Assembly (NCBI GenBank): GCA_016650365.1
Contig: JAENVV010000291.1
Coordinates: 1 to 49,593 of the forward strand
Direction: 5' to 3'
DNA length: 49,593 nucleotides
DNA from: Acidimicrobiia bacterium
GTDB taxonomy: Bacteria; Actinomycetota; Acidimicrobiia; Spongiisociales; JAENVV01
The position numbers and the translations under genes were made by a program. Below the pieces are notes generated by a model. That model ran no database searches, was not told where the DNA came from, and saw nothing but the letters and a program-made list of their open reading frames with translations. How positions within the stretch are numbered: the first letter of the stretch is position 1; every line of letters starts with the position of its first letter. Positions 1 to 49,593 of the stretch are shown here, piece after piece.

Positions 1-61
1 CTGGGTCTGAACGGTGGCTCGTCTTGCCCGGTTTGGCGAGCAAGACGTCTCGGTCGGGTGA

Positions 62-1072
62 TTAGTGGTCGGCCCCAGGACTGAGTTGCTGTTTCATCCA
101 GTCCGCCGAATTATGGAAATTGGCGATGGCGCTACCCGGCGGACACAGGTCGTCGACGGCGGCGCTGAGTTCTGGGGGGAACGACATGTCGCCTACGGCG
201 ACCATGTCGTTGAGCTGATCGATGGTCTTGGCTCCGAACAGTGGAGCGACCACGCCAGGTTGGTCTTTGACCCAGCAGATGGCGAGTCGAGCCGGGTCGT
301 ACCCATGGACCCTGGCAAGGGCGGCGAACCGGTTGCCGGCGGCGACCGCCTGGCTGGTTACTCGTTCGGCATAGATGCCGCCCCGCGCGGATGCCCGCGA
401 TCCGGTCGGCGTCGGATGGTTGTCGTCGTATCTGCCCGCCAGCATGCCCATTGCGAGGGGCGACCATGGGAGGAGGCCCAAACCGAAGGTTTGGGCCATG
501 GGCACGATTTCGTTTTCGATTCGCCGGTCGAGAATGTTGTACGGGGGCTGTTCGGTGACAAACCCCTCCCACCCGGCCGCTTCAGCAACGTTTATGCCTT
601 CGAGAATCCGCCACGCCGGCGACGTCGAACTGCCTACAAAGCGCACCTTGCCTGCTTCAACGAGTTCGTGCAACGCTCCCATCGTCTCAGCCATGGGTAC
701 GTCGAAGTCGGGCCGATGTAGCTGAAAAAGGTCGATGTAGTCCGTGTTCAAACGGGCGAGTGAAGCGTCGCACGCCTTGAGAATTGCCTGGCGCGAGTTG
801 CCGCGGTCGTCCGGTTCTTGGCCGGTCGGGTAGTAGGCCTTGGTCGCCACAACTGCTTCCGTTCGACGCCCGGCAATGGCCTTCCCGAGAATTCGTTCGG
901 CGTCTCCGCCTGCATACGTATTGGCGGTATCAAAAAGCGTGATGCCGGCATCGAGGGCGGCCTGTACGAGCCGTATGCATTCGGCTTCGGGCGTTGGATT
1001 TGCGAAGTTGTCCGTCCCCAGCGCCAGGGCAGAGACCTCGATGTCGGATCTGCCGAGCCGCCGATACTGCAT
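62..1072 (-). CDS. aldo/keto reductase
   Basis: NAD(P)H-dependent reduction of an aldehyde or ketone in the cytoplasm; the substrate cannot be read from the sequence. The 336 residues have the family's normal length. The catalytic tetrad is visible as D48 and Y53 (FDTANTY), K78 (VVATKAY) and H119 (LFQLHR). The C-terminal half carries the LPWSPLAMGML segment typical of the barrel. The ATG overlaps the TGA of the upstream SDR gene (ATGA), so the two are translationally coupled and probably act on related carbonyl/alcohol substrates. Family assignment is firm; specificity is unknown. Confidence 0.93.
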   Translation of the reverse strand: MQYRRLGRSDIEVSALALGTDNFANPTPEAECIRLVQAALDAGITLFDTANTYAGGDAERILGKAIAGRRTEAVVATKAYYPTGQEPDDRGNSRQAILKACDASLARLNTDYIDLFQLHRPDFDVPMAETMGALHELVEAGKVRFVGSSTSPAWRILEGINVAEAAGWEGFVTEQPPYNILDRRIENEIVPMAQTFGLGLLPWSPLAMGMLAGRYDDNHPTPTGSRASARGGIYAERVTSQAVAAGNRFAALARVHGYDPARLAICWVKDQPGVVAPLFGAKTIDQLNDMVAVGDMSFPPELSAAVDDLCPPGSAIANFHNSADWMKQQLSPGADH

Positions 1073-1821
1073 CAGCGAGCCCCGTATCCGGCGTCGACGC
1101 TGACGAGCGCCCCGGTCATGTAACTCGAACGGTCTGAAGCCAGGAAGGCCACTACTTCGGCGACTTCGGCAGGTTGGGCGAGCCGCCCCATCGGAACCGT
1201 TGCGGCGATGTCCTCCAGCATGTCATCCGTGACTGGACCGGTTCGTTCAGAGCGGAGCATGGGTGTGTCTACCTCTCCGGGGCAGACGGCGTTGACCCTG
1301 ATGCCGCCTGAGGCGTGCTCGATAGCCAGCGCTCTTGTGAGGTTATGTACGGCGCCTTTTGAGGCGCAGTAGGCGGCGACTCCCGCGGCACCGAGATCCC
1401 CCCAAATCGACCCGAAGTTCACGATGGCACCGCCGGTTCCGGCCATGGCTCTGACAGCCGCTCGGCACATGAAGAATGTCCCGTCGACGTTTACGCTCAT
1501 CACCCGGCGCCACTCGTCATCGGAAGTCGTGGCCGCAACGGAGCGGACGATTACGCCGGCGGCGTTGACCAAAACGTCGAGCCGACCGTGGGTGGCGATC
1601 GCCCCGGCGATGGTCGCGTTGCAGAACGCTGAGTCACTGACGTCTCCGATGATGGGCGAGGGGAGATGGAGTGATTCGCATACCTTCGAGGCGAGATCGT
1701 TGTTTTGATCAACGACGATCACGGTTGCCCCACGTTCGGCCAGGAGAGCAGATGTGGCAGCTCCCATTCCTGAGGCTCCTCCGGTGACGATGGCAACCCG
1801 GCCTGTGAAATCGTTCAGCAT
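1072..1821 (-). CDS. SDR family oxidoreductase (FabG-like)
   Basis: Classical short-chain dehydrogenase of 249 residues that interconverts alcohol and ketone with NAD(P). Seen: glycine-rich TGGASGMG at 13-20, NAAG at 86-89, and active-site S138, Y151 and K155 (AAYCASK). An acidic residue after beta-2 (VVDQN) hints at NAD preference, which is inference. The start ATG at 1821 is preceded by TAGGCT seven bases upstream and has no Shine-Dalgarno sequence, so the mRNA is probably leaderless. First gene of a two-gene operon with the aldo/keto reductase. Confidence 0.93.
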   Translation of the reverse strand: MLNDFTGRVAIVTGGASGMGAATSALLAERGATVIVVDQNNDLASKVCESLHLPSPIIGDVSDSAFCNATIAGAIATHGRLDVLVNAAGVIVRSVAATTSDDEWRRVMSVNVDGTFFMCRAAVRAMAGTGGAIVNFGSIWGDLGAAGVAAYCASKGAVHNLTRALAIEHASGGIRVNAVCPGEVDTPMLRSERTGPVTDDMLEDIAATVPMGRLAQPAEVAEVVAFLASDRSSYMTGALVSVDAGYGAR

Positions 1822-1828
1822 CAGGGCG

Positions 1829-1834
1829 AGCCTA
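1829..1834 (-). promoter_or_regulatory. candidate -10 hexamer TAGGCT for SDR gene
   Basis: TAGGCT lies seven bases before the ATG at 1821 on the minus strand, the spacing expected when transcription starts at the start codon. No convincing -35 is seen. Confidence 0.5.
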
Positions 1835-1951
1835 CTCGGTACCCGGTCTGGCTACTCCAGTACAATTGGCTTTCACAATATGTCAATCGGCACCACTTCA
1901 TTTGGGCGGGTGTCGGCCAAACGGCAAACGCGAATCCTGGTCACGTGGGGC

Positions 1952-1957
1952 TAGGCT
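1952..1957 (+). promoter_or_regulatory. candidate -10 hexamer TAGGCT for mmsA
   Basis: TAGGCT would give a leader of about 20 bases before the ATG at 1985. That leader contains GAGGAG at 1974-1979, a good ribosome binding site. This gene therefore looks leadered, unlike its divergent neighbour. Confidence 0.4.
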
Positions 1958-1984
1958 CGCTGACGCCTGCCAAGAGGAGTCGCC

Positions 1985-3478
1985 ATGAACAAAATCAATC
2001 ACTGGGTTTCTGGATCACATTGGGACGGGGTCGGCAGCGACACGGCGCCCGTGTTCAACCCGGCGACCGGGCAGCAATCGGCCGAAGTCGTTCTCGCTGG
2101 CGACGAAGATGTCAATCAGGCGGTTGCTGCTGCCGCCCTGGCCTTTCCGGCTTGGCGCGATGCGCCCTTGACTCGTCGCCAGAACATCATGTTCGAGTTC
2201 CGGCGGATTCTCAATGACCGCAAGCTCGATCTCGCCCGGCAGGTCAGCGCCGAGCACGGGAAGACCGTCGACGATGCCCTGGGCGAAGTTCAGCGCGGTC
2301 TGGAAGTGGTCGAGTTCGTCTGCAATATTGCCCATCTGCTCAAAGGGGATTACTCGGAGCAGGTTTCCACGGCAGTCGATACGTACACCATCCGTCAGCC
2401 GCTCGGGGTGGTCGCCGGAATCACGCCGTTCAACTTCCCGGCCATGGTCCCGATGTGGATGTACCCCGTCGCGATTGCGTGCGGGAATACCTTCGTGCTG
2501 AAGCCATCCGAAAAGGATCCGTCGGTCTCGATGATGGCGGCCGAGATGTTTCAAGAGGCCGGGCTGCCCGATGGTGTGTTCAACGTGGTACACGGCCAGA
2601 AACCCGCCGTGGACGCCTTATTGGCTCATCCCGACGTTGCGGCGCTGAGCTTTGTCGGGTCGACCCCGATCGCCCGGTACATCTACGAGACCGGCACCAA
2701 AAATGGCAAGCGCGTCCAGGCCCTCGGTGGAGCCAAGAATCACATGATCGTTCTCCCCGACGCCGATATGGATCTGGCGGCCGATGCCGCCGTTTCAGCC
2801 GGATACGGATCGGCCGGTGAACGTTGCATGGCGATCTCGGTCGTCGTGACGGTCGGCGATGCGGCCGACCGGCTTCTTCCCAAGGTTCGCGAACGGATGG
2901 CCGACCTCACCGTGGCTCCCGGCGATGTCGAGGGCGCCCAGATGGGTCCCCTTGTAACGAAACAGCACCTTGAGCGGGTGGCCGGATACGTCGATGCCGG
3001 AGAAGCTGCCGGGGCGACCATGCTCGAGGACGGACGGGGCTTGGTCGTCGAAGGGCACGAGGAGGGTTATTTCATCGGCCCCACCCTGTTCGACAACGTC
3101 ACGCCTGACATGTCGATCTACCAGGACGAGATCTTTGGTCCAGTGCTGTCGACCGTTCGGACGAGTTCGTATCAAGAGGCCATCGACCTCATCAATGCGA
3201 ATCCGTATGGAAATGGTACGGCCATTTTCACGAACGACGGTGGCGCGGCTCGTAAGTTCCAGAACGAGATCCAGGTGGGCATGGTGGGTATCAATGTGCC
3301 GATCCCGGTCCCGCTGTCGTTCTACAGCTTCGGCGGATGGAAGGACTCCAACTTCGGTGATCATGCCATCTATGGTCCCGACGGAATCCACTTCTATACC
3401 CGGGGCAAGGTCATTATCAGTCGCTGGCCCGACCCGATCCATCGTGGGGTGGATCTCGGCTTTCCCCAACACGGCTAG
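1985..3478 (+). CDS. mmsA: methylmalonate-semialdehyde dehydrogenase (CoA-acylating)
   Basis: Oxidises (methyl)malonate semialdehyde to propionyl- or acetyl-CoA with NAD and CoA, in valine, thymine and inositol breakdown. The 497 residues match the family's length. Seen: N-terminal INHWVSG and VFNPATG, the ITPFNFPAM cofactor region near 146-154, FVGST at 223-227, and catalytic C281 within GSAGERCMAIS, the MmsA-type signature. IYQDEIFGPVL and the C-terminal FGGWKDSNFGD also fit. The start is fixed by GAGGAG six bases upstream. Downstream, a DinB-like gene follows after 15 bases. Confidence 0.94.
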   Translation: MNKINHWVSGSHWDGVGSDTAPVFNPATGQQSAEVVLAGDEDVNQAVAAAALAFPAWRDAPLTRRQNIMFEFRRILNDRKLDLARQVSAEHGKTVDDALGEVQRGLEVVEFVCNIAHLLKGDYSEQVSTAVDTYTIRQPLGVVAGITPFNFPAMVPMWMYPVAIACGNTFVLKPSEKDPSVSMMAAEMFQEAGLPDGVFNVVHGQKPAVDALLAHPDVAALSFVGSTPIARYIYETGTKNGKRVQALGGAKNHMIVLPDADMDLAADAAVSAGYGSAGERCMAISVVVTVGDAADRLLPKVRERMADLTVAPGDVEGAQMGPLVTKQHLERVAGYVDAGEAAGATMLEDGRGLVVEGHEEGYFIGPTLFDNVTPDMSIYQDEIFGPVLSTVRTSSYQEAIDLINANPYGNGTAIFTNDGGAARKFQNEIQVGMVGINVPIPVPLSFYSFGGWKDSNFGDHAIYGPDGIHFYTRGKVIISRWPDPIHRGVDLGFPQHG

Positions 3479-3493
3479 ATCGGGGCGTCCGGG

Positions 3494-3982
3494 ATGGCTG
3501 ACGCCGAGTCGGAGCTTCACTTGCTGAGTCGATATCTTGACGCCTACCGGGGCGCCATCAGATGGAAAGTCGCCGGGTTGACAAGAGAACAGGCCGCTCG
3601 ATCGATGGTTCCGTCCGGAACGTCGCTACTTGGCATTGTCAAGCACATGGGATATGTCGAGCAAGGCTGGTTCCAGGAAGTCATCGATCGGCGTGAGCTC
3701 GAATCAATCCCACCCGATGAGGAATTCACGCCAGCTGACAACGAAACCGTTGACCAGATGGTTGCGTTCTTCGATGAGCAGTGTGCCATCAGTCGTGAGA
3801 TCTTGTCTTCCCGAGACCTCGACGAGATGGTTCCGTTCCATGACGGTGAGCTCTCGATCCGCGACGTGGTGGTTCACATGATTGAAGAAACCGCTCGTCA
3901 TGCCGGGCACATGGACATTTTGCGCGAGCAGATCGACGGGCAAACCGGAGGTTTCCCTCCAGGTGGGCTTCCCTGGTCCTAG
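3494..3982 (+). CDS. DinB/DUF664 family protein
   Basis: A 162-residue four-helix-bundle protein of the DinB/YfiT class, putative metal-dependent transferases that in actinobacteria often use mycothiol. Seen: histidines placed as in the metal triad (IVKHMGYVEQGW near 50, and HMIEETARHAGHMDIL near 130-142). The substrate is unknown. The start ATG has only a weak GGG upstream; it probably depends on the mmsA transcript 15 bases ahead. Its stop codon overlaps the stop of the convergent aconitase X small subunit. Confidence 0.85.
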   Translation: MADAESELHLLSRYLDAYRGAIRWKVAGLTREQAARSMVPSGTSLLGIVKHMGYVEQGWFQEVIDRRELESIPPDEEFTPADNETVDQMVAFFDEQCAISREILSSRDLDEMVPFHDGELSIRDVVVHMIEETARHAGHMDILREQIDGQTGGFPPGGLPWS

Positions 3983-4368
3983 CCGGCCGGGGGCACCAGG
4001 TCGATCGTGCTGGCCATCGTGGCGGCTTCATAGTCATCGGCCACCGCAACCGGGCAGATCCGGTCAGGGTATAACTCGGCGGCCACCAGTGCCCCAAGAG
4101 CCAGGATCGGGTCGGCTTCACCGAGAACGATGCCAGCCGGTCCGGTCCCGGCCCGGATACATTCGGCGAGGACGCTGCTTGATGATGAAGATCCCCGACC
4201 GGTGGGCATGACCATGATGTAGCCAGTGATCGTCAACCCGGCCTGGGGGTGAGCCTGATCAATGATCATCCCGGACGCCGGATCGACTCCGCCCCAGAAG
4301 CTGAGTGGCTCGTCGAGTACGAGGGTCACGGCCGAAGCGGTCCCGGCCACCAGAAACGTCACGTCCAT
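3979..4368 (-). CDS. aconitase X small (swivel) subunit, DUF126
   Basis: The 129-residue swivelling domain of aconitase X, which completes the active site of the large subunit encoded just upstream. Seen: the start MDVTFLVAGTASAVTLVLDEPLSFWGGVD, with the DUF126-type segments LSFWGGVD and GRGSSSSSSVLAE (the serine-rich phosphate/carboxylate-binding loop). An open frame continues further upstream, but the ATG at 4368 restores the family N-terminus and overlaps the large-subunit stop by 10 bases, the usual coupling for two subunits. Confident as to family. Confidence 0.9.
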   Translation of the reverse strand: MDVTFLVAGTASAVTLVLDEPLSFWGGVDPASGMIIDQAHPQAGLTITGYIMVMPTGRGSSSSSSVLAECIRAGTGPAGIVLGEADPILALGALVAAELYPDRICPVAVADDYEAATMASTIDLVPPAG

Positions 4369-5597
4369 AGGTCGTCTCGTTTCACGAGATGACCGGCGAC
4401 GGCCGATTCGACGCACTCTTCGACCGAGCCCAAGACCGCCTGCAAGCCGATGTTTCCTGGCGCGTAGTAGGCCCATTTGGCTGAATCGGTCATCGCCAAG
4501 CCACTGTCGAGAGGGGTGATCGACGTGACGTAGGTACACGTGTCGGTCACGATCGTCACACCAAGCGAGGCAAGTTCATCGTCCCGACCCCAGGTCTTCA
4601 GTACGTCTCGACCGGTACTCACATACAGGCTCAGGCGAACCGGACGTCCGCTGAGCATGTCGAGCAGGTGGTCCAGTTGGTTGGTCGAGTAGTGGGGCGT
4701 CCCGAGGTGTATGGAACCCAGGTGGCCGGCACCGCCGTCCGCACTGATCCGCTGACGGGCTGCGCGGAGCAGGTCGGTTGTGACCATGATGTGTGGCAGT
4801 TCAGAAGCGGCAAGTTGGCTGGCCGTTGGAGCTTCGGGGGTGATCCCGACCATATGAAAAAGACCAACCGACCCGGCCGATGCGGCGGCCGCTCCGAGGA
4901 TCTTCAGCTGATCCTCTGTGGCGGTGTCGACCCCCTCGATCGCCGGAACCAGTCCACCGGATCGGGCGCCGACGACCAGGCCAAGGACGGCGAAGAACGC
5001 ATCGCGCCGCTTGAGCCCGGCGGAAAGGCCGGAAACGTCGAACACAATCCCGGCCCGCCGGTTTTCGTCGAGGTGAAGGCCCGCGGCAGGCGCCCGTCCG
5101 GTGATGGCAGCTGCCGCGTCGATGAAGTCGCCATAACGGCCGGTCCGGGCTCCCAGCACGCTATTGGCGAAAACGATGGCGCTCGATTCGGCCCAGGCGA
5201 TGTGGTCGCCAAATGCCGGTCGGGTCAGGTCCTGATAGGGGGCACATGTCCAGGTCGGGCGAGCCCCTATTGCGGTGTAGGCATCCATGAGTTGACGGGC
5301 CCGGCCCTGGGTTTCGGGGTCGGATCGAATGAGGTCGGGATGGAGGAGATCGAGGGAGGAGACGTTGAGGGTGGTCGGTACCCGCACCCGGGCTCCGGCC
5401 AGGCGTTTGGCAAAATCCAGGCTGGCTTGACCGTTATACAGGCAGCCGTCGATGTGGGCTGCTGAGATGTCGAGGAGCCTCCGGGCGCCGGATGCCCTGG
5501 CGAGGCCGGAAACGATCCGCATCGCCAATGCCACCTGGGGGCCGGCTTGGCCATGCAGCATTGCCTGGTCATCATCATCCAGCATGAGATCGTTCAC
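4359..5597 (-). CDS. aconitase X large (catalytic) subunit, DUF521
   Basis: Catalytic subunit of aconitase X, a dehydratase related to aconitase. Characterised bacterial members dehydrate cis-3-hydroxy-L-proline; archaeal ones dehydrate mevalonate 5-phosphate. The bacterial setting favours the first, by inference. The 412 residues carry IDGCLYNG near 50, the cysteine-containing WTCAPYQ near 117, the hallmark FANSVLGARTGRYGD near 143-157, LHLDENRR, and a second cysteine in TDTCTY near 355, candidates for Fe-S ligation. The GTG start at 5597 has TAATCT six bases upstream and no Shine-Dalgarno sequence. No proline racemase or transporter is visible nearby to confirm the substrate. Confidence 0.9.
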   Translation of the reverse strand: MNDLMLDDDDQAMLHGQAGPQVALAMRIVSGLARASGARRLLDISAAHIDGCLYNGQASLDFAKRLAGARVRVPTTLNVSSLDLLHPDLIRSDPETQGRARQLMDAYTAIGARPTWTCAPYQDLTRPAFGDHIAWAESSAIVFANSVLGARTGRYGDFIDAAAAITGRAPAAGLHLDENRRAGIVFDVSGLSAGLKRRDAFFAVLGLVVGARSGGLVPAIEGVDTATEDQLKILGAAAASAGSVGLFHMVGITPEAPTASQLAASELPHIMVTTDLLRAARQRISADGGAGHLGSIHLGTPHYSTNQLDHLLDMLSGRPVRLSLYVSTGRDVLKTWGRDDELASLGVTIVTDTCTYVTSITPLDSGLAMTDSAKWAYYAPGNIGLQAVLGSVEECVESAVAGHLVKRDDLWT

Positions 5598-5603
5598 CCC
5601 GCC

Positions 5604-5609
5604 AGATTA
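5604..5609 (-). promoter_or_regulatory. candidate -10 hexamer TAATCT for aconitase X operon
   Basis: TAATCT stands six bases before the GTG at 5597, predicting a leaderless mRNA that starts at the GTG. Confidence 0.5.
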
Positions 5610-5642
5610 GGGCGGCCCGATGGGTTGCCGACTCCTCCATCG

Positions 5643-5666
5643 TTCATCGAACATACGTTCGATGAA
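5643..5666. promoter_or_regulatory. LexA (SOS) box upstream of dnaE2
   Basis: A perfect palindrome with ten-base arms: TTCATCGAAC, four bases (ATAC), then GTTCGATGAA. Its core TCGAAC-N4-GTTCGA is the actinobacterial LexA site. It covers the expected -35 of the dnaE2 promoter (TATACT at 5672-5677), so bound LexA would block dnaE2 until DNA damage. It lies 34 bases from the -10 of the divergent aconitase X operon and might affect that promoter too. Confidence 0.92.
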
Positions 5667-5671
5667 TTGGA

Positions 5672-5677
5672 TATACT
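5672..5677 (+). promoter_or_regulatory. candidate -10 hexamer TATACT for dnaE2
   Basis: Consensus-like -10 directly after the LexA palindrome. Transcription would begin near 5683-5684, just past the GTG at 5681 and a few bases before the ATG at 5690. This favours the ATG as the true start unless a shifted -10 (GATATA at 5670) is used. Confidence 0.5.
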
Positions 5678-5680
5678 GCG

Positions 5681-8600
5681 GTGTCCGACATGGACTACGC
5701 AGAGCTACACGCCCACACCAATTTCAGTTTTCTCGACGGGGCTTCTCATCCTCACGAGTTGGTGGAAAAGGCCGCAGAATTGGGGTACACGGCGCTGGCG
5801 GTAACCGATCATCACGGCTTCTACGGGGCGGCCCACGTAGCCAATGCCGCCAAAGAGTTCGGCATGCCCATCGTGTATGGCACCGAAATCGGCCTTCCTG
5901 CTTTTGGAGAGAAAACCGAAGACGCTCCCTTCGTCGATGCCGAAGCCTGGGACCTTGATCGAGCGCCTGAGCTGCTGCTCTTCGATCTTGATCAACCGCG
6001 TCGAGGTCGTACCAAGCGTATGCACGGGACCAAACCGACTGTGCCATTGCTTACTGATCATCTGGTTCTCCTCGCCACCGGGCCGGCGGGATATGGCGAT
6101 ATTTCCAAGTTGGTATCCACTGCACAATTCCGCGGAGAGAAGGACCGGCCTGAATATGCGTGGGAAGATCTGGCGACGGCCGCTGAATCGGGAAACATCA
6201 TTGCCTTGACGGGGTGTTGGCAGGGGGCCGTCCCTCGGTCTGCTCAGGCAGGTGATCTTTCAGGGGCCATGACCGAAGCGGGCCATCTGCGCGAGTTGTT
6301 CGGGGAACGCATGTACCTCGAACTGACTCACCATCGGATGCCGGAAGACGACATACGCAATGATGTTCTGGCAGAAGTCGGAGCCCGTCTCGGGCTGGCG
6401 ACGATCGCCACCAATAACGTTCACTATGACAGCCGCAATAAGGCAGACTTGTCTGAAGTGTTGGCAGCCGTCGCTGGTCGGAGGACGCTCGGTGTCAATG
6501 ATGGGTTCAGGCCGGCCACCGACGAACGCCATCTCAAGACGCCGGCCGAAATGGAGGCCCGTTTTCGACGTTACCCGGGTGCCGTGGGGAGGGCTGGGGA
6601 ACTCGGAGCAGACCTCGCCTTCGACCTTGACTTGATTGCGCCCGAGTTGCCCGACTTTCCCATGCCAGGTCATTTCCGGTCTGAAATGGAGTTCCTCCGT
6701 CATCTCACCCTTGAGGGGGCTCGCCAGGTGTACTCGGATGGCTCGGGGGGCATTGATCCCCGAGCGCTATCAAGGCTTGAACACGAACTCGGGGTGATAG
6801 ATCGGCTGAACTTTCCCGGCTACTTCCTCATCGTATGGGACATTGTTCAGTTCGCACGCTCACGGGATATCTATTGTCAGATTCGAGGATCGGGAGGTGA
6901 CTCGGCGATCTGTCGGTGTATTGGACTGACGCAAGTAGACCCGATTCGGCTTAACCTGCCGTTCGAGCGATTCCTATCAGAAGAGCGAGGTAGAGCGCCC
7001 GATATCGACCTTGATCTGGAGGCGGATCGTCGGGAAGAAGTGATTCAATACTGCTACCGCCGGTACGGGCGAGAGCGGGCCGCAATGGTTGCCAACGTGG
7101 TTACGTATCGAGCCAGGTCCGTGTTGCGTGATGTGGCCAAAACGTTCGGGTTCACGCAGGCGCAGGTCGATGGCCTTTCCAAATACATCGACACCCGCAA
7201 TCCGGCCAAGCTGCGTCTTGAAGCACCCCTCCCGGAAGGGTTGACGGCCGACCAGATCTACGACGTGTGTTGGCGACTGGACGGGTTTCCCCGTCACATG
7301 GGGATTCATTCGGGAGGCATGGTGATTGCCGACCGACCGTTGTGGCAGGTGGTCCCGTTGGAATGGGGGAGGATGGAAGGTCGATCGATTCTGCAATGGG
7401 ACAAGGAGTCGTGCGGCATGATCGGCATCGTAAAGTTCGACCTGCTGGGACTCGGGATGCTCAACGCCTTGCATCTTGCGGTGGATGGTATTCGTGAAAT
7501 GCACGGTGTCTCGATCGATCTGGCCACCATCGAACAGGAACCCGCTATTTATGAGTCATTGACGGCTGCCGACACGGTGGGGCTGTTTCAGATCGAATCG
7601 CGAGCTCAGATGGCCACGCTGCCCAGGATGAAACCGAAGACCTTCTATGACCTGGCAGTCGAGGTAGCGCTTATTCGACCGGGCCCCATCCAGGGTCACT
7701 CCGTGCATCCGTACCTGCGGCGCCGTAACGGTGAGGAACCGGTCAGATATCCGCATCCGCTCGCTGAACCCGTCCTCGCCAAAACACTTGGAGTTCCCAT
7801 CTTCCAAGAGCAGCTCATGGAGTTGGCGCGAGTGTGTGCAGGATTTGACCCGGGTCAATGTGACCGTCTTCGCCAGGCGATGACTCATAAGCGCTCCGAA
7901 CAAGCGATGGAAAAACTGAAGGCAGAGGTATACGAGGGGATGGTCGGTCAGGGAGTGGTCGGGGCAGCTGCCGACGAGATCTGGGAGAAACTTCAGGGGT
8001 TTGGATCGTTCGGATTTCCCGAGAGCCATTCGGTGTCGTTTGCCTACATCGTGTACATGTCGGCCTGGCTTCGCTATCACTGGCCGGCCGAATACCTGGC
8101 CGGTCTGCTCAATGCCCAGCCCATGGGGTTTTACAGTCCCAATTCGCTCGTCCACGACTCGCAGCGTCACGGCGTGGTGGTGAACCAACCGGACATCAAC
8201 CGGTCGTGGCATGACTGCTCGATTGAGGTAGAGGACGCCGACCCCGATGACATTGTCACGTTCCTTGGCAAATCGTGGCGGCGGGGGAGAGGCCCGGTGG
8301 ACGACCCGATCCGTATGGCGGTCTCGTTGCGGATCGGGTTGCGGTATGTGCGCAATCTTGGTGATGCTGAGATAACCCGCATCGAAGCGGCCCGGCAGAT
8401 CGGCGGTCCTTTTAGCTCTCCAGAAGAGCTCGCCCATCGGACTGGCCTCGGAGTGGGAGCTTTTGAAGCGTTGGCGGTCTCTGGTGCGCTTGTATCCATT
8501 GGCCTTGGCAAGCGAGACGGGTTGTGGGCGGCGGGCGCTCTGGCCGACATCGGCCCTGAGCGGCTTCCGCTGGCTCCGGGAGTAGAGGCACCCACCCTCC

Positions 8601-9016
8601 CTGGAATGAGCCCGGAAGAGGCTTCGGCAGCCGAACGGTGGGCCACCGGTATCTCGGTAAATCATCCGGTCATGTTTATCCGGGAATGGTTGGTCGAACA
8701 GGGATGCTGGACGACGGCTGAGGCTCTTGCCAGACAGAAGCATGGGGTGATCGTCAGGATTGGTGGCATTGTCACCCATCGGCAACGACCCGGCACGGCG
8801 TCAGGGGTCATCTTCTTCAACCTGGAGGACGAGACCGGTCTGCTGAATGTGGTGGTTCTACCTGATGTATGGGCGGCCAACCACCTCATTGCTCGCCGGA
8901 ACCCTGGTCTGGTCATTGACGGAGTCTTGGAGTACCGGGACGGAGTAACCAATTTGGTGGCGAGATCATTCACCCCGTTTCCGACCCTCCACACCAAGTC
9001 ACGAAACTTCCGCTGA
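5681..9016 (+). CDS. dnaE2: error-prone DNA polymerase III alpha subunit DnaE2
   Basis: SOS-induced C-family polymerase for translesion synthesis. 1111 residues, normal for DnaE2. Order seen: PHP domain (YAELHAHTNFSFLDGAS at 6-20, VTDHHGFYG, ELTHHRMPEDD), polymerase core with catalytic aspartates in PDIDLDLEADRREEVIQ, GIHSGGMVI, third aspartate in VKFDLLGLGML, FQIESRAQMATLPR, VALIRPGPIQG, and a C-terminal OB fold (VTHRQRPGTASG, NLEDETGLLNVV) ending KSRNFR. These are DnaE2 rather than DnaE1 signatures. The nucleotide-binding loop reads CQIRGSGGDSAIC, where DnaE2 usually has CQGRGSAANSAVC. GTG 5681 is given as start; ATG 5690 (MDYAEL) is an equal candidate. The usual partners imuA and imuB are not in the window. 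Confidence 0.95.
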   Translation: MSDMDYAELHAHTNFSFLDGASHPHELVEKAAELGYTALAVTDHHGFYGAAHVANAAKEFGMPIVYGTEIGLPAFGEKTEDAPFVDAEAWDLDRAPELLLFDLDQPRRGRTKRMHGTKPTVPLLTDHLVLLATGPAGYGDISKLVSTAQFRGEKDRPEYAWEDLATAAESGNIIALTGCWQGAVPRSAQAGDLSGAMTEAGHLRELFGERMYLELTHHRMPEDDIRNDVLAEVGARLGLATIATNNVHYDSRNKADLSEVLAAVAGRRTLGVNDGFRPATDERHLKTPAEMEARFRRYPGAVGRAGELGADLAFDLDLIAPELPDFPMPGHFRSEMEFLRHLTLEGARQVYSDGSGGIDPRALSRLEHELGVIDRLNFPGYFLIVWDIVQFARSRDIYCQIRGSGGDSAICRCIGLTQVDPIRLNLPFERFLSEERGRAPDIDLDLEADRREEVIQYCYRRYGRERAAMVANVVTYRARSVLRDVAKTFGFTQAQVDGLSKYIDTRNPAKLRLEAPLPEGLTADQIYDVCWRLDGFPRHMGIHSGGMVIADRPLWQVVPLEWGRMEGRSILQWDKESCGMIGIVKFDLLGLGMLNALHLAVDGIREMHGVSIDLATIEQEPAIYESLTAADTVGLFQIESRAQMATLPRMKPKTFYDLAVEVALIRPGPIQGHSVHPYLRRRNGEEPVRYPHPLAEPVLAKTLGVPIFQEQLMELARVCAGFDPGQCDRLRQAMTHKRSEQAMEKLKAEVYEGMVGQGVVGAAADEIWEKLQGFGSFGFPESHSVSFAYIVYMSAWLRYHWPAEYLAGLLNAQPMGFYSPNSLVHDSQRHGVVVNQPDINRSWHDCSIEVEDADPDDIVTFLGKSWRRGRGPVDDPIRMAVSLRIGLRYVRNLGDAEITRIEAARQIGGPFSSPEELAHRTGLGVGAFEALAVSGALVSIGLGKRDGLWAAGALADIGPERLPLAPGVEAPTLPGMSPEEASAAERWATGISVNHPVMFIREWLVEQGCWTTAEALARQKHGVIVRIGGIVTHRQRPGTASGVIFFNLEDETGLLNVVVLPDVWAANHLIARRNPGLVIDGVLEYRDGVTNLVARSFTPFPTLHTKSRNFR

Positions 9017-9028
9017 GGACCGTCAGCG
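9011..9028. terminator. small hairpin shared by convergent dnaE2 and molybdopterin reductase ends
   Basis: CGCTGA at 9011-9016 pairs with TCAGCG at 9023-9028 around a six-base loop. The arms contain the stop codons of both convergent genes. There is no T-run, so a terminator role is tentative. Confidence 0.3.
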
Positions 9029-11317
9029 AGGCGCGAACGCAGGTCCCGAGTATGGGTCCGGCGTGGGGGCACTCAGACTCTTTTCCACTTCGACGAGACA
9101 GCTTTGGGCGACCGGGCCCTGGGCGAGACCCGAAGTGCCTTCGTCGCGGGTGAGCACGTTCGGGTTGCCATGGCGGCACGCCGAACCAGGGGTTGCCGGA
9201 TCGACCGGGTCATACCAGGCTCCGGTGGGCAGTTCCACCACTCCGGGACGGATACGGTCCGAAACTTCGATCCCGACGTAGCAAGTCCCCCGGTCGTTGA
9301 ATACTCTGGCTGTGTCTCCGTCCGACAGCCCGCGGGCCGTGGCATCAGACGAATGCATCCGCATACGCTCGCGTCCGTCGATCTTGCGGTTGGTGCTCGT
9401 GACGCCATGGTCGAGTTGGGAGTGGAGTCGTCCGGGCGGTTGGTTGGAAATGAGTTGCAGCGGGAAGCGAGTGACCGCTCCCAGCCACTCCTTTGGTTCA
9501 AGGAATGTCGGATGGGCCGGGCAGTCTTCGTAGCCAAACGATGCCAGGGTGGACGAGTACAGCTCGATCTTGCCCGACGGGGTAGGAAGGGGATTGGCAT
9601 CCGGGTCGCTCCGGAAGTCCCTCAGCAAGACCTTGAGCGCTTCCGGGGTCTCAGGATGCTGCACGTGGCCTTCGTGGACGAATTCCTCATAGGAGGGATA
9701 CTCGGGAAACTCCTCCCTGAAGGAGTCGTAGAAGTGCCTGATCCAACCGCGGGCGGTCCTACCTTCGGTGAACGGCTCCTTGGCTCCGAGCCGGGCGGCG
9801 AGATCGGAGAATATGTCGTAATCATCTCTCGCTTCGCCGACTGGCTCGATAATAGGTTCCATCGCAAACAGAAAGTCTTCACGTGGCGATCCGCCAATGT
9901 CGTAACGCTCCAGAGGGGTGGTGGAGGGAAACACGATGTCGGCCCGTTTGGCCGTGGCAGTCCAAAACGGTTCGTGGACGATCACGGTTGGGGGGATCTG
10001 CCAGGCCGCGTTCAGACGGTTGAGATCCTGATGGTGGTGGAATGGGTTGCCACCTGCCCAATACACGATCTCGATATGCGGGTAGGTGCGGTCTTCGCCG
10101 TTGTACGTGTATCGTCCGCCGGGTTTCTCGAGAAGGTCGGCGATCCGGGCGACCGGAATGAACTCGTCAACCGGGTTGGGTCCTCGTTCGAGCGATGGGA
10201 AAGGTCGCCGGGTCACCCCATTTCCAATCGAGGCCACTGCCCCGTAACCCAGACCGAACCCGCCGCCGGGTAGGCCGATCTGGCCGATGACCGAGGCGAG
10301 AGCGATGAGCGTCCACCAGGTCTGCTCCCCGTAGTCTGCGCGCTGAACGCCCCAGGCGATATTCAGCATCGATCGTGAACCGGCCAGGTCTCGCGCCAAC
10401 GACCGAATACGATCGGCGTCCAGGTCGGCGATTGCCGATGCCCAGGATGCCGACTTGGCCACCCCGTCGGTTTCGCCGGTCAGGTAGGCACGAAGTCGCG
10501 GCCATCCTTCGCAGTAGCGATGCAAGAATGCCTTGTCGGCCAGTCCTTCTTCGACAAGCGTGTGCATCATTCCCAGCATGATTGCCACATCGGTGCCAGG
10601 GCGAGGGGCCAGCCACTCCGCGTCAAGCTCATCCATGAGGTCATCGCGAATCGGTGAGATGTTCACGAATCGGGTACCCCGATCCTTCGCTTGGTCCAAC
10701 CACCCTCGCAACGTGTGGCGCCCCATGCCGCCATTCTGAATCTGGGCGTTCTTCATGGGGATGCCGCCAAACGACACCATCAGCTCGCAATGTTCGGCGA
10801 TGATCGACATTGAGGTGTGTTCCTGTTGCAGGTCCCAGTAGTTGTAGCCAACGACGTGGGGAACGATCACTTCTCCGGCCGCGTGACTGTACGTGTCACG
10901 CTTGGACGTGTACCCGCCGATGGTCGTGAGAAACCGATGAAGTTGGCTTTGGGCATGGTGGAACCTGCCGGCGCTCGACCACCCGTACGAGCCACCGAAG
11001 ATCGCCTGGTTACCGTGGTCGGTGCGAACCCGGTCGAGTTCAGCAGCCGCCAAATCAAGTGCCGTCTCCCAATCCACCTCGATGAATGGATCAACCCCCC
11101 TGAGGTGACCGCGGGTGCCGGGACCTCCCTCAAGCCAGCTCTTGCGGATGGAGGGATGGAGCACCCTGCTTCTCGTCACTGCCTCGAGTGAAGCCCCGAT
11201 CGGTGACGGATCGGGATCCTTGGCGAACGGTCGAACCCCGGTGACATTGATTCCATCGCTGTCAACATCGAATGCACCCCAATGGGTGACGGTTGTTTTG
11301 GATGCCATGGCGTCCAT
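9023..11317 (-). CDS. molybdopterin oxidoreductase, BisC/TorA (DMSO reductase) type
   Basis: Molybdenum bis-MGD enzyme that reduces an S- or N-oxide, such as biotin or methionine sulfoxide. About 764 residues. Seen: family N-terminus THWGAF followed by PFAKDPDPSP, the molybdenum-ligand region GGSYGWSSAGRFHHAQ with the serine typical of this branch, YWAGGNPFHHHQDLNR, VVHEPFWTATAKRADIVFPSTT, LYSSTLASFGY and a C-terminal MGD-binding domain (HGNPNVLTRDEGTSGLAQG). No N-terminal Fe-S cysteines and no twin-arginine signal are present, so it should be cytoplasmic like BisC. Start chosen at ATG 11317; ATG 11308 is also possible, and neither has a clear ribosome site. No TorC-like partner is nearby. 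Confidence 0.9.
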   Translation of the reverse strand: MDAMASKTTVTHWGAFDVDSDGINVTGVRPFAKDPDPSPIGASLEAVTRSRVLHPSIRKSWLEGGPGTRGHLRGVDPFIEVDWETALDLAAAELDRVRTDHGNQAIFGGSYGWSSAGRFHHAQSQLHRFLTTIGGYTSKRDTYSHAAGEVIVPHVVGYNYWDLQQEHTSMSIIAEHCELMVSFGGIPMKNAQIQNGGMGRHTLRGWLDQAKDRGTRFVNISPIRDDLMDELDAEWLAPRPGTDVAIMLGMMHTLVEEGLADKAFLHRYCEGWPRLRAYLTGETDGVAKSASWASAIADLDADRIRSLARDLAGSRSMLNIAWGVQRADYGEQTWWTLIALASVIGQIGLPGGGFGLGYGAVASIGNGVTRRPFPSLERGPNPVDEFIPVARIADLLEKPGGRYTYNGEDRTYPHIEIVYWAGGNPFHHHQDLNRLNAAWQIPPTVIVHEPFWTATAKRADIVFPSTTPLERYDIGGSPREDFLFAMEPIIEPVGEARDDYDIFSDLAARLGAKEPFTEGRTARGWIRHFYDSFREEFPEYPSYEEFVHEGHVQHPETPEALKVLLRDFRSDPDANPLPTPSGKIELYSSTLASFGYEDCPAHPTFLEPKEWLGAVTRFPLQLISNQPPGRLHSQLDHGVTSTNRKIDGRERMRMHSSDATARGLSDGDTARVFNDRGTCYVGIEVSDRIRPGVVELPTGAWYDPVDPATPGSACRHGNPNVLTRDEGTSGLAQGPVAQSCLVEVEKSLSAPTPDPYSGPAFAPR

Positions 11318-11357
11318 ACTGGTCGATTGCCTAGGGACCCGCACAACATTTGCGAGT

Positions 11358-11363
11358 TAGGCT
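11358..11363 (+). promoter_or_regulatory. candidate -10 hexamer TAGGCT for MFS gene
   Basis: TAGGCT is followed by seven bases and the ATG at 11371. Leaderless transcription is predicted; it also argues for this ATG over an in-frame TTG at 11350. Confidence 0.5.
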
Positions 11364-11370
11364 CGGACCG

Positions 11371-12582
11371 ATGGCCTACTCGAATCGGCGCATCGTGGTC
11401 GGGTTCTCCACCGTCATCGTGGTCGCCTTTGGCTCGATCTTGTACGGGTTCAGCGTGTTTGTCACCGATCGCGCCGCCGGGGCGGATTTCTCGACCACCG
11501 TACTCTCCCTCGGCATCACGGGGGCCGGGATTGCCTCGGCTCTCGTGGCCAGGCCGCTTGGTCGGTATATGGACGCTCACGGGGTCCGCGGTGTCATCGT
11601 CCTCGGGTCTGCCCTGGCATGTGCGGGGATGGTGGCGTTTTCTTTTTCTACCGAATCGTGGCAGGTGTTCGCGGCTTGGTGGGTTCTTATAGGTCCCGCC
11701 ACTGCGGCGGTCTACTACGAGCCGTCAATGGTCGGCATTGCAGGATGGATCGCTCCGATCAGCCAACCGAAGGCATACGGGGCGTTGACGCTGATTGGTG
11801 GTCTGGCTGGGGCGATCTTCATTCCGTTGACCGAACGGTTGGTATCGGCTTTCGGCTGGCGGCCAACGGCGCAGATCCTTGGAGTGGCCATCTTCCTCAC
11901 GGCCCTGATCGCGGGATGGTTGGCTATTCCGGGCGGGACCGGAGCGTTTGGGGCGCACGCCAGTCCGATCCCGGCCGGCATCCGTTCCTTGCTCGCCGAC
12001 CGTCGGTTTGTGTACTTCACGATGGCCCTGCTGCTCGCCTATCTGTCCGTGCAGGGCCTGGTTGCCCACCGCGTCGACCGATTCACCGAAGCGGGATTTC
12101 CCCTGTCAGTGGTCGCCCTCTGGGCGGGCCTCGCCTCGGTCATTTCAATGCCAGGACGCTATGTTGCCCCCCTGCTGGTCGGCCGGATCAGGGCCACCGT
12201 CATGACGGGTGGCGTTTTCGGGGTGCTGGCGATCGCCATACTCGTCGCGATACCAGGTAATTCAAACGTTTCGATGGTTGGCCACTTTGTCCTGTTCGGC
12301 ATTGCGTTTGGCGCCATCACACCCTTGCGAGCCATGGTGATGACCAAGTGGTATGCGGGAAGCGAGTACGGAGAGATCTCGGGTACGCAGTCGTCGGTGA
12401 TCTTCTTTGTGGCTGCATTCGGTGCTACGGTCGTTGGGCTTGCCAGAGATCTAACCGGCTCGTATGTCCCCGTTCTCTTGGTGCTCACCGGTGCCGTCGG
12501 CCTGGCGGCCCTCCTGACTGTTGCTGCGGGGCGGGCCGACGATCGCCTCCAAGAAGACAGATCCATGTCAAACCGGTCCTGA
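11371..12582 (+). CDS. major facilitator superfamily transporter
   Basis: Inner-membrane secondary transporter, 403 residues, with about twelve hydrophobic segments in two halves. After segment 2 the loop ARPLGRYMDAHGVRG corresponds to the MFS motif GxLaDrxGxr. The overall shape resembles the oxalate/formate antiporter-like group of MFS (AYGALTLIGGLAGAIFIPL), but no substrate can be named. It is divergent from the molybdopterin oxidoreductase across about 50 bases and is followed after 17 bases by the nuclease-like gene. Confidence 0.9.
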   Translation: MAYSNRRIVVGFSTVIVVAFGSILYGFSVFVTDRAAGADFSTTVLSLGITGAGIASALVARPLGRYMDAHGVRGVIVLGSALACAGMVAFSFSTESWQVFAAWWVLIGPATAAVYYEPSMVGIAGWIAPISQPKAYGALTLIGGLAGAIFIPLTERLVSAFGWRPTAQILGVAIFLTALIAGWLAIPGGTGAFGAHASPIPAGIRSLLADRRFVYFTMALLLAYLSVQGLVAHRVDRFTEAGFPLSVVALWAGLASVISMPGRYVAPLLVGRIRATVMTGGVFGVLAIAILVAIPGNSNVSMVGHFVLFGIAFGAITPLRAMVMTKWYAGSEYGEISGTQSSVIFFVAAFGATVVGLARDLTGSYVPVLLVLTGAVGLAALLTVAAGRADDRLQEDRSMSNRS

Positions 12583-12599
12583 CCTGCCAGGATGCGCGC

Positions 12600-13280
12600 A
12601 TGGCAGGGTTCGGCACGCTCAACGAGAAATCATTGCACGCCCAGTTGAAGCAGTGGTATTCCGAACCGGGTGATCAGTTTGAGGTACCGCTCGGTGGTTT
12701 CATCATCGACATGGTGCGTGGCGATGAACTCATCGAGATCCAAACCCGCAATTTCTCGGCCATGCGTTCCAAGTTGGATCGGCTCACCGAGGACTATTCG
12801 GTCACCGTTGTGCATCCGATCGCCATCACGAAATGGTTGAACAAGCTCAGTGAACCCCCGACGAAGCCTCGTCGATCCCCGAAGCGAGGCCACATTTTTG
12901 ATGTGTTTGGCGAGGTCGTGTATCTCCCACACCTCATCAATCGGTCCAACTTGACCATTGAGGTGGTTCTCATTGAGGAACAGGAGGATCGGGCGTTTGA
13001 TGCGAAGAAGGAACGTCGCCGTCGGCGAGGCTGGGTGACGCAAGAGCGGCGTCTCCTGCGGGTCCTCGACACCCATCGGTTTGAGTCGGTGGGCGACTTT
13101 GTCGACTTGCTTCCGGTTCTCCCTGGAGAATTCACCACGGCAGATCTCGCCGATCGGGCCTCTGTGTCGCGAAGGTCGGCCCAACAAGCCGCCTATTGCC
13201 TTCGGAAGATGGATGCGATCACCATTACCGGAAAGCAAGGTAACGCGACGGTCTACAAGATCGCCCCAGACCCGACTTGA
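12600..13280 (+). CDS. PD-(D/E)XK-like nuclease domain plus winged helix, unknown
   Basis: I do not recognise a named family with certainty. The 226 residues begin MAGFGTLNEKSLHAQLKQWY. FIIDMVRGDELIEIQTRNFS near 38-57 has the strand-turn-strand pattern of PD-(D/E)XK enzymes, with D41, E50 and a Gln (ExQ) where Lys is common. A very basic stretch (KKERRRRRGW) near 138-147 follows. The C-terminal 60 residues look like a winged helix (FTTADLADRASVSRRSAQQAAYCLRKM). This suggests a DNA-acting protein, by inference. ATG 12600 is chosen because the frame upstream overlaps the MFS gene; CCAGGA lies just ahead as a weak ribosome site. Confidence 0.8.
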   Translation: MAGFGTLNEKSLHAQLKQWYSEPGDQFEVPLGGFIIDMVRGDELIEIQTRNFSAMRSKLDRLTEDYSVTVVHPIAITKWLNKLSEPPTKPRRSPKRGHIFDVFGEVVYLPHLINRSNLTIEVVLIEEQEDRAFDAKKERRRRRGWVTQERRLLRVLDTHRFESVGDFVDLLPVLPGEFTTADLADRASVSRRSAQQAAYCLRKMDAITITGKQGNATVYKIAPDPT

Positions 13281-13296
13281 CTGTGGTCCGGACGGG

Positions 13297-14898
13297 TTAG
13301 AAATTGGCTTGGGCGTCCTCGTCATCGGTCGCCCAAGCGGCGTCTTCTGGATGACTGTACGACTCGTGCCCGGGGGAACCGTCCTTCAGCACCGATGGAG
13401 GAACCGCCTCGTCTGGATTGGCGAATACCTCGGATCCCTGGGCTGCTTCTTCGGCCGTTCCATGGAACGAGAATGTCCTTTCGAACACTTCCACCCCCTC
13501 GGCGTCTTCGATGGCTCGGTCAAAGAATGGGTCGGTGGGAGGGTCAGCCGGGCGGGCCGGGGCAGGATACGGGATGGCTTTGAGATGGAGGGCAAACCAA
13601 TCGCCAGCCAGTTCGCCGACCTTCGCAAGTGTTCCCGGCTCCTCGAAGAGGTGGGTGGCGCCGTCAACCACGATCAAGTCGCTTTCACATCGAATCTCCG
13701 CCATGGCATCGGTATTGAGCTTGAGCACGGTCTGGTCGTTGCCTCCCACGATCAGGCGCGTCGGAGAAGTTACCTGCCCGAGTCGTTCCGCGGCGAGGTC
13801 AGGTCGACCACCGCGTGAAACGATGGCAGCGATTCGCATTCCCGGTTCAGTCGACGCCCACAAAGCGGCGGCTGCGCCCGTGCTTGCACCGAAGTAGCCG
13901 ACGGGCAGTCGGCGGGTGTCAGGTTGTGAAGTGAGCCAGATGGTGACGGCCACCAGACGGGTCCCCAGGAGTTCAATGTCGAAAACGTTGTTGCGGTTTT
14001 GCTCCTCCTCGGCAGTCAAGAGGTCAAACAGCAAGGTGGTAAATCCGGCCCTGTTGAGGCTTTCGGCAACGAAACGGTTCCGACGGCTCAGGCGGCTACT
14101 GCCACTTCCGTGGGCGAACACCACGACCCCGACAGATTGTGCGGGCGCGGTGAGCTGCCCCTCAAGGGTGACTGGTCCGGCCGGGATCTGAATCTCTTTG
14201 AACATGTCGGCGGTCTTGGAAGCGGCCGGATCATGAGGTCTGCTTCCAGAGGCCGATGGGTCCCTGTTGCGATCGAGGCAGGCGAGTACCTCGGTGTCGG
14301 GGATTTGGGAGAAGTCTTCGTACCATTGGCCAATTGACTGAAAGTCCCACGGTGTCTCCAGGCAGATGAATTCGTCTGCAACGTCTTTCAGGTCGAGCGT
14401 CCAGCCGGGTGGGGCAACCGGCACGGCCAGCACGATGCGGGAGGCTCCGTGAGCCTTGGCGACCTGACAGGCCGCCCGTGCGGTGGACCCCGTTGCTACT
14501 CCATCATCGACTACGACAGCAACGCGACCCTCAAGAGGAAGACGCGGCCAAACATCACGTAGGCGTTGGTCCCGTCGTTCAAGTTCTGCCCGTTCGTGAG
14601 CTTCCACATTGTCGAACTCATGCTTGGTCACGGCTGCCATATCGACAATCGCGGAGTTGACGATTCGAATCCCATCTTCACCGATGGCTCCCATCCCCAC
14701 CTCCGGTTGGAAGGGCACGCCCAGCTTGCGCACCACGATGATGTCGAGCGGGACGTCGAGTCGCTGGGCGACTTCGAATGCGACCGGAACGCCTCCACGG
14801 GGCAGGCCGAGGATCACGAGGTCTTGGTGTCGGAGGTGCTCTAGTTGGCTGGCGAGGCGTTTGCCCGCCTCAGATCGGTTGTTGAATGGGACCCGCAT
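13297..14898 (-). CDS. phosphoribosyltransferase / dienelactone hydrolase-like fusion
   Basis: Two enzyme domains in one 533-residue chain. Residues 1-210 form a type I phosphoribosyltransferase with LGLPRGGVPVA at 30-40 and the PRPP loop VVVDDGVATGSTA at 128-140. Residues 235-440 form an alpha/beta hydrolase: FAHGSGSS at 261-268, nucleophile S339 in FGASTG, D388 in VGGNDQ and H416 in GATHLF. Such fusions are known in actinobacteria, for example in mycobacteria, with unproven substrates. Residues 441-533 are a proline-rich then acidic tail with no recognised domain. The ATG at 14898 is preceded by GAGAGGAG at good spacing, which rules out the longer open frame. Confidence 0.9.
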   Translation of the reverse strand: MRVPFNNRSEAGKRLASQLEHLRHQDLVILGLPRGGVPVAFEVAQRLDVPLDIIVVRKLGVPFQPEVGMGAIGEDGIRIVNSAIVDMAAVTKHEFDNVEAHERAELERRDQRLRDVWPRLPLEGRVAVVVDDGVATGSTARAACQVAKAHGASRIVLAVPVAPPGWTLDLKDVADEFICLETPWDFQSIGQWYEDFSQIPDTEVLACLDRNRDPSASGSRPHDPAASKTADMFKEIQIPAGPVTLEGQLTAPAQSVGVVVFAHGSGSSRLSRRNRFVAESLNRAGFTTLLFDLLTAEEEQNRNNVFDIELLGTRLVAVTIWLTSQPDTRRLPVGYFGASTGAAAALWASTEPGMRIAAIVSRGGRPDLAAERLGQVTSPTRLIVGGNDQTVLKLNTDAMAEIRCESDLIVVDGATHLFEEPGTLAKVGELAGDWFALHLKAIPYPAPARPADPPTDPFFDRAIEDAEGVEVFERTFSFHGTAEEAAQGSEVFANPDEAVPPSVLKDGSPGHESYSHPEDAAWATDDEDAQANF

Positions 14899-15012
14899 AG
14901 TCCAACTCCTCTCATGGCATCGGTAATCGTCTCGCTTTCTCGGGTGATGTGCCAGGGCCAATCGCCCCGACCGGGGGGGTACGGACGGGTTCAATGGAAC
15001 GCCGACGCGGGC

Positions 15013-15633
15013 CTAGTTGACGGTCGAGGCGAGAATCAACTGAGCCGCGTAGTAGAGCGGTAGCCCGATCAGCTTGTTTTCAAGGCCGGGAGCGACAAAC
15101 CGGTGACGAGCCACCGCCAGGTCTGAGAGATAAAACAGCGCCGCTCCGGCGTAGATGACGAGATTCGACGAACCGGCGGCCGCCACGAGCATGACGGAAA
15201 TGATCAGCATGTAGCCGAGTACCGGGTTTTGGAGGCGGCTGGTGACCCGCCAAAGCAGCCAGCGGCGTACCGCCAGGAATGCCACGACGGCTATGGCCGC
15301 TACGGGAACCACGACGGGGAGGTTGACCCCGGTGAACATGAATCCGGCGGCGTAGGCAAGGTGGGCGGCCGCGAACGCCACCAGACCGACCAGGAATTGG
15401 TTTTCGAATACGAGCATCACATCCCCGATGAACGACAGGCAGAGTCCCACCAGAATCAGGGTGCCCGGCAGGCTGGCTGGCAGGCCGCCGGCAATGGCGG
15501 ACCAGATGAACCCGAGCGAGGCCAGGGTTTTGAACATGAGTCGAGATCGGTTGTTCAGCTTCTCGGCAACGAGCAGCCCAATGAGGGCGAACCCGGTGAG
15601 CAAGACCGGAGTCGTGACGAAGGCTGAACTCAC
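15013..15633 (-). CDS. YhhN family membrane protein (lysoplasmalogenase-like)
   Basis: Integral membrane protein of 206 residues with about eight hydrophobic helices. The segment GTLILVGLCLSFIGDVMLVFE carries the conserved acidic residue of the YhhN/TMEM86 family, whose characterised member hydrolyses lysoplasmalogens. YLSDLAVARHRF and NKLIGLPLYYAAQLIL near the end also fit. The GTG start at 15633 overlaps the TGA of the upstream fusion gene (GTGA), so the two are co-translated. Family likely; enzymatic activity inferred. Confidence 0.85.
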   Translation of the reverse strand: MSSAFVTTPVLLTGFALIGLLVAEKLNNRSRLMFKTLASLGFIWSAIAGGLPASLPGTLILVGLCLSFIGDVMLVFENQFLVGLVAFAAAHLAYAAGFMFTGVNLPVVVPVAAIAVVAFLAVRRWLLWRVTSRLQNPVLGYMLIISVMLVAAAGSSNLVIYAGAALFYLSDLAVARHRFVAPGLENKLIGLPLYYAAQLILASTVN

Positions 15634-16796
15634 GACACCGCGGAAAGGGCGGCTCGCCACGCCTCCGAAGCCGGGTCGATGAGGCTCATGTGGTCTACCT
15701 CGTCGAACTCGTGATAGACCACCTGATCTCCCGCTTCGCGGGCTGCCCGGGTGTACGCCTGGCTTTGCTCGACAGGTACGCTCGTATCGGCTGTTCCGTG
15801 GGCGATGATCTGGTTGATGCCGACCGGCAAGAAGTCGATCGGCGAGGCCGCGCGGTACACGTTGGTATGTGTCTGCGCCGTGGCGAGGAAGTCGTCGACG
15901 ATCCCGTCGCTTAATGATCGGGCCTTGACGAGGTCGGTGACGGGAGCGAGACCGATCACGTCTGTGGCCCGTACAAGTGGGTCGGCCCCTAGCGAGTTGG
16001 TCGGTCGCCCGGCACGGGCACCCGCCCACAGGGCGAGCTGTCCTCCGGCAGAATGACCGACCAGAACCACCCTGGATAGGTCCAGGTCATGCGCGATTGA
16101 CAATTCGGCGAGGTGATCGATTGCCTGGGCGACATCGAAACCGGTGTTTGGCCACCCGCCTCCGGTGCTCAATCGCCGGTATTCGATGTTCCAGGTCGCC
16201 CATCCTGATCGGGTGGCGTCGATGGCCACTCGGTCCATGAGGTCCCGGGTCCATTGTGGACGCCAGAATCCGCCGTGGATGAACACCATGACGGGGCTCG
16301 CTGGGCCAGGCACCCGCAGGTCACCTATCTGATCGGGTTCTTGTCCATAGGCGATGGTCGTGGCCGGCATCGCCAGGTGGCTGGCCAGGTGGAAGATGGC
16401 GTCGCGATATCCATCGACCCCTCGCCCATAGATCGTGTATTCGCAGGCCGGACCAATGACCGAATTGGCCCGCCACGGTTCCCGTTCCTTGATGTTGGAT
16501 ATGTGTATTTCGACGCTTGGCACGGTGGCGTCGAGCAGGGCGTCGTGAAGCGCATATGAGTAGTGGGTGAGTGCCCCGGGGTTGATGACAATGCCATCGG
16601 CCCCCCGTTGTTGGATGGCGTCGATCAGGTCGCCCTCATGGTTTGATTGCATCGCGTCGAGTTCACAGTCGACCGATCTTGCCCAATCCCGGCACTGCTT
16701 CTCGACATCGGACAATGTGGTTGTCCCATATGTCTCGGCGTCGCGATACCCGAGGCGATTCAGATTTGGACCATTGATTAGCAGTATCTTTGCCAT
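15630..16796 (-). CDS. type II 3-dehydroquinate dehydratase fused to alpha/beta hydrolase
   Basis: Residues 1-142 are a complete AroQ-type dehydroquinase (shikimate pathway, dehydroquinate to dehydroshikimate). They contain LLINGPNLNRLG, Y23 in ETYGTTTL, QSNHEGDLIDAI at 50-61, INPGALTH at 71-78, EIHISNI at 96-102, R109 and YGRGVDGY. Residues 150-388 are an esterase-like alpha/beta hydrolase: oxyanion HGGFW at 174-178, nucleophile S249 in GHSAGG, D337 in HGTADTSV and H369 in EVDHMS, close to kynurenine formamidase or BD-FAE esterases. AroQ is normally a 140-150 residue stand-alone protein. The frame is uninterrupted. GAGAG lies before the ATG at 16796. No other aro gene is present. Confidence 0.92.
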   Translation of the reverse strand: MAKILLINGPNLNRLGYRDAETYGTTTLSDVEKQCRDWARSVDCELDAMQSNHEGDLIDAIQQRGADGIVINPGALTHYSYALHDALLDATVPSVEIHISNIKEREPWRANSVIGPACEYTIYGRGVDGYRDAIFHLASHLAMPATTIAYGQEPDQIGDLRVPGPASPVMVFIHGGFWRPQWTRDLMDRVAIDATRSGWATWNIEYRRLSTGGGWPNTGFDVAQAIDHLAELSIAHDLDLSRVVLVGHSAGGQLALWAGARAGRPTNSLGADPLVRATDVIGLAPVTDLVKARSLSDGIVDDFLATAQTHTNVYRAASPIDFLPVGINQIIAHGTADTSVPVEQSQAYTRAAREAGDQVVYHEFDEVDHMSLIDPASEAWRAALSAVS

Positions 16797-16823
16797 GTCA
16801 CTCTCGGAGGCTGTGTCGCAAGC

Positions 16824-17573
16824 CTAACGGCCTGCGGGCTGATGGTTGGGCACGAGGAGAGCTGCCTGGGAGATCAGATCCGCCGGGAGCGCCAGGTCGA
16901 ACAAGTCCAGCCGTTTCCCCAATTCGGCGATCACCTGGCTAGCCACCTCTGACGTGTTGATCGGGCGATGGTCGGCGAGCGCTCCGGTCACCCCGGGTTC
17001 CCAGGTCAGGTCCAGGGCTCGATAGACCGGGTCGAGGACCCGGTTTATCGAGGTGCGGTCGTCAACAACGATGACGCCTCCGACATGGGCGGCGCCATCG
17101 ACGAGGCGCTGTCCAATCCCGATCACCTTCTGCCCGGACACATGGATGCTGTACCGACCGGGGCAGTATTCGCCAGGGATCTCTCCGACCTCTGCCTCGA
17201 AGCCCAACGAGCCCAACGCCGCCACGAGAACGCCGGTGATGAACTCAAATCGCTCGGAGATGCCGAGTTTGGGTTGGGTCGTCCTGGTCTGCCACGAGAA
17301 CGCCAGAGTTGCCTCGTGGAACACCGCGGCCCGGCCTCCCGCCAACCGAACGACGGGGGTGAAGCCCTCCTCTTCGCAGGCGGCGACTGCCTCCTCATAC
17401 CCGGGTGAATGGGTGTCCTGGCGCCCGAACGCCACGATCCTGGCAGGAGTGTGGATGCGGAAAAGGTCTGGCAGGCGTCTGGCCGCGACTTCTTTCAAGC
17501 TGGCATACGACACGGCCGTGTCGAGTTCAGGAGGGTTCGAGAAGGCGGATACGACAAGGCCGGTTCGGGTCAC
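16824..17573 (-). CDS. lipoate-protein ligase / octanoyltransferase-like protein
   Basis: A 249-residue member of the BPL/LplA/LipB superfamily, which attaches lipoyl or octanoyl groups to a lysine of a carrier domain. Seen: TPARIVAFGRQDTHSPGY near 41-58, VVRLAGGRAAVFHEATLAFSW near 74-94 (the family motif is RRxxGGGAVyH), and the lysine-bearing VSGQKVIGIGQRLVDGAAHVGG near 144-165. The altered glycine motif makes the exact activity unsure. The GTG at 17573 follows TAAGAT by six bases, a leaderless arrangement. No lipoylated enzyme subunit is encoded nearby. Confidence 0.82.
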   Translation of the reverse strand: MTRTGLVVSAFSNPPELDTAVSYASLKEVAARRLPDLFRIHTPARIVAFGRQDTHSPGYEEAVAACEEEGFTPVVRLAGGRAAVFHEATLAFSWQTRTTQPKLGISERFEFITGVLVAALGSLGFEAEVGEIPGEYCPGRYSIHVSGQKVIGIGQRLVDGAAHVGGVIVVDDRTSINRVLDPVYRALDLTWEPGVTGALADHRPINTSEVASQVIAELGKRLDLFDLALPADLISQAALLVPNHQPAGR

Positions 17574-17579
17574 CGGTCG

Positions 17580-17585
17580 ATCTTA
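17580..17585 (-). promoter_or_regulatory. candidate -10 hexamer TAAGAT for lipoate ligase-like gene
   Basis: TAAGAT stands six bases before the GTG at 17573 on the minus strand. Leaderless start predicted. Confidence 0.5.
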
Positions 17586-17632
17586 TCTCGCCGAGGAAAC
17601 CGTTTTGGAGCAGCTAGCGTTAGACCTGTTGC

Positions 17633-18400
17633 ATGGTGATTGTTCGGATCGGATTCGTGGCGCTGCTTGGCGCCGTACTTTTGTCGGCCTGTGGCGACAA
17701 CCCATTGGGCGGCCTTGGCGTGACCGAAGATTGGTTGGGCGATCCGGGTGATGGGATCGTTCGGACCGTTACTACGGAGGCCGCCGCCACCCGACCCGAA
17801 GTGGGTTCTTTGGATTGGTACAACCCACCGGTAGCTTTTGTGGAGGGTGACCCGGCTGCCGTCGTAGAAGAGATATGGGCCCGATCGTCGGGGACCGACG
17901 CATTCGTTCAAGCCGCTCCAAACGAAATCAGTGCGGTGGTGCCTGCCATCAAAGTCCCCCAATTCCTGCCGGTGGGCACCGCCCACGTGACGTCGCAGTT
18001 GGTCTTTGGTGTTTCGACCGGACAGTTAACGAACGCCTATGTTGCCGCTTTCGGCTTCTGGAAGTCGACCCCGTACCGTTCCAGCCGGTCGGTTTCTCAG
18101 CTTCTTCAGCTGAAGGTTGCCGAGGATTCGTCGGATCCGGCTCCGAGCGCCGATGACGACTCGCTGGGATGTAACCGATTCAATGACCTTGACATCACGG
18201 CCTGTGAGCCGGTCAGTGTGTCTGCGGCCGTTGCCTGGTGGATTACCACCCGCGACGGTCCGGTTCTTACCTGGTATGACACCGGACTTCGATATGAGCT
18301 GCTCGATCGTCAGAAGTTTGGCATGGAAGTCCTGGTTGAACTCGCTCGATCTATGATCCTGCTGAGGAACGTCGAAATCGCGGAACAATCCGATTCCTGA
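17633..18400 (+). CDS. predicted lipoprotein of unknown function
   Basis: A 255-residue protein with a signal peptide and lipobox: hydrophobic stretch then LLSAC at 16-20, so it should be anchored outside the membrane by C20. After the lipobox comes a low-complexity linker and then a mostly alpha/beta region of unknown fold, with two later cysteines (near 180 and 190) that could form a disulfide. It precedes an ABC exporter gene by 30 bases on the same strand, which suggests co-expression but not a proven partnership. Confidence 0.8.
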   Translation: MVIVRIGFVALLGAVLLSACGDNPLGGLGVTEDWLGDPGDGIVRTVTTEAAATRPEVGSLDWYNPPVAFVEGDPAAVVEEIWARSSGTDAFVQAAPNEISAVVPAIKVPQFLPVGTAHVTSQLVFGVSTGQLTNAYVAAFGFWKSTPYRSSRSVSQLLQLKVAEDSSDPAPSADDDSLGCNRFNDLDITACEPVSVSAAVAWWITTRDGPVLTWYDTGLRYELLDRQKFGMEVLVELARSMILLRNVEIAEQSDS

Positions 18401-18430
18401 TCGGGTCTACGAAGCCCGGGGAGACTATTC

Positions 18431-20326
18431 ATGTTTCATGGTGGTGGCTGGTATGCCCGGCTGCAATATGACGAAGATCAAGACAAACCGAAAGTCGATC
18501 GCGGTCTGCTGAGGCGGGTCTTTGCATACGCCCGGCCCTATCGGCTCGCCCTGGCCGGCGTGTTCGCCACCATCCTGGTGATCTCGGGTCTCACTGTGTT
18601 GCCCGCCATCCTGATTCGCGAACTGCTGGACAAGGCCATCCCCGACAAAGACTTTGGCTATCTCACCGTGCTTGGACTGTCCATGGTTGCCGTGCCGTTT
18701 GGGAATGCCATCATCGGCGGATTCCAGCGATGGTTGTCTGCCAGGGTCGGCGAGGGGATCATTTTTGACTTGCGGAGACAGTCGTACGCTCACCTGCAGG
18801 CAATGTCGCTCAGATTCTTCACGAACACGCGCACCGGTGAACTGATTTCTCGTTTGAACAACGACGTGGTGGGTGCCCAGTCAGCCATTACCGGGACGTT
18901 CGTGACAATCGTGTCAAACCTCGTCTCGGTCATCGTGATCCTCGTTGTCATGCTCGGTACCGAGTGGCGTCTTACGCTGCTGGCGGTGGCCGCGTTGCCC
19001 CTATTCGTGTACCCCGCCCGTCGAGTTGCCAAGGTGCTGCGGCGAGTCACCGAGCAGGCGATGGAACACAACGCCAACATGTCGAGCATTCTCCAGGAGA
19101 CGTTCAACGTGAGCGGGGCGTTGCTCGTGAAGCTCTTCAATCGTTCTCAGTTGGAACAAGACAAGTTCGCGATCGAGGCTGCGGCCGTCAGGGACCTCGG
19201 CGTTCGGCGGGCACTGGTCGGTCGTTGGTTCTTTGCTGCCTTGGGTCTCGTCACGGCGGTGGGGACGGCCGGTGTGTTCTGGGTAGGCGGCGCCATGGTC
19301 ATCAATGGGGTTATCGAGGTCGGCGAACTCGTTATGTTCTCGACCTTGACAGCCCAGTTGTATGGCCCGCTTTCTGCGCTCTCGAATGCCCGGGTTGAGT
19401 TCGCCACGTCGCTCGTAAGTTTTGAACGGGTCTTTGAGGTACTTGATTTACCTCTTGATATCGCCGAGAAGACCGATGCCGTCCATCTGACCGATCTACG
19501 GGGCAGGATTTCGTTCGAGGATGTGTCGTTTCGGTATGACGCCGGCGAGGGGCTGGAGGCCGTGAAGCGATTCCGGGCGTTCGGGGGTGGCGCCTCCGAC
19601 GAAGGAGAATCGGCGGTTGGCCCGATCGGACGGCCCTGGGCGGTGCGTAACGTGTCGTTTGAAGCCAAACCCGGTCAGATGATCGCGCTGGTCGGGCCGT
19701 CGGGGGCCGGTAAGACCACGATGTCCTATCTCGTGCCGAGGTTGTATGACGTTACCGAAGGCTCAATTCGGATTGACGGCCATGATGTGCGAGACCTCAC
19801 ATTGGGATCGATTGCCGATGGCACCGGCGTCGTCACCCAGGAGAGTTATCTGTTCCATGACACCATCGGAGCGAACCTGCGATATGCCAAGCCTGATGCG
19901 ACCGAAGCCGAACTTGTGGAGGCGTGTCGCGCCGCGAATATTCTCGACTTTGTCGAATCTCTGCCGAATCGGTTCGACACCCTGGTTGGTGAGCGCGGGT
20001 ACCGGTTGTCTGGCGGGGAGAAGCAGCGGATCGCCATCGCCAGGGTGATCCTCAAGAATCCTCGTATGTTGATCCTCGACGAAGCCACTTCGCACCTGGA
20101 CTCTCAGGCGGAGGCGCTCATCCAGGATGCGCTTGAGCGAGTGATGGAGGGCAGAACCTCGATCGTTATTGCTCATCGGTTGTCGACTATTTTGGCCGCT
20201 GATCGAATCCTCGTACTTGACGAGGGTCAACTCGTGGAGTCTGGAACCCATGCGGAATTATTGGATGCCGAGGGACTGTACGCCTCCTTGTTTGAAACCC
20301 AGTTTCGGCATCAGCCGATCCCTTGA
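18431..20326 (+). CDS. ABC transporter, fused permease and ATPase (exporter type)
   Basis: Half-transporter of 631 residues that should work as a dimer, exporting a lipid, drug or peptide. Residues about 35-330 form the six-helix membrane domain. The ATPase domain has A-loop tyrosine (VSFRYD), Walker A GPSGAGKTT, Q-loop VTQESYLF, signature LSGGEKQR, Walker B MLILDEATSHLD and H-loop IVIAHRLST. Between the A-loop and the strand before Walker A there is an extra segment of roughly 30 residues (AVKRFRAFGGGASDEGESAV) absent from typical MsbA-like proteins. GGGGAG precedes the ATG. Its stop overlaps the next start (TGATG). Confidence 0.92.
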   Translation: MFHGGGWYARLQYDEDQDKPKVDRGLLRRVFAYARPYRLALAGVFATILVISGLTVLPAILIRELLDKAIPDKDFGYLTVLGLSMVAVPFGNAIIGGFQRWLSARVGEGIIFDLRRQSYAHLQAMSLRFFTNTRTGELISRLNNDVVGAQSAITGTFVTIVSNLVSVIVILVVMLGTEWRLTLLAVAALPLFVYPARRVAKVLRRVTEQAMEHNANMSSILQETFNVSGALLVKLFNRSQLEQDKFAIEAAAVRDLGVRRALVGRWFFAALGLVTAVGTAGVFWVGGAMVINGVIEVGELVMFSTLTAQLYGPLSALSNARVEFATSLVSFERVFEVLDLPLDIAEKTDAVHLTDLRGRISFEDVSFRYDAGEGLEAVKRFRAFGGGASDEGESAVGPIGRPWAVRNVSFEAKPGQMIALVGPSGAGKTTMSYLVPRLYDVTEGSIRIDGHDVRDLTLGSIADGTGVVTQESYLFHDTIGANLRYAKPDATEAELVEACRAANILDFVESLPNRFDTLVGERGYRLSGGEKQRIAIARVILKNPRMLILDEATSHLDSQAEALIQDALERVMEGRTSIVIAHRLSTILAADRILVLDEGQLVESGTHAELLDAEGLYASLFETQFRHQPIP

Positions 20327-21234
20327 TGATCAGCCGTTCTGACGTTCTCGCCGCCGCAGAGACAATCAGGGGCCACATTCGCAGGACTCCGGTTGTCGAC
20401 CTCGATGGGATAACTCTGAAACTCGAGTTACTCCAACACACCGGGTCTTTCAAGCCTCGGGGGACGTTCAACAAGGTTTTGCGAGATGGCTGTGGCCCAG
20501 AGGGCCTCATTGCCGCCTCGGGTGGGAATCACGGCCTGGCAGTAGCCTACGCCGCCAAGCAGCTTGGGGTACCGGCCGAGATTTTTGTGCCGACGATCTC
20601 ATCGCCGACAAAAGTGGCCCGGCTTCGTTCATTGGAGGCCACAGTTCATGTGGGTGGTTCTGTATATGCCGAAGCGCTTCTCAAGGCACAAGCCCGGCAG
20701 GCCCAGACCGGGGCGCTTGCCGTGCACGCCTATGACGATCCGTTGGTGATCGCCGGCCAGGGCACGGTTGGCGCTGAGCTACATGAACAGGCGGGAGACC
20801 TCGACGTGGTCCTGGTGGCGGTTGGCGGCGGGGGCTTGGCATCTGGGATCGCCGCCTTTTACGGATCTGATGTGCAGGTCGTCGCCGTTGAGACCGAGCA
20901 CACCAATGCGTATGCGGCTGCCGTCGCCGCCGGGCGGCCGGTCGTCGTTGATCGTGTGGATGGTCCGGCGGCCGGCTCCCTCGGCGCCAGTTCCATTGGT
21001 GTCCTGGCCTTCGATATTCTGCAGGCCAACCAGGTTCCATCTTTGTTGGTGAGCGACCGATGGGTACTGATCGCCCAGCAAATGCTGTGGACGGACTTTC
21101 ACCTTGTCGTAGAGCCCGGCGGTGCGGCGGCGTTGGCAGTGGTGTTGTCCGGTGCATATGTTCCTGAGGAATCGCGCAGGGTTGGGGTGGTTGTCTGCGG
21201 ATCGAATACCGATCCGCAGACGGTGATCGCCTAA
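20326..21234 (+). CDS. PLP-dependent serine/threonine dehydratase family protein
   Basis: Fold-type II PLP enzyme, 302 residues, without a C-terminal ACT domain, like catabolic threonine or serine dehydratases. Seen: the PLP lysine in TGSFKPRGTFNK near 41-52, ASGGNHGLAVAYAA near 66-79, the phosphate-binding glycine loop VGGGGLASG near 166-174, and the terminal VVVCGSNTD. Threonine, serine or a hydroxyamino acid could be the substrate. ATG 20326 shares bases with the ABC gene's TGA, giving translational coupling. Its last bases contain a 12-base inverted repeat, and its stop overlaps the convergent small gene. Confidence 0.9.
   Translation: MISRSDVLAAAETIRGHIRRTPVVDLDGITLKLELLQHTGSFKPRGTFNKVLRDGCGPEGLIAASGGNHGLAVAYAAKQLGVPAEIFVPTISSPTKVARLRSLEATVHVGGSVYAEALLKAQARQAQTGALAVHAYDDPLVIAGQGTVGAELHEQAGDLDVVLVAVGGGGLASGIAAFYGSDVQVVAVETEHTNAYAAAVAAGRPVVVDRVDGPAAGSLGASSIGVLAFDILQANQVPSLLVSDRWVLIAQQMLWTDFHLVVEPGGAAALAVVLSGAYVPEESRRVGVVVCGSNTDPQTVIA
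21193..21221. repeat. perfect 12-bp inverted repeat inside the dehydratase 3' end
   Basis: GTCTGCGGATCG at 21193-21204, loop AATAC, then CGATCCGCAGAC at 21210-21221. It ends 10 bases before the stop codon of the dehydratase gene, whose stop overlaps that of a convergent gene. It may act as a bidirectional terminator placed within coding sequence. There is no T-run. Confidence 0.6.
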
Positions 21235-21587
21235 CCGAGCGCCTGCAGATTGCGCGAAACCGCTGGGTCGACGGGAGCTAACAAGAGGTTCGCACCATCC
21301 TGACTGGCGAAGAGGTCTGGATGAATCTCGATCCAGGTGCCGAACGGCAAGACCTCGAGGCGAGAACGGAACCTCCGCGGGACCTGGTAGATGAACGCAT
21401 GGCCCCCCGGGGCGCCGATATAGGGCAGAATGCCGGCCAGGATGAAGGAGCCGTAGGCGATAGCGATTGCCTCGCCCGGATCCAGAGTCACCCCACTCTT
21501 ATCTGTCCATTCATAACGACGGCAGTCGGCACAGACCGCCAAATTGACCGATCCGAGCGAGGTGGGGGAGTTGTCGCACTGGTGCAT
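21231..21587 (-). CDS. hypothetical protein with paired cysteines
   Basis: A 118-residue open frame, not recognised. The N-terminal part has cysteines at 4, 18 and 21 (HQCDNS and AVCADCRRYEW), which could bind a metal ion. The rest is strand-rich (IAIAYGSFILAGILPYIG, FIYQVPRRFRSRLEVLPFG). The stop TAG overlaps the dehydratase TAA, the same convergent packing seen elsewhere here. No clear ribosome site or -10 fixes the start. It probably encodes a real protein, because the composition is protein-like on this strand and not on the other. Confidence 0.5.
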   Translation of the reverse strand: MHQCDNSPTSLGSVNLAVCADCRRYEWTDKSGVTLDPGEAIAIAYGSFILAGILPYIGAPGGHAFIYQVPRRFRSRLEVLPFGTWIEIHPDLFASQDGANLLLAPVDPAVSRNLQALG

Positions 21588-21643
21588 GAGGTCATCATGG
21601 CAACGGGGTGTGACAAAAATGGGTATTCGACAAACGGATCCAA

Positions 21644-21677
21644 AGAAAAGACGCCCTGGAGGAAGGGCGCCTTTTCT
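21644..21677 (-). terminator. hairpin terminator after peptide gene 3
   Basis: Plus-strand AGAAAAG then ACGCCC pairs with GGGCGC then CTTTTCT, with one mismatch and an eight-base loop. Read on the minus strand it ends in a TTTTCT tract, as for an intrinsic terminator. A near-identical element follows the other two copies. Confidence 0.75.
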
Positions 21678-21695
21678 GGTTGTAATTTGAGTGGA

Positions 21696-21905
21696 CTAGC
21701 CCCAGGTTGATCCGCGGAGCGAGTAGCTGGAGGTCTGGATCTTGACCGTAACTCCGACCTCTGCCTGGTTAAGAGTCTTCTTGGCGGCTTCTATGTTGGA
21801 GGCTGCCGGAGCGAGAGCCATCGTGACGGCGATCAACAACAAAACAATGGCGGCAATCAGCTTCTGTTTTCCATTTTCCCACGACAATCCAAATGTCTGC
21901 TTCAT
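21696..21905 (-). CDS. small exported peptide ending RGSTWG, copy 3
   Basis: A 69-residue protein: conserved N-terminus MKQTFGLSWENGKQK, hydrophobic segment IAAIVLLLIAVTMALA, an AxA-like site (PAASNIEAA), then a polar tail of about 28 residues ending YSLRGSTWG. This looks like a signal peptide or single membrane anchor with a short external tail. The basic N-terminus predicts the tail outside. The ATG at 21905 follows AAAAGGGA. Stop TAG. I know no named family. It is the longest and most divergent of the three copies. Confidence 0.8.
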   Translation of the reverse strand: MKQTFGLSWENGKQKLIAAIVLLLIAVTMALAPAASNIEAAKKTLNQAEVGVTVKIQTSSYSLRGSTWG

Positions 21906-21940
21906 GTCAGTCCCTTTTCCCCGGTTTTGTGTCTTGTCTC

Positions 21941-21949
21941 TGATATCGG
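21941..21949 (-). promoter_or_regulatory. conserved upstream element CCGATATCA, copy 3
   Basis: Lies 36 bases before the ATG of copy 3. The same element occurs 36 and 35 bases before the other two starts. It could be part of a promoter or an operator. Confidence 0.5.
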
Positions 21950-22047
21950 CTGCAGCCACGATTCCTCGAGAACCAAAGGTGCGGACCTCCAACTAACTAG
22001 TCACTCGATCGGCGGGTCGGCGCCGCCTCGTCGCTACAGACGAGGAA

Positions 22048-22073
22048 AAGGCGCCCCGGAGGAAGGGCGCCTT
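22048..22073 (-). terminator. hairpin terminator after peptide gene 2
   Basis: AAGGCGCCC pairs perfectly with GGGCGCCTT across an eight-base loop, followed on the minus strand by TTTTCC. Homologous to the hairpins after copies 1 and 3. Confidence 0.75.
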
Positions 22074-22093
22074 CTCTAGTTGGATCTGGATTG

Positions 22094-22291
22094 TCAACCC
22101 CAGGTTGATCCCCGGTGGGTGAAACTGCCGGTATTCGAGTGGACGCTCACACCAGAGTCGATGGATCTGGAGGCTTGGAGGCTTGATGCTGCCGGTGTGG
22201 CGGCGAGGGTGATAGCAATCAGCAGAAGGGCAATGGCGGCGACCAGCTTGCGCTTGCTGTGTTCCCAGGACAGTCCGAAAGTTCGCTTCAT
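22094..22291 (-). CDS. small exported peptide ending RGSTWG, copy 2
   Basis: A 65-residue protein: MKRTFGLSWEHSKRK, hydrophobic VAAIALLLIAITLAATPAA, then a short tail ending FTHRGSTWG. It shares the N-terminal GLSWE and the C-terminal RGSTWG with its neighbours, while the middle of the tail (SIDSGVSVHSNTG) has diverged. GGAGG precedes the ATG by about nine bases, the best ribosome site of the three. Stop TGA. Confidence 0.82.
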   Translation of the reverse strand: MKRTFGLSWEHSKRKLVAAIALLLIAITLAATPAASSLQASRSIDSGVSVHSNTGSFTHRGSTWG

Positions 22292-22326
22292 GTTGGTGCC
22301 TTACCTCCGTTTTGGTGTGTTGTGTC

Positions 22327-22335
22327 TGTTATCGG
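22327..22335 (-). promoter_or_regulatory. conserved upstream element CCGATAACA, copy 2
   Basis: Same element as at 21941 and 22689, 36 bases before the copy 2 start. Confidence 0.5.
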
Positions 22336-22404
22336 TAGCAGGCCTGAAATTCTCAAGTTGCAATGAAGGATTTTTGGCCGACACAATCGGCAGTCGGGTA
22401 AGAA

Positions 22405-22436
22405 AGAAAAGACACCCCGGAGGAAGGGCGCCTTTT
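22405..22436 (-). terminator. hairpin terminator after peptide gene 1
   Basis: Third copy of the hairpin; here two mismatches weaken the stem (GACACCC against GGGCGCC), but the AGAAAAG and CTTTTCT flanks still pair. Confidence 0.6.
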
Positions 22437-22456
22437 CTGGTTGTGATCCAAGGGGC

Positions 22457-22654
22457 TTAACCCCAGGTTGATCCACGGAACGAAACGCTCGTGCTTTGAA
22501 TCTGGACCTTTGTGCCGGCATCAAGTGGTTCGGAGGCTTCGAGGCTTGAGACAGCTGGCGTGACAGCCAGGGTGATGGCGATGAGCAGAAGAGCTACGGC
22601 GGCAGCAAGTTTTTGCTTCCCGTGCTCCCATGAAAGTCCAAGTGTGTGCTTCAT
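22457..22654 (-). CDS. small exported peptide ending RGSTWG, copy 1
   Basis: A 65-residue protein and the first of the array in transcription order: MKHTLGLSWEHGKQK, hydrophobic LAAAVALLLIAITLAVTPA, then a tail ending SVSFRGSTWG. The Ser/Thr-rich tail (QIQSTSVS) resembles that of copy 3 (KIQTSSYS). The ATG at 22654 follows ATGGGA. Stop TAA. Nothing next to the array looks like a dedicated peptidase, receptor or modifying enzyme. Confidence 0.82.
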   Translation of the reverse strand: MKHTLGLSWEHGKQKLAAAVALLLIAITLAVTPAVSSLEASEPLDAGTKVQIQSTSVSFRGSTWG

Positions 22655-22688
22655 GTCAGTCCCATTACCCGGTGATGGTGTGTGCTAT

Positions 22689-22697
22689 TGGTATCGG
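22689..22697 (-). promoter_or_regulatory. conserved upstream element CCGATACCA, copy 1
   Basis: Same element 35 bases before the copy 1 start. Further upstream, the region is also similar to that of copy 3 (a TTCTC tract and an ACTAGT site), so the whole upstream region was duplicated. Confidence 0.5.
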
Positions 22698-22811
22698 CCG
22701 CAGGTGCGGGTTTTCTGAGAATCAAAGCCTCGCCTCCTGAAGTGACTAGTCCCAAGCGGGGCGGGTATGATGTGGGCTGCGAGGCGCCATCGTGCGCTCT
22801 AAGGTGATGGC

Positions 22812-23318
22812 GTGCACATTCTCATCGCAACTGCGGGGGCGCTTCCTCCGGCAGCAGTCGTAGAGCTCGTTGCCGGGTTGTGGTCTCCGGGCAGCACCAT
22901 CACGGTCATGACCAGCATCGAAGTGCCGCGTTCATTTCTCGAGGAACTTGATACCGAGGAGTGGCGACCGTTCTCTGACGCCGTGATGAGTCCGGAATCG
23001 GAGCGTCAAGTTGCCCGGTATGTCGAGGAGCGTGGTCGGCGCCTCGTCGAACCTATTCTGGCCGGTCTCGACGCGGCAGGATTGGCTGCTCAACCGTTAT
23101 TCGTCGATTCGAGTGCGCCTGCCAGGGCCATCATCGAGACAGCTACCGAGCGAGAATCCGATCTGATCATCATGGGGGCGACCCGGCCGATCTTTACCGA
23201 GGATGTTTGGCAGAGTGTCGCCGTGAAGGTCATGCAGGCATCATCTATTCCGGTGGTGATGGTGCCGGGCTTGTCGAGGACCGCTGACGATACCACCGAC
23301 GCCGAGCGGTCAGGGTGA
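22812..23318 (+). CDS. universal stress protein (UspA family)
   Basis: A 168-residue Usp-fold protein: HILIATAGALPP at the N-terminus, ERESDLIIMGAT near 124-135, and terminal SSIPVVMVPG. The usual ATP-binding pattern G-x2-G-x9-G(S/T) is not present after MGATRP, so it is probably a non-ATP-binding Usp. GTG start with GGTGATGG just upstream. A TATGAT at 22767-22772 could be its -10. First gene of a run with the flavin-reductase-like, SDR and lipoprotein genes. Confidence 0.85.
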   Translation: MHILIATAGALPPAAVVELVAGLWSPGSTITVMTSIEVPRSFLEELDTEEWRPFSDAVMSPESERQVARYVEERGRRLVEPILAGLDAAGLAAQPLFVDSSAPARAIIETATERESDLIIMGATRPIFTEDVWQSVAVKVMQASSIPVVMVPGLSRTADDTTDAERSG

Positions 23319-23827
23319 TGGCGGCGGCCGAGCTCATCAATCGGATCACCTGGAAGATCCCCAATGCCCTGGCATTGGTTGGTTCACGTTCGGGCGATGA
23401 GTGGAACGCCATGACGACGTCGTGGGTCACGCAGGTGTCCATGAAGCCAGTCCTCATCGCGGTGGGAGTCGACAAAACGGCCGTCACGCACCGTTTGATC
23501 TCGGAGGGCGGGTCGTTCTCGGTCAATCTGTGGTCGGCAGACGACACGACGCCTTTCCGCAAGTTTTCCAAACCAGCTGTCAAAGACGGGATGACGCTCA
23601 ACGGGTGGGCGATCCGGGAGGCTCCGTCGGGTGCCCCGATTTTCGTGGAGGCCATCGCCTGGATGGACTGCACGGTGCGCCAGGCCGTCGATTGTGGGAC
23701 CCACACGCTGTTCCTCGGGGAATTGCTCGATTGCGAACTCCTCGATGATGACGCCCGCCCCGCTTCGATGGCAGACACCCGGATGAAATATGGGGGCGTT
23801 CCTCGGGGCGGCCACGAAGTGGAGTGA
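23318..23827 (+). CDS. flavin reductase-like, FMN-binding split-barrel protein
   Basis: A 169-residue protein of the flavin reductase-like domain class, which binds FMN and passes electrons to a partner oxygenase or acts alone. Seen: INRITWKIPNALALVGSRSGDEWNAMTTSWVTQVSMKPVLIAVGV, the family's N-terminal strand pattern with NAMTTSW lining the flavin. FSVNLWSADDT and CGTHTLFLGELLDCEL follow. ATG 23318 overlaps the Usp stop (TGATG); a GTG at 23315 is also possible. The partner is not identifiable. Confidence 0.88.
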   Translation: MAAAELINRITWKIPNALALVGSRSGDEWNAMTTSWVTQVSMKPVLIAVGVDKTAVTHRLISEGGSFSVNLWSADDTTPFRKFSKPAVKDGMTLNGWAIREAPSGAPIFVEAIAWMDCTVRQAVDCGTHTLFLGELLDCELLDDDARPASMADTRMKYGGVPRGGHEVE

Positions 23828-23866
23828 CACTCGTCGGTTTAGGATCGGTCCCTGGAGGTATCGGCG

Positions 23867-24643
23867 ATGGACGCACGGGTAGATGACAAGGTAGCGATTG
23901 TTACGGGTGGTTCGCGAGGAATCGGACTTGCCACGGCTGTAGAGCTCATCAACTCGGGGGCCAGGGGAGTTGTCATCACATCTCGCAAGGCAGACAACGT
24001 TGCCGAAGCGGTCGAGGAGATAGCCGGACGTACGGGCCGCCGCGAGGCCATCTACGGGATTGTAGCTGCCGCAGACGACGCCGAACGCGCCAGGGAAGCC
24101 GTTGCCGAGACGATCGCCCACTTCGGCGCGTGCGACATTCTCGTCAACAACGCCGGCACCAATCCGGCTCCCGGAAACCTGGCGGACGTCGATCTTGGAG
24201 CGATGGACAAGACCTGGTCGGTGAACCAGCGCGGCCCCATTTTGTGGGCGGCGCAAGTGTGGAAGCAGTGGATGGGTGAGCACGGCGGGTCGATCGTCAA
24301 CGTTGCGTCGGTAGGGGGGATCCTGCCAGCCCCGGTAATCGGTGCCTATAACGTTGCCAAAGCAGCGCTCATTCACACGACCCGGCAACTGGCCCTGGAG
24401 ATGGCTCCCACCGTGACGGTGAACGCAGTTGCCCCGGCGGTCGTCAAAACCCGCATTTCGCGAATGTTGTGGGAGTCCAACGAAGAGGCGGCGGCTGCGA
24501 CCCATCCGCTTAAGCGACTTGGTGTCCCCGAGGATGTCGCCAATGCCATTGTCTTTCTGTGTTCCGACAAAGCGACCTGGATCACCGGGGTGATTCTTCC
24601 CGTTGATGGCGGCGTGACCGGAGCCGGAGGCATACTTGGTTAG
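23867..24643 (+). CDS. SDR family oxidoreductase
   Basis: Second classical short-chain dehydrogenase in the window, 258 residues. Cofactor loop TGGSRGIG at 14-21, NNAGT near 95, catalytic S (NVASVGG) near 142, and Y-N-V-A-K near 156-160. The basic residue in the glycine loop and ITSRKAD after beta-2 suggest NADP(H), an inference. GGAGG precedes the ATG. Its end overlaps the next gene's start. The substrate is unknown. Confidence 0.92.
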   Translation: MDARVDDKVAIVTGGSRGIGLATAVELINSGARGVVITSRKADNVAEAVEEIAGRTGRREAIYGIVAAADDAERAREAVAETIAHFGACDILVNNAGTNPAPGNLADVDLGAMDKTWSVNQRGPILWAAQVWKQWMGEHGGSIVNVASVGGILPAPVIGAYNVAKAALIHTTRQLALEMAPTVTVNAVAPAVVKTRISRMLWESNEEAAAATHPLKRLGVPEDVANAIVFLCSDKATWITGVILPVDGGVTGAGGILG

Positions 24644-25892
24644 ACGGGGGCTAGCCCTGGCTTGCCTGCTAGTCGTTGCCTGTGTGCCGGCGACCAACCC
24701 CGATGAGGCGTCGCTGATTGAGCCCGGACTGCGATTTGCAACCACGTACGGCGACGCCGATGGCAATCGTTATGTAACGGGCGTCGGGTCCATACAACCT
24801 GACGACCACGTTGAGCAGACCGTATCGGGGGTGCCTGCCTGGCTGGTCGGGATCGCCGATGGCCCTGACGTTGTCCTGGTCATGGCTGATACCGAGGGTG
24901 CCTTATCCGGCTTCACGATCGGCGCCGACGGCGTTTCTGATCGAGAATTGAATCTTGCGGTGGCCGCTCCGGGGACGCCACCATCGTTGGTCGCCGGCCA
25001 CGGGGTCCTGGTGATTCTGCCGCCTGGCGCCTCCGGTTCGCCCGATTCGAATGCTCTGGCCCTCGAGTCAGGTGGACTGGCGTTCGTTGGGTCGGACGGG
25101 GCGGTCATCGTCACCGACAAGGTGGGTAACCGGCGCATTGAATTGAATGCGGTTACCGATGGCCGGCTCACGCTGTCATCGGATCGGCGACTCGGGGTCC
25201 TGGTCGATCCAACCGATCGTTATGACCACGGTGTGGTTGGCGATCGGTTCGAGGCTTCCGGTGTTGCATTTGTGTCGCTTGATACTCAGGAGGTGGTGCG
25301 CGAGTTGATTCTGGAGGGCGATGTGTTCGAGGGAATGGTCGGGATGTTCGCGGATCTCGACGGTGACGAGGTCGACGAATACATCATGACGGTATCGAAT
25401 CCAGAAACGGGAGCCCGGTTGGTGGTGCTTGACGACAACGCCGACCTGGTAGCCGAGTCTGATCCGATCGGTGAGGGGGGTCGCTGGCGCCACCAGATCG
25501 CCGCGGCTCCTTTTGGTCCGAATGGTGAGGTTGAGCTTGTCGATGTGCGAACCCCCCACATTGGAGGGGTGGTCGAATACTTCGCGATGCGCAACGGGCA
25601 GCTGGAACTGGTGGCCTCGCTCGAAGGGTTTTCGTCGCACACCATCGGCAGCCGGAATCTCGATATGGCGGTGGCGTTCGATGTTGATGGTGATGGGCAG
25701 GTTGAGCTGGTCGTGCCCAACACGCCCAAAGATGCGCTGGCAGTGCTGAGGAGGGTGGGGGACTCGGTCGAGGTCGTCATGACCCTGCCTCTGGGCGGGG
25801 TGTTATCGACCAACCTGGTGGCCGTTGAAGTCGCCGGCCACGTCGTTCTTGCCGCCGGCACCGCCGACGGTCGATTGCTCATCTGGAGGTAG
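24636..25892 (+). CDS. FG-GAP/VCBS-like repeat lipoprotein
   Basis: A 418-residue secreted lipoprotein. The N-terminus MVRRGLALACLLVVACVPA has a lipobox ending at C16. The body contains aspartate-rich segments like FG-GAP repeats (FADLDGDEVDEYIM and FDVDGDGQVELVVPN), which often bind calcium within beta-propellers. Near-absence of Cys after the lipobox fits an extracellular protein. The start is a TTG at 24636 with GGAGG six bases ahead, eight bases inside the SDR gene; no better start keeps the signal peptide. It abuts the convergent DUF427 gene with no spacer. Confidence 0.83.
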   Translation: MVRRGLALACLLVVACVPATNPDEASLIEPGLRFATTYGDADGNRYVTGVGSIQPDDHVEQTVSGVPAWLVGIADGPDVVLVMADTEGALSGFTIGADGVSDRELNLAVAAPGTPPSLVAGHGVLVILPPGASGSPDSNALALESGGLAFVGSDGAVIVTDKVGNRRIELNAVTDGRLTLSSDRRLGVLVDPTDRYDHGVVGDRFEASGVAFVSLDTQEVVRELILEGDVFEGMVGMFADLDGDEVDEYIMTVSNPETGARLVVLDDNADLVAESDPIGEGGRWRHQIAAAPFGPNGEVELVDVRTPHIGGVVEYFAMRNGQLELVASLEGFSSHTIGSRNLDMAVAFDVDGDGQVELVVPNTPKDALAVLRRVGDSVEVVMTLPLGGVLSTNLVAVEVAGHVVLAAGTADGRLLIWR

Positions 25893-25897
25893 CTACC
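25888..25897. repeat. palindrome across two abutting stop codons
   Basis: GGTAGCTACC is a perfect palindrome formed by the TAG of the lipoprotein gene and the TAG of the convergent DUF427 gene, which touch with no intergenic base. Confidence 0.45.
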
Positions 25898-26381
25898 AGC
25901 CGCGCGTGCCAGGTGCTCCTTTGAATGGGCCGACGACCTCCGGGGTCACCCAGCCACCGTAGAAGTCACCCTGCTGGCTCTCGACCACGATGCCATCGAC
26001 CGTGCACCGGTCCATTTTGGATGGATAGAACGCAAACCGGCCTGCGAGTTCGGCGTACGCCTCGACGGGTGTCGGGTATCCCCAGACCGCATCGATGGCT
26101 TCCCGGTCGCCAACCGCCACGGTCCAGTAGTCGGCCCGACCCTTGAACTCGCACCACGAGGTAGATGTGGTCGGATACAGATAGGCCAGATCAATGTCAG
26201 ACCCGGGGATATAGAAAACCGGCGGATGCGATGTTTCGAGCACCTTCACGGCTGTGATCGAGTCGGCGACTACTTCGCGGTTGTATTCGACGATGATTCG
26301 CCGCGAGTCGCCGACGATGGAGGGCGGACGGGGGTAGTCCCAGACAGACTCCTGACCGGGTAGTGGCTTGATTCGTTTCAC
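25893..26381 (-). CDS. DUF427 family protein
   Basis: A 162-residue protein with the DUF427 pattern: PLPGQESVWDYPRPP at the N-terminus, PPVFYIPGSDID, STSWCEFKGRADYW (near 85-98) and FYPSKMDRCTVDG. The biochemical role is unknown. GTG 26381 is chosen because it restores the usual VKRIKPLPGQ start and has TACGAT six bases upstream. An alternative ATG at 26456 would overlap the DUF4032 gene by 56 bases. Confidence 0.85.
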   Translation of the reverse strand: MKRIKPLPGQESVWDYPRPPSIVGDSRRIIVEYNREVVADSITAVKVLETSHPPVFYIPGSDIDLAYLYPTTSTSWCEFKGRADYWTVAVGDREAIDAVWGYPTPVEAYAELAGRFAFYPSKMDRCTVDGIVVESQQGDFYGGWVTPEVVGPFKGAPGTRGW

Positions 26382-26387
26382 GGTTCG

Positions 26388-26393
26388 ATCGTA
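26388..26393 (-). promoter_or_regulatory. candidate -10 hexamer TACGAT for DUF427 gene
   Basis: TACGAT lies six bases ahead of the GTG at 26381 and just downstream of the DUF4032 stop. Leaderless start predicted. Confidence 0.45.
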
Positions 26394-26400
26394 GGACCGG

Positions 26401-27591
26401 TTACGAATTACCGGAAACGTCGTAGCCGGGTCGACCTTCAGCCACCCAGCCGACATATGCTTGTCGCGTGCCGACGTCGGTCCCCGCCGCCTGAGAAGCG
26501 AGATAGCGATGGTGTAGGACGTCGCAAAACGCTTGAAGCGGATCCAGCACCCCGTCGGTCTTGCGGAGTTGTTCCATCATCGGTTCGAATTCGCTCACCC
26601 GCCATCGCACCGCCGCGACCGACTTCCCGGTGGATCCCGGACCTTTCATTCTTGCCTGGTAGTAGTAAACGTCCGACAGAATCTGGCGAGCCTGGTTTTC
26701 CAACGCATCGATCCCGGTTAGCTCACGAAGTCGATCGTGGTGATAGGTACGGCCGACTACCTTGGCCCGAACAACCATCCGGTGCTCGTCTGGCCGAACT
26801 TCGATCTCATCGACGGTGAAACCGAGGCTGTTGAGGCGCTCGATTCGTTCGTCGATGTGGTGACGCTCATCAGGTCCGATTGAGATCTGAGTCGTAAGTT
26901 CCTTCCAGAGCCCCCGATATCGAGCTGAGATGTCCTCGCCGAGCGCCAGGTCTGCCACGTCAAGGTCCGTGCCTGAAGCGGCGGCGATATCAGCCATGCC
27001 GCCCGCAACATTTAACTCCATGATCGAGAGGTCCTCCTCCCGACGTCCGGTACTGAGGTTCTCGTATATCGAGGCGGTTTCGCCGTCGACCATGATCGTC
27101 TCGATCGCCGGCCCGTCGTAGCGATACAGAACGTTCGACAGGGAACAGTCACCCCAGAAACAGCCAGCCAGATGGAGCTCGACGAGGAGGTTGGCGAAAG
27201 CGTCGAGCATCTGATTGCGTCTTGTCCCGAATCCAGGGCCCTGGAGAAGTTCCCGGTACGAGAACGAAAAGTCGACGTACCGGGTGATCAGGGCGGCCGA
27301 CCGTTCTTCCGTCGGGTCGTCGGTGCGCCGTTCAACGAGACCCACCGCGGTCACCGATGGCACCGACAGCGGTTCCAACGCCCGGAGGATCTGGTAGTCC
27401 CGCTTGGCCGGTTCCGTAGGGAGTTCCTTGATGGCGTAAATCCCATCGTCGTAGGCAACGAACCGGACTGTATGGCGCGAGATTCCCTTCGGGAGCTCGA
27501 CCAGGTGTTCAATGTCCCAGTCTCCAAGTGGGGTCTCCCAAGGGAGATCAAGGAAATCCGGGTTTCCCGGTCGAACCGTCAGCTCTGCCAT
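26401..27591 (-). CDS. DUF4032 kinase-like protein
   Basis: A 396-residue actinobacterial protein with a kinase-like N-terminal half. IYAIKELPTEPAKRDYQIL has the ATP-site lysine, HLAGCFWGDCSLSNVLYR near 141-158 resembles the catalytic loop of aminoglycoside or LPS kinases, and IMVDGETA matches a metal-binding DxE. The C-terminal DUF4032 part has no known function. The ATG at 27591 is preceded by TAGTGT six bases upstream. It is divergent from the DUF971 gene. Confidence 0.87.
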   Translation of the reverse strand: MAELTVRPGNPDFLDLPWETPLGDWDIEHLVELPKGISRHTVRFVAYDDGIYAIKELPTEPAKRDYQILRALEPLSVPSVTAVGLVERRTDDPTEERSAALITRYVDFSFSYRELLQGPGFGTRRNQMLDAFANLLVELHLAGCFWGDCSLSNVLYRYDGPAIETIMVDGETASIYENLSTGRREEDLSIMELNVAGGMADIAAASGTDLDVADLALGEDISARYRGLWKELTTQISIGPDERHHIDERIERLNSLGFTVDEIEVRPDEHRMVVRAKVVGRTYHHDRLRELTGIDALENQARQILSDVYYYQARMKGPGSTGKSVAAVRWRVSEFEPMMEQLRKTDGVLDPLQAFCDVLHHRYLASQAAGTDVGTRQAYVGWVAEGRPGYDVSGNS

Positions 27592-27597
27592 TGGGAC

Positions 27598-27603
27598 ACA
27601 CTA
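27598..27603 (-). promoter_or_regulatory. candidate -10 hexamer TAGTGT for DUF4032 gene
   Basis: Six bases before the ATG at 27591. Only four bases (CCGG) separate it from the opposing -10 at 27608-27613. Confidence 0.5.
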
Positions 27604-27607
27604 CCGG

Positions 27608-27613
27608 TAGTCT
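27608..27613 (+). promoter_or_regulatory. candidate -10 hexamer TAGTCT for DUF971 gene
   Basis: Nine bases before the TTG at 27623. With the opposite TAGTGT it makes a back-to-back promoter centred on the palindrome CTACCGGTAG at 27601-27610. Confidence 0.45.
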
Positions 27614-27622
27614 GGCCAGGCT

Positions 27623-27916
27623 TTGGATGTACCTGTGCGGATAGAAGTAGGCGGCGAAGGCTCCACGCTCTCGATGGAGTGGGCGGACGGGGCGATCGAT
27701 ACCTGGCCGGCATCGTCGATTCGAAATGCCTGCGGGTGCGCTGACTGCCGCTCGAAGGACCCCAACCCGCTCCGTCTCATGGCCCCGAGTCTGACCCGGA
27801 TCGTCGACGCACAGCTGGTGGGCAGTTATGGGATCAACTTCGTTTTTCAACCGGATGGCCATTCCACCGGAATCTTCACGTTTGCCCAGCTCCGGGGCCT
27901 GGCCAAGCCGGCCTAG
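27623..27916 (+). CDS. DUF971 (GBBH-like N-terminal) protein
   Basis: A 97-residue protein of the DUF971 family, the small domain also found at the N-terminus of gamma-butyrobetaine hydroxylases. Seen: LSMEWADGAIDTWPA, the cysteine pair RNACGCADCRS near 34-44 that fits zinc binding, VGSYGINFVFQPDGHSTGIFTF near 66-87. A start at TTG 27623 is given; GTG 27635 is an alternative. Stand-alone members are sometimes found with Fe-S assembly genes, but none is here. Confidence 0.82.
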   Translation: MDVPVRIEVGGEGSTLSMEWADGAIDTWPASSIRNACGCADCRSKDPNPLRLMAPSLTRIVDAQLVGSYGINFVFQPDGHSTGIFTFAQLRGLAKPA

Positions 27917-27953
27917 CCACCCGGTCTCTTTTCGATAGATCGTTGAGATTGGG

Positions 27954-28139
27954 CTAGGTGTCGTCTACCTGGCCGGCGGTTTCGTCAATGGCATACTCAA
28001 CAGCTCCGGCTTCGAAGATGGCGATGGTCGTTTTGTCGGCCGCCTTGATGGACAACCAGCTCCCTTCGGCGCTCAATGTGGCTCCTTCGATCCGTATCGC
28101 TCGACCTGAACTGCGGGACTTGACCCGAAAAACTGTCAT
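27954..28139 (-). CDS. hypothetical small protein
   Basis: A 61-residue protein, MTVFRVKSRSSGRAIRIEGATL at its start, strand-rich with an acidic C-terminus (AIDETAGQVDD). A clear AAGGAG lies at good spacing before the ATG, which supports translation. No family recognised. It stands alone between the DUF971 gene and nei. Confidence 0.65.
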   Translation of the reverse strand: MTVFRVKSRSSGRAIRIEGATLSAEGSWLSIKAADKTTIAIFEAGAVEYAIDETAGQVDDT

Positions 28140-28245
28140 GGCGCTCCTTGAGTTGATGGGGCCAGGTTACAGACCGCCGGGTGGCACCGGTCGGCCACCG
28201 GTCAGGGTCACCCCGGCCGGCGCCTCCTGACGTCCCGGGACCGGT

Positions 28246-29034
28246 CTAGGTACCTTGTTGACATTCAGGGCACCAGTACGTGATGCGTTCGGCGTTGCCG
28301 ATCCAGGCTGCTTTGATCCTGGTGCGACATCGTCGACAGGGTTGACCGCCCCGTCCGTACACCCACAGCTCGGCGCCGCGGCGGGTTTCGCCGGTGGTTA
28401 TCCGGTTGGGCCGCCGTCGGTTCAACATGAGTAGCTGACGCGACCGGTCGACGACTCGTTCGGTTGCCTCGGACTCCAGAAGCGGAGAAGCCTCGGGGTG
28501 TAGACGCTCAAGGAACAGAATCTCGGACTTGTACACGTTGCCAACTCCCGCCATGATCCGCTGATCGGCGAGGTGCTCTGCGAGCGTATCCTTCCAAGGC
28601 CCAGCCATGCGCCGGATCGCTTCGTCGCGATCGAAAACGTCGGCGCAGAGGTCGGGGCCAAGGTGAGCCAGTTCGACTTGTGCCGCTTGAGGTGTGTCTA
28701 CGGAAATGTCAGGAGCGCTGAAGCACACCGTCACCGCCGCGGCGGTTTCCAGTACGACCCGGGCGGCACCTTGCGGGTGGAGCCAACGCCGGCCGGGCTC
28801 GTACACCTCCCAGGTACCCGACATCTGCAAATGGGTCCGAATGACCAGATCGGCGTCGGTCTCGACAAGTACGTGTTTGCCGATGCTCCGGACGTCAACA
28901 ACGGAAGTGCCGGTCAACCGGGCGGAATTGGCCCGGATGGGTCCGGAGGATCCCGAAACGGCGGTGAGTGTTTGCCCGGAAAGTACGGCTCCGACCCGTT
29001 CGGCCGTCAGGTAGATCGTGTCGCCCTCAGGCAT
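28246..29034 (-). CDS. nei: Fpg/Nei family DNA glycosylase (endonuclease VIII)
   Basis: Base-excision repair enzyme that removes oxidised pyrimidines and cuts the abasic site. 262 residues. Seen: MPEGDT at the N-terminus with catalytic P2 and E3 (PEGDT marks Nei rather than Fpg), K53 in SIGKHVL, AGVGNVYKSEILF near 160 (helix-two-turn-helix) and a C-terminal zinc finger CRRC-x17-CPEC. The start overlaps the lhr stop by eight bases, so the pair is coupled. Mycobacteria have the same lhr-nei order. Confidence 0.94.
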   Translation of the reverse strand: MPEGDTIYLTAERVGAVLSGQTLTAVSGSSGPIRANSARLTGTSVVDVRSIGKHVLVETDADLVIRTHLQMSGTWEVYEPGRRWLHPQGAARVVLETAAAVTVCFSAPDISVDTPQAAQVELAHLGPDLCADVFDRDEAIRRMAGPWKDTLAEHLADQRIMAGVGNVYKSEILFLERLHPEASPLLESEATERVVDRSRQLLMLNRRRPNRITTGETRRGAELWVYGRGGQPCRRCRTRIKAAWIGNAERITYWCPECQQGT

Positions 29035-32000
29035 GTCGGTACGTGAGGCCCCGGTGACCGAGTACGAAGCCTGATTCTTTCAAAAGGCCCCCCAGGGGGG
29101 TTTGGCTGATCGGCTCATCGTCGGACGTCAGAAGCCTCAAGCCGGTTCTGCGCCGGCCGGCTTCAGCGATTTGCCCGGCTGCCGCGCCGAGTTGGTTGAC
29201 ATCCGTCGTAAACGTGAGAACTTTGCGGTTCTCGACGTAGGCGATCAACTTGCCTGCCGACAGGACCACATATGCCCCGGCCGACCGCGAAGCCTGGCCG
29301 TGCTCGTGGGGCGGCCAGTCGATAGCTGCCCCGTACGGGTTGGCTGGATCGGTAGCTGCTACGAGAATCGGTTGGTCGGCCGGGTCGGTGCGGAGCCGAT
29401 CTACGGCGCCTGGAAGGGCGAACTGTGACCCACCCAATCCCTCGACGAAGTAGCCGCGGCGCACCTTTCCAATGTCCTCCATGTGGCTGAGCACCGGGTA
29501 CAGCGCCGAGAACCCGCCGGGGAAACCTTCCCCGAGCACCGCCCGGCGAGTCAGGACCCCGTGACGGTCGAGGAGCTGATCCGCCCAGGAGGTCGCCCGG
29601 GCGGTCGGTTCTGGCAACTTGCCGATGAGGTCGGATACGAGATACCAACGTCCGGCCGACGACGGTGGGAACGAACTGGACACCGACGGTCGGCCCTTGG
29701 CGGCTTTGCGGGGGCGAGACGACAACAGGGCTCTGACCGGAGCGAGGGTGTCGTTGGTGATCTCGCCGTGCCAGACGAGGTCCCAGAGGGCCTCGACGGA
29801 CTCTGAGGGGTCACCACCCCCAACCGCTTCGTATATATCTCGAAAGAACGACGCGCCCCGATCGGTGAGGTGCTGGCGGATCGCCTCGTGCAGTTGGCCG
29901 GTTAGTGGCTCGTCGGTCGAAGGTAGCGCCAGCAACGGCAACTGTTGACGCAGATAGAGGGCCAGTTTGCCGTCGCGGCTCCCCAGCGTTCCCCGGCCCA
30001 TCCACACCACATCACCGGTCATCATGAGCTGATCGAGCACGCCGGGGGAGTAGTCGACCCTTCCGGCCAGCACGTCGGTTTCCAACACCGACGCGGGGAT
30101 GACCGCCCCCTGAAGTCGGCGTACTGCGTCGAGCAGCGGCCCGGCACCCGGCCGACGCCTGGTCGTCAAGCCATTCCACGTGACTGAGAGACGGGCGAGG
30201 GCGGCTGGCTCGGTCGGCTCGATCTCCTTGCGTAGCACCGCCAACGAGCGCCGCTTGAGTCGCCTCAGTACGTCATTGTCCACCCATTCACGATCACGCC
30301 CGCCTGGTCGGAATTCCCCCGCCGTGACCCGTCCGGCCGCCTCAAGACGTTGCAGGGTCGTGTCGACCACCGCGATTGGCAGACCCAGCCGCTGGGCAAC
30401 GTGCTCGTTCGTGAAGGGTCCGTGGGTTCTGGCGTAGCGACCGATGAGATCGCCGAGCGGATCGACGACCGGCTCCAGGAAGGTGTGGGGGACCCCGGGA
30501 GGCATCTGTACGCCGAGACCGTCACGGAGCCGAGAGGCATCTTCGATAATCGCCCATTGCTCCGTGCCGGCGATGGTGACGGGAATGATCCGCCGTGCCT
30601 CTTGAAGGGTCGCCAGAGTCTCAATTGCGGCGTCTTCGGTGCGCACATCGACTTCGGTGGTTGTCAGGGGTCCGAGCATTCGCAGTAGGTCTGCAACTCC
30701 TTCGGCCCCTTTGGTCCGATATCCGTCGGCCAGTCGTTGTAACTCCAACTCGATGGTGGCCACGACATCTGCCGATAGGAGTTCCCGAAGCTCACCCTCC
30801 CCGAGAAGCTCCCGAAGCAAGTCCCGGTCGAGAGTCAGAGCAGCTGCCCGTCGCTCGGCCAGAGGCGTGTCTGCTTCGTACAGGTAGGCGGCGATGAACG
30901 AGAACAACAGTGAGGCCGCAAACGGGGAAGGAACGTCGACATCCATTTCGACGACCCGAACCCTGCGGGAGCGGATGTCTCCGAGGACCTCGATGAGGGC
31001 AGGGAGATCGAAGTCGTCCTGGAGTATCTCCCGGTAGGTCTCCAGCATGATCGGGAATGAGCCGAACTCGCGGGCGACCGACAAGAGGTCAGCCGACTTG
31101 CGGCGTTGCAACCACAAGGGGGTGCGGCTCCCTGGCCGTCGGCGGGGGAGGAGTAGGGCGCGGGCCGCCGCCTCTCGAAACCGGGCGGCGAACAACGCGG
31201 ACTCGGCCACCCGATCAACCACCATCGCTTCGATTTCTTCCGGGTCGATGAGCAGGTCTTGCGGGTTGGGAGGCTCATCGGCATCGGGAAACCGGAACGC
31301 GATCCCATCGTCTGCCCAGATGACGTTGGGATCGTGGCCGTACTGTTCGGCGAACCGTTTGCCGAGCGCCATCGCCCACGGGGCGTGAACCTTGGCACCG
31401 AACGGTGACAACAGCACGAGTCGCCAGTCGCCGATCTCGTCGCGGAACCGTTCGATGACGATGGTGCGGTCTGTGGGGAGCGCTCCGACGGTTTCTTTTT
31501 CTTCTGTGATGTAGGCCACGAGGTTCCTGGCGGCGAGGGCGTCGAGTCGATATTCGGTTTGCAGGCGTTCCCCGGCGTCCTTCGGGTCGGCCGCCCCGAT
31601 TTCACGGACGAACGCTCCCAATGCCCGGCCGGTGGCTAGCGGACGCCCTGCCTGATCGCCATGCCAGAACGGCATCTTGGCTCCAGGAGCGCCGGGGGCC
31701 GGAAGCACGATCACCCGGTCGTGGGTGATGTCGGTGATCTTCCAGGCGGTGGTCCCGAGAAGGAAGACATCGCCTACCCGGGACTCGTAGACCATCTCCT
31801 CGTCCAGTTCGCCAACTTTGCCTCCCTCGGGCAACGTCACGATGTATAACCCCCGGTCAGGGATAGTGCCGGCGTTCTGAACCGCGAGTCGTTGAGCGCC
31901 CGGTCGAGCTTCCAACGCGCCGGTCACGCGGTCCCAGGTGATGCGCGGTCGGAGTTCGGCAAATAGATCGGAGGGGTACCGCCCGGCGAGCATGTCGAGG

Positions 32001-33391
32001 GTTGCTTCGAAGGGTCCCCGACCCAGGTCGGCATAGGGAGCCGCCCGGCGGACCACCTCATAAACCTCATCGACGGTGGCGGCGTCGATGGCGACCATGG
32101 CCACGACGTGCTGGGCGAGCACGTCGAGCGGGTTGCGGGGGATCTTCGTAGCTTCTACCAATCGCTTTCGCATAAGGTCGGCCACCACTGTGCTGACCAG
32201 CAGATCACCGCGATATTTCGGGAAAATGGTCATGGCAGAGGTGGCGCCGACATGGTGACCGGCCCGGCCGACTCGCTGAAGGCCGGACGCCACGCTGATG
32301 GGTGCTTCCACCTGGACCACATGATCTACGGCTCCCATGTCGATACCGAGTTCGAGTGTCGAGGTGGCCACAACCGCCGGAAGGGTGCCTCCCTTGAGGG
32401 CCTCCTCGATCTCGACGCGTTGCTCGCGGGCCACCGAGCCATGATGGGCTCTGGTCAGCGGTTCGTCGGCAATCCGGTTCAGTTCGTTCGACAGTCGTTC
32501 GGCCAATCTGCGGCTGTTGGCAAACACGATCGTTGACGTGTTCTTCCTGATGGTTTCAAGAATCCGTGGATACACGGCCGGCCAGATCGATCGGCTGTCT
32601 TGAGGTTCGCCCGGTTCCCCGTCAGGCGGGGCGGGAGCGGTCATATCTTCGACCGGGACCACGATGTTGATGTCGAGTTCCTTCTCGCTTATGTCATCGA
32701 CGATCGTCACCGGCCGAGGTCGCCAGATGTCGTCGGTAACCTCGCCGCCGGCCAGGAACTTCCCGATGGTCTCAAGCGGACGCTGGGTGGCGGAAAGCCC
32801 GATTCGTTGGGGTGGTCGGTGGCAAATCTCTTCGAGGCGTTCCAATGACAACGAGAGGTGGGCGCCACGCTTGGTGCCTGCCACTGCGTGTACTTCGTCG
32901 ACGATGACCGTTTCGACCGATCGCAGGAATTCGCGGGCTTCGGACGTCAACAGCAGAAACAGCGATTCGGGGGTCGTGATAAGGATGTCGGGTGGCGTGC
33001 GCCGCATCCGTTGGCGCTCGTTCGCCGGCGTGTCACCGGTTCTCAACGAGGTGGTTATTTCAGGGAGTTCGCCCAACTCGAGCCGGGTGGCCGCGTGGCG
33101 AATACCCCGAAGGGGGGCTCGCAGGTTTCGCTCGACGTCATACGCCAGGGCCTTGAGCGGTGAGATGTAGAGAACCCGGCACCGGTCAGCCCGTGCAGGA
33201 ACCGGAGCGTGAAGTAACCCGTCGAGTGCCCAGAGGAAGGCGGCGAGGGTTTTTCCCGACCCGGTTGGGGCATGAATGAGCGTGTGGGCGCCCTCACCGA
33301 TGGCTTTCCAACCGTCCGATTGGGCAACAGTGGGTGCCTGAAAGGAAGCCTCGAACCACGCCGAGGTCGCAGGACTGAACGGAAGATCCAT
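29027..33391 (-). CDS. lhr: Lhr-type ATP-dependent DNA/RNA helicase
   Basis: Large superfamily 2 helicase, 1454 residues, the length of bacterial Lhr. It moves 3' to 5' along single-stranded DNA and takes part in repair. Seen: Walker A APTGSGKTLAAF near 41-52, DEVH box VIVDEVHAVAGTKRG, motif III GLSATQRP, motif V ATSTLELGIDMG and motif VI QRVGRAGH. A long Lhr-specific C-terminal region has winged-helix and helix-rich parts. TACGAT lies six bases before the ATG at 33391. Coupled to nei; the two probably act in one oxidative-damage pathway. Confidence 0.95.
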   Translation of the reverse strand: MDLPFSPATSAWFEASFQAPTVAQSDGWKAIGEGAHTLIHAPTGSGKTLAAFLWALDGLLHAPVPARADRCRVLYISPLKALAYDVERNLRAPLRGIRHAATRLELGELPEITTSLRTGDTPANERQRMRRTPPDILITTPESLFLLLTSEAREFLRSVETVIVDEVHAVAGTKRGAHLSLSLERLEEICHRPPQRIGLSATQRPLETIGKFLAGGEVTDDIWRPRPVTIVDDISEKELDINIVVPVEDMTAPAPPDGEPGEPQDSRSIWPAVYPRILETIRKNTSTIVFANSRRLAERLSNELNRIADEPLTRAHHGSVAREQRVEIEEALKGGTLPAVVATSTLELGIDMGAVDHVVQVEAPISVASGLQRVGRAGHHVGATSAMTIFPKYRGDLLVSTVVADLMRKRLVEATKIPRNPLDVLAQHVVAMVAIDAATVDEVYEVVRRAAPYADLGRGPFEATLDMLAGRYPSDLFAELRPRITWDRVTGALEARPGAQRLAVQNAGTIPDRGLYIVTLPEGGKVGELDEEMVYESRVGDVFLLGTTAWKITDITHDRVIVLPAPGAPGAKMPFWHGDQAGRPLATGRALGAFVREIGAADPKDAGERLQTEYRLDALAARNLVAYITEEKETVGALPTDRTIVIERFRDEIGDWRLVLLSPFGAKVHAPWAMALGKRFAEQYGHDPNVIWADDGIAFRFPDADEPPNPQDLLIDPEEIEAMVVDRVAESALFAARFREAAARALLLPRRRPGSRTPLWLQRRKSADLLSVAREFGSFPIMLETYREILQDDFDLPALIEVLGDIRSRRVRVVEMDVDVPSPFAASLLFSFIAAYLYEADTPLAERRAAALTLDRDLLRELLGEGELRELLSADVVATIELELQRLADGYRTKGAEGVADLLRMLGPLTTTEVDVRTEDAAIETLATLQEARRIIPVTIAGTEQWAIIEDASRLRDGLGVQMPPGVPHTFLEPVVDPLGDLIGRYARTHGPFTNEHVAQRLGLPIAVVDTTLQRLEAAGRVTAGEFRPGGRDREWVDNDVLRRLKRRSLAVLRKEIEPTEPAALARLSVTWNGLTTRRRPGAGPLLDAVRRLQGAVIPASVLETDVLAGRVDYSPGVLDQLMMTGDVVWMGRGTLGSRDGKLALYLRQQLPLLALPSTDEPLTGQLHEAIRQHLTDRGASFFRDIYEAVGGGDPSESVEALWDLVWHGEITNDTLAPVRALLSSRPRKAAKGRPSVSSSFPPSSAGRWYLVSDLIGKLPEPTARATSWADQLLDRHGVLTRRAVLGEGFPGGFSALYPVLSHMEDIGKVRRGYFVEGLGGSQFALPGAVDRLRTDPADQPILVAATDPANPYGAAIDWPPHEHGQASRSAGAYVVLSAGKLIAYVENRKVLTFTTDVNQLGAAAGQIAEAGRRRTGLRLLTSDDEPISQTPLGGLLKESGFVLGHRGLTYRHA

Positions 33392-33397
33392 GCTCGT

Positions 33398-33403
33398 ATC
33401 GTA
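33398..33403 (-). promoter_or_regulatory. candidate -10 hexamer TACGAT for lhr-nei
   Basis: Six bases before the ATG at 33391. Leaderless start predicted. Confidence 0.5.
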
Positions 33404-33447
33404 GAAGGATCCGCCGGGTTGGCGACCGGGACGACCACAATGGCCGC

Positions 33448-34068
33448 ATGGATATTGCAGTTAATCTCGTCGAGTCCTACCTGCGTCTCAATGGGTATCT
33501 CACGTTGAGCGAAATGGAAGTCCAGAAAAAGACGCAATCCGGACTGTATGAAACGCTCACCGACGTCGATATCGTCGCTCTGCGGTTCCCCGGGCAGATC
33601 TTTGCCGCCGATCCTCACGACGAAGACGACTGTCGCATGCTGCTCATCAACGATGACGTCCTCGAACTCGTACCTGAGACCATCGATGTCATAGTCGGTG
33701 AAGTCAAACAAGGTGAAGCCGTGTTCAATCCTGGTCTCACCCGCCACGAGGTGCTTCACACGGTGTTGCATCGGGTCGAATGGATCTATGCCGCCGAGCT
33801 CGACGAGGTGATCGGTCAGGTGACCGAATCCGGCGTTTCGATGGTGGCGGCCCGGTCCGGTGGGCTCGTCCGTACGCGGTTGGTGGCGTTTGGAAGGGCA
33901 GATGCTTCGAACCTCAATGCGGTTTCGTTATCGCACATCGTGGAGGCCATGGTTCGGTTCATGGACGAATTCGACGATGTCTTGCGTCCGGCCCAGTTCA
34001 AAGAGCCGGCCCAGGCGTTCCTTCGACTGCTCGCCAAGACAGGATTCAGCGTGACCAAGGAGGGTTAG
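33448..34068 (+). CDS. PD-(D/E)XK nuclease-like protein, unknown
   Basis: A 206-residue protein that I cannot assign to a named family. ESYLRLNGYLTLSEMEVQKK near 9-28 resembles the first helix of restriction-endonuclease-like folds. TDVDIVALRFP near 36-46, then DVIVGEVKQGEA near 78-89, gives the spaced D...ExK pattern of PD-(D/E)XK nucleases. The rest is helical. Its position divergent from lhr-nei across 56 bases is compatible with a DNA-processing role, by inference. CACAAT six bases before the ATG may be a weak -10. Stop overlaps the convergent BtpA gene. Confidence 0.75.
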   Translation: MDIAVNLVESYLRLNGYLTLSEMEVQKKTQSGLYETLTDVDIVALRFPGQIFAADPHDEDDCRMLLINDDVLELVPETIDVIVGEVKQGEAVFNPGLTRHEVLHTVLHRVEWIYAAELDEVIGQVTESGVSMVAARSGGLVRTRLVAFGRADASNLNAVSLSHIVEAMVRFMDEFDDVLRPAQFKEPAQAFLRLLAKTGFSVTKEG

Positions 34069-34832
34069 CGGGCTGCGGCCACGAACGCCCTGGCCAAACC
34101 GGCGTCAACCGGCCCGGTGACGGGACCCATTTTCAAGGCGGAGCCCACGATGAAACCGGTGGCCCACGGTGTGAGCTCGGCAACCGAATCTGGCGTGGCT
34201 CCCGAGCCTATGAAGATAGGCGCATCGGGGATCGCCACCCGAACCCGCTGCAAATCTTTCGGGTCGGTGGCCGACCCGGTGCCGGTCCCCGATACCACGA
34301 CCCCGTCAGCTCCTGAGCGCTCCCACAGGTCGATGGCGGCTTGCTCGAGCGTCAGACCTTCCGGGGGGACGGCATGTTTGACATAGACGTCCGCCAGAAC
34401 GGCGATCTGTGGGCACAGTTGGGCTCGTAAACGTCCGATCTCGGCCGCCCGGCCTTCGATGATCCCCTGATCGGTGAACATCATGCTCGAGAGCACATTC
34501 ACCCGGACAAAGTTCGCACCCGTGACTGCCGCGATCGCCAGCGCTGCCAGGCCATCGTTACGCAGCACGTTGACGCCGATAGGAAGATCGACCACCCGCC
34601 GGACTGCGTCAACCGCGCTGGTCATCGCCGCCACGGTTGTGGCCGGAACATTGTCCTTGAAAAAGGGAGCGTCGCCGAAGTTTTCGACCATGACCCCGCC
34701 AAAACCGGATTCGGCGAGAACCACGGCGTCAGCTTGTGCCTGGGCTACGACAGACGCCATATCACCACCGAATGATGGAGACCCCGGGAGTGGTCGCAGA
34801 TGGACCATCCCGATCAGCCGGGGGAACGTCAC
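34065..34832 (-). CDS. BtpA/SgcQ family protein
   Basis: A 255-residue TIM-barrel protein of the BtpA family. Family members include a photosystem I biogenesis factor in cyanobacteria and SgcQ in sugar gene clusters; the actual reaction is unknown. Seen: IGMVHLRPLPGSPSF at the N-terminus, GGVMVENFGDAPF near 45, IGVNVLRND near 85, FVRVNVL near 108, DGVVVSGTGTG near 173-183 and PIFIGSGATPDSV near 199. GTG start overlapping the upstream stop (GTGA). Last gene of the VWA-MoxR-LOG run. Confidence 0.87.
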   Translation of the reverse strand: MTFPRLIGMVHLRPLPGSPSFGGDMASVVAQAQADAVVLAESGFGGVMVENFGDAPFFKDNVPATTVAAMTSAVDAVRRVVDLPIGVNVLRNDGLAALAIAAVTGANFVRVNVLSSMMFTDQGIIEGRAAEIGRLRAQLCPQIAVLADVYVKHAVPPEGLTLEQAAIDLWERSGADGVVVSGTGTGSATDPKDLQRVRVAIPDAPIFIGSGATPDSVAELTPWATGFIVGSALKMGPVTGPVDAGLARAFVAAAR

Positions 34833-35575
34833 AGTTGGACGTTGACGAGCTCAAGAGCCGTGGCGGCCATGTCGCCTTCGGTCTTGATCGTGGGAGCATC
34901 TTCGGGCTGGATGAATCCGACGGCGATCCTGCACCAGTCGGAGGCCTGGCCGCGGATTACCTGGTCCGAGTCGCGTGGCCCCAGGACCCACTTGGAGTAT
35001 TTCGGGCCCATGACTTCGAGCCTGACCGTCCCGTCATATTCGACGCCGGCCTTACGAAAAGCGTATGGGAGACTCGCCAGGGCGAACCAGGCGACATGTC
35101 GGAGTCGCAGAGTGTCCTCCATCTCTTCCTCCGCACCGATGGTTTCGTCGATCTCAAGTGCGAACGACCAGGCCTCAACAAGTTTGGCGGTGGCAAACGT
35201 CCGGGCGCTCATGGTCCCGTTGAACGTTGGCACTCGAACGGAGGGGTTGGCTCGGAAGAGTTCCTCGATGACTTTCGCCCGAGCTCCTCGCCACACCTCG
35301 ATGATGTCCTGGGAGCGCATTCCGTCTCCCACCCTGATCGCCTTCTTGCGGACGCCTTCAATCCCGCCGAGGGTTTCGAAGTCGACGAGCTGAGAGCCTC
35401 CTTCGGCCAGGGCGTTGTACGCGTACCGTTCGGATTCGGAGAGGTAGCTGACCAATTCATGGATGGTCCATCCATTACGGATCTTCTTTTTGTGCCAGTC
35501 GCGCGGATTGATCCGCTGTAACAGCTGATCAAGTGCCTGTTCTTCGGCCACCAGGTCGGAAAGTATTTCTCTCAA
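34829..35575 (-). CDS. TIGR03084/maleylpyruvate isomerase-like DinB-fold protein
   Basis: About 248 residues: LREILSDLVAEEQALDQLLQ, then NGWTIHELVSYLSESERYAYN (metal-site histidine), and a second region KLVEAWSFALEIDE where the later metal ligand histidine of related proteins may be replaced. The family is largely actinobacterial and related to mycothiol-dependent isomerases. The substrate is unknown. The frame is open far upstream, but homologous sequence begins near TTG 35575, with TACCAT ten bases before it as a possible -10. Start uncertain by a few codons. Confidence 0.78.
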   Translation of the reverse strand: MREILSDLVAEEQALDQLLQRINPRDWHKKKIRNGWTIHELVSYLSESERYAYNALAEGGSQLVDFETLGGIEGVRKKAIRVGDGMRSQDIIEVWRGARAKVIEELFRANPSVRVPTFNGTMSARTFATAKLVEAWSFALEIDETIGAEEEMEDTLRLRHVAWFALASLPYAFRKAGVEYDGTVRLEVMGPKYSKWVLGPRDSDQVIRGQASDWCRIAVGFIQPEDAPTIKTEGDMAATALELVNVQL

Positions 35576-35621
35576 AGCAGGAATATGGTAGCTGGATTGG
35601 CTGCGGCCCGTTGGAAGATGG

Positions 35622-36710
35622 TCACCACGGTCGGTCCTGCTGTTCGTCAGTGAAGGGTGTGCCGGGGTGGATGATCGCGGGAGTCGCCACCCAGTCATTG
35701 ACGGTATTGACCAGCGAGCGAAGCCGCCCGTAGTGGCGGCGATCAAAGTGAAGCTGAAGTCGGCTGGCTGATACATCATCGTTGTCCCGCAGCTCTGCGC
35801 TGCTCGGCTCGACGGTCTCGATTTTGCCCGACACGAGGATGTCCGAGAATCGGTCGTTGAGATCTGAAAGCTGGTCCCTGGTCGGGCCGTGGGTGATCCG
35901 CAACATCAGTTTGCCGTCCACATATCGCTGGGATCGATAGTTTGCGTAGAAGTGACAGATCTCGTCGGCCGCCGTCGTCGGATCGGTGGTGATGAGGTAC
36001 AGATTCTGGTCGTCGGGCGAGATCAGTTCAGAAGCCACCAACTCATCGACGACGAATTCGTTCCATTTGGCCCAATAGTTGGATTCGCCAGAACTGACCA
36101 TCACAATCGGATACAGATCAGCCTTGCCGGTCTGGATGAGCGTGAGCAACTCAAAGGCTTCGTCCATCGTGCCGAACCCTCCGGGAAAGAGGGCGAAAGC
36201 GGAAGATTCCTTGACGAATCCGAGTTTTCTGGTGAAGAAGTACTTGAAGTTGATGAGCCGATCCGGCGACACGAACGGATTGGCTTCCGACTCGAAAGGA
36301 AGTCGAATATTGACGCCATACGATGCGTCCATCCCGGCCCCTTCATTACCTGCTTCCATGATGCCAGGGCCGGCCCCGGTGATGACAGCCCAACTGCGAG
36401 CCACCATGATCTCGGCAAACTGTTTCGCCAATTGGTATTCGATCGTGGTGCTCGCGGTGCGAGCCGACCCATACATGGTCACCTTGGGCCGGTCGCGATC
36501 ACGCGAAAAGACGAGCATGGAATAGCGCATCTCTTTCAGAGCCGTGTTTACGAGTTTCAGGTCACCACGTGTGGCGCCGTCCCGATAGAGCTTGAGGGCC
36601 GTGGTGATGATCTCGGCAGTGATGTCCTGGTTGGGATTCTCCCCGGCCTGGGCGACAAGAGCCACGACGGCCGCGTCGATGGCCTCGTTCCCGGTGTCGT
36701 ATTTGCGCAT
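35622..36710 (-). CDS. LOG family protein (nucleotide 5'-monophosphate nucleosidase-like)
   Basis: A 362-residue Rossmann-fold protein of the LONELY GUY/YgdH type, which release free base from a nucleotide monophosphate. Seen: VTMYGSARTA near 75-84, ITGAGPGIMEAGNEGA near 108-123 and the catalytic loop FPGGFGTMDEAFELL near 177-191. The extensions on both sides make it longer than 180-200 residue plant-type LOG proteins, closer to PpnN. ATG 36710 lies four bases after the MoxR-like stop, so it is part of that operon. An upstream open frame is ignored because it would overlap the MoxR-like gene. Confidence 0.88.
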   Translation of the reverse strand: MRKYDTGNEAIDAAVVALVAQAGENPNQDITAEIITTALKLYRDGATRGDLKLVNTALKEMRYSMLVFSRDRDRPKVTMYGSARTASTTIEYQLAKQFAEIMVARSWAVITGAGPGIMEAGNEGAGMDASYGVNIRLPFESEANPFVSPDRLINFKYFFTRKLGFVKESSAFALFPGGFGTMDEAFELLTLIQTGKADLYPIVMVSSGESNYWAKWNEFVVDELVASELISPDDQNLYLITTDPTTAADEICHFYANYRSQRYVDGKLMLRITHGPTRDQLSDLNDRFSDILVSGKIETVEPSSAELRDNDDVSASRLQLHFDRRHYGRLRSLVNTVNDWVATPAIIHPGTPFTDEQQDRPW

Positions 36711-36714
36711 CGCC

Positions 36715-37716
36715 CTACGCTCGCCCGGTATACGGTTTTTCCGATGGGCCCTTGCGCACCACGGCATTCCATACGGTCTCGTAGTGATCCTGGTCGTATT
36801 CATCAACATGGGGTAGGACGAACTCTTCCCAGGCGCGTCGCAGCGGGTCGTCCGAGTCCGAAAACATTTGTAGGCCGGTCGGGAGCCGGTCGAGGGTGCC
36901 TCGCAAACTCATCGGGGTCTCAACCCTGGTTCCGGCGTCGGTCTGTTCGAATGACTCGTTGATTTCGCTGGCGAGGCGGGCGATTGCTTCGACGAACGGA
37001 TCGGCCAGGGTCGGATAGCGCATGGTGATCATCGTCCGAAGCTGCTCGGCGTTCGGGAACCGCTTATGCCAGATAACCCATCGGTCGGCGAACGCCTTGT
37101 TGAGCGTCTGGGTACCGGCGTAGTCCCGCAGGTCGGTCGGGTTCATCGTTCCGAAAAGGCGGACGTCGTCGCGTAGCTCGACATTTTCACCGTTCGGTAG
37201 GTCGATCGCCTGATAACGATCGAGGAGGCCGTGCAGCGCAAAGAGCGTCTCGGCTCCGGCGGCGTTGAGCTCGGAGAGGTTGACGAGAGCAGGTCCGCGC
37301 AGCGCCCGGGTGATGTCCCCGTCCTCCCAGCGGGATTCCGTTCCGCCTTTTCCATCACCGTGAAGTTTCGTCGAGCCGATCAGCGTTATGTCACGAACTT
37401 CGCCGGTGAGTGGAATGCGGTAGTACGGAAGCTCGATCAGGGCTGCGAACTGCTCGATGTCGTGATCTTTACCCGTACCCATATGGCCACGTACTGCGAC
37501 ATGGAGCGGGACGAAGGAGTCGGAACTTTCCCGACGGACCTTCTCGACCTGCGCAAACCGGTAGAGCATGCCGAGGTCCACATAATGTGGGTCAGGATCC
37601 GGGACCTTCTTGATACGGTGCTCGTAATCGGGGATTGACTTCGGCACCGTGAAGGTGGCGAGCTCGATTGGTGAGCCCTCTCCGGTGGGATCTTTGAATA
37701 TGACCGTTTTAGACAT
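36715..37716 (-). CDS. MoxR/CobS-like AAA protein with altered Walker motifs
   Basis: A 333-residue AAA protein that normally would use ATP to remodel a target together with a VWA partner. The partner is encoded directly upstream with an eight-base overlap. Seen: the P-loop region VAVRGHMGTGKDHD at 74-86, where D84 replaces the usual Thr/Ser, and the Walker B position ALVNLSELNAAG at 143-154, with S148 in place of Asp but E149 kept. Sensor 1 is intact (GTMNPTD near 189-195), as are arginines near 200-230. AAGGAG lies before the ATG. ATP binding may persist, but hydrolysis could be reduced. Confidence 0.88.
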   Translation of the reverse strand: MSKTVIFKDPTGEGSPIELATFTVPKSIPDYEHRIKKVPDPDPHYVDLGMLYRFAQVEKVRRESSDSFVPLHVAVRGHMGTGKDHDIEQFAALIELPYYRIPLTGEVRDITLIGSTKLHGDGKGGTESRWEDGDITRALRGPALVNLSELNAAGAETLFALHGLLDRYQAIDLPNGENVELRDDVRLFGTMNPTDLRDYAGTQTLNKAFADRWVIWHKRFPNAEQLRTMITMRYPTLADPFVEAIARLASEINESFEQTDAGTRVETPMSLRGTLDRLPTGLQMFSDSDDPLRRAWEEFVLPHVDEYDQDHYETVWNAVVRKGPSEKPYTGRA

Positions 37717-39793
37717 GAGTCGTCTCCTTCCAATGGAAGTCGGACGAGAATGTCCGACTTGAAAAACCTTCTGCGTGGAGGGTCCGTCGCAGCGAACCCT
37801 TCACGCCTTCGATAACCGAGCGGGCCAACGTTTCGGGCCGTTCGACGATTTGGTACCGGGAGTAAACCGTCTCGACGGTGTCCTCACCAATTCCGATACC
37901 CAACACGATGGTCCCGTTGGCTTCCGCCCTTGCCACGGCGGCTTGAAGCTCATGGCTTGAGCCCCGGGTCATCCCATCGGCGAGGACCACCAGAACTCGC
38001 ACAGTCGCTCCCAGGCGGGCCATGCGCTCGGCGGCGTGAGTCACGTTGAACTCGTCAACGTTGGCGCCTTTGGAGAACATCGAGATCGGGGGAGATTGGC
38101 GGGGTTCGCGGCGAGCATATTCGGCTGCGGTCCTGGCATCGGCGGCTGAGAAAAACAGGCCGGCCATCACATCGCTTACTGATCGCCAGCGCTGTTGGAA
38201 CGACTTGATCATGTAATGGTTGACGGTCGAGGCGAGTCGGTCGGCATTGGAACCCTGCGTCCGGCGCAGCCCGCTGGTCGTCCGTGTCGAGCGGCGAGAA
38301 TACTCCCATTCGGTGTCCAAGGGCTCTGCCGCAAACGAGCGGTTGAATAAGGCCACCTCGAAGTCGATCTGTAGCTCGTCACACAGATGGGCTAGCGACC
38401 AGGCGCCCAGGGTGGCGGCCGCCAGGCCCCATGGCGATTTGCGACTCGTACCATCAATCGATCGTGGTTGGAGCATCGACGCCGAGCCATCGATGAGCAA
38501 GCTCACGGCGTATGACCTCCGGGTGCGCCGGGCCCGGCGCTCGTACATTCGCTCGTAGAGGCCGCCGGCGAGCAGGAGCGGGGCGTGCGGTGACAGATCT
38601 CCCGCATCGAAGCCTGATTGCAGGCCGCGCCTCTGATTTGCCGCGAATAGCGGAAACAGCTCTCCAGAAATCCGGCCCTGGGCCATGTTCCATCGCCGGG
38701 TAGCTTCCTTGAGGCTCTCACGCCCCTGTGGGCTCCACTGCCGAAACCGTTCGGGGAATGGGGCAACGATGAGCTTGCCCGCTTGACCCGAAGGCAGATA
38801 CACGGTCGGCGCCTGAGAAACCTTGAGGATCTGGTCGGTTGATTCCTGACTGGCGACCTCCGACGGCGCCCGCCGCATGGATTCACCAGCCCGGGCATCA
38901 GACGCCTTACGCGTCCTTTCGTACGTTTCGCTGTCCTGGAGAATTGGCGTGAGCAATCGGACTTCGTCGACGCCTTCGGCGATCGAGGATTCGTCCTCGT
39001 CCTGGCGGGTCTTCTTCTGCCCGGCAGTCTCCGTTGCCGAAGACGGTGTCACGATCTTGTGGAGTTTGGCGACGTTGAGGAGCTGCAAGGCGAGGGTTCC
39101 GATTTCCCATGGGTCGGTACTTTCTGCGGCCGCTTCGATGAAGGGAGTTGCGTCGGCGAGGGCCACCGCCACTCGGCCGTCCGTCTTTTTCTCAAGGTAG
39201 TCGCGGTCAACATGTCCACCGAGCAGCATGAAACAGGCGATCCCGAACTGGGCGAGCGGTTTGGACCCAGCGAGGGCCTGGCTGAGGGCGGCTACGTACA
39301 TATCGGTGAGAACCGATCGGGCGCCCGGATAGACATTGAGTCCCTGGCGTTCCTGGCGGGCGTCTTCCAGGGCGAAGAACAGTGCCTCGGCGGCGCCGCC
39401 ACCCGCTCTCCCGAGCGCATCGAGCAGGTCGAACTCGCCGTCAGGAATCTCGTCGTTCTCCGCGAACCATTGGCGCGGGAGCGGGCGCCGTTCGTCAAGG
39501 TTGGTCGACACCAGATGGACGACTTCATGTAGGGCCGATGCCAGCGCAACCTCTTCGGGCGTGACCGGGGCACGCCGTGAGTAGGCCGCCTGGAAGATTC
39601 CCGGGTTCACGACGATCTCGTTTGGTGAGCTCTTGGCCTCTGACCCCAGCCGCACCCGGAGCTCCTGGTTGCCACATAGCGTCCTGGCAAACCGGGTCAC
39701 GGCCGGTGCCACCCGTTGGTAGCGTTCGACCACCTTTTCGATGGCCCGTTCCTCCGGAGGAAGTATCTCGGTAAGCATGGATCGGTCGCGCAT
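37709..39793 (-). CDS. VWA domain protein with HExxH motif (CobT-like), partner of MoxR-like AAA
   Basis: A 694-residue cytoplasmic protein. Residues 85-150 hold ASALHEVVHLV (HExxH at 89-93) and FALEDARQER near 140-149, a pair also seen in CobT-type VWA proteins, where it suggests a metal site. Residues 250-330 are charged and probably flexible. The C-terminal VWA domain begins near 425, with MIDAS DGSASM at 435-440 and LVVLADGMTRG near 620. With the AAA protein it resembles a metal chelatase or activase pair. Start at ATG 39793, or ATG 39778 (MLTEIL). No cofactor-synthesis gene nearby reveals the client. Confidence 0.87.
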   Translation of the reverse strand: MRDRSMLTEILPPEERAIEKVVERYQRVAPAVTRFARTLCGNQELRVRLGSEAKSSPNEIVVNPGIFQAAYSRRAPVTPEEVALASALHEVVHLVSTNLDERRPLPRQWFAENDEIPDGEFDLLDALGRAGGGAAEALFFALEDARQERQGLNVYPGARSVLTDMYVAALSQALAGSKPLAQFGIACFMLLGGHVDRDYLEKKTDGRVAVALADATPFIEAAAESTDPWEIGTLALQLLNVAKLHKIVTPSSATETAGQKKTRQDEDESSIAEGVDEVRLLTPILQDSETYERTRKASDARAGESMRRAPSEVASQESTDQILKVSQAPTVYLPSGQAGKLIVAPFPERFRQWSPQGRESLKEATRRWNMAQGRISGELFPLFAANQRRGLQSGFDAGDLSPHAPLLLAGGLYERMYERRARRTRRSYAVSLLIDGSASMLQPRSIDGTSRKSPWGLAAATLGAWSLAHLCDELQIDFEVALFNRSFAAEPLDTEWEYSRRSTRTTSGLRRTQGSNADRLASTVNHYMIKSFQQRWRSVSDVMAGLFFSAADARTAAEYARREPRQSPPISMFSKGANVDEFNVTHAAERMARLGATVRVLVVLADGMTRGSSHELQAAVARAEANGTIVLGIGIGEDTVETVYSRYQIVERPETLARSVIEGVKGSLRRTLHAEGFSSRTFSSDFHWKETTHV

Positions 39794-40000
39794 TAGTCGC
39801 CCATTGTCTCATGCGCGTCAAATTGAATCGGTCGCTTTCACAATCAACCGTTTTCGGGCCACTACCCGCGCCGAGCGTACATCCAACCTGGCTATCCCGG
39901 ACCGTTTGTACCATCGATCGAGCGGGTCGGCCAGACGGGAGGCATAGGTCCCGATCGGTGGTGGACGCTGAGGTGAACAGTGCCTCTATCATGGCGAGCC
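39794..40000. other. divergent intergenic region
   Basis: About 207 bases between the VWA operon and the M16 peptidase gene. Apart from the TATCAT hexamer before the peptidase start I see no gene, repeat or hairpin. Confidence 0.6.
39987..39992 (+). promoter_or_regulatory. candidate -10 hexamer TATCAT for M16 peptidase-dapB
   Basis: Eight bases before the ATG at 40001. Leaderless start predicted. Confidence 0.5.
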
Positions 40001-41251
40001 ATGTATTACGACCTTACGACGCTCCCGAATGGTCTGCGCGTCATCACCGAGACCATGCCCGGCATTCGATCCGTTGCCGTAGGTGCCTGGGTTGACACGG
40101 GCACGCGGGACGAGTTGCCCAACGAAGCCGGTGCTTCTCACTTTCTCGAACACCTCCTGTTCAAAGGATCCGAACGGGTCTCTGCGATCGAACTTTCCCG
40201 CTCCTTTGATCGAATGGGTGCCGAGTCAAATGCGTTTACGTCCAAGGAGTACACGTGTTTTTGGGCGCGACTCCTTGATGATGACCTTGATGACGGCATG
40301 GAGCTATTGGGGGAGATGCTTCAACAGCCGGCCTTCCGAGCCGATGAGATCGACTCTGAACGCCATGTCGTGATCGAAGAGATCAACATGTCAGAAGACG
40401 ACGCTCAAGATGCGGTCTTTGAGCGTTTCACCGAGGCAGCTTTTGCCGGGCACGTTTTGGATATGCCGATCCTCGGGAGTCGCGAGTCGATTCTCGGCAT
40501 GACTCGTGATGACATTGTCGGCTATTGGAAACGCCGGTATGGAGCCGGCTCGACGGTATTCGCCATCGCCGGTGCGGTGGAGCACGAACAGGCCGTTGAG
40601 CTCGTCAGTCGACATTTTGGCGAATGGAGCGGGGCGGCGGTTCCGCACGAGTTCGCCGAGCACAAATGGGATTCGGCCCTAAAAATCGAGGTCAAAGATA
40701 CCGAACAGGCCAATCTGGTCATGGGCGGTAAGGGATTGGAGCGCGGAGACGACCGCCGGTTTGCCTTTGACGTCCTGCACCACATTCTCGGTGGTGGGAT
40801 GTCGTCACGGCTATTCCAGACGATTCGCGAGGAACGGGGCCTGGCCTATTCGGTGTACAGCTTTGCCCTGCCGTTTGCGGATGCGGGCGCCTGGGGCGTG
40901 TATGTCGGAACGACCCCGGACCAAACCGAGACGGTTATGGACCTTGTCAACGTCGAACTGGAGAAGATGATGGCTGTAGGAATTACCGCCGAGGAACTCG
41001 ACCGGGCCAAGTCGAACATGCGGGGAGCGATGGCTCTCGGGTTCGAAGACGCCAATTCCCGGATGGTGCGGCTCGGTAAGCGGGAATTGACCGGCCAGGA
41101 ACACATCTCGATCTCCGAGCATATTGCCCGGGTCGAAGCGGTCACCGGTCAGGACGTGCTCGATGTTGCGCAGTCGGTTCTTGGTGGCCCCCGGGTTATC
41201 GGGGCAGTAGGCCCGTTCGAAGAATCCAATCTTAGGAAATATCTGACATGA
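40001..41251 (+). CDS. M16 family zinc peptidase
   Basis: Pitrilysin-family metalloprotease of 416 residues, the usual size of single-chain bacterial processing-peptidase homologs. Seen: the inverted zinc motif HFLEH at 47-51 in GASHFLEHLLFKG, the distal glutamate in VVIEEINMSEDD near 128, and the second-domain GGGMSSRLFQTIREERGLAYSVYS near 265-288. It is next to dapB, as in Streptomyces, where this peptidase follows the pnp gene; pnp is not found here. The start ATG overlaps no other gene, and an earlier in-frame start would lack homology. Its stop overlaps dapB (ATGA). Confidence 0.94.
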   Translation: MYYDLTTLPNGLRVITETMPGIRSVAVGAWVDTGTRDELPNEAGASHFLEHLLFKGSERVSAIELSRSFDRMGAESNAFTSKEYTCFWARLLDDDLDDGMELLGEMLQQPAFRADEIDSERHVVIEEINMSEDDAQDAVFERFTEAAFAGHVLDMPILGSRESILGMTRDDIVGYWKRRYGAGSTVFAIAGAVEHEQAVELVSRHFGEWSGAAVPHEFAEHKWDSALKIEVKDTEQANLVMGGKGLERGDDRRFAFDVLHHILGGGMSSRLFQTIREERGLAYSVYSFALPFADAGAWGVYVGTTPDQTETVMDLVNVELEKMMAVGITAEELDRAKSNMRGAMALGFEDANSRMVRLGKRELTGQEHISISEHIARVEAVTGQDVLDVAQSVLGGPRVIGAVGPFEESNLRKYLT

Positions 41252-42003
41252 TGCGGGTGGCGGTATCTGGTGCTCACGGGCGGATGGGGCAGCTCGCCTG
41301 CTCGGTCATCGAGGCCGCCCCCGATCTTCTACTTGGCCCGTTGTATGCTCCCGGCCACGGAGGAGAGAAGCTATTTGATCAAGCTCTGATCGAAGATCCG
41401 GCTCGCGTCGCCGACGCCGATGTTGTTGTCGAATTTTCGACCCCCGGTTCGGTGATGGGCAACCTGGCCCTGTGGCACGACATGGGCGTTCACGCGGTGG
41501 TAGGCACCTCCGGGTTTGATGAGGAGCGGGTTGAAGAGGTAGTCGGGATGTGGATTGACGCAACCTCCCGCTGTCTTATCGTTCCGAATTTCGCCATCGG
41601 AGCCATCCTCATGATGCGGTTCTCCGAAATGGCGGCTCCCTACTTTCCCGTTGCGGAGATCATTGAACTGCATCACGATCACAAGGTGGATGCGCCGTCT
41701 GGTACGGCTCTCAGTACCGCCGCTCGGATTGGCGCTGCTCAGCCCGACCAGCGGCGGGCGGGAGTCTCCCAGACAGCCAGTGGTGCCCTCGGCGTCGATG
41801 TGGATGGCGTACGAATCCATTCCGTACGGCTTCCCGGCCTCGTGGCCAACCAGGAAGTTATCTTTGGGGGAGCCGGGCAAACGTTGACGATTCGCCATGA
41901 TACGACTGACCGGTCAGCCTTCGGCCAGGGTATCGAGTTGGCGATTCGCCGGGTCGGCGGTCTTTCCGATCCCGTCACCTTGGGCCTCGACGCGCTTCTA
42001 TGA
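41248..42003 (+). CDS. dapB: 4-hydroxy-tetrahydrodipicolinate reductase
   Basis: Reduces the DapA product toward tetrahydrodipicolinate with NAD(P)H in diaminopimelate and lysine synthesis. 251 residues. Seen: cofactor motif VSGAHGRMGQLA near 5-16, VVEFSTPGSV near 55-64, VVGTSGFDEE near 85, NFAIGAILMMRF, and the signature ELHHDHKVDAPSGTA near 142-156 with catalytic histidines and lysine. ATG 41248 overlaps the peptidase stop; ATG 41251 is the next codon. dapA is 3.4 kb downstream. Confidence 0.95.
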   Translation: MMRVAVSGAHGRMGQLACSVIEAAPDLLLGPLYAPGHGGEKLFDQALIEDPARVADADVVVEFSTPGSVMGNLALWHDMGVHAVVGTSGFDEERVEEVVGMWIDATSRCLIVPNFAIGAILMMRFSEMAAPYFPVAEIIELHHDHKVDAPSGTALSTAARIGAAQPDQRRAGVSQTASGALGVDVDGVRIHSVRLPGLVANQEVIFGGAGQTLTIRHDTTDRSAFGQGIELAIRRVGGLSDPVTLGLDALL

Positions 42004-42005
42004 AC

Positions 42006-42296
42006 TCAGAGAATTGACCCGGTCGGTTCGACAAACTGGCTGAGTGTGAACCCGTAGATGAGGGCGGCGGTCAAAACGATGAGAACGGCCCGGAGGTAGC
42101 GGCTCGGGGGCACCCGGGTACCGACCATCCAGGCAGCCGATATCCACAGCAGTGCATCTAGCGGCCAGGCGAGCACGAGTTCGGACCCGAAGAGGGTGAA
42201 CAGCCCTGAGGTCGGAAGGCCGGCGAAGTACAAGGCGAGATTGGTTGTGCCAATCCCGATCCAGGTCGCTCCCACGGCGAATCCCACAAAGGACAA
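42006..42296 (-). CDS. small membrane protein, unknown
   Basis: A 96-residue protein made of about three hydrophobic helices: MSFVGFAVGATWIGIGTTNL, SELVLAWPLDALLWISAAWM and YLRAVLIVLTAALIYGFTL. No family recognised. The TTG start has no convincing ribosome site, so the true start may be the in-frame GTG four codons in. It ends two bases from the convergent dapB stop and lies 70 bases downstream of the GYF-domain gene. Confidence 0.6.
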   Translation of the reverse strand: MSFVGFAVGATWIGIGTTNLALYFAGLPTSGLFTLFGSELVLAWPLDALLWISAAWMVGTRVPPSRYLRAVLIVLTAALIYGFTLSQFVEPTGSIL

Positions 42297-42366
42297 GAGG
42301 ACAGCTACCGCTGAACCGCAGCCTCCTGGCTCGTTAGTAGCTTCGCTTGGTTCTGGAGCTAGTGGC

Positions 42367-43086
42367 TCAGAAATTCGAAAAGTCCGACAGCGAAACGCCG
42401 ATGGCGATGAAGACGATGGCGCTTATGAGAATGCTCAGTGCCGTCATGATTGTGATGATGGCGAAATAGGTGTTCAGATTGCTCGCCGCCTTCTCGAGTG
42501 ACTCGAGCGACCCGGTTCGTCGAGCGTTCTCAAGCGATGTGTTGGCTTTGAAAAGCATGACGGCCATCCAAATCACTACGACGGCGAAGGGGATTGTGAC
42601 AATCCCGAGCACGAGCAGTAGGCCCGACAGGCCAGTCACGATGCCGTTGATCACCAGCCAAAGCGGTTTGGGCATTTTGGCTGCCACTCGTTGCACGGTG
42701 CCGAGATCGGAGCCGGTCGCTGAAGATGAGACTATGGATGTCGTCGACGGTGTCTCCGGATCTGGCGACCAGCGGGCAGTCGGTGTGGAAACAGTTGGCT
42801 GATCGATCGAGCTTAGGCTTTCGAGGTCTGCAGGGTCGGCCAGGGTTGACGGGGTGGAAAAAGTCGATTCTGCCACCGTATCGCTCGCCGCGTCTGACGG
42901 CGGTATGCCGGTATCGTGCGGAACTGAAAACAGCTCGGAGCTGGCTATGGTCGCCCAGTCAGCCATTCCCGTCGTCCAGTAGTACTCGGTCCCCTTCACC
43001 TGACCGGACGTCACGAGGTCCTGTAACTCGACGAGGTCAATCGGCCCGTGTCGGTCTTTTCCCTGTGTGTGGTAGTACTCAGCCAT
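42367..43086 (-). CDS. GYF_2-domain membrane protein
   Basis: A 239-residue protein. Residues 1-50 form a GYF_2 domain (EYYHTQGKDRHGPIDLVELQD, then GTEYYWTTGMADWATI), thought to bind proline-rich peptides. Residues 50-130 are a Ser/Thr/Asp-rich linker. The C-terminal 100 residues hold three hydrophobic helices (PLWLVINGIVTGLSGLLLVL; IPFAVVVIWMAVMLF; FAIITIMTALSILISAIVF). Function unknown. ATG 43086 is chosen because TAACCT stands six bases before it; a GTG two codons earlier would overlap that spacer. Confidence 0.82.
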   Translation of the reverse strand: MAEYYHTQGKDRHGPIDLVELQDLVTSGQVKGTEYYWTTGMADWATIASSELFSVPHDTGIPPSDAASDTVAESTFSTPSTLADPADLESLSSIDQPTVSTPTARWSPDPETPSTTSIVSSSATGSDLGTVQRVAAKMPKPLWLVINGIVTGLSGLLLVLGIVTIPFAVVVIWMAVMLFKANTSLENARRTGSLESLEKAASNLNTYFAIITIMTALSILISAIVFIAIGVSLSDFSNF

Positions 43087-43092
43087 GGGCAC

Positions 43093-43098
43093 AGGTTA
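43093..43098 (-). promoter_or_regulatory. candidate -10 hexamer TAACCT for GYF_2 gene
   Basis: Six bases before the ATG at 43086. Leaderless start predicted. Confidence 0.5.
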
Positions 43099-43127
43099 CG
43101 CGTTCAAGCGAGCAAGAACACGCATTG

Positions 43128-43859
43128 TTACGGGCCGGTGACCGATATCGATCCAATGACCACATCCGTCGTTGGCCGATCGCCCGCTCCGGTGGGGATG
43201 GCGGCAATGGCGTCTACGACCTCCATACCGGCGGTTACCTCACCAAAAATGGTGTACGAATAGGGGAGACCATAATCCTCTTGCATAATGAAGAATTGGC
43301 TCCCGTTGGTGTTTGGCCCCGAGTTGGCCATGGCCACAATTCCCCGGTTGTACGCTCGGGGAGTGGTTAGCTCATCGGCGAACGAGTATCCCGGTCCGCC
43401 TCTCCCGGTCCCGGTTGGATCGCCGCCTTGGATCATGAAGCCTGGTATGACCCGGTGGAAAATCACCCCGTCGTAGTAACCCTGTTGTGCCAGAAACAGG
43501 AAGTTGTTGACGGTCTGGGGCGCCGAGTCTGCGAAAAAGTCGAGCACGATGTCGCCGAGATTGGTCGTGATGGTCGCCGTGTACTGTGCGGAGGGATCGA
43601 TGGCGAGCGCCGGCGGGCTGTCATAGGACAACCGTTCCGCCTCCCGGATGGTTGCTGGGGAACGAGCCGGTACCGACGGCACCGTGGTGTCTGTCGAATC
43701 GGCTGGCACCGATGAACTCGTCGAAAACTCGTCAGCTGCCAAAGTGTTTGACGTCGACACACCGTCGGAGGCATAGCCTTCAACCGAGGTTGACGGGCCA
43801 CACGCCGACACGAAAATGGTCAAGACCAGCGCGGTCAGGACCATGAATGTGGACCGCAT
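43128..43859 (-). CDS. cyclophilin-type peptidyl-prolyl isomerase, lipoprotein
   Basis: A 243-residue exported cyclophilin that speeds proline cis-trans isomerisation during folding outside the membrane. Signal peptide with lipobox FVSAC at 16-20, a Ser/Thr-rich linker of about 60 residues, then the cyclophilin fold: VIFHRVIPGFMIQGGDPTG, GIVAMANSGPNTNGSQFFI. The catalytic arginine is in FHRV. The C-terminal half is closely similar to the upstream cytoplasmic copy. Its ATG touches the TAA of that gene (TAATG), so they form a coupled pair. Confidence 0.93.
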   Translation of the reverse strand: MRSTFMVLTALVLTIFVSACGPSTSVEGYASDGVSTSNTLAADEFSTSSSVPADSTDTTVPSVPARSPATIREAERLSYDSPPALAIDPSAQYTATITTNLGDIVLDFFADSAPQTVNNFLFLAQQGYYDGVIFHRVIPGFMIQGGDPTGTGRGGPGYSFADELTTPRAYNRGIVAMANSGPNTNGSQFFIMQEDYGLPYSYTIFGEVTAGMEVVDAIAAIPTGAGDRPTTDVVIGSISVTGP

Positions 43860-44368
43860 TAGTTTTCGAGGATCTCCACTGCGGTGATCACACAATCCTG
43901 GTGCGGGCGGTCGCCTGGCCCCGTGGAGGTCGTAGCAATCGAGTCGACCGTGTCGAGCCCCTCAAGCACCTTCCCAAAGATTGTGTAGTCGTTGGGCAGC
44001 CCGGCATCTTTGTGGACGATGAAGAACTGGCTTCCGTTGGTGTTGGGTCCGGCATTGGCCATGGCCAGCGTACCCCGGCTGTACATGCCGCCTCCGTCGA
44101 GTTCGTCACGGAATTTGTATCCTGGCCCGCCGCGGCCGGTGCCAGTGGGGTCGCCACCCTGGATCATGAATGACTCGATGACGCGATGGAAAATCACCCC
44201 ATCGTAGAAACCATCCCTGGCAAGGAAGATGAAGTTATTGACGGCCAGCGGGGCACTGATCGCGTCAAGTTCGATTGTGATATCACCGTGGCTGGTGGTC
44301 AGCTTGGCTGTGTATGACTTGTCGAGGTCAATCGTGAGTGCCGGAGCGGCATCGTACTGAGATGGCAT
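43859..44368 (-). CDS. cyclophilin-type peptidyl-prolyl isomerase, cytoplasmic
   Basis: A 169-residue cyclophilin without signal peptide. Motifs: VIFHRVIESFMIQGGDPTG near 75-93, GTLAMANAGPNTNGSQFFI near 113-131 and YTIFGKVLEG. It is the first gene of a tandem pair with the lipoprotein version, presumably a duplication in which one copy gained an export signal. ATG 44368 begins MPSQYDAAP with AAAAGG upstream; a longer frame exists but adds only unrelated basic sequence. Confidence 0.93.
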   Translation of the reverse strand: MPSQYDAAPALTIDLDKSYTAKLTTSHGDITIELDAISAPLAVNNFIFLARDGFYDGVIFHRVIESFMIQGGDPTGTGRGGPGYKFRDELDGGGMYSRGTLAMANAGPNTNGSQFFIVHKDAGLPNDYTIFGKVLEGLDTVDSIATTSTGPGDRPHQDCVITAVEILEN

Positions 44369-44452
44369 GGTGGGAACCTTTTCATAGGGTTGACTGGTCG
44401 GTCGAATCCGAGTCCGGCACAATAGCCAAGCCGGGCGCGCTTTGGGAAACCC

Positions 44453-45283
44453 TCAGTAGAGGGCGTTGGCGAGTCGTTTGCGATAGATGCCGACGACCGG
44501 ATGGTCGTTCCCGAGCATGTCGAAGATCTCGATCATCGCCATCCGGGCTGTGTCACTGTCGTCATCGCGTTTCTCGATCGCCTCCAGCAATTCGTCGAAT
44601 GCAAGTTCGGGTTCGCCTGCCCCGGCTAGAGCTTTTGCGTACGAGACCAGGTTTTCGACTGTCGGATTCTCCGAAAACGCCACTCTGAACTCTTCCAGGT
44701 TGGCGCCCGCAGATGCCATTACGGCCAGAGCGCTGAGTCGTTTGGTCTCCTCGTCGGCTGGCAGCGTCGAGAGTACTTCGAGAGCTTCTTCCATACGGTC
44801 GGTGTCGATGTACAGCATCGCCAGAGTCTTGGCGGCGTCTTCGCTGGTTCGAAGCGTCAGGATGTTGCGGAGGGCGGCTTCGGCACCGGCGACATCGCCG
44901 GTATCGAGGAGGTCGAGGGCTGCTTCGACATCGGGATCAGTCAGCGGTCCCACAAACTGTTCGATGAATGATCGAAGTTCGGCCTCGGAAATGGCTCCGG
45001 AGAACTGCCCGACCGGTTTGCCGCCGACGAAAGCCACCACGGTGGGGATGCCTTGAACCTTCATTGATTGAGATAGCGCCTGGTTGGCGTCGACGTCGAC
45101 CTTGGCCAACTCGAACGCTCCGCCATAGTCTGCGGCGGCGGCCTCGAGCAGCGGACTCAAGGTCTTGCAGGGTCCGCACCATTCCGCCCAAAAGTCGACA
45201 AGAACCGGAACCTGGGTCGAGCGATCGACCACTTCGGTCATGAATTGCGCCTCAGAGACATCTTTTACATAAGGATTTGGCAT
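44453..45283 (-). CDS. thioredoxin-TPR co-chaperone, YbbN/CnoX-like
   Basis: A 276-residue protein: thioredoxin domain at 1-110 with WAEWCGPCKTLSPLL (CGPC intact, unlike E. coli YbbN), KVQGIPTVVAFVGGK with cis-proline, then a TPR-like helical region (PDVEAALDLLDTGDVAGAEAAL and later EPELAFDELLEAIEKRDDD). It likely protects or delivers oxidised client proteins to chaperones, by family knowledge. TAGGAT lies six bases before the ATG. The gene is divergent from dapA. Confidence 0.92.
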   Translation of the reverse strand: MPNPYVKDVSEAQFMTEVVDRSTQVPVLVDFWAEWCGPCKTLSPLLEAAAADYGGAFELAKVDVDANQALSQSMKVQGIPTVVAFVGGKPVGQFSGAISEAELRSFIEQFVGPLTDPDVEAALDLLDTGDVAGAEAALRNILTLRTSEDAAKTLAMLYIDTDRMEEALEVLSTLPADEETKRLSALAVMASAGANLEEFRVAFSENPTVENLVSYAKALAGAGEPELAFDELLEAIEKRDDDSDTARMAMIEIFDMLGNDHPVVGIYRKRLANALY

Positions 45284-45289
45284 GGGGAA

Positions 45290-45295
45290 ATCCTA
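45290..45295 (-). promoter_or_regulatory. candidate -10 hexamer TAGGAT for thioredoxin-TPR gene
   Basis: Six bases before the ATG at 45283. Leaderless start predicted. Confidence 0.5.
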
Positions 45296-45304
45296 GTTGC
45301 GGTT

Positions 45305-45322
45305 TGCGGGTTAGAACCCGCA
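45305..45322. promoter_or_regulatory. candidate operator palindrome between divergent promoters
   Basis: TGCGGGTT, two bases AG, AACCCGCA: perfect eight-base arms. It lies where the -35 of both the thioredoxin-TPR promoter and the dapA promoter should be, so a bound regulator could control both. Confidence 0.5.
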
Positions 45323-45343
45323 TGAAGTTCGAGCCAATGCGTG

Positions 45344-45349
45344 TAACCT
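45344..45349 (+). promoter_or_regulatory. candidate -10 hexamer TAACCT for dapA-rnj
   Basis: Seven bases before the ATG at 45357. Leaderless start predicted. Confidence 0.5.
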
Positions 45350-45356
45350 CATACCA

Positions 45357-46265
45357 ATGCCAACCGGTACCGGAACATCGATGCAAGCCCCGTTTGGAGC
45401 GGTCGTCACTGCGATGATTACTCCATTCGATTCTGACGGTTCGGTGCAGTACGACCAGTTCCATCGGTTGTGCCGATTTCTCATATCGCACGGTTCCGAT
45501 GCCCTCTTGGTGACCGGTACAACCGGAGAATCGCCCACCCTCACCTCATCGGAAAAACTGGCGTTGTATGCCGCGGCCGTTGAGGCCGTCGATGGCAAGG
45601 CCCCTGTGATAGCGGGAACGGGGACGTATGACACCCGCGCTTCGGTCGAGGCATCGAAGGCGGCTGCTGATCTGGGCGTCGACGGTCTATTGGCGGTTAC
45701 TCCCTACTATTCGAAGCCGAGCCAGCGGATGCTCATCGCCCACTTCACTGCCATTGCCGATGCCACCGACCTGCCGGTGCTTATCTACAACATTCCGGGT
45801 CGTACGGCGAGGCTCATCGAGATTCCAACTCTCGTCGAACTTGCCCAACATCCTCGAATTATCGGCACCAAGGATGCCGTCGGGGACGTGGGATTTTCCT
45901 CACGAACCAGACAGCAGGTTCCAGAGGACTTTGCGATTTACTCAGGAGATGATTCGATGACACTGCCCATAATGTCGGTGGGAGGGTGTGGAGTCGTCTC
46001 GGTGGCAAGCCACCTGGTCGGGCCCCAGATCAAAGCAATGGTGACGGCGGCAGGTTCAGGCGATCTGGCTGAGGCAACCCGGCTTCACGATGCACTGATG
46101 CCGACGTTCGAAGGTTGTTTTTTGGAGCCGAATCCGGTACCTCTCAAGGGCGCCATGTCGGCCCTGTGGGAGCCGATGGGTCCGCCCCGTCTTCCGTTGC
46201 TTCCAGCGCTTGCGGGGACGACTGCCACGTTGGTTGCCGCTGTGGGAAAGGTGCAATCTCTGTGA
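45357..46265 (+). CDS. dapA: 4-hydroxy-tetrahydrodipicolinate synthase
   Basis: Condenses pyruvate with aspartate semialdehyde, the committed step to diaminopimelate and lysine. 302 residues. Seen: TGTTGES near 53-59, LAVTPYYSKPSQ near 112-123, Y144 in LIYNIPGRT and Schiff-base lysine K172 in GTKDAVGD, YSGDDSMTLP. All key residues are present. The start ATG follows TAACCT by seven bases. Its TGA overlaps the GTG start of rnj, as in the actinobacterial dapA-rnj pair. Confidence 0.95.
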   Translation: MPTGTGTSMQAPFGAVVTAMITPFDSDGSVQYDQFHRLCRFLISHGSDALLVTGTTGESPTLTSSEKLALYAAAVEAVDGKAPVIAGTGTYDTRASVEASKAAADLGVDGLLAVTPYYSKPSQRMLIAHFTAIADATDLPVLIYNIPGRTARLIEIPTLVELAQHPRIIGTKDAVGDVGFSSRTRQQVPEDFAIYSGDDSMTLPIMSVGGCGVVSVASHLVGPQIKAMVTAAGSGDLAEATRLHDALMPTFEGCFLEPNPVPLKGAMSALWEPMGPPRLPLLPALAGTTATLVAAVGKVQSL

Positions 46266-47890
46266 GCGTCAAGATCACATTCCTCGGGGGGTTGGGCGAG
46301 ATTGGTCGCAACTGTGCCGCCATCGAACATGATGGGAAGATCGCCCTCGTTGACTGTGGGCTCATGTTCCCCGAAGCGGACATGCTCGGTGTTGACCTGG
46401 TTTTTCCGAACTGGGAATGGCTCATCGAGCGAAAGACAGACGTCGAATGCGTCATCGTCACCCACGGACACGAGGACCACGTCGGAGCCCTCGCCTACTT
46501 TCTTCAGGAGTTCCCGGGTCTACCCGTGTATGGCACCGAGCTATCGGTGGCACTGGCGAGAGGCCGGGTCGACGAAATAGGCGTCGAGGCCGATTTCATC
46601 GGTTGTGAGGACAACCGATGGGTTGAGCACGGGCCGTTTGGCTTCATGTTTGTTCCGGTCTCGCATTCCATTCCCCAAGGGGCCGGGATTGTATTTGACA
46701 CGCCGGAAGGTTTCGTCATTCATTCGGGTGACTTCAAGCTTGACCCCACCCCGGTCGATGGCCGCCCAACGGATCTTCAACAGTTTGCCCACTTCGGACG
46801 CGAGGGTGTTCGTTTGTTGATGGCCGACTCCACCAATGCCGAAATCCCTGGTTTTGTCCCTTCCGAGACGTCACTGGCGTCAGAGATCGGCGAGATCGTC
46901 AGTCACGCCGAAGGTCGAGTCGTCGCGGCCTGCTTCGCTTCGCACGTCCATCGGGTGCAGCAGATTGCCAATGCCGGGATTGCCGCCGGTCGCAAAGTGG
47001 CATTTGCCGGTAGGTCGATGCACCGGGTCTCGGCGGTCGGAACGGAGCTGGGAGTCCTCGATATTCCCGCCGAGAACATCATGGACATCCAGGACCTAAT
47101 GAAACTTCCCCCCCACGAGCAGCTGCTCATCACGACCGGTAGTCAGGGTGAGCCATTCGCGGCCCTGTCGCTCATGGCCGCCGGGCGTCACAAGTGGGTC
47201 ACTCTTGAACCGGAAGATACCGTTCTCATTTCGGCCACACCGATTCCTGGGAACGAAGCAGCTGTCTCGAAAGTCATCAGCAAGCTGAACCGGACGGGTG
47301 CGCGGGTGTATCACGGTCGCAACGCCAAGGTGCATGTTTCCGGGCATGCCGCCCGCGACGAATTGACCACATTTCTCAATGTCATTCGTCCTAAGAGCTT
47401 TGTCCCTGTTCATGGTGAGTACCGCCATTTGCGCGCCCATGCCGAACTGGCCGAACAGATGAAGGTGCCTGATGTCCACATTCTTGAGGATGGGGACGTG
47501 ATCGAGATCGTCGGAGACAAAACCATCGTGTCTCGTCGGGCGGTCGATGCCAGCTATGTCTACTTTGACGGTACGGGAGACGTGAACAATTCGGTGCTGC
47601 GGGCCCGCGGGCATCTCTCCGATGATGGAGTGGTCGTGGTCACGGTCGGGGTGCAGCGATCAGACAGCAGTGTCATTCTTGGACCCGATATCGATTCGCA
47701 TGGGTTTGCCGATGACCCTCGCCCGATCCTCGCCAAAGCGGCCGAGGCGGTTCGAGCGGCGGTTTCCGAGTTGAGCCCTCAGTCGGAGCTTGGTCAGTAT
47801 CAAAAGGCGGTCCGTTTGGCTGCCCAGCAGGTGATCAGGGCCGAGACGAGTCGCAAGCCAGTGGTCATCCCGGTTGTCCTCGAGGTATAG
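46262..47890 (+). CDS. rnj: ribonuclease J
   Basis: Metallo-beta-lactamase/beta-CASP ribonuclease with 5' exonuclease and endonuclease activity, central to mRNA turnover. 542 residues. Seen: VTHGHEDHVGA at 66-76 (HxHxDH zinc motif), IHSGDFKLD near 158-166, ADSTNAE near 188-194, beta-CASP motif around VVAACFASHVHRVQQ, and STPIPGN-like SATPIPGNE near 337-345, then VHGEYRHL. GTG 46262 overlaps the dapA stop (GTGA). A longer frame inside dapA has no matching residues. Followed by a GC-rich inverted repeat. Confidence 0.95.
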   Translation: MSVKITFLGGLGEIGRNCAAIEHDGKIALVDCGLMFPEADMLGVDLVFPNWEWLIERKTDVECVIVTHGHEDHVGALAYFLQEFPGLPVYGTELSVALARGRVDEIGVEADFIGCEDNRWVEHGPFGFMFVPVSHSIPQGAGIVFDTPEGFVIHSGDFKLDPTPVDGRPTDLQQFAHFGREGVRLLMADSTNAEIPGFVPSETSLASEIGEIVSHAEGRVVAACFASHVHRVQQIANAGIAAGRKVAFAGRSMHRVSAVGTELGVLDIPAENIMDIQDLMKLPPHEQLLITTGSQGEPFAALSLMAAGRHKWVTLEPEDTVLISATPIPGNEAAVSKVISKLNRTGARVYHGRNAKVHVSGHAARDELTTFLNVIRPKSFVPVHGEYRHLRAHAELAEQMKVPDVHILEDGDVIEIVGDKTIVSRRAVDASYVYFDGTGDVNNSVLRARGHLSDDGVVVVTVGVQRSDSSVILGPDIDSHGFADDPRPILAKAAEAVRAAVSELSPQSELGQYQKAVRLAAQQVIRAETSRKPVVIPVVLEV

Positions 47891-47920
47891 GTCCGGTTGG
47901 GCGCTCGCCTGATTCGCGCG

Positions 47921-47944
47921 CTCCGCGCGATTGATCGCGCGGAG
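47921..47944. terminator. 11-bp inverted repeat between rnj and ftsK
   Basis: CTCCGCGCGAT, TG, ATCGCGCGGAG: perfect eleven-base arms with a two-base centre. It starts 31 bases after the rnj stop. It could be an I-shaped (T-less) terminator or a regulator site ahead of ftsK; its -10 is 28 bases further on. Confidence 0.5.
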
Positions 47945-47971
47945 GTGGTTGGTGCAGGGGCCATAACCGTG

Positions 47972-47977
47972 TATCGT
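47972..47977 (+). promoter_or_regulatory. candidate -10 hexamer TATCGT for ftsK
   Basis: Eight bases before the ATG at 47986. Leaderless start predicted. Confidence 0.45.
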
Positions 47978-47985
47978 GAAAACCA

Positions 47986-49593
47986 ATGGCAAAGAAGACA
48001 CCCACCCGTCCAGGGGCTAACGGTCGGAAACGGGTGTCTCCCACCACGAACAAACGAAAAACTCCGGTCAAGAACAGGACCACGCTGGCTTCCCTGTTCG
48101 AGTCGCTTAGGCGTCGGCTGGGGTCCCAAACCGACGATGTCTGGGGCGTAGCCCTGGTCGTTTTGGCCATGCTCATCGGCCTGGCCTTCTTCGGGAATGC
48201 CGGACCGTTTGGTTCATGGATCACCGCCGGACTGACGTTCTCGTTCGGTCTGTGGGCGTATCTGATACCGGTACTTTTCACAACGGTAGGCGTGATTCTC
48301 ATTGTCGGCAATCCTCGCACCGACTACCCGAAGATCGGTATTGGCACCACGGTGTCCTATCTCGGGGCGTTGTCACTGTTCCACCTTCTCACCGGAGCTG
48401 TGGAACTATTCGGCAACGCCGAGCTCATTCGAGCGCGGGGCGGGGCCATCGGTTCGCTCGTTTCCTTTCCGATGAGCCGGGTCATCGGATTCTGGGGCGC
48501 CTTCGTCGTGTTATCCGCTCTGACATCGATGGGTATTCTTCTCGCCACCAGAACGAGTGTTCGCGAACTGTTCCTTGGCTTCAGGGCCGTCGGCAAGCGG
48601 CTCAAGACCTGGGCTGGTGGCCTCAGGATTGATCTACCAGACAAGGCCCCCGCCCAACGACCCCGTCACGTGGCGAGCAAAGCGCCTTCGGCCCATCGAC
48701 CCAAGTTGAAGAAGCCGGCGTCGGCGCCAGAAAAGTCGCGGCCCGAGCCGGTGAAGAAGGCCAAGAAAGAGGCGATTCCTGCGGTAAACCGGGTGGCAGA
48801 CAAGGCCTACCAATTGCCTCCGATCGAACTGTTGCGAGAAAGCAAGGCGGAGAGCCATAATCGGCGGGCCCTCGAAGAAACTGCCGCCGACCTCGAAGAA
48901 ACACTCCGCCAGCACGGGGTCGATGCCAAGTTGACCAAGATCGTCCCCGGACCGACGGTGACCCGGTACGAAATCGAGCTGGCTGCCGGCGTCAAGGTTT
49001 CGCGGGTAACGAACCTGGCGACCGACATTGCCTACGCGATGGCAACGCCCGACGTTCGGTTGCTTGCCCCGATTCCCGGCAAGTCCGCCATTGGGGTTGA
49101 GGTGCCGAATCGTAAGCGTCGCATGGTCACGCTTGGAGACATTCTGCGTACCCAGGAGGCTCACGACGAAACCCACCCGATGACAGTCGGGATCGGCATG
49201 GACATCAATAGTCGGGCCGCTCTCGTGAATCTGTCCGAGCTACCCCACGTTCTCATTGCAGGCGCTACCGGAGCCGGAAAGTCGTCTTGTATGAACTCGC
49301 TCATCACTTCGATCCTCATGCGAGCGCATCCCGACGAGGTCCGCATGATCATGGTGGATCCGAAACGAGTGGAGCTGGGCCAATACAACGGCGTCCCGCA
49401 TCTGCTGACCCGGGTCATCACGAATCCCAAGAAGGCCAATGAGGTCCTCAAGTGGGCGGTTGACGAGATGGACCGTCGGTACGACCTTCTGGCCGACTCG
49501 GGAGTACGCGATATCGGCGGCTACCACGAGAAGTGGGATGCAGGCGGTATCGACGAGGAAGGGTTTGACCGATTCCCGTACCTCGTCATCCTC
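47986..49593 (+). CDS. ftsK: DNA translocase FtsK (C-terminus outside window)
   Basis: Membrane-anchored, septum-located DNA pump that clears chromosomes at division. 536 codons are present before the window ends. Seen: a basic N-terminus (MAKKTPTRPG), four hydrophobic helices from about 53 to 190, a basic linker (KKPASAPEKSRPEPVKKAKK), the start of the motor (PGPTVTRYEIELAAGVKVSRV) and Walker A IAGATGAGKSSCMNSL near 424-439, VDPKRVELGQYNGVPHLLT. The sequence stops just inside the Walker B strand (FPYLVIL), so the DEL motif and gamma domain are not visible. ATG 47986 follows TATCGT. Confidence 0.94.
   Translation, partial: MAKKTPTRPGANGRKRVSPTTNKRKTPVKNRTTLASLFESLRRRLGSQTDDVWGVALVVLAMLIGLAFFGNAGPFGSWITAGLTFSFGLWAYLIPVLFTTVGVILIVGNPRTDYPKIGIGTTVSYLGALSLFHLLTGAVELFGNAELIRARGGAIGSLVSFPMSRVIGFWGAFVVLSALTSMGILLATRTSVRELFLGFRAVGKRLKTWAGGLRIDLPDKAPAQRPRHVASKAPSAHRPKLKKPASAPEKSRPEPVKKAKKEAIPAVNRVADKAYQLPPIELLRESKAESHNRRALEETAADLEETLRQHGVDAKLTKIVPGPTVTRYEIELAAGVKVSRVTNLATDIAYAMATPDVRLLAPIPGKSAIGVEVPNRKRRMVTLGDILRTQEAHDETHPMTVGIGMDINSRAALVNLSELPHVLIAGATGAGKSSCMNSLITSILMRAHPDEVRMIMVDPKRVELGQYNGVPHLLTRVITNPKKANEVLKWAVDEMDRRYDLLADSGVRDIGGYHEKWDAGGIDEEGFDRFPYLVIL

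Follow-up and report, generated by a model that had tools for sequence, protein, structure and literature searches.

Three small genes lie in tandem on the minus strand of the window, that is, the whole 49,593-nucleotide (49.6-kb) stretch of DNA that was analyzed, from the genome of an Acidimicrobiia bacterium (G000). Gene A (21696..21905) encodes a peptide of 69 residues, MKQTFGLSWENGKQKL...SLRGSTWG, and has an ortholog at the same locus in a second genome of the genus, G001; gene B (22094..22291) encodes a 65-residue peptide, MKRTFGLSWEHSKRKL...THRGSTWG, whose G001 ortholog is 92% identical; and gene C (22457..22654) encodes another peptide of 65 residues, MKHTLGLSWEHGKQKL...SFRGSTWG, with an ortholog also present in G001. 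The sequence-only reading of this locus described three paralogs of 65–69 codons that have in common GLSWE, a hydrophobic segment, and RGSTWG as the last six residues, with 14 bases (GGATCAACCTGGGG) that are identical in all three genes and stop codons that differ (TAG, TGA, and TAA); all of these features are present as described. Among the open reading frames of the window with 30 or more codons, only peptides A, B, and C have an ending of the form G-x-[ST]-W(x), and in the genome of the window the peptide family is confined to this array.

Each gene has its own promoter-like region on the 5′ side and, on the 3′ side, a GC-rich hairpin with a T-run that resembles an intrinsic terminator (all on the minus strand: gene A, 21645..21676, GGCGCCC..GGGCGTC TTTT, −20.4 kcal/mol; gene B, 22045..22076, −23.2 kcal/mol; gene C, 22406..22437, −18.5 kcal/mol); with these elements repeated for every gene, A, B, and C therefore look like three separate transcription units. 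A local scan for sigma-70 promoters found none for the three genes. An Rfam search of the region identified no credible RNA family, and no phage match suggested a viral origin.

The array is located in the same place, between an ABC transporter gene (18431-20326 in the window) and the neighbors on the aminotransferase side, in three of the four other genomes of the genus, with three, two, and two copies (the fourth genome is only 68% complete). Across the 10 copies in four genomes, 19 of 65 positions are invariant, and both GLSW and GSTWG are retained in every copy, that is, the N-terminal motif is conserved as strongly as the C-terminal motif. The RGSTWG ending, which had been called invariant, is so in A, B, and C; in the genus, the last six residues vary once (one G001 copy ends ILGSTWG). 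Values of dN/dS among the copies are 0.16–0.35 at dS of 0.15–1.5, length differences are multiples of three, and no frameshift occurs in any of the 10 copies. Because dS between paralogs is 1.3–1.5, A, B, and C are not recent copies. The sequence-only reading had suggested selection on the C-terminus rather than a very recent copy and had pointed to homologs in related genomes, dN/dS, and frameshifts in close relatives as the places to look; the arrays in three other species of the genus, the purifying selection, and the intact frames agree with that suggestion. The selection data exclude a recent copy, a noncoding artifact, and a decaying fragment, that is, the genes are real. The 14-base identity is nearly complete in the genus (GGATC[AC]ACCTGGGG); in other genera, the motif is written in different codons (e.g., GGC GTC AGC TGG AGT), so the constraint acts on the protein.

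Weaker relatives of the peptides are found in the same order, with N-terminal G[LI][SAT]WD..[KR] (e.g., GLSWDG.KRR) and C-terminal RGVSWS or GRSWS; these are encoded by G126 (two in tandem), G122, G123, G023, G029, and G009, and longer versions with several W units are encoded by G035 and G053. Lengths across the family range from 62 to 86 residues. By inspection, the relatives outside the genus have clean signal-peptidase-I-like sites (e.g., IASA↓R, AQA↓R, ASA↓W, and AHA↓A), and their predicted mature lengths are ∼29–44 residues. Beyond the order, no convincing full-length peptide was detected among the 395 genomes of the class that were searched; weak HMM matches in other genera were inspected singly, and most are chance membrane segments. 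As had been stated from the sequence, no named family matches: in Pfam and NCBIfam searches of the peptides, the best matches (DUF4148 and WGxxGxxG) are both at chance level. In genus g6, a conserved, divergently oriented gene for an NYN-domain (nuclease-like) protein is located beside the peptide gene (L092 10462-11571, L093 981-2045, and L091 3876-4973); in G055, an exported ORF of 130 residues (L010 1192-1584; start MSWAVNAKKFLIAAI) weakly matches the N-terminal part of the peptides and does not contain the C-terminal motif.

Small tandem genes with a fixed C-terminus and a conserved N-terminal block would be expected for RiPP precursors, in which a leader at the N-terminus precedes a C-terminal core; however, a classical signal peptide comes after the N-terminal block, searches gave no match to a RiPP family, and no modification enzyme, exporter, or immunity gene was recognized in the peptide neighborhoods examined in four genera, so the precursor of a modified peptide that the sequence-only reading had entertained is unsupported and, in our judgment, highly improbable. 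The RGSTWG ending may also be a sorting tag. Like known C-terminal tags (WGxxGxxG, NF041742, and PEP-CTERM-like), it is a conserved Trp/Gly motif that ends an exported protein; unlike those proteins, the peptides have neither a C-terminal membrane helix nor a basic cluster, and the NF041742 model finds two of 15 members, with E 0.06 at best.

The peptide profile also matches S8 subtilases in which the signal peptide starts GLSWDGG.. and the C-terminus consists of consecutive G-x-[ST]-W-S units (hereafter W-subtilases); the motifs common to both groups are C-terminal GxSW[SG] and N-terminal GLSW[DE]..K[RK]. The W-subtilases have an intact subtilase domain (PF00082), which is absent from the peptides. 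They are encoded by 35 of the 138 genomes of the order, and none was found in the peptide genomes G004, G035, and G053; W-repeats were detected in 10 of 397 sampled Actinomycetota species, mostly on recognizable subtilases. The W-subtilase of the genome of the window (contig C99) ends GSTWSGKNWTGLTWDHGKRIR and holds both peptide motifs, GSTW and GLSWDHGKRK. Every completely read W-subtilase of this genus ends in GLTWDHGKR; in other genera, the last unit of many is, for example, WLGLSWG, WLGQTWG, or GLSWE. The repeat variant matches the peptide motif of the same genus, that is, GSTW in 80 of ∼95 repeats in the genus of the window and GLSW/GVSW in g6. The C-terminal (GxSTWS)n tail matches no family, and a literature search gave no text match for the repeats. 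A folded tail was considered and set aside: in an AlphaFold2 model of the W-subtilase from G000, residues 516–593 have pLDDT ∼25, so no fold can be claimed. On contig C99, a second W-repeat protein is encoded 3′ of the subtilase (L105 3417-4001, 3698-3967), with its own ACTAGT element and the ending GLTWDHGKRHAQ; it is apparently frameshifted in the assembly, and its G001 counterpart is intact, with an S8 domain. In G126, the tandem peptide genes are directly 5′ of a gene for an S8 subtilase that has a TIG domain and no W tail (L094 675-3653).

In other genera of the order, a gene for a peptide of this family or for a W-subtilase is located directly 5′ of a membrane sensor gene. The sensors have an N-terminal multi-helix membrane domain and a GAF domain, with GGDEF-EAL or HisKA-HATPase as the output; a profile of the sensor domain, built in part from loci that were later counted (G009, G023, G035, and G123), matches 49 of the 138 genomes of the order, with two copies in G000. 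A peptide gene is located beside a sensor gene in seven genomes outside the genus: in G009, G035 (with a gap of 18 nt), G053, G122, and G123, no subtilase intervenes; in G023, a W-subtilase gene separates the two; and in G029, the pair is at a contig edge. No sensor gene adjoins the peptides at the locus in the window or at the peptide locus of G126. Linkage of the W-subtilases to the sensors is operon-like: 26 pairs are within 4 kb, as compared with 0.47 expected for random gene placement in a 3-Mb genome, and in most of these the subtilase precedes the sensor on one strand. On contig C78 of G000, the W-tail ends just 5′ of the sensor, and in G590, which does not belong to the class, the sensor frame starts immediately 3′ of the W-subtilase. 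A W-subtilase with a variant tail, GNLTWGNLTWG..., is also encoded directly 5′ of a sensor (L237, G010:C36).

The distributions agree with the gene order: with phylogeny ignored, a sensor is present in 12 of 12 peptide genomes (one of which, G053, was found via its sensor) as compared with 37 of 126 others, and in 32 of 35 W-subtilase genomes as compared with 17 of 103 others (Fisher p ∼1e-15); the genomes compared are mostly fragmented metagenome assemblies. No W-protein is encoded 5′ of 45 of the 74 sensors, so the principal ligand of the sensor may be something else. In a tree of the 74 sensor domains, the peptide-linked sensors require at least two changes; this rules out a single clade, and peptide and subtilase therefore seem to replace each other as the upstream partner. 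The purifying selection, the signal-peptidase-like sites, and the sensor genes that adjoin the relatives outside the genus support the earlier proposal of an exported, possibly signaling, peptide.

Peptides and W-subtilases have the same motifs at both ends, their genes adjoin in G023, and the G126 peptides are beside another subtilase; the peptides might therefore act on the W-subtilase itself, as a substrate, decoy, inhibitor, or competitor for anchoring or processing of the tail. There is a precedent in LapD/LapG, in which a membrane GGDEF-EAL protein controls an external protease from the inside. However, the peptide gene is directly with the sensor gene, with no subtilase between them, in the five genomes listed above, no W-subtilase was found in G004, G035, or G053, and the histidine kinase outputs imply signaling from the outside to the inside; we consider an action on the protease improbable.

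The peptide, subtilase, and sensor genes share a composite element in which CGAT(A/G), usually inside GCCGATA, is located at a fixed 52–55 nt 3′ of ACTAGT. The window contains only two ACTAGT sites, 5′ of genes A and C (minus strand). The first is in an operator-like palindrome, TGACTAGTTA (21994..22003), with a −10-like box of the flagellar/WhiG type, GCCGATA (21944..21950), 52 nt away (start to start); the second is in the operator-like site GGACTAGTCA (22743..22752), with GCCGATA (22692..22698) at 53 nt. Gene B has the −10-like box CCGATA (22330..22335) without an upstream ACTAGT. The extended palindrome KRACTAGTYM occurs at 18 sites in the entire G000 genome. In addition to peptides A and C, the composite precedes their orthologs, the peptides of G126, G023, G029, and G009, many W-subtilases, the second W-protein of C99, and the stand-alone sensor genes in all of the genomes of this genus that were examined except G002. 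A strict composite pattern gives 75 matches in ten genomes and 22 for a reversed control; ACTAGT is near the start of 22 of 30 W-subtilases as compared with 78 of 673 other long frames. Within 320 nt 5′ of the sensor gene, ACTAGT is present for 17 of 45 sensors that have no W-partner but for only two of 21 that follow a W-subtilase; the background frequency is 33 of 1029 windows. Cotranscription of the sensors that follow a W-subtilase from the promoter of the W-gene would produce such a pattern. Further composite sites (ACTAGT..CGATA) in G000 are on C18 (L264), C164 (L259), and C231 (L263), 5′ of an 89-residue ORF, between genes for two divergent exported proteins of ∼460 residues, and 5′ of a further gene; these are candidate members of the regulon.

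The −10-like box corresponds to GCCGATAA, the −10 consensus of flagellar/WhiG sigma factors (PMC8325347), and G000 encodes a FliA/WhiG-type sigma that scores above the curated cut-off. Because a −35 TAAA is not evident before the peptide genes or in the composite element, recognition of the box by a sigma factor of this type is what we infer from the −10 sequence. In the WhiG-RsiG c-di-GMP switch of Actinobacteria, GCCGATAA is likewise the −10 box before DGC/PDE genes (PMC8325347), and RsiG is reported in Acidimicrobiales (PMC8325347). The element described here differs in having an additional ACTAGT palindrome at a fixed distance and no clear −35 TAAA; its targets also include secreted peptides and subtilases, which were not reported in that study (PMC8325347).

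Both ends and the promoter of the peptide genes match those of the subtilase genes, as they would if the peptide genes were functionless, decaying fragments of W-subtilase genes in which an internal deletion left the signal peptide and the last repeat. Selection at this level over dS of up to 1.5 (dN/dS 0.16–0.35, with no frameshifts in 10 copies) and the conservation of copy number and position in four species make such an origin scarcely credible. The peptides are, instead, an undescribed family of exported W-motif proteins whose gene order and promoter connect them with a membrane sensor.

We propose that A, B, and C encode secreted signaling peptides that act on the membrane sensor and are minimal counterparts of the protease tail; we assign this interpretation a probability of roughly 0.55. 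The signal peptide would direct export, and its cleavage would free a mature peptide of ∼30 residues that presents C-terminal G-x-[ST]-W outside the cell, equivalent to one unit of the (G-x-[ST]-W-S)n pentapeptide tail of the subtilases. Peptides and W-subtilases would then be alternative exported partners of the multi-helix membrane sensor, the membrane domain of which would read the W motif and alter c-di-GMP turnover or phosphorylation. The tail of the W-subtilase would display the motif in many copies, perhaps coupling the abundance of the protease, the shedding of its tail, or its location to the sensor. In the genus of the window, the peptide genes would have become separated from the sensor gene and expanded to two or three copies, with A and C keeping the promoter element of the sensor and subtilase genes that are elsewhere in the genome.

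The same promoter element and gene linkage would also be seen if the sensor controls, and does not bind, the peptides and W-subtilases, that is, if these are coregulated surface or secreted outputs (e.g., surface, pilus, or biofilm-related) in which the W motif serves in retention or assembly at the envelope; the tandem W tails do resemble a binding or retention module, and the tail is modeled as unstructured. Regulation alone does not require adjacency to the sensor; however, a W-gene is directly 5′ of the sensor across numerous lineages, among them that of G590, which is not a member of the order, and this position can be taken by either a peptide or a subtilase. We therefore regard mere coregulation as unlikely, albeit a serious competitor. 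Signaling through the sensor has a broader form, in which a short Trp motif is a ligand epitope for a membrane sensor with a c-di-GMP or phosphorelay output, delivered by either protease-tail repeats or a single-copy peptide, with all of the parts under one promoter element; such a new mode of sensing is an attractive possibility that we advance tentatively and on balance doubt.

The proposed mechanism resembles peptide-receptor signaling; placement in a known pheromone family goes beyond the present data. As in the Gram-positive pheromone systems of the ComX-ComP and AgrD-AgrC type, a small exported peptide has a conserved C-terminal part, and its gene adjoins that of a multi-TM sensor kinase in G122 and G123. 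Unlike those systems, the W-peptides use predicted signal-peptide export instead of a dedicated exporter/modifier, the output of the linked sensor may be GGDEF-EAL, and the motif is also found in tandem on a secreted protease; as far as tested, the sensor domain has no sequence relationship to the ComP and AgrC receptors. A literature search found no matching system for W-repeats, for MASE with peptide ligands, or for Acidimicrobiia pheromones, and a 2016 review contains no report of quorum sensing for the class (PMC4748050). The presence of peptide and protease relatives right beside a membrane sensor points to a peptide-sensing circuit, not described before, in a group of uncultured actinobacteria. 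If correct, the proposal would give Acidimicrobiia a defined peptide-signaling candidate that is tied to c-di-GMP and possibly to WhiG control, and would supply a function-bearing context for the W-repeat subtilases; with so few and such small parts, synthetic peptides would allow a direct test of whether peptide and sensor act as ligand and receptor.

Weak matches to MASE9 (PF20972) are found for 14 of 60 sensor members at E up to 0.01 (best E, 4e-6), with scores of 17–19 bits in the scored members shown as compared with the Pfam cut-off of 24.3 bits. Like MASE9 diguanylate cyclases, the sensors have a multi-helix membrane module before GAF-GGDEF-EAL; unlike them, most members have no Pfam match, about half have a histidine kinase output, and the operon also encodes an exported partner, 5′ of the sensor gene. 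A search of PDB sequences with the sensor profile gave no match. The domain is modeled with pLDDT 93 and pTM 0.88, and the nearest solved folds are, weakly, ECF S-components (E 0.027, TMq 0.42–0.47), which bind small molecules rather than peptides; this resemblance hints weakly at an outward-facing pocket with room for an aromatic side chain and suggests that the sensor class could have arisen from a membrane module that binds ligands. The predicted fold of the sensor domain on contig C185 of G000 is like those of the ECF-transporter S-components RibU and ThiT, with a conserved hairpin, VHLRF..AHSFSMSE.
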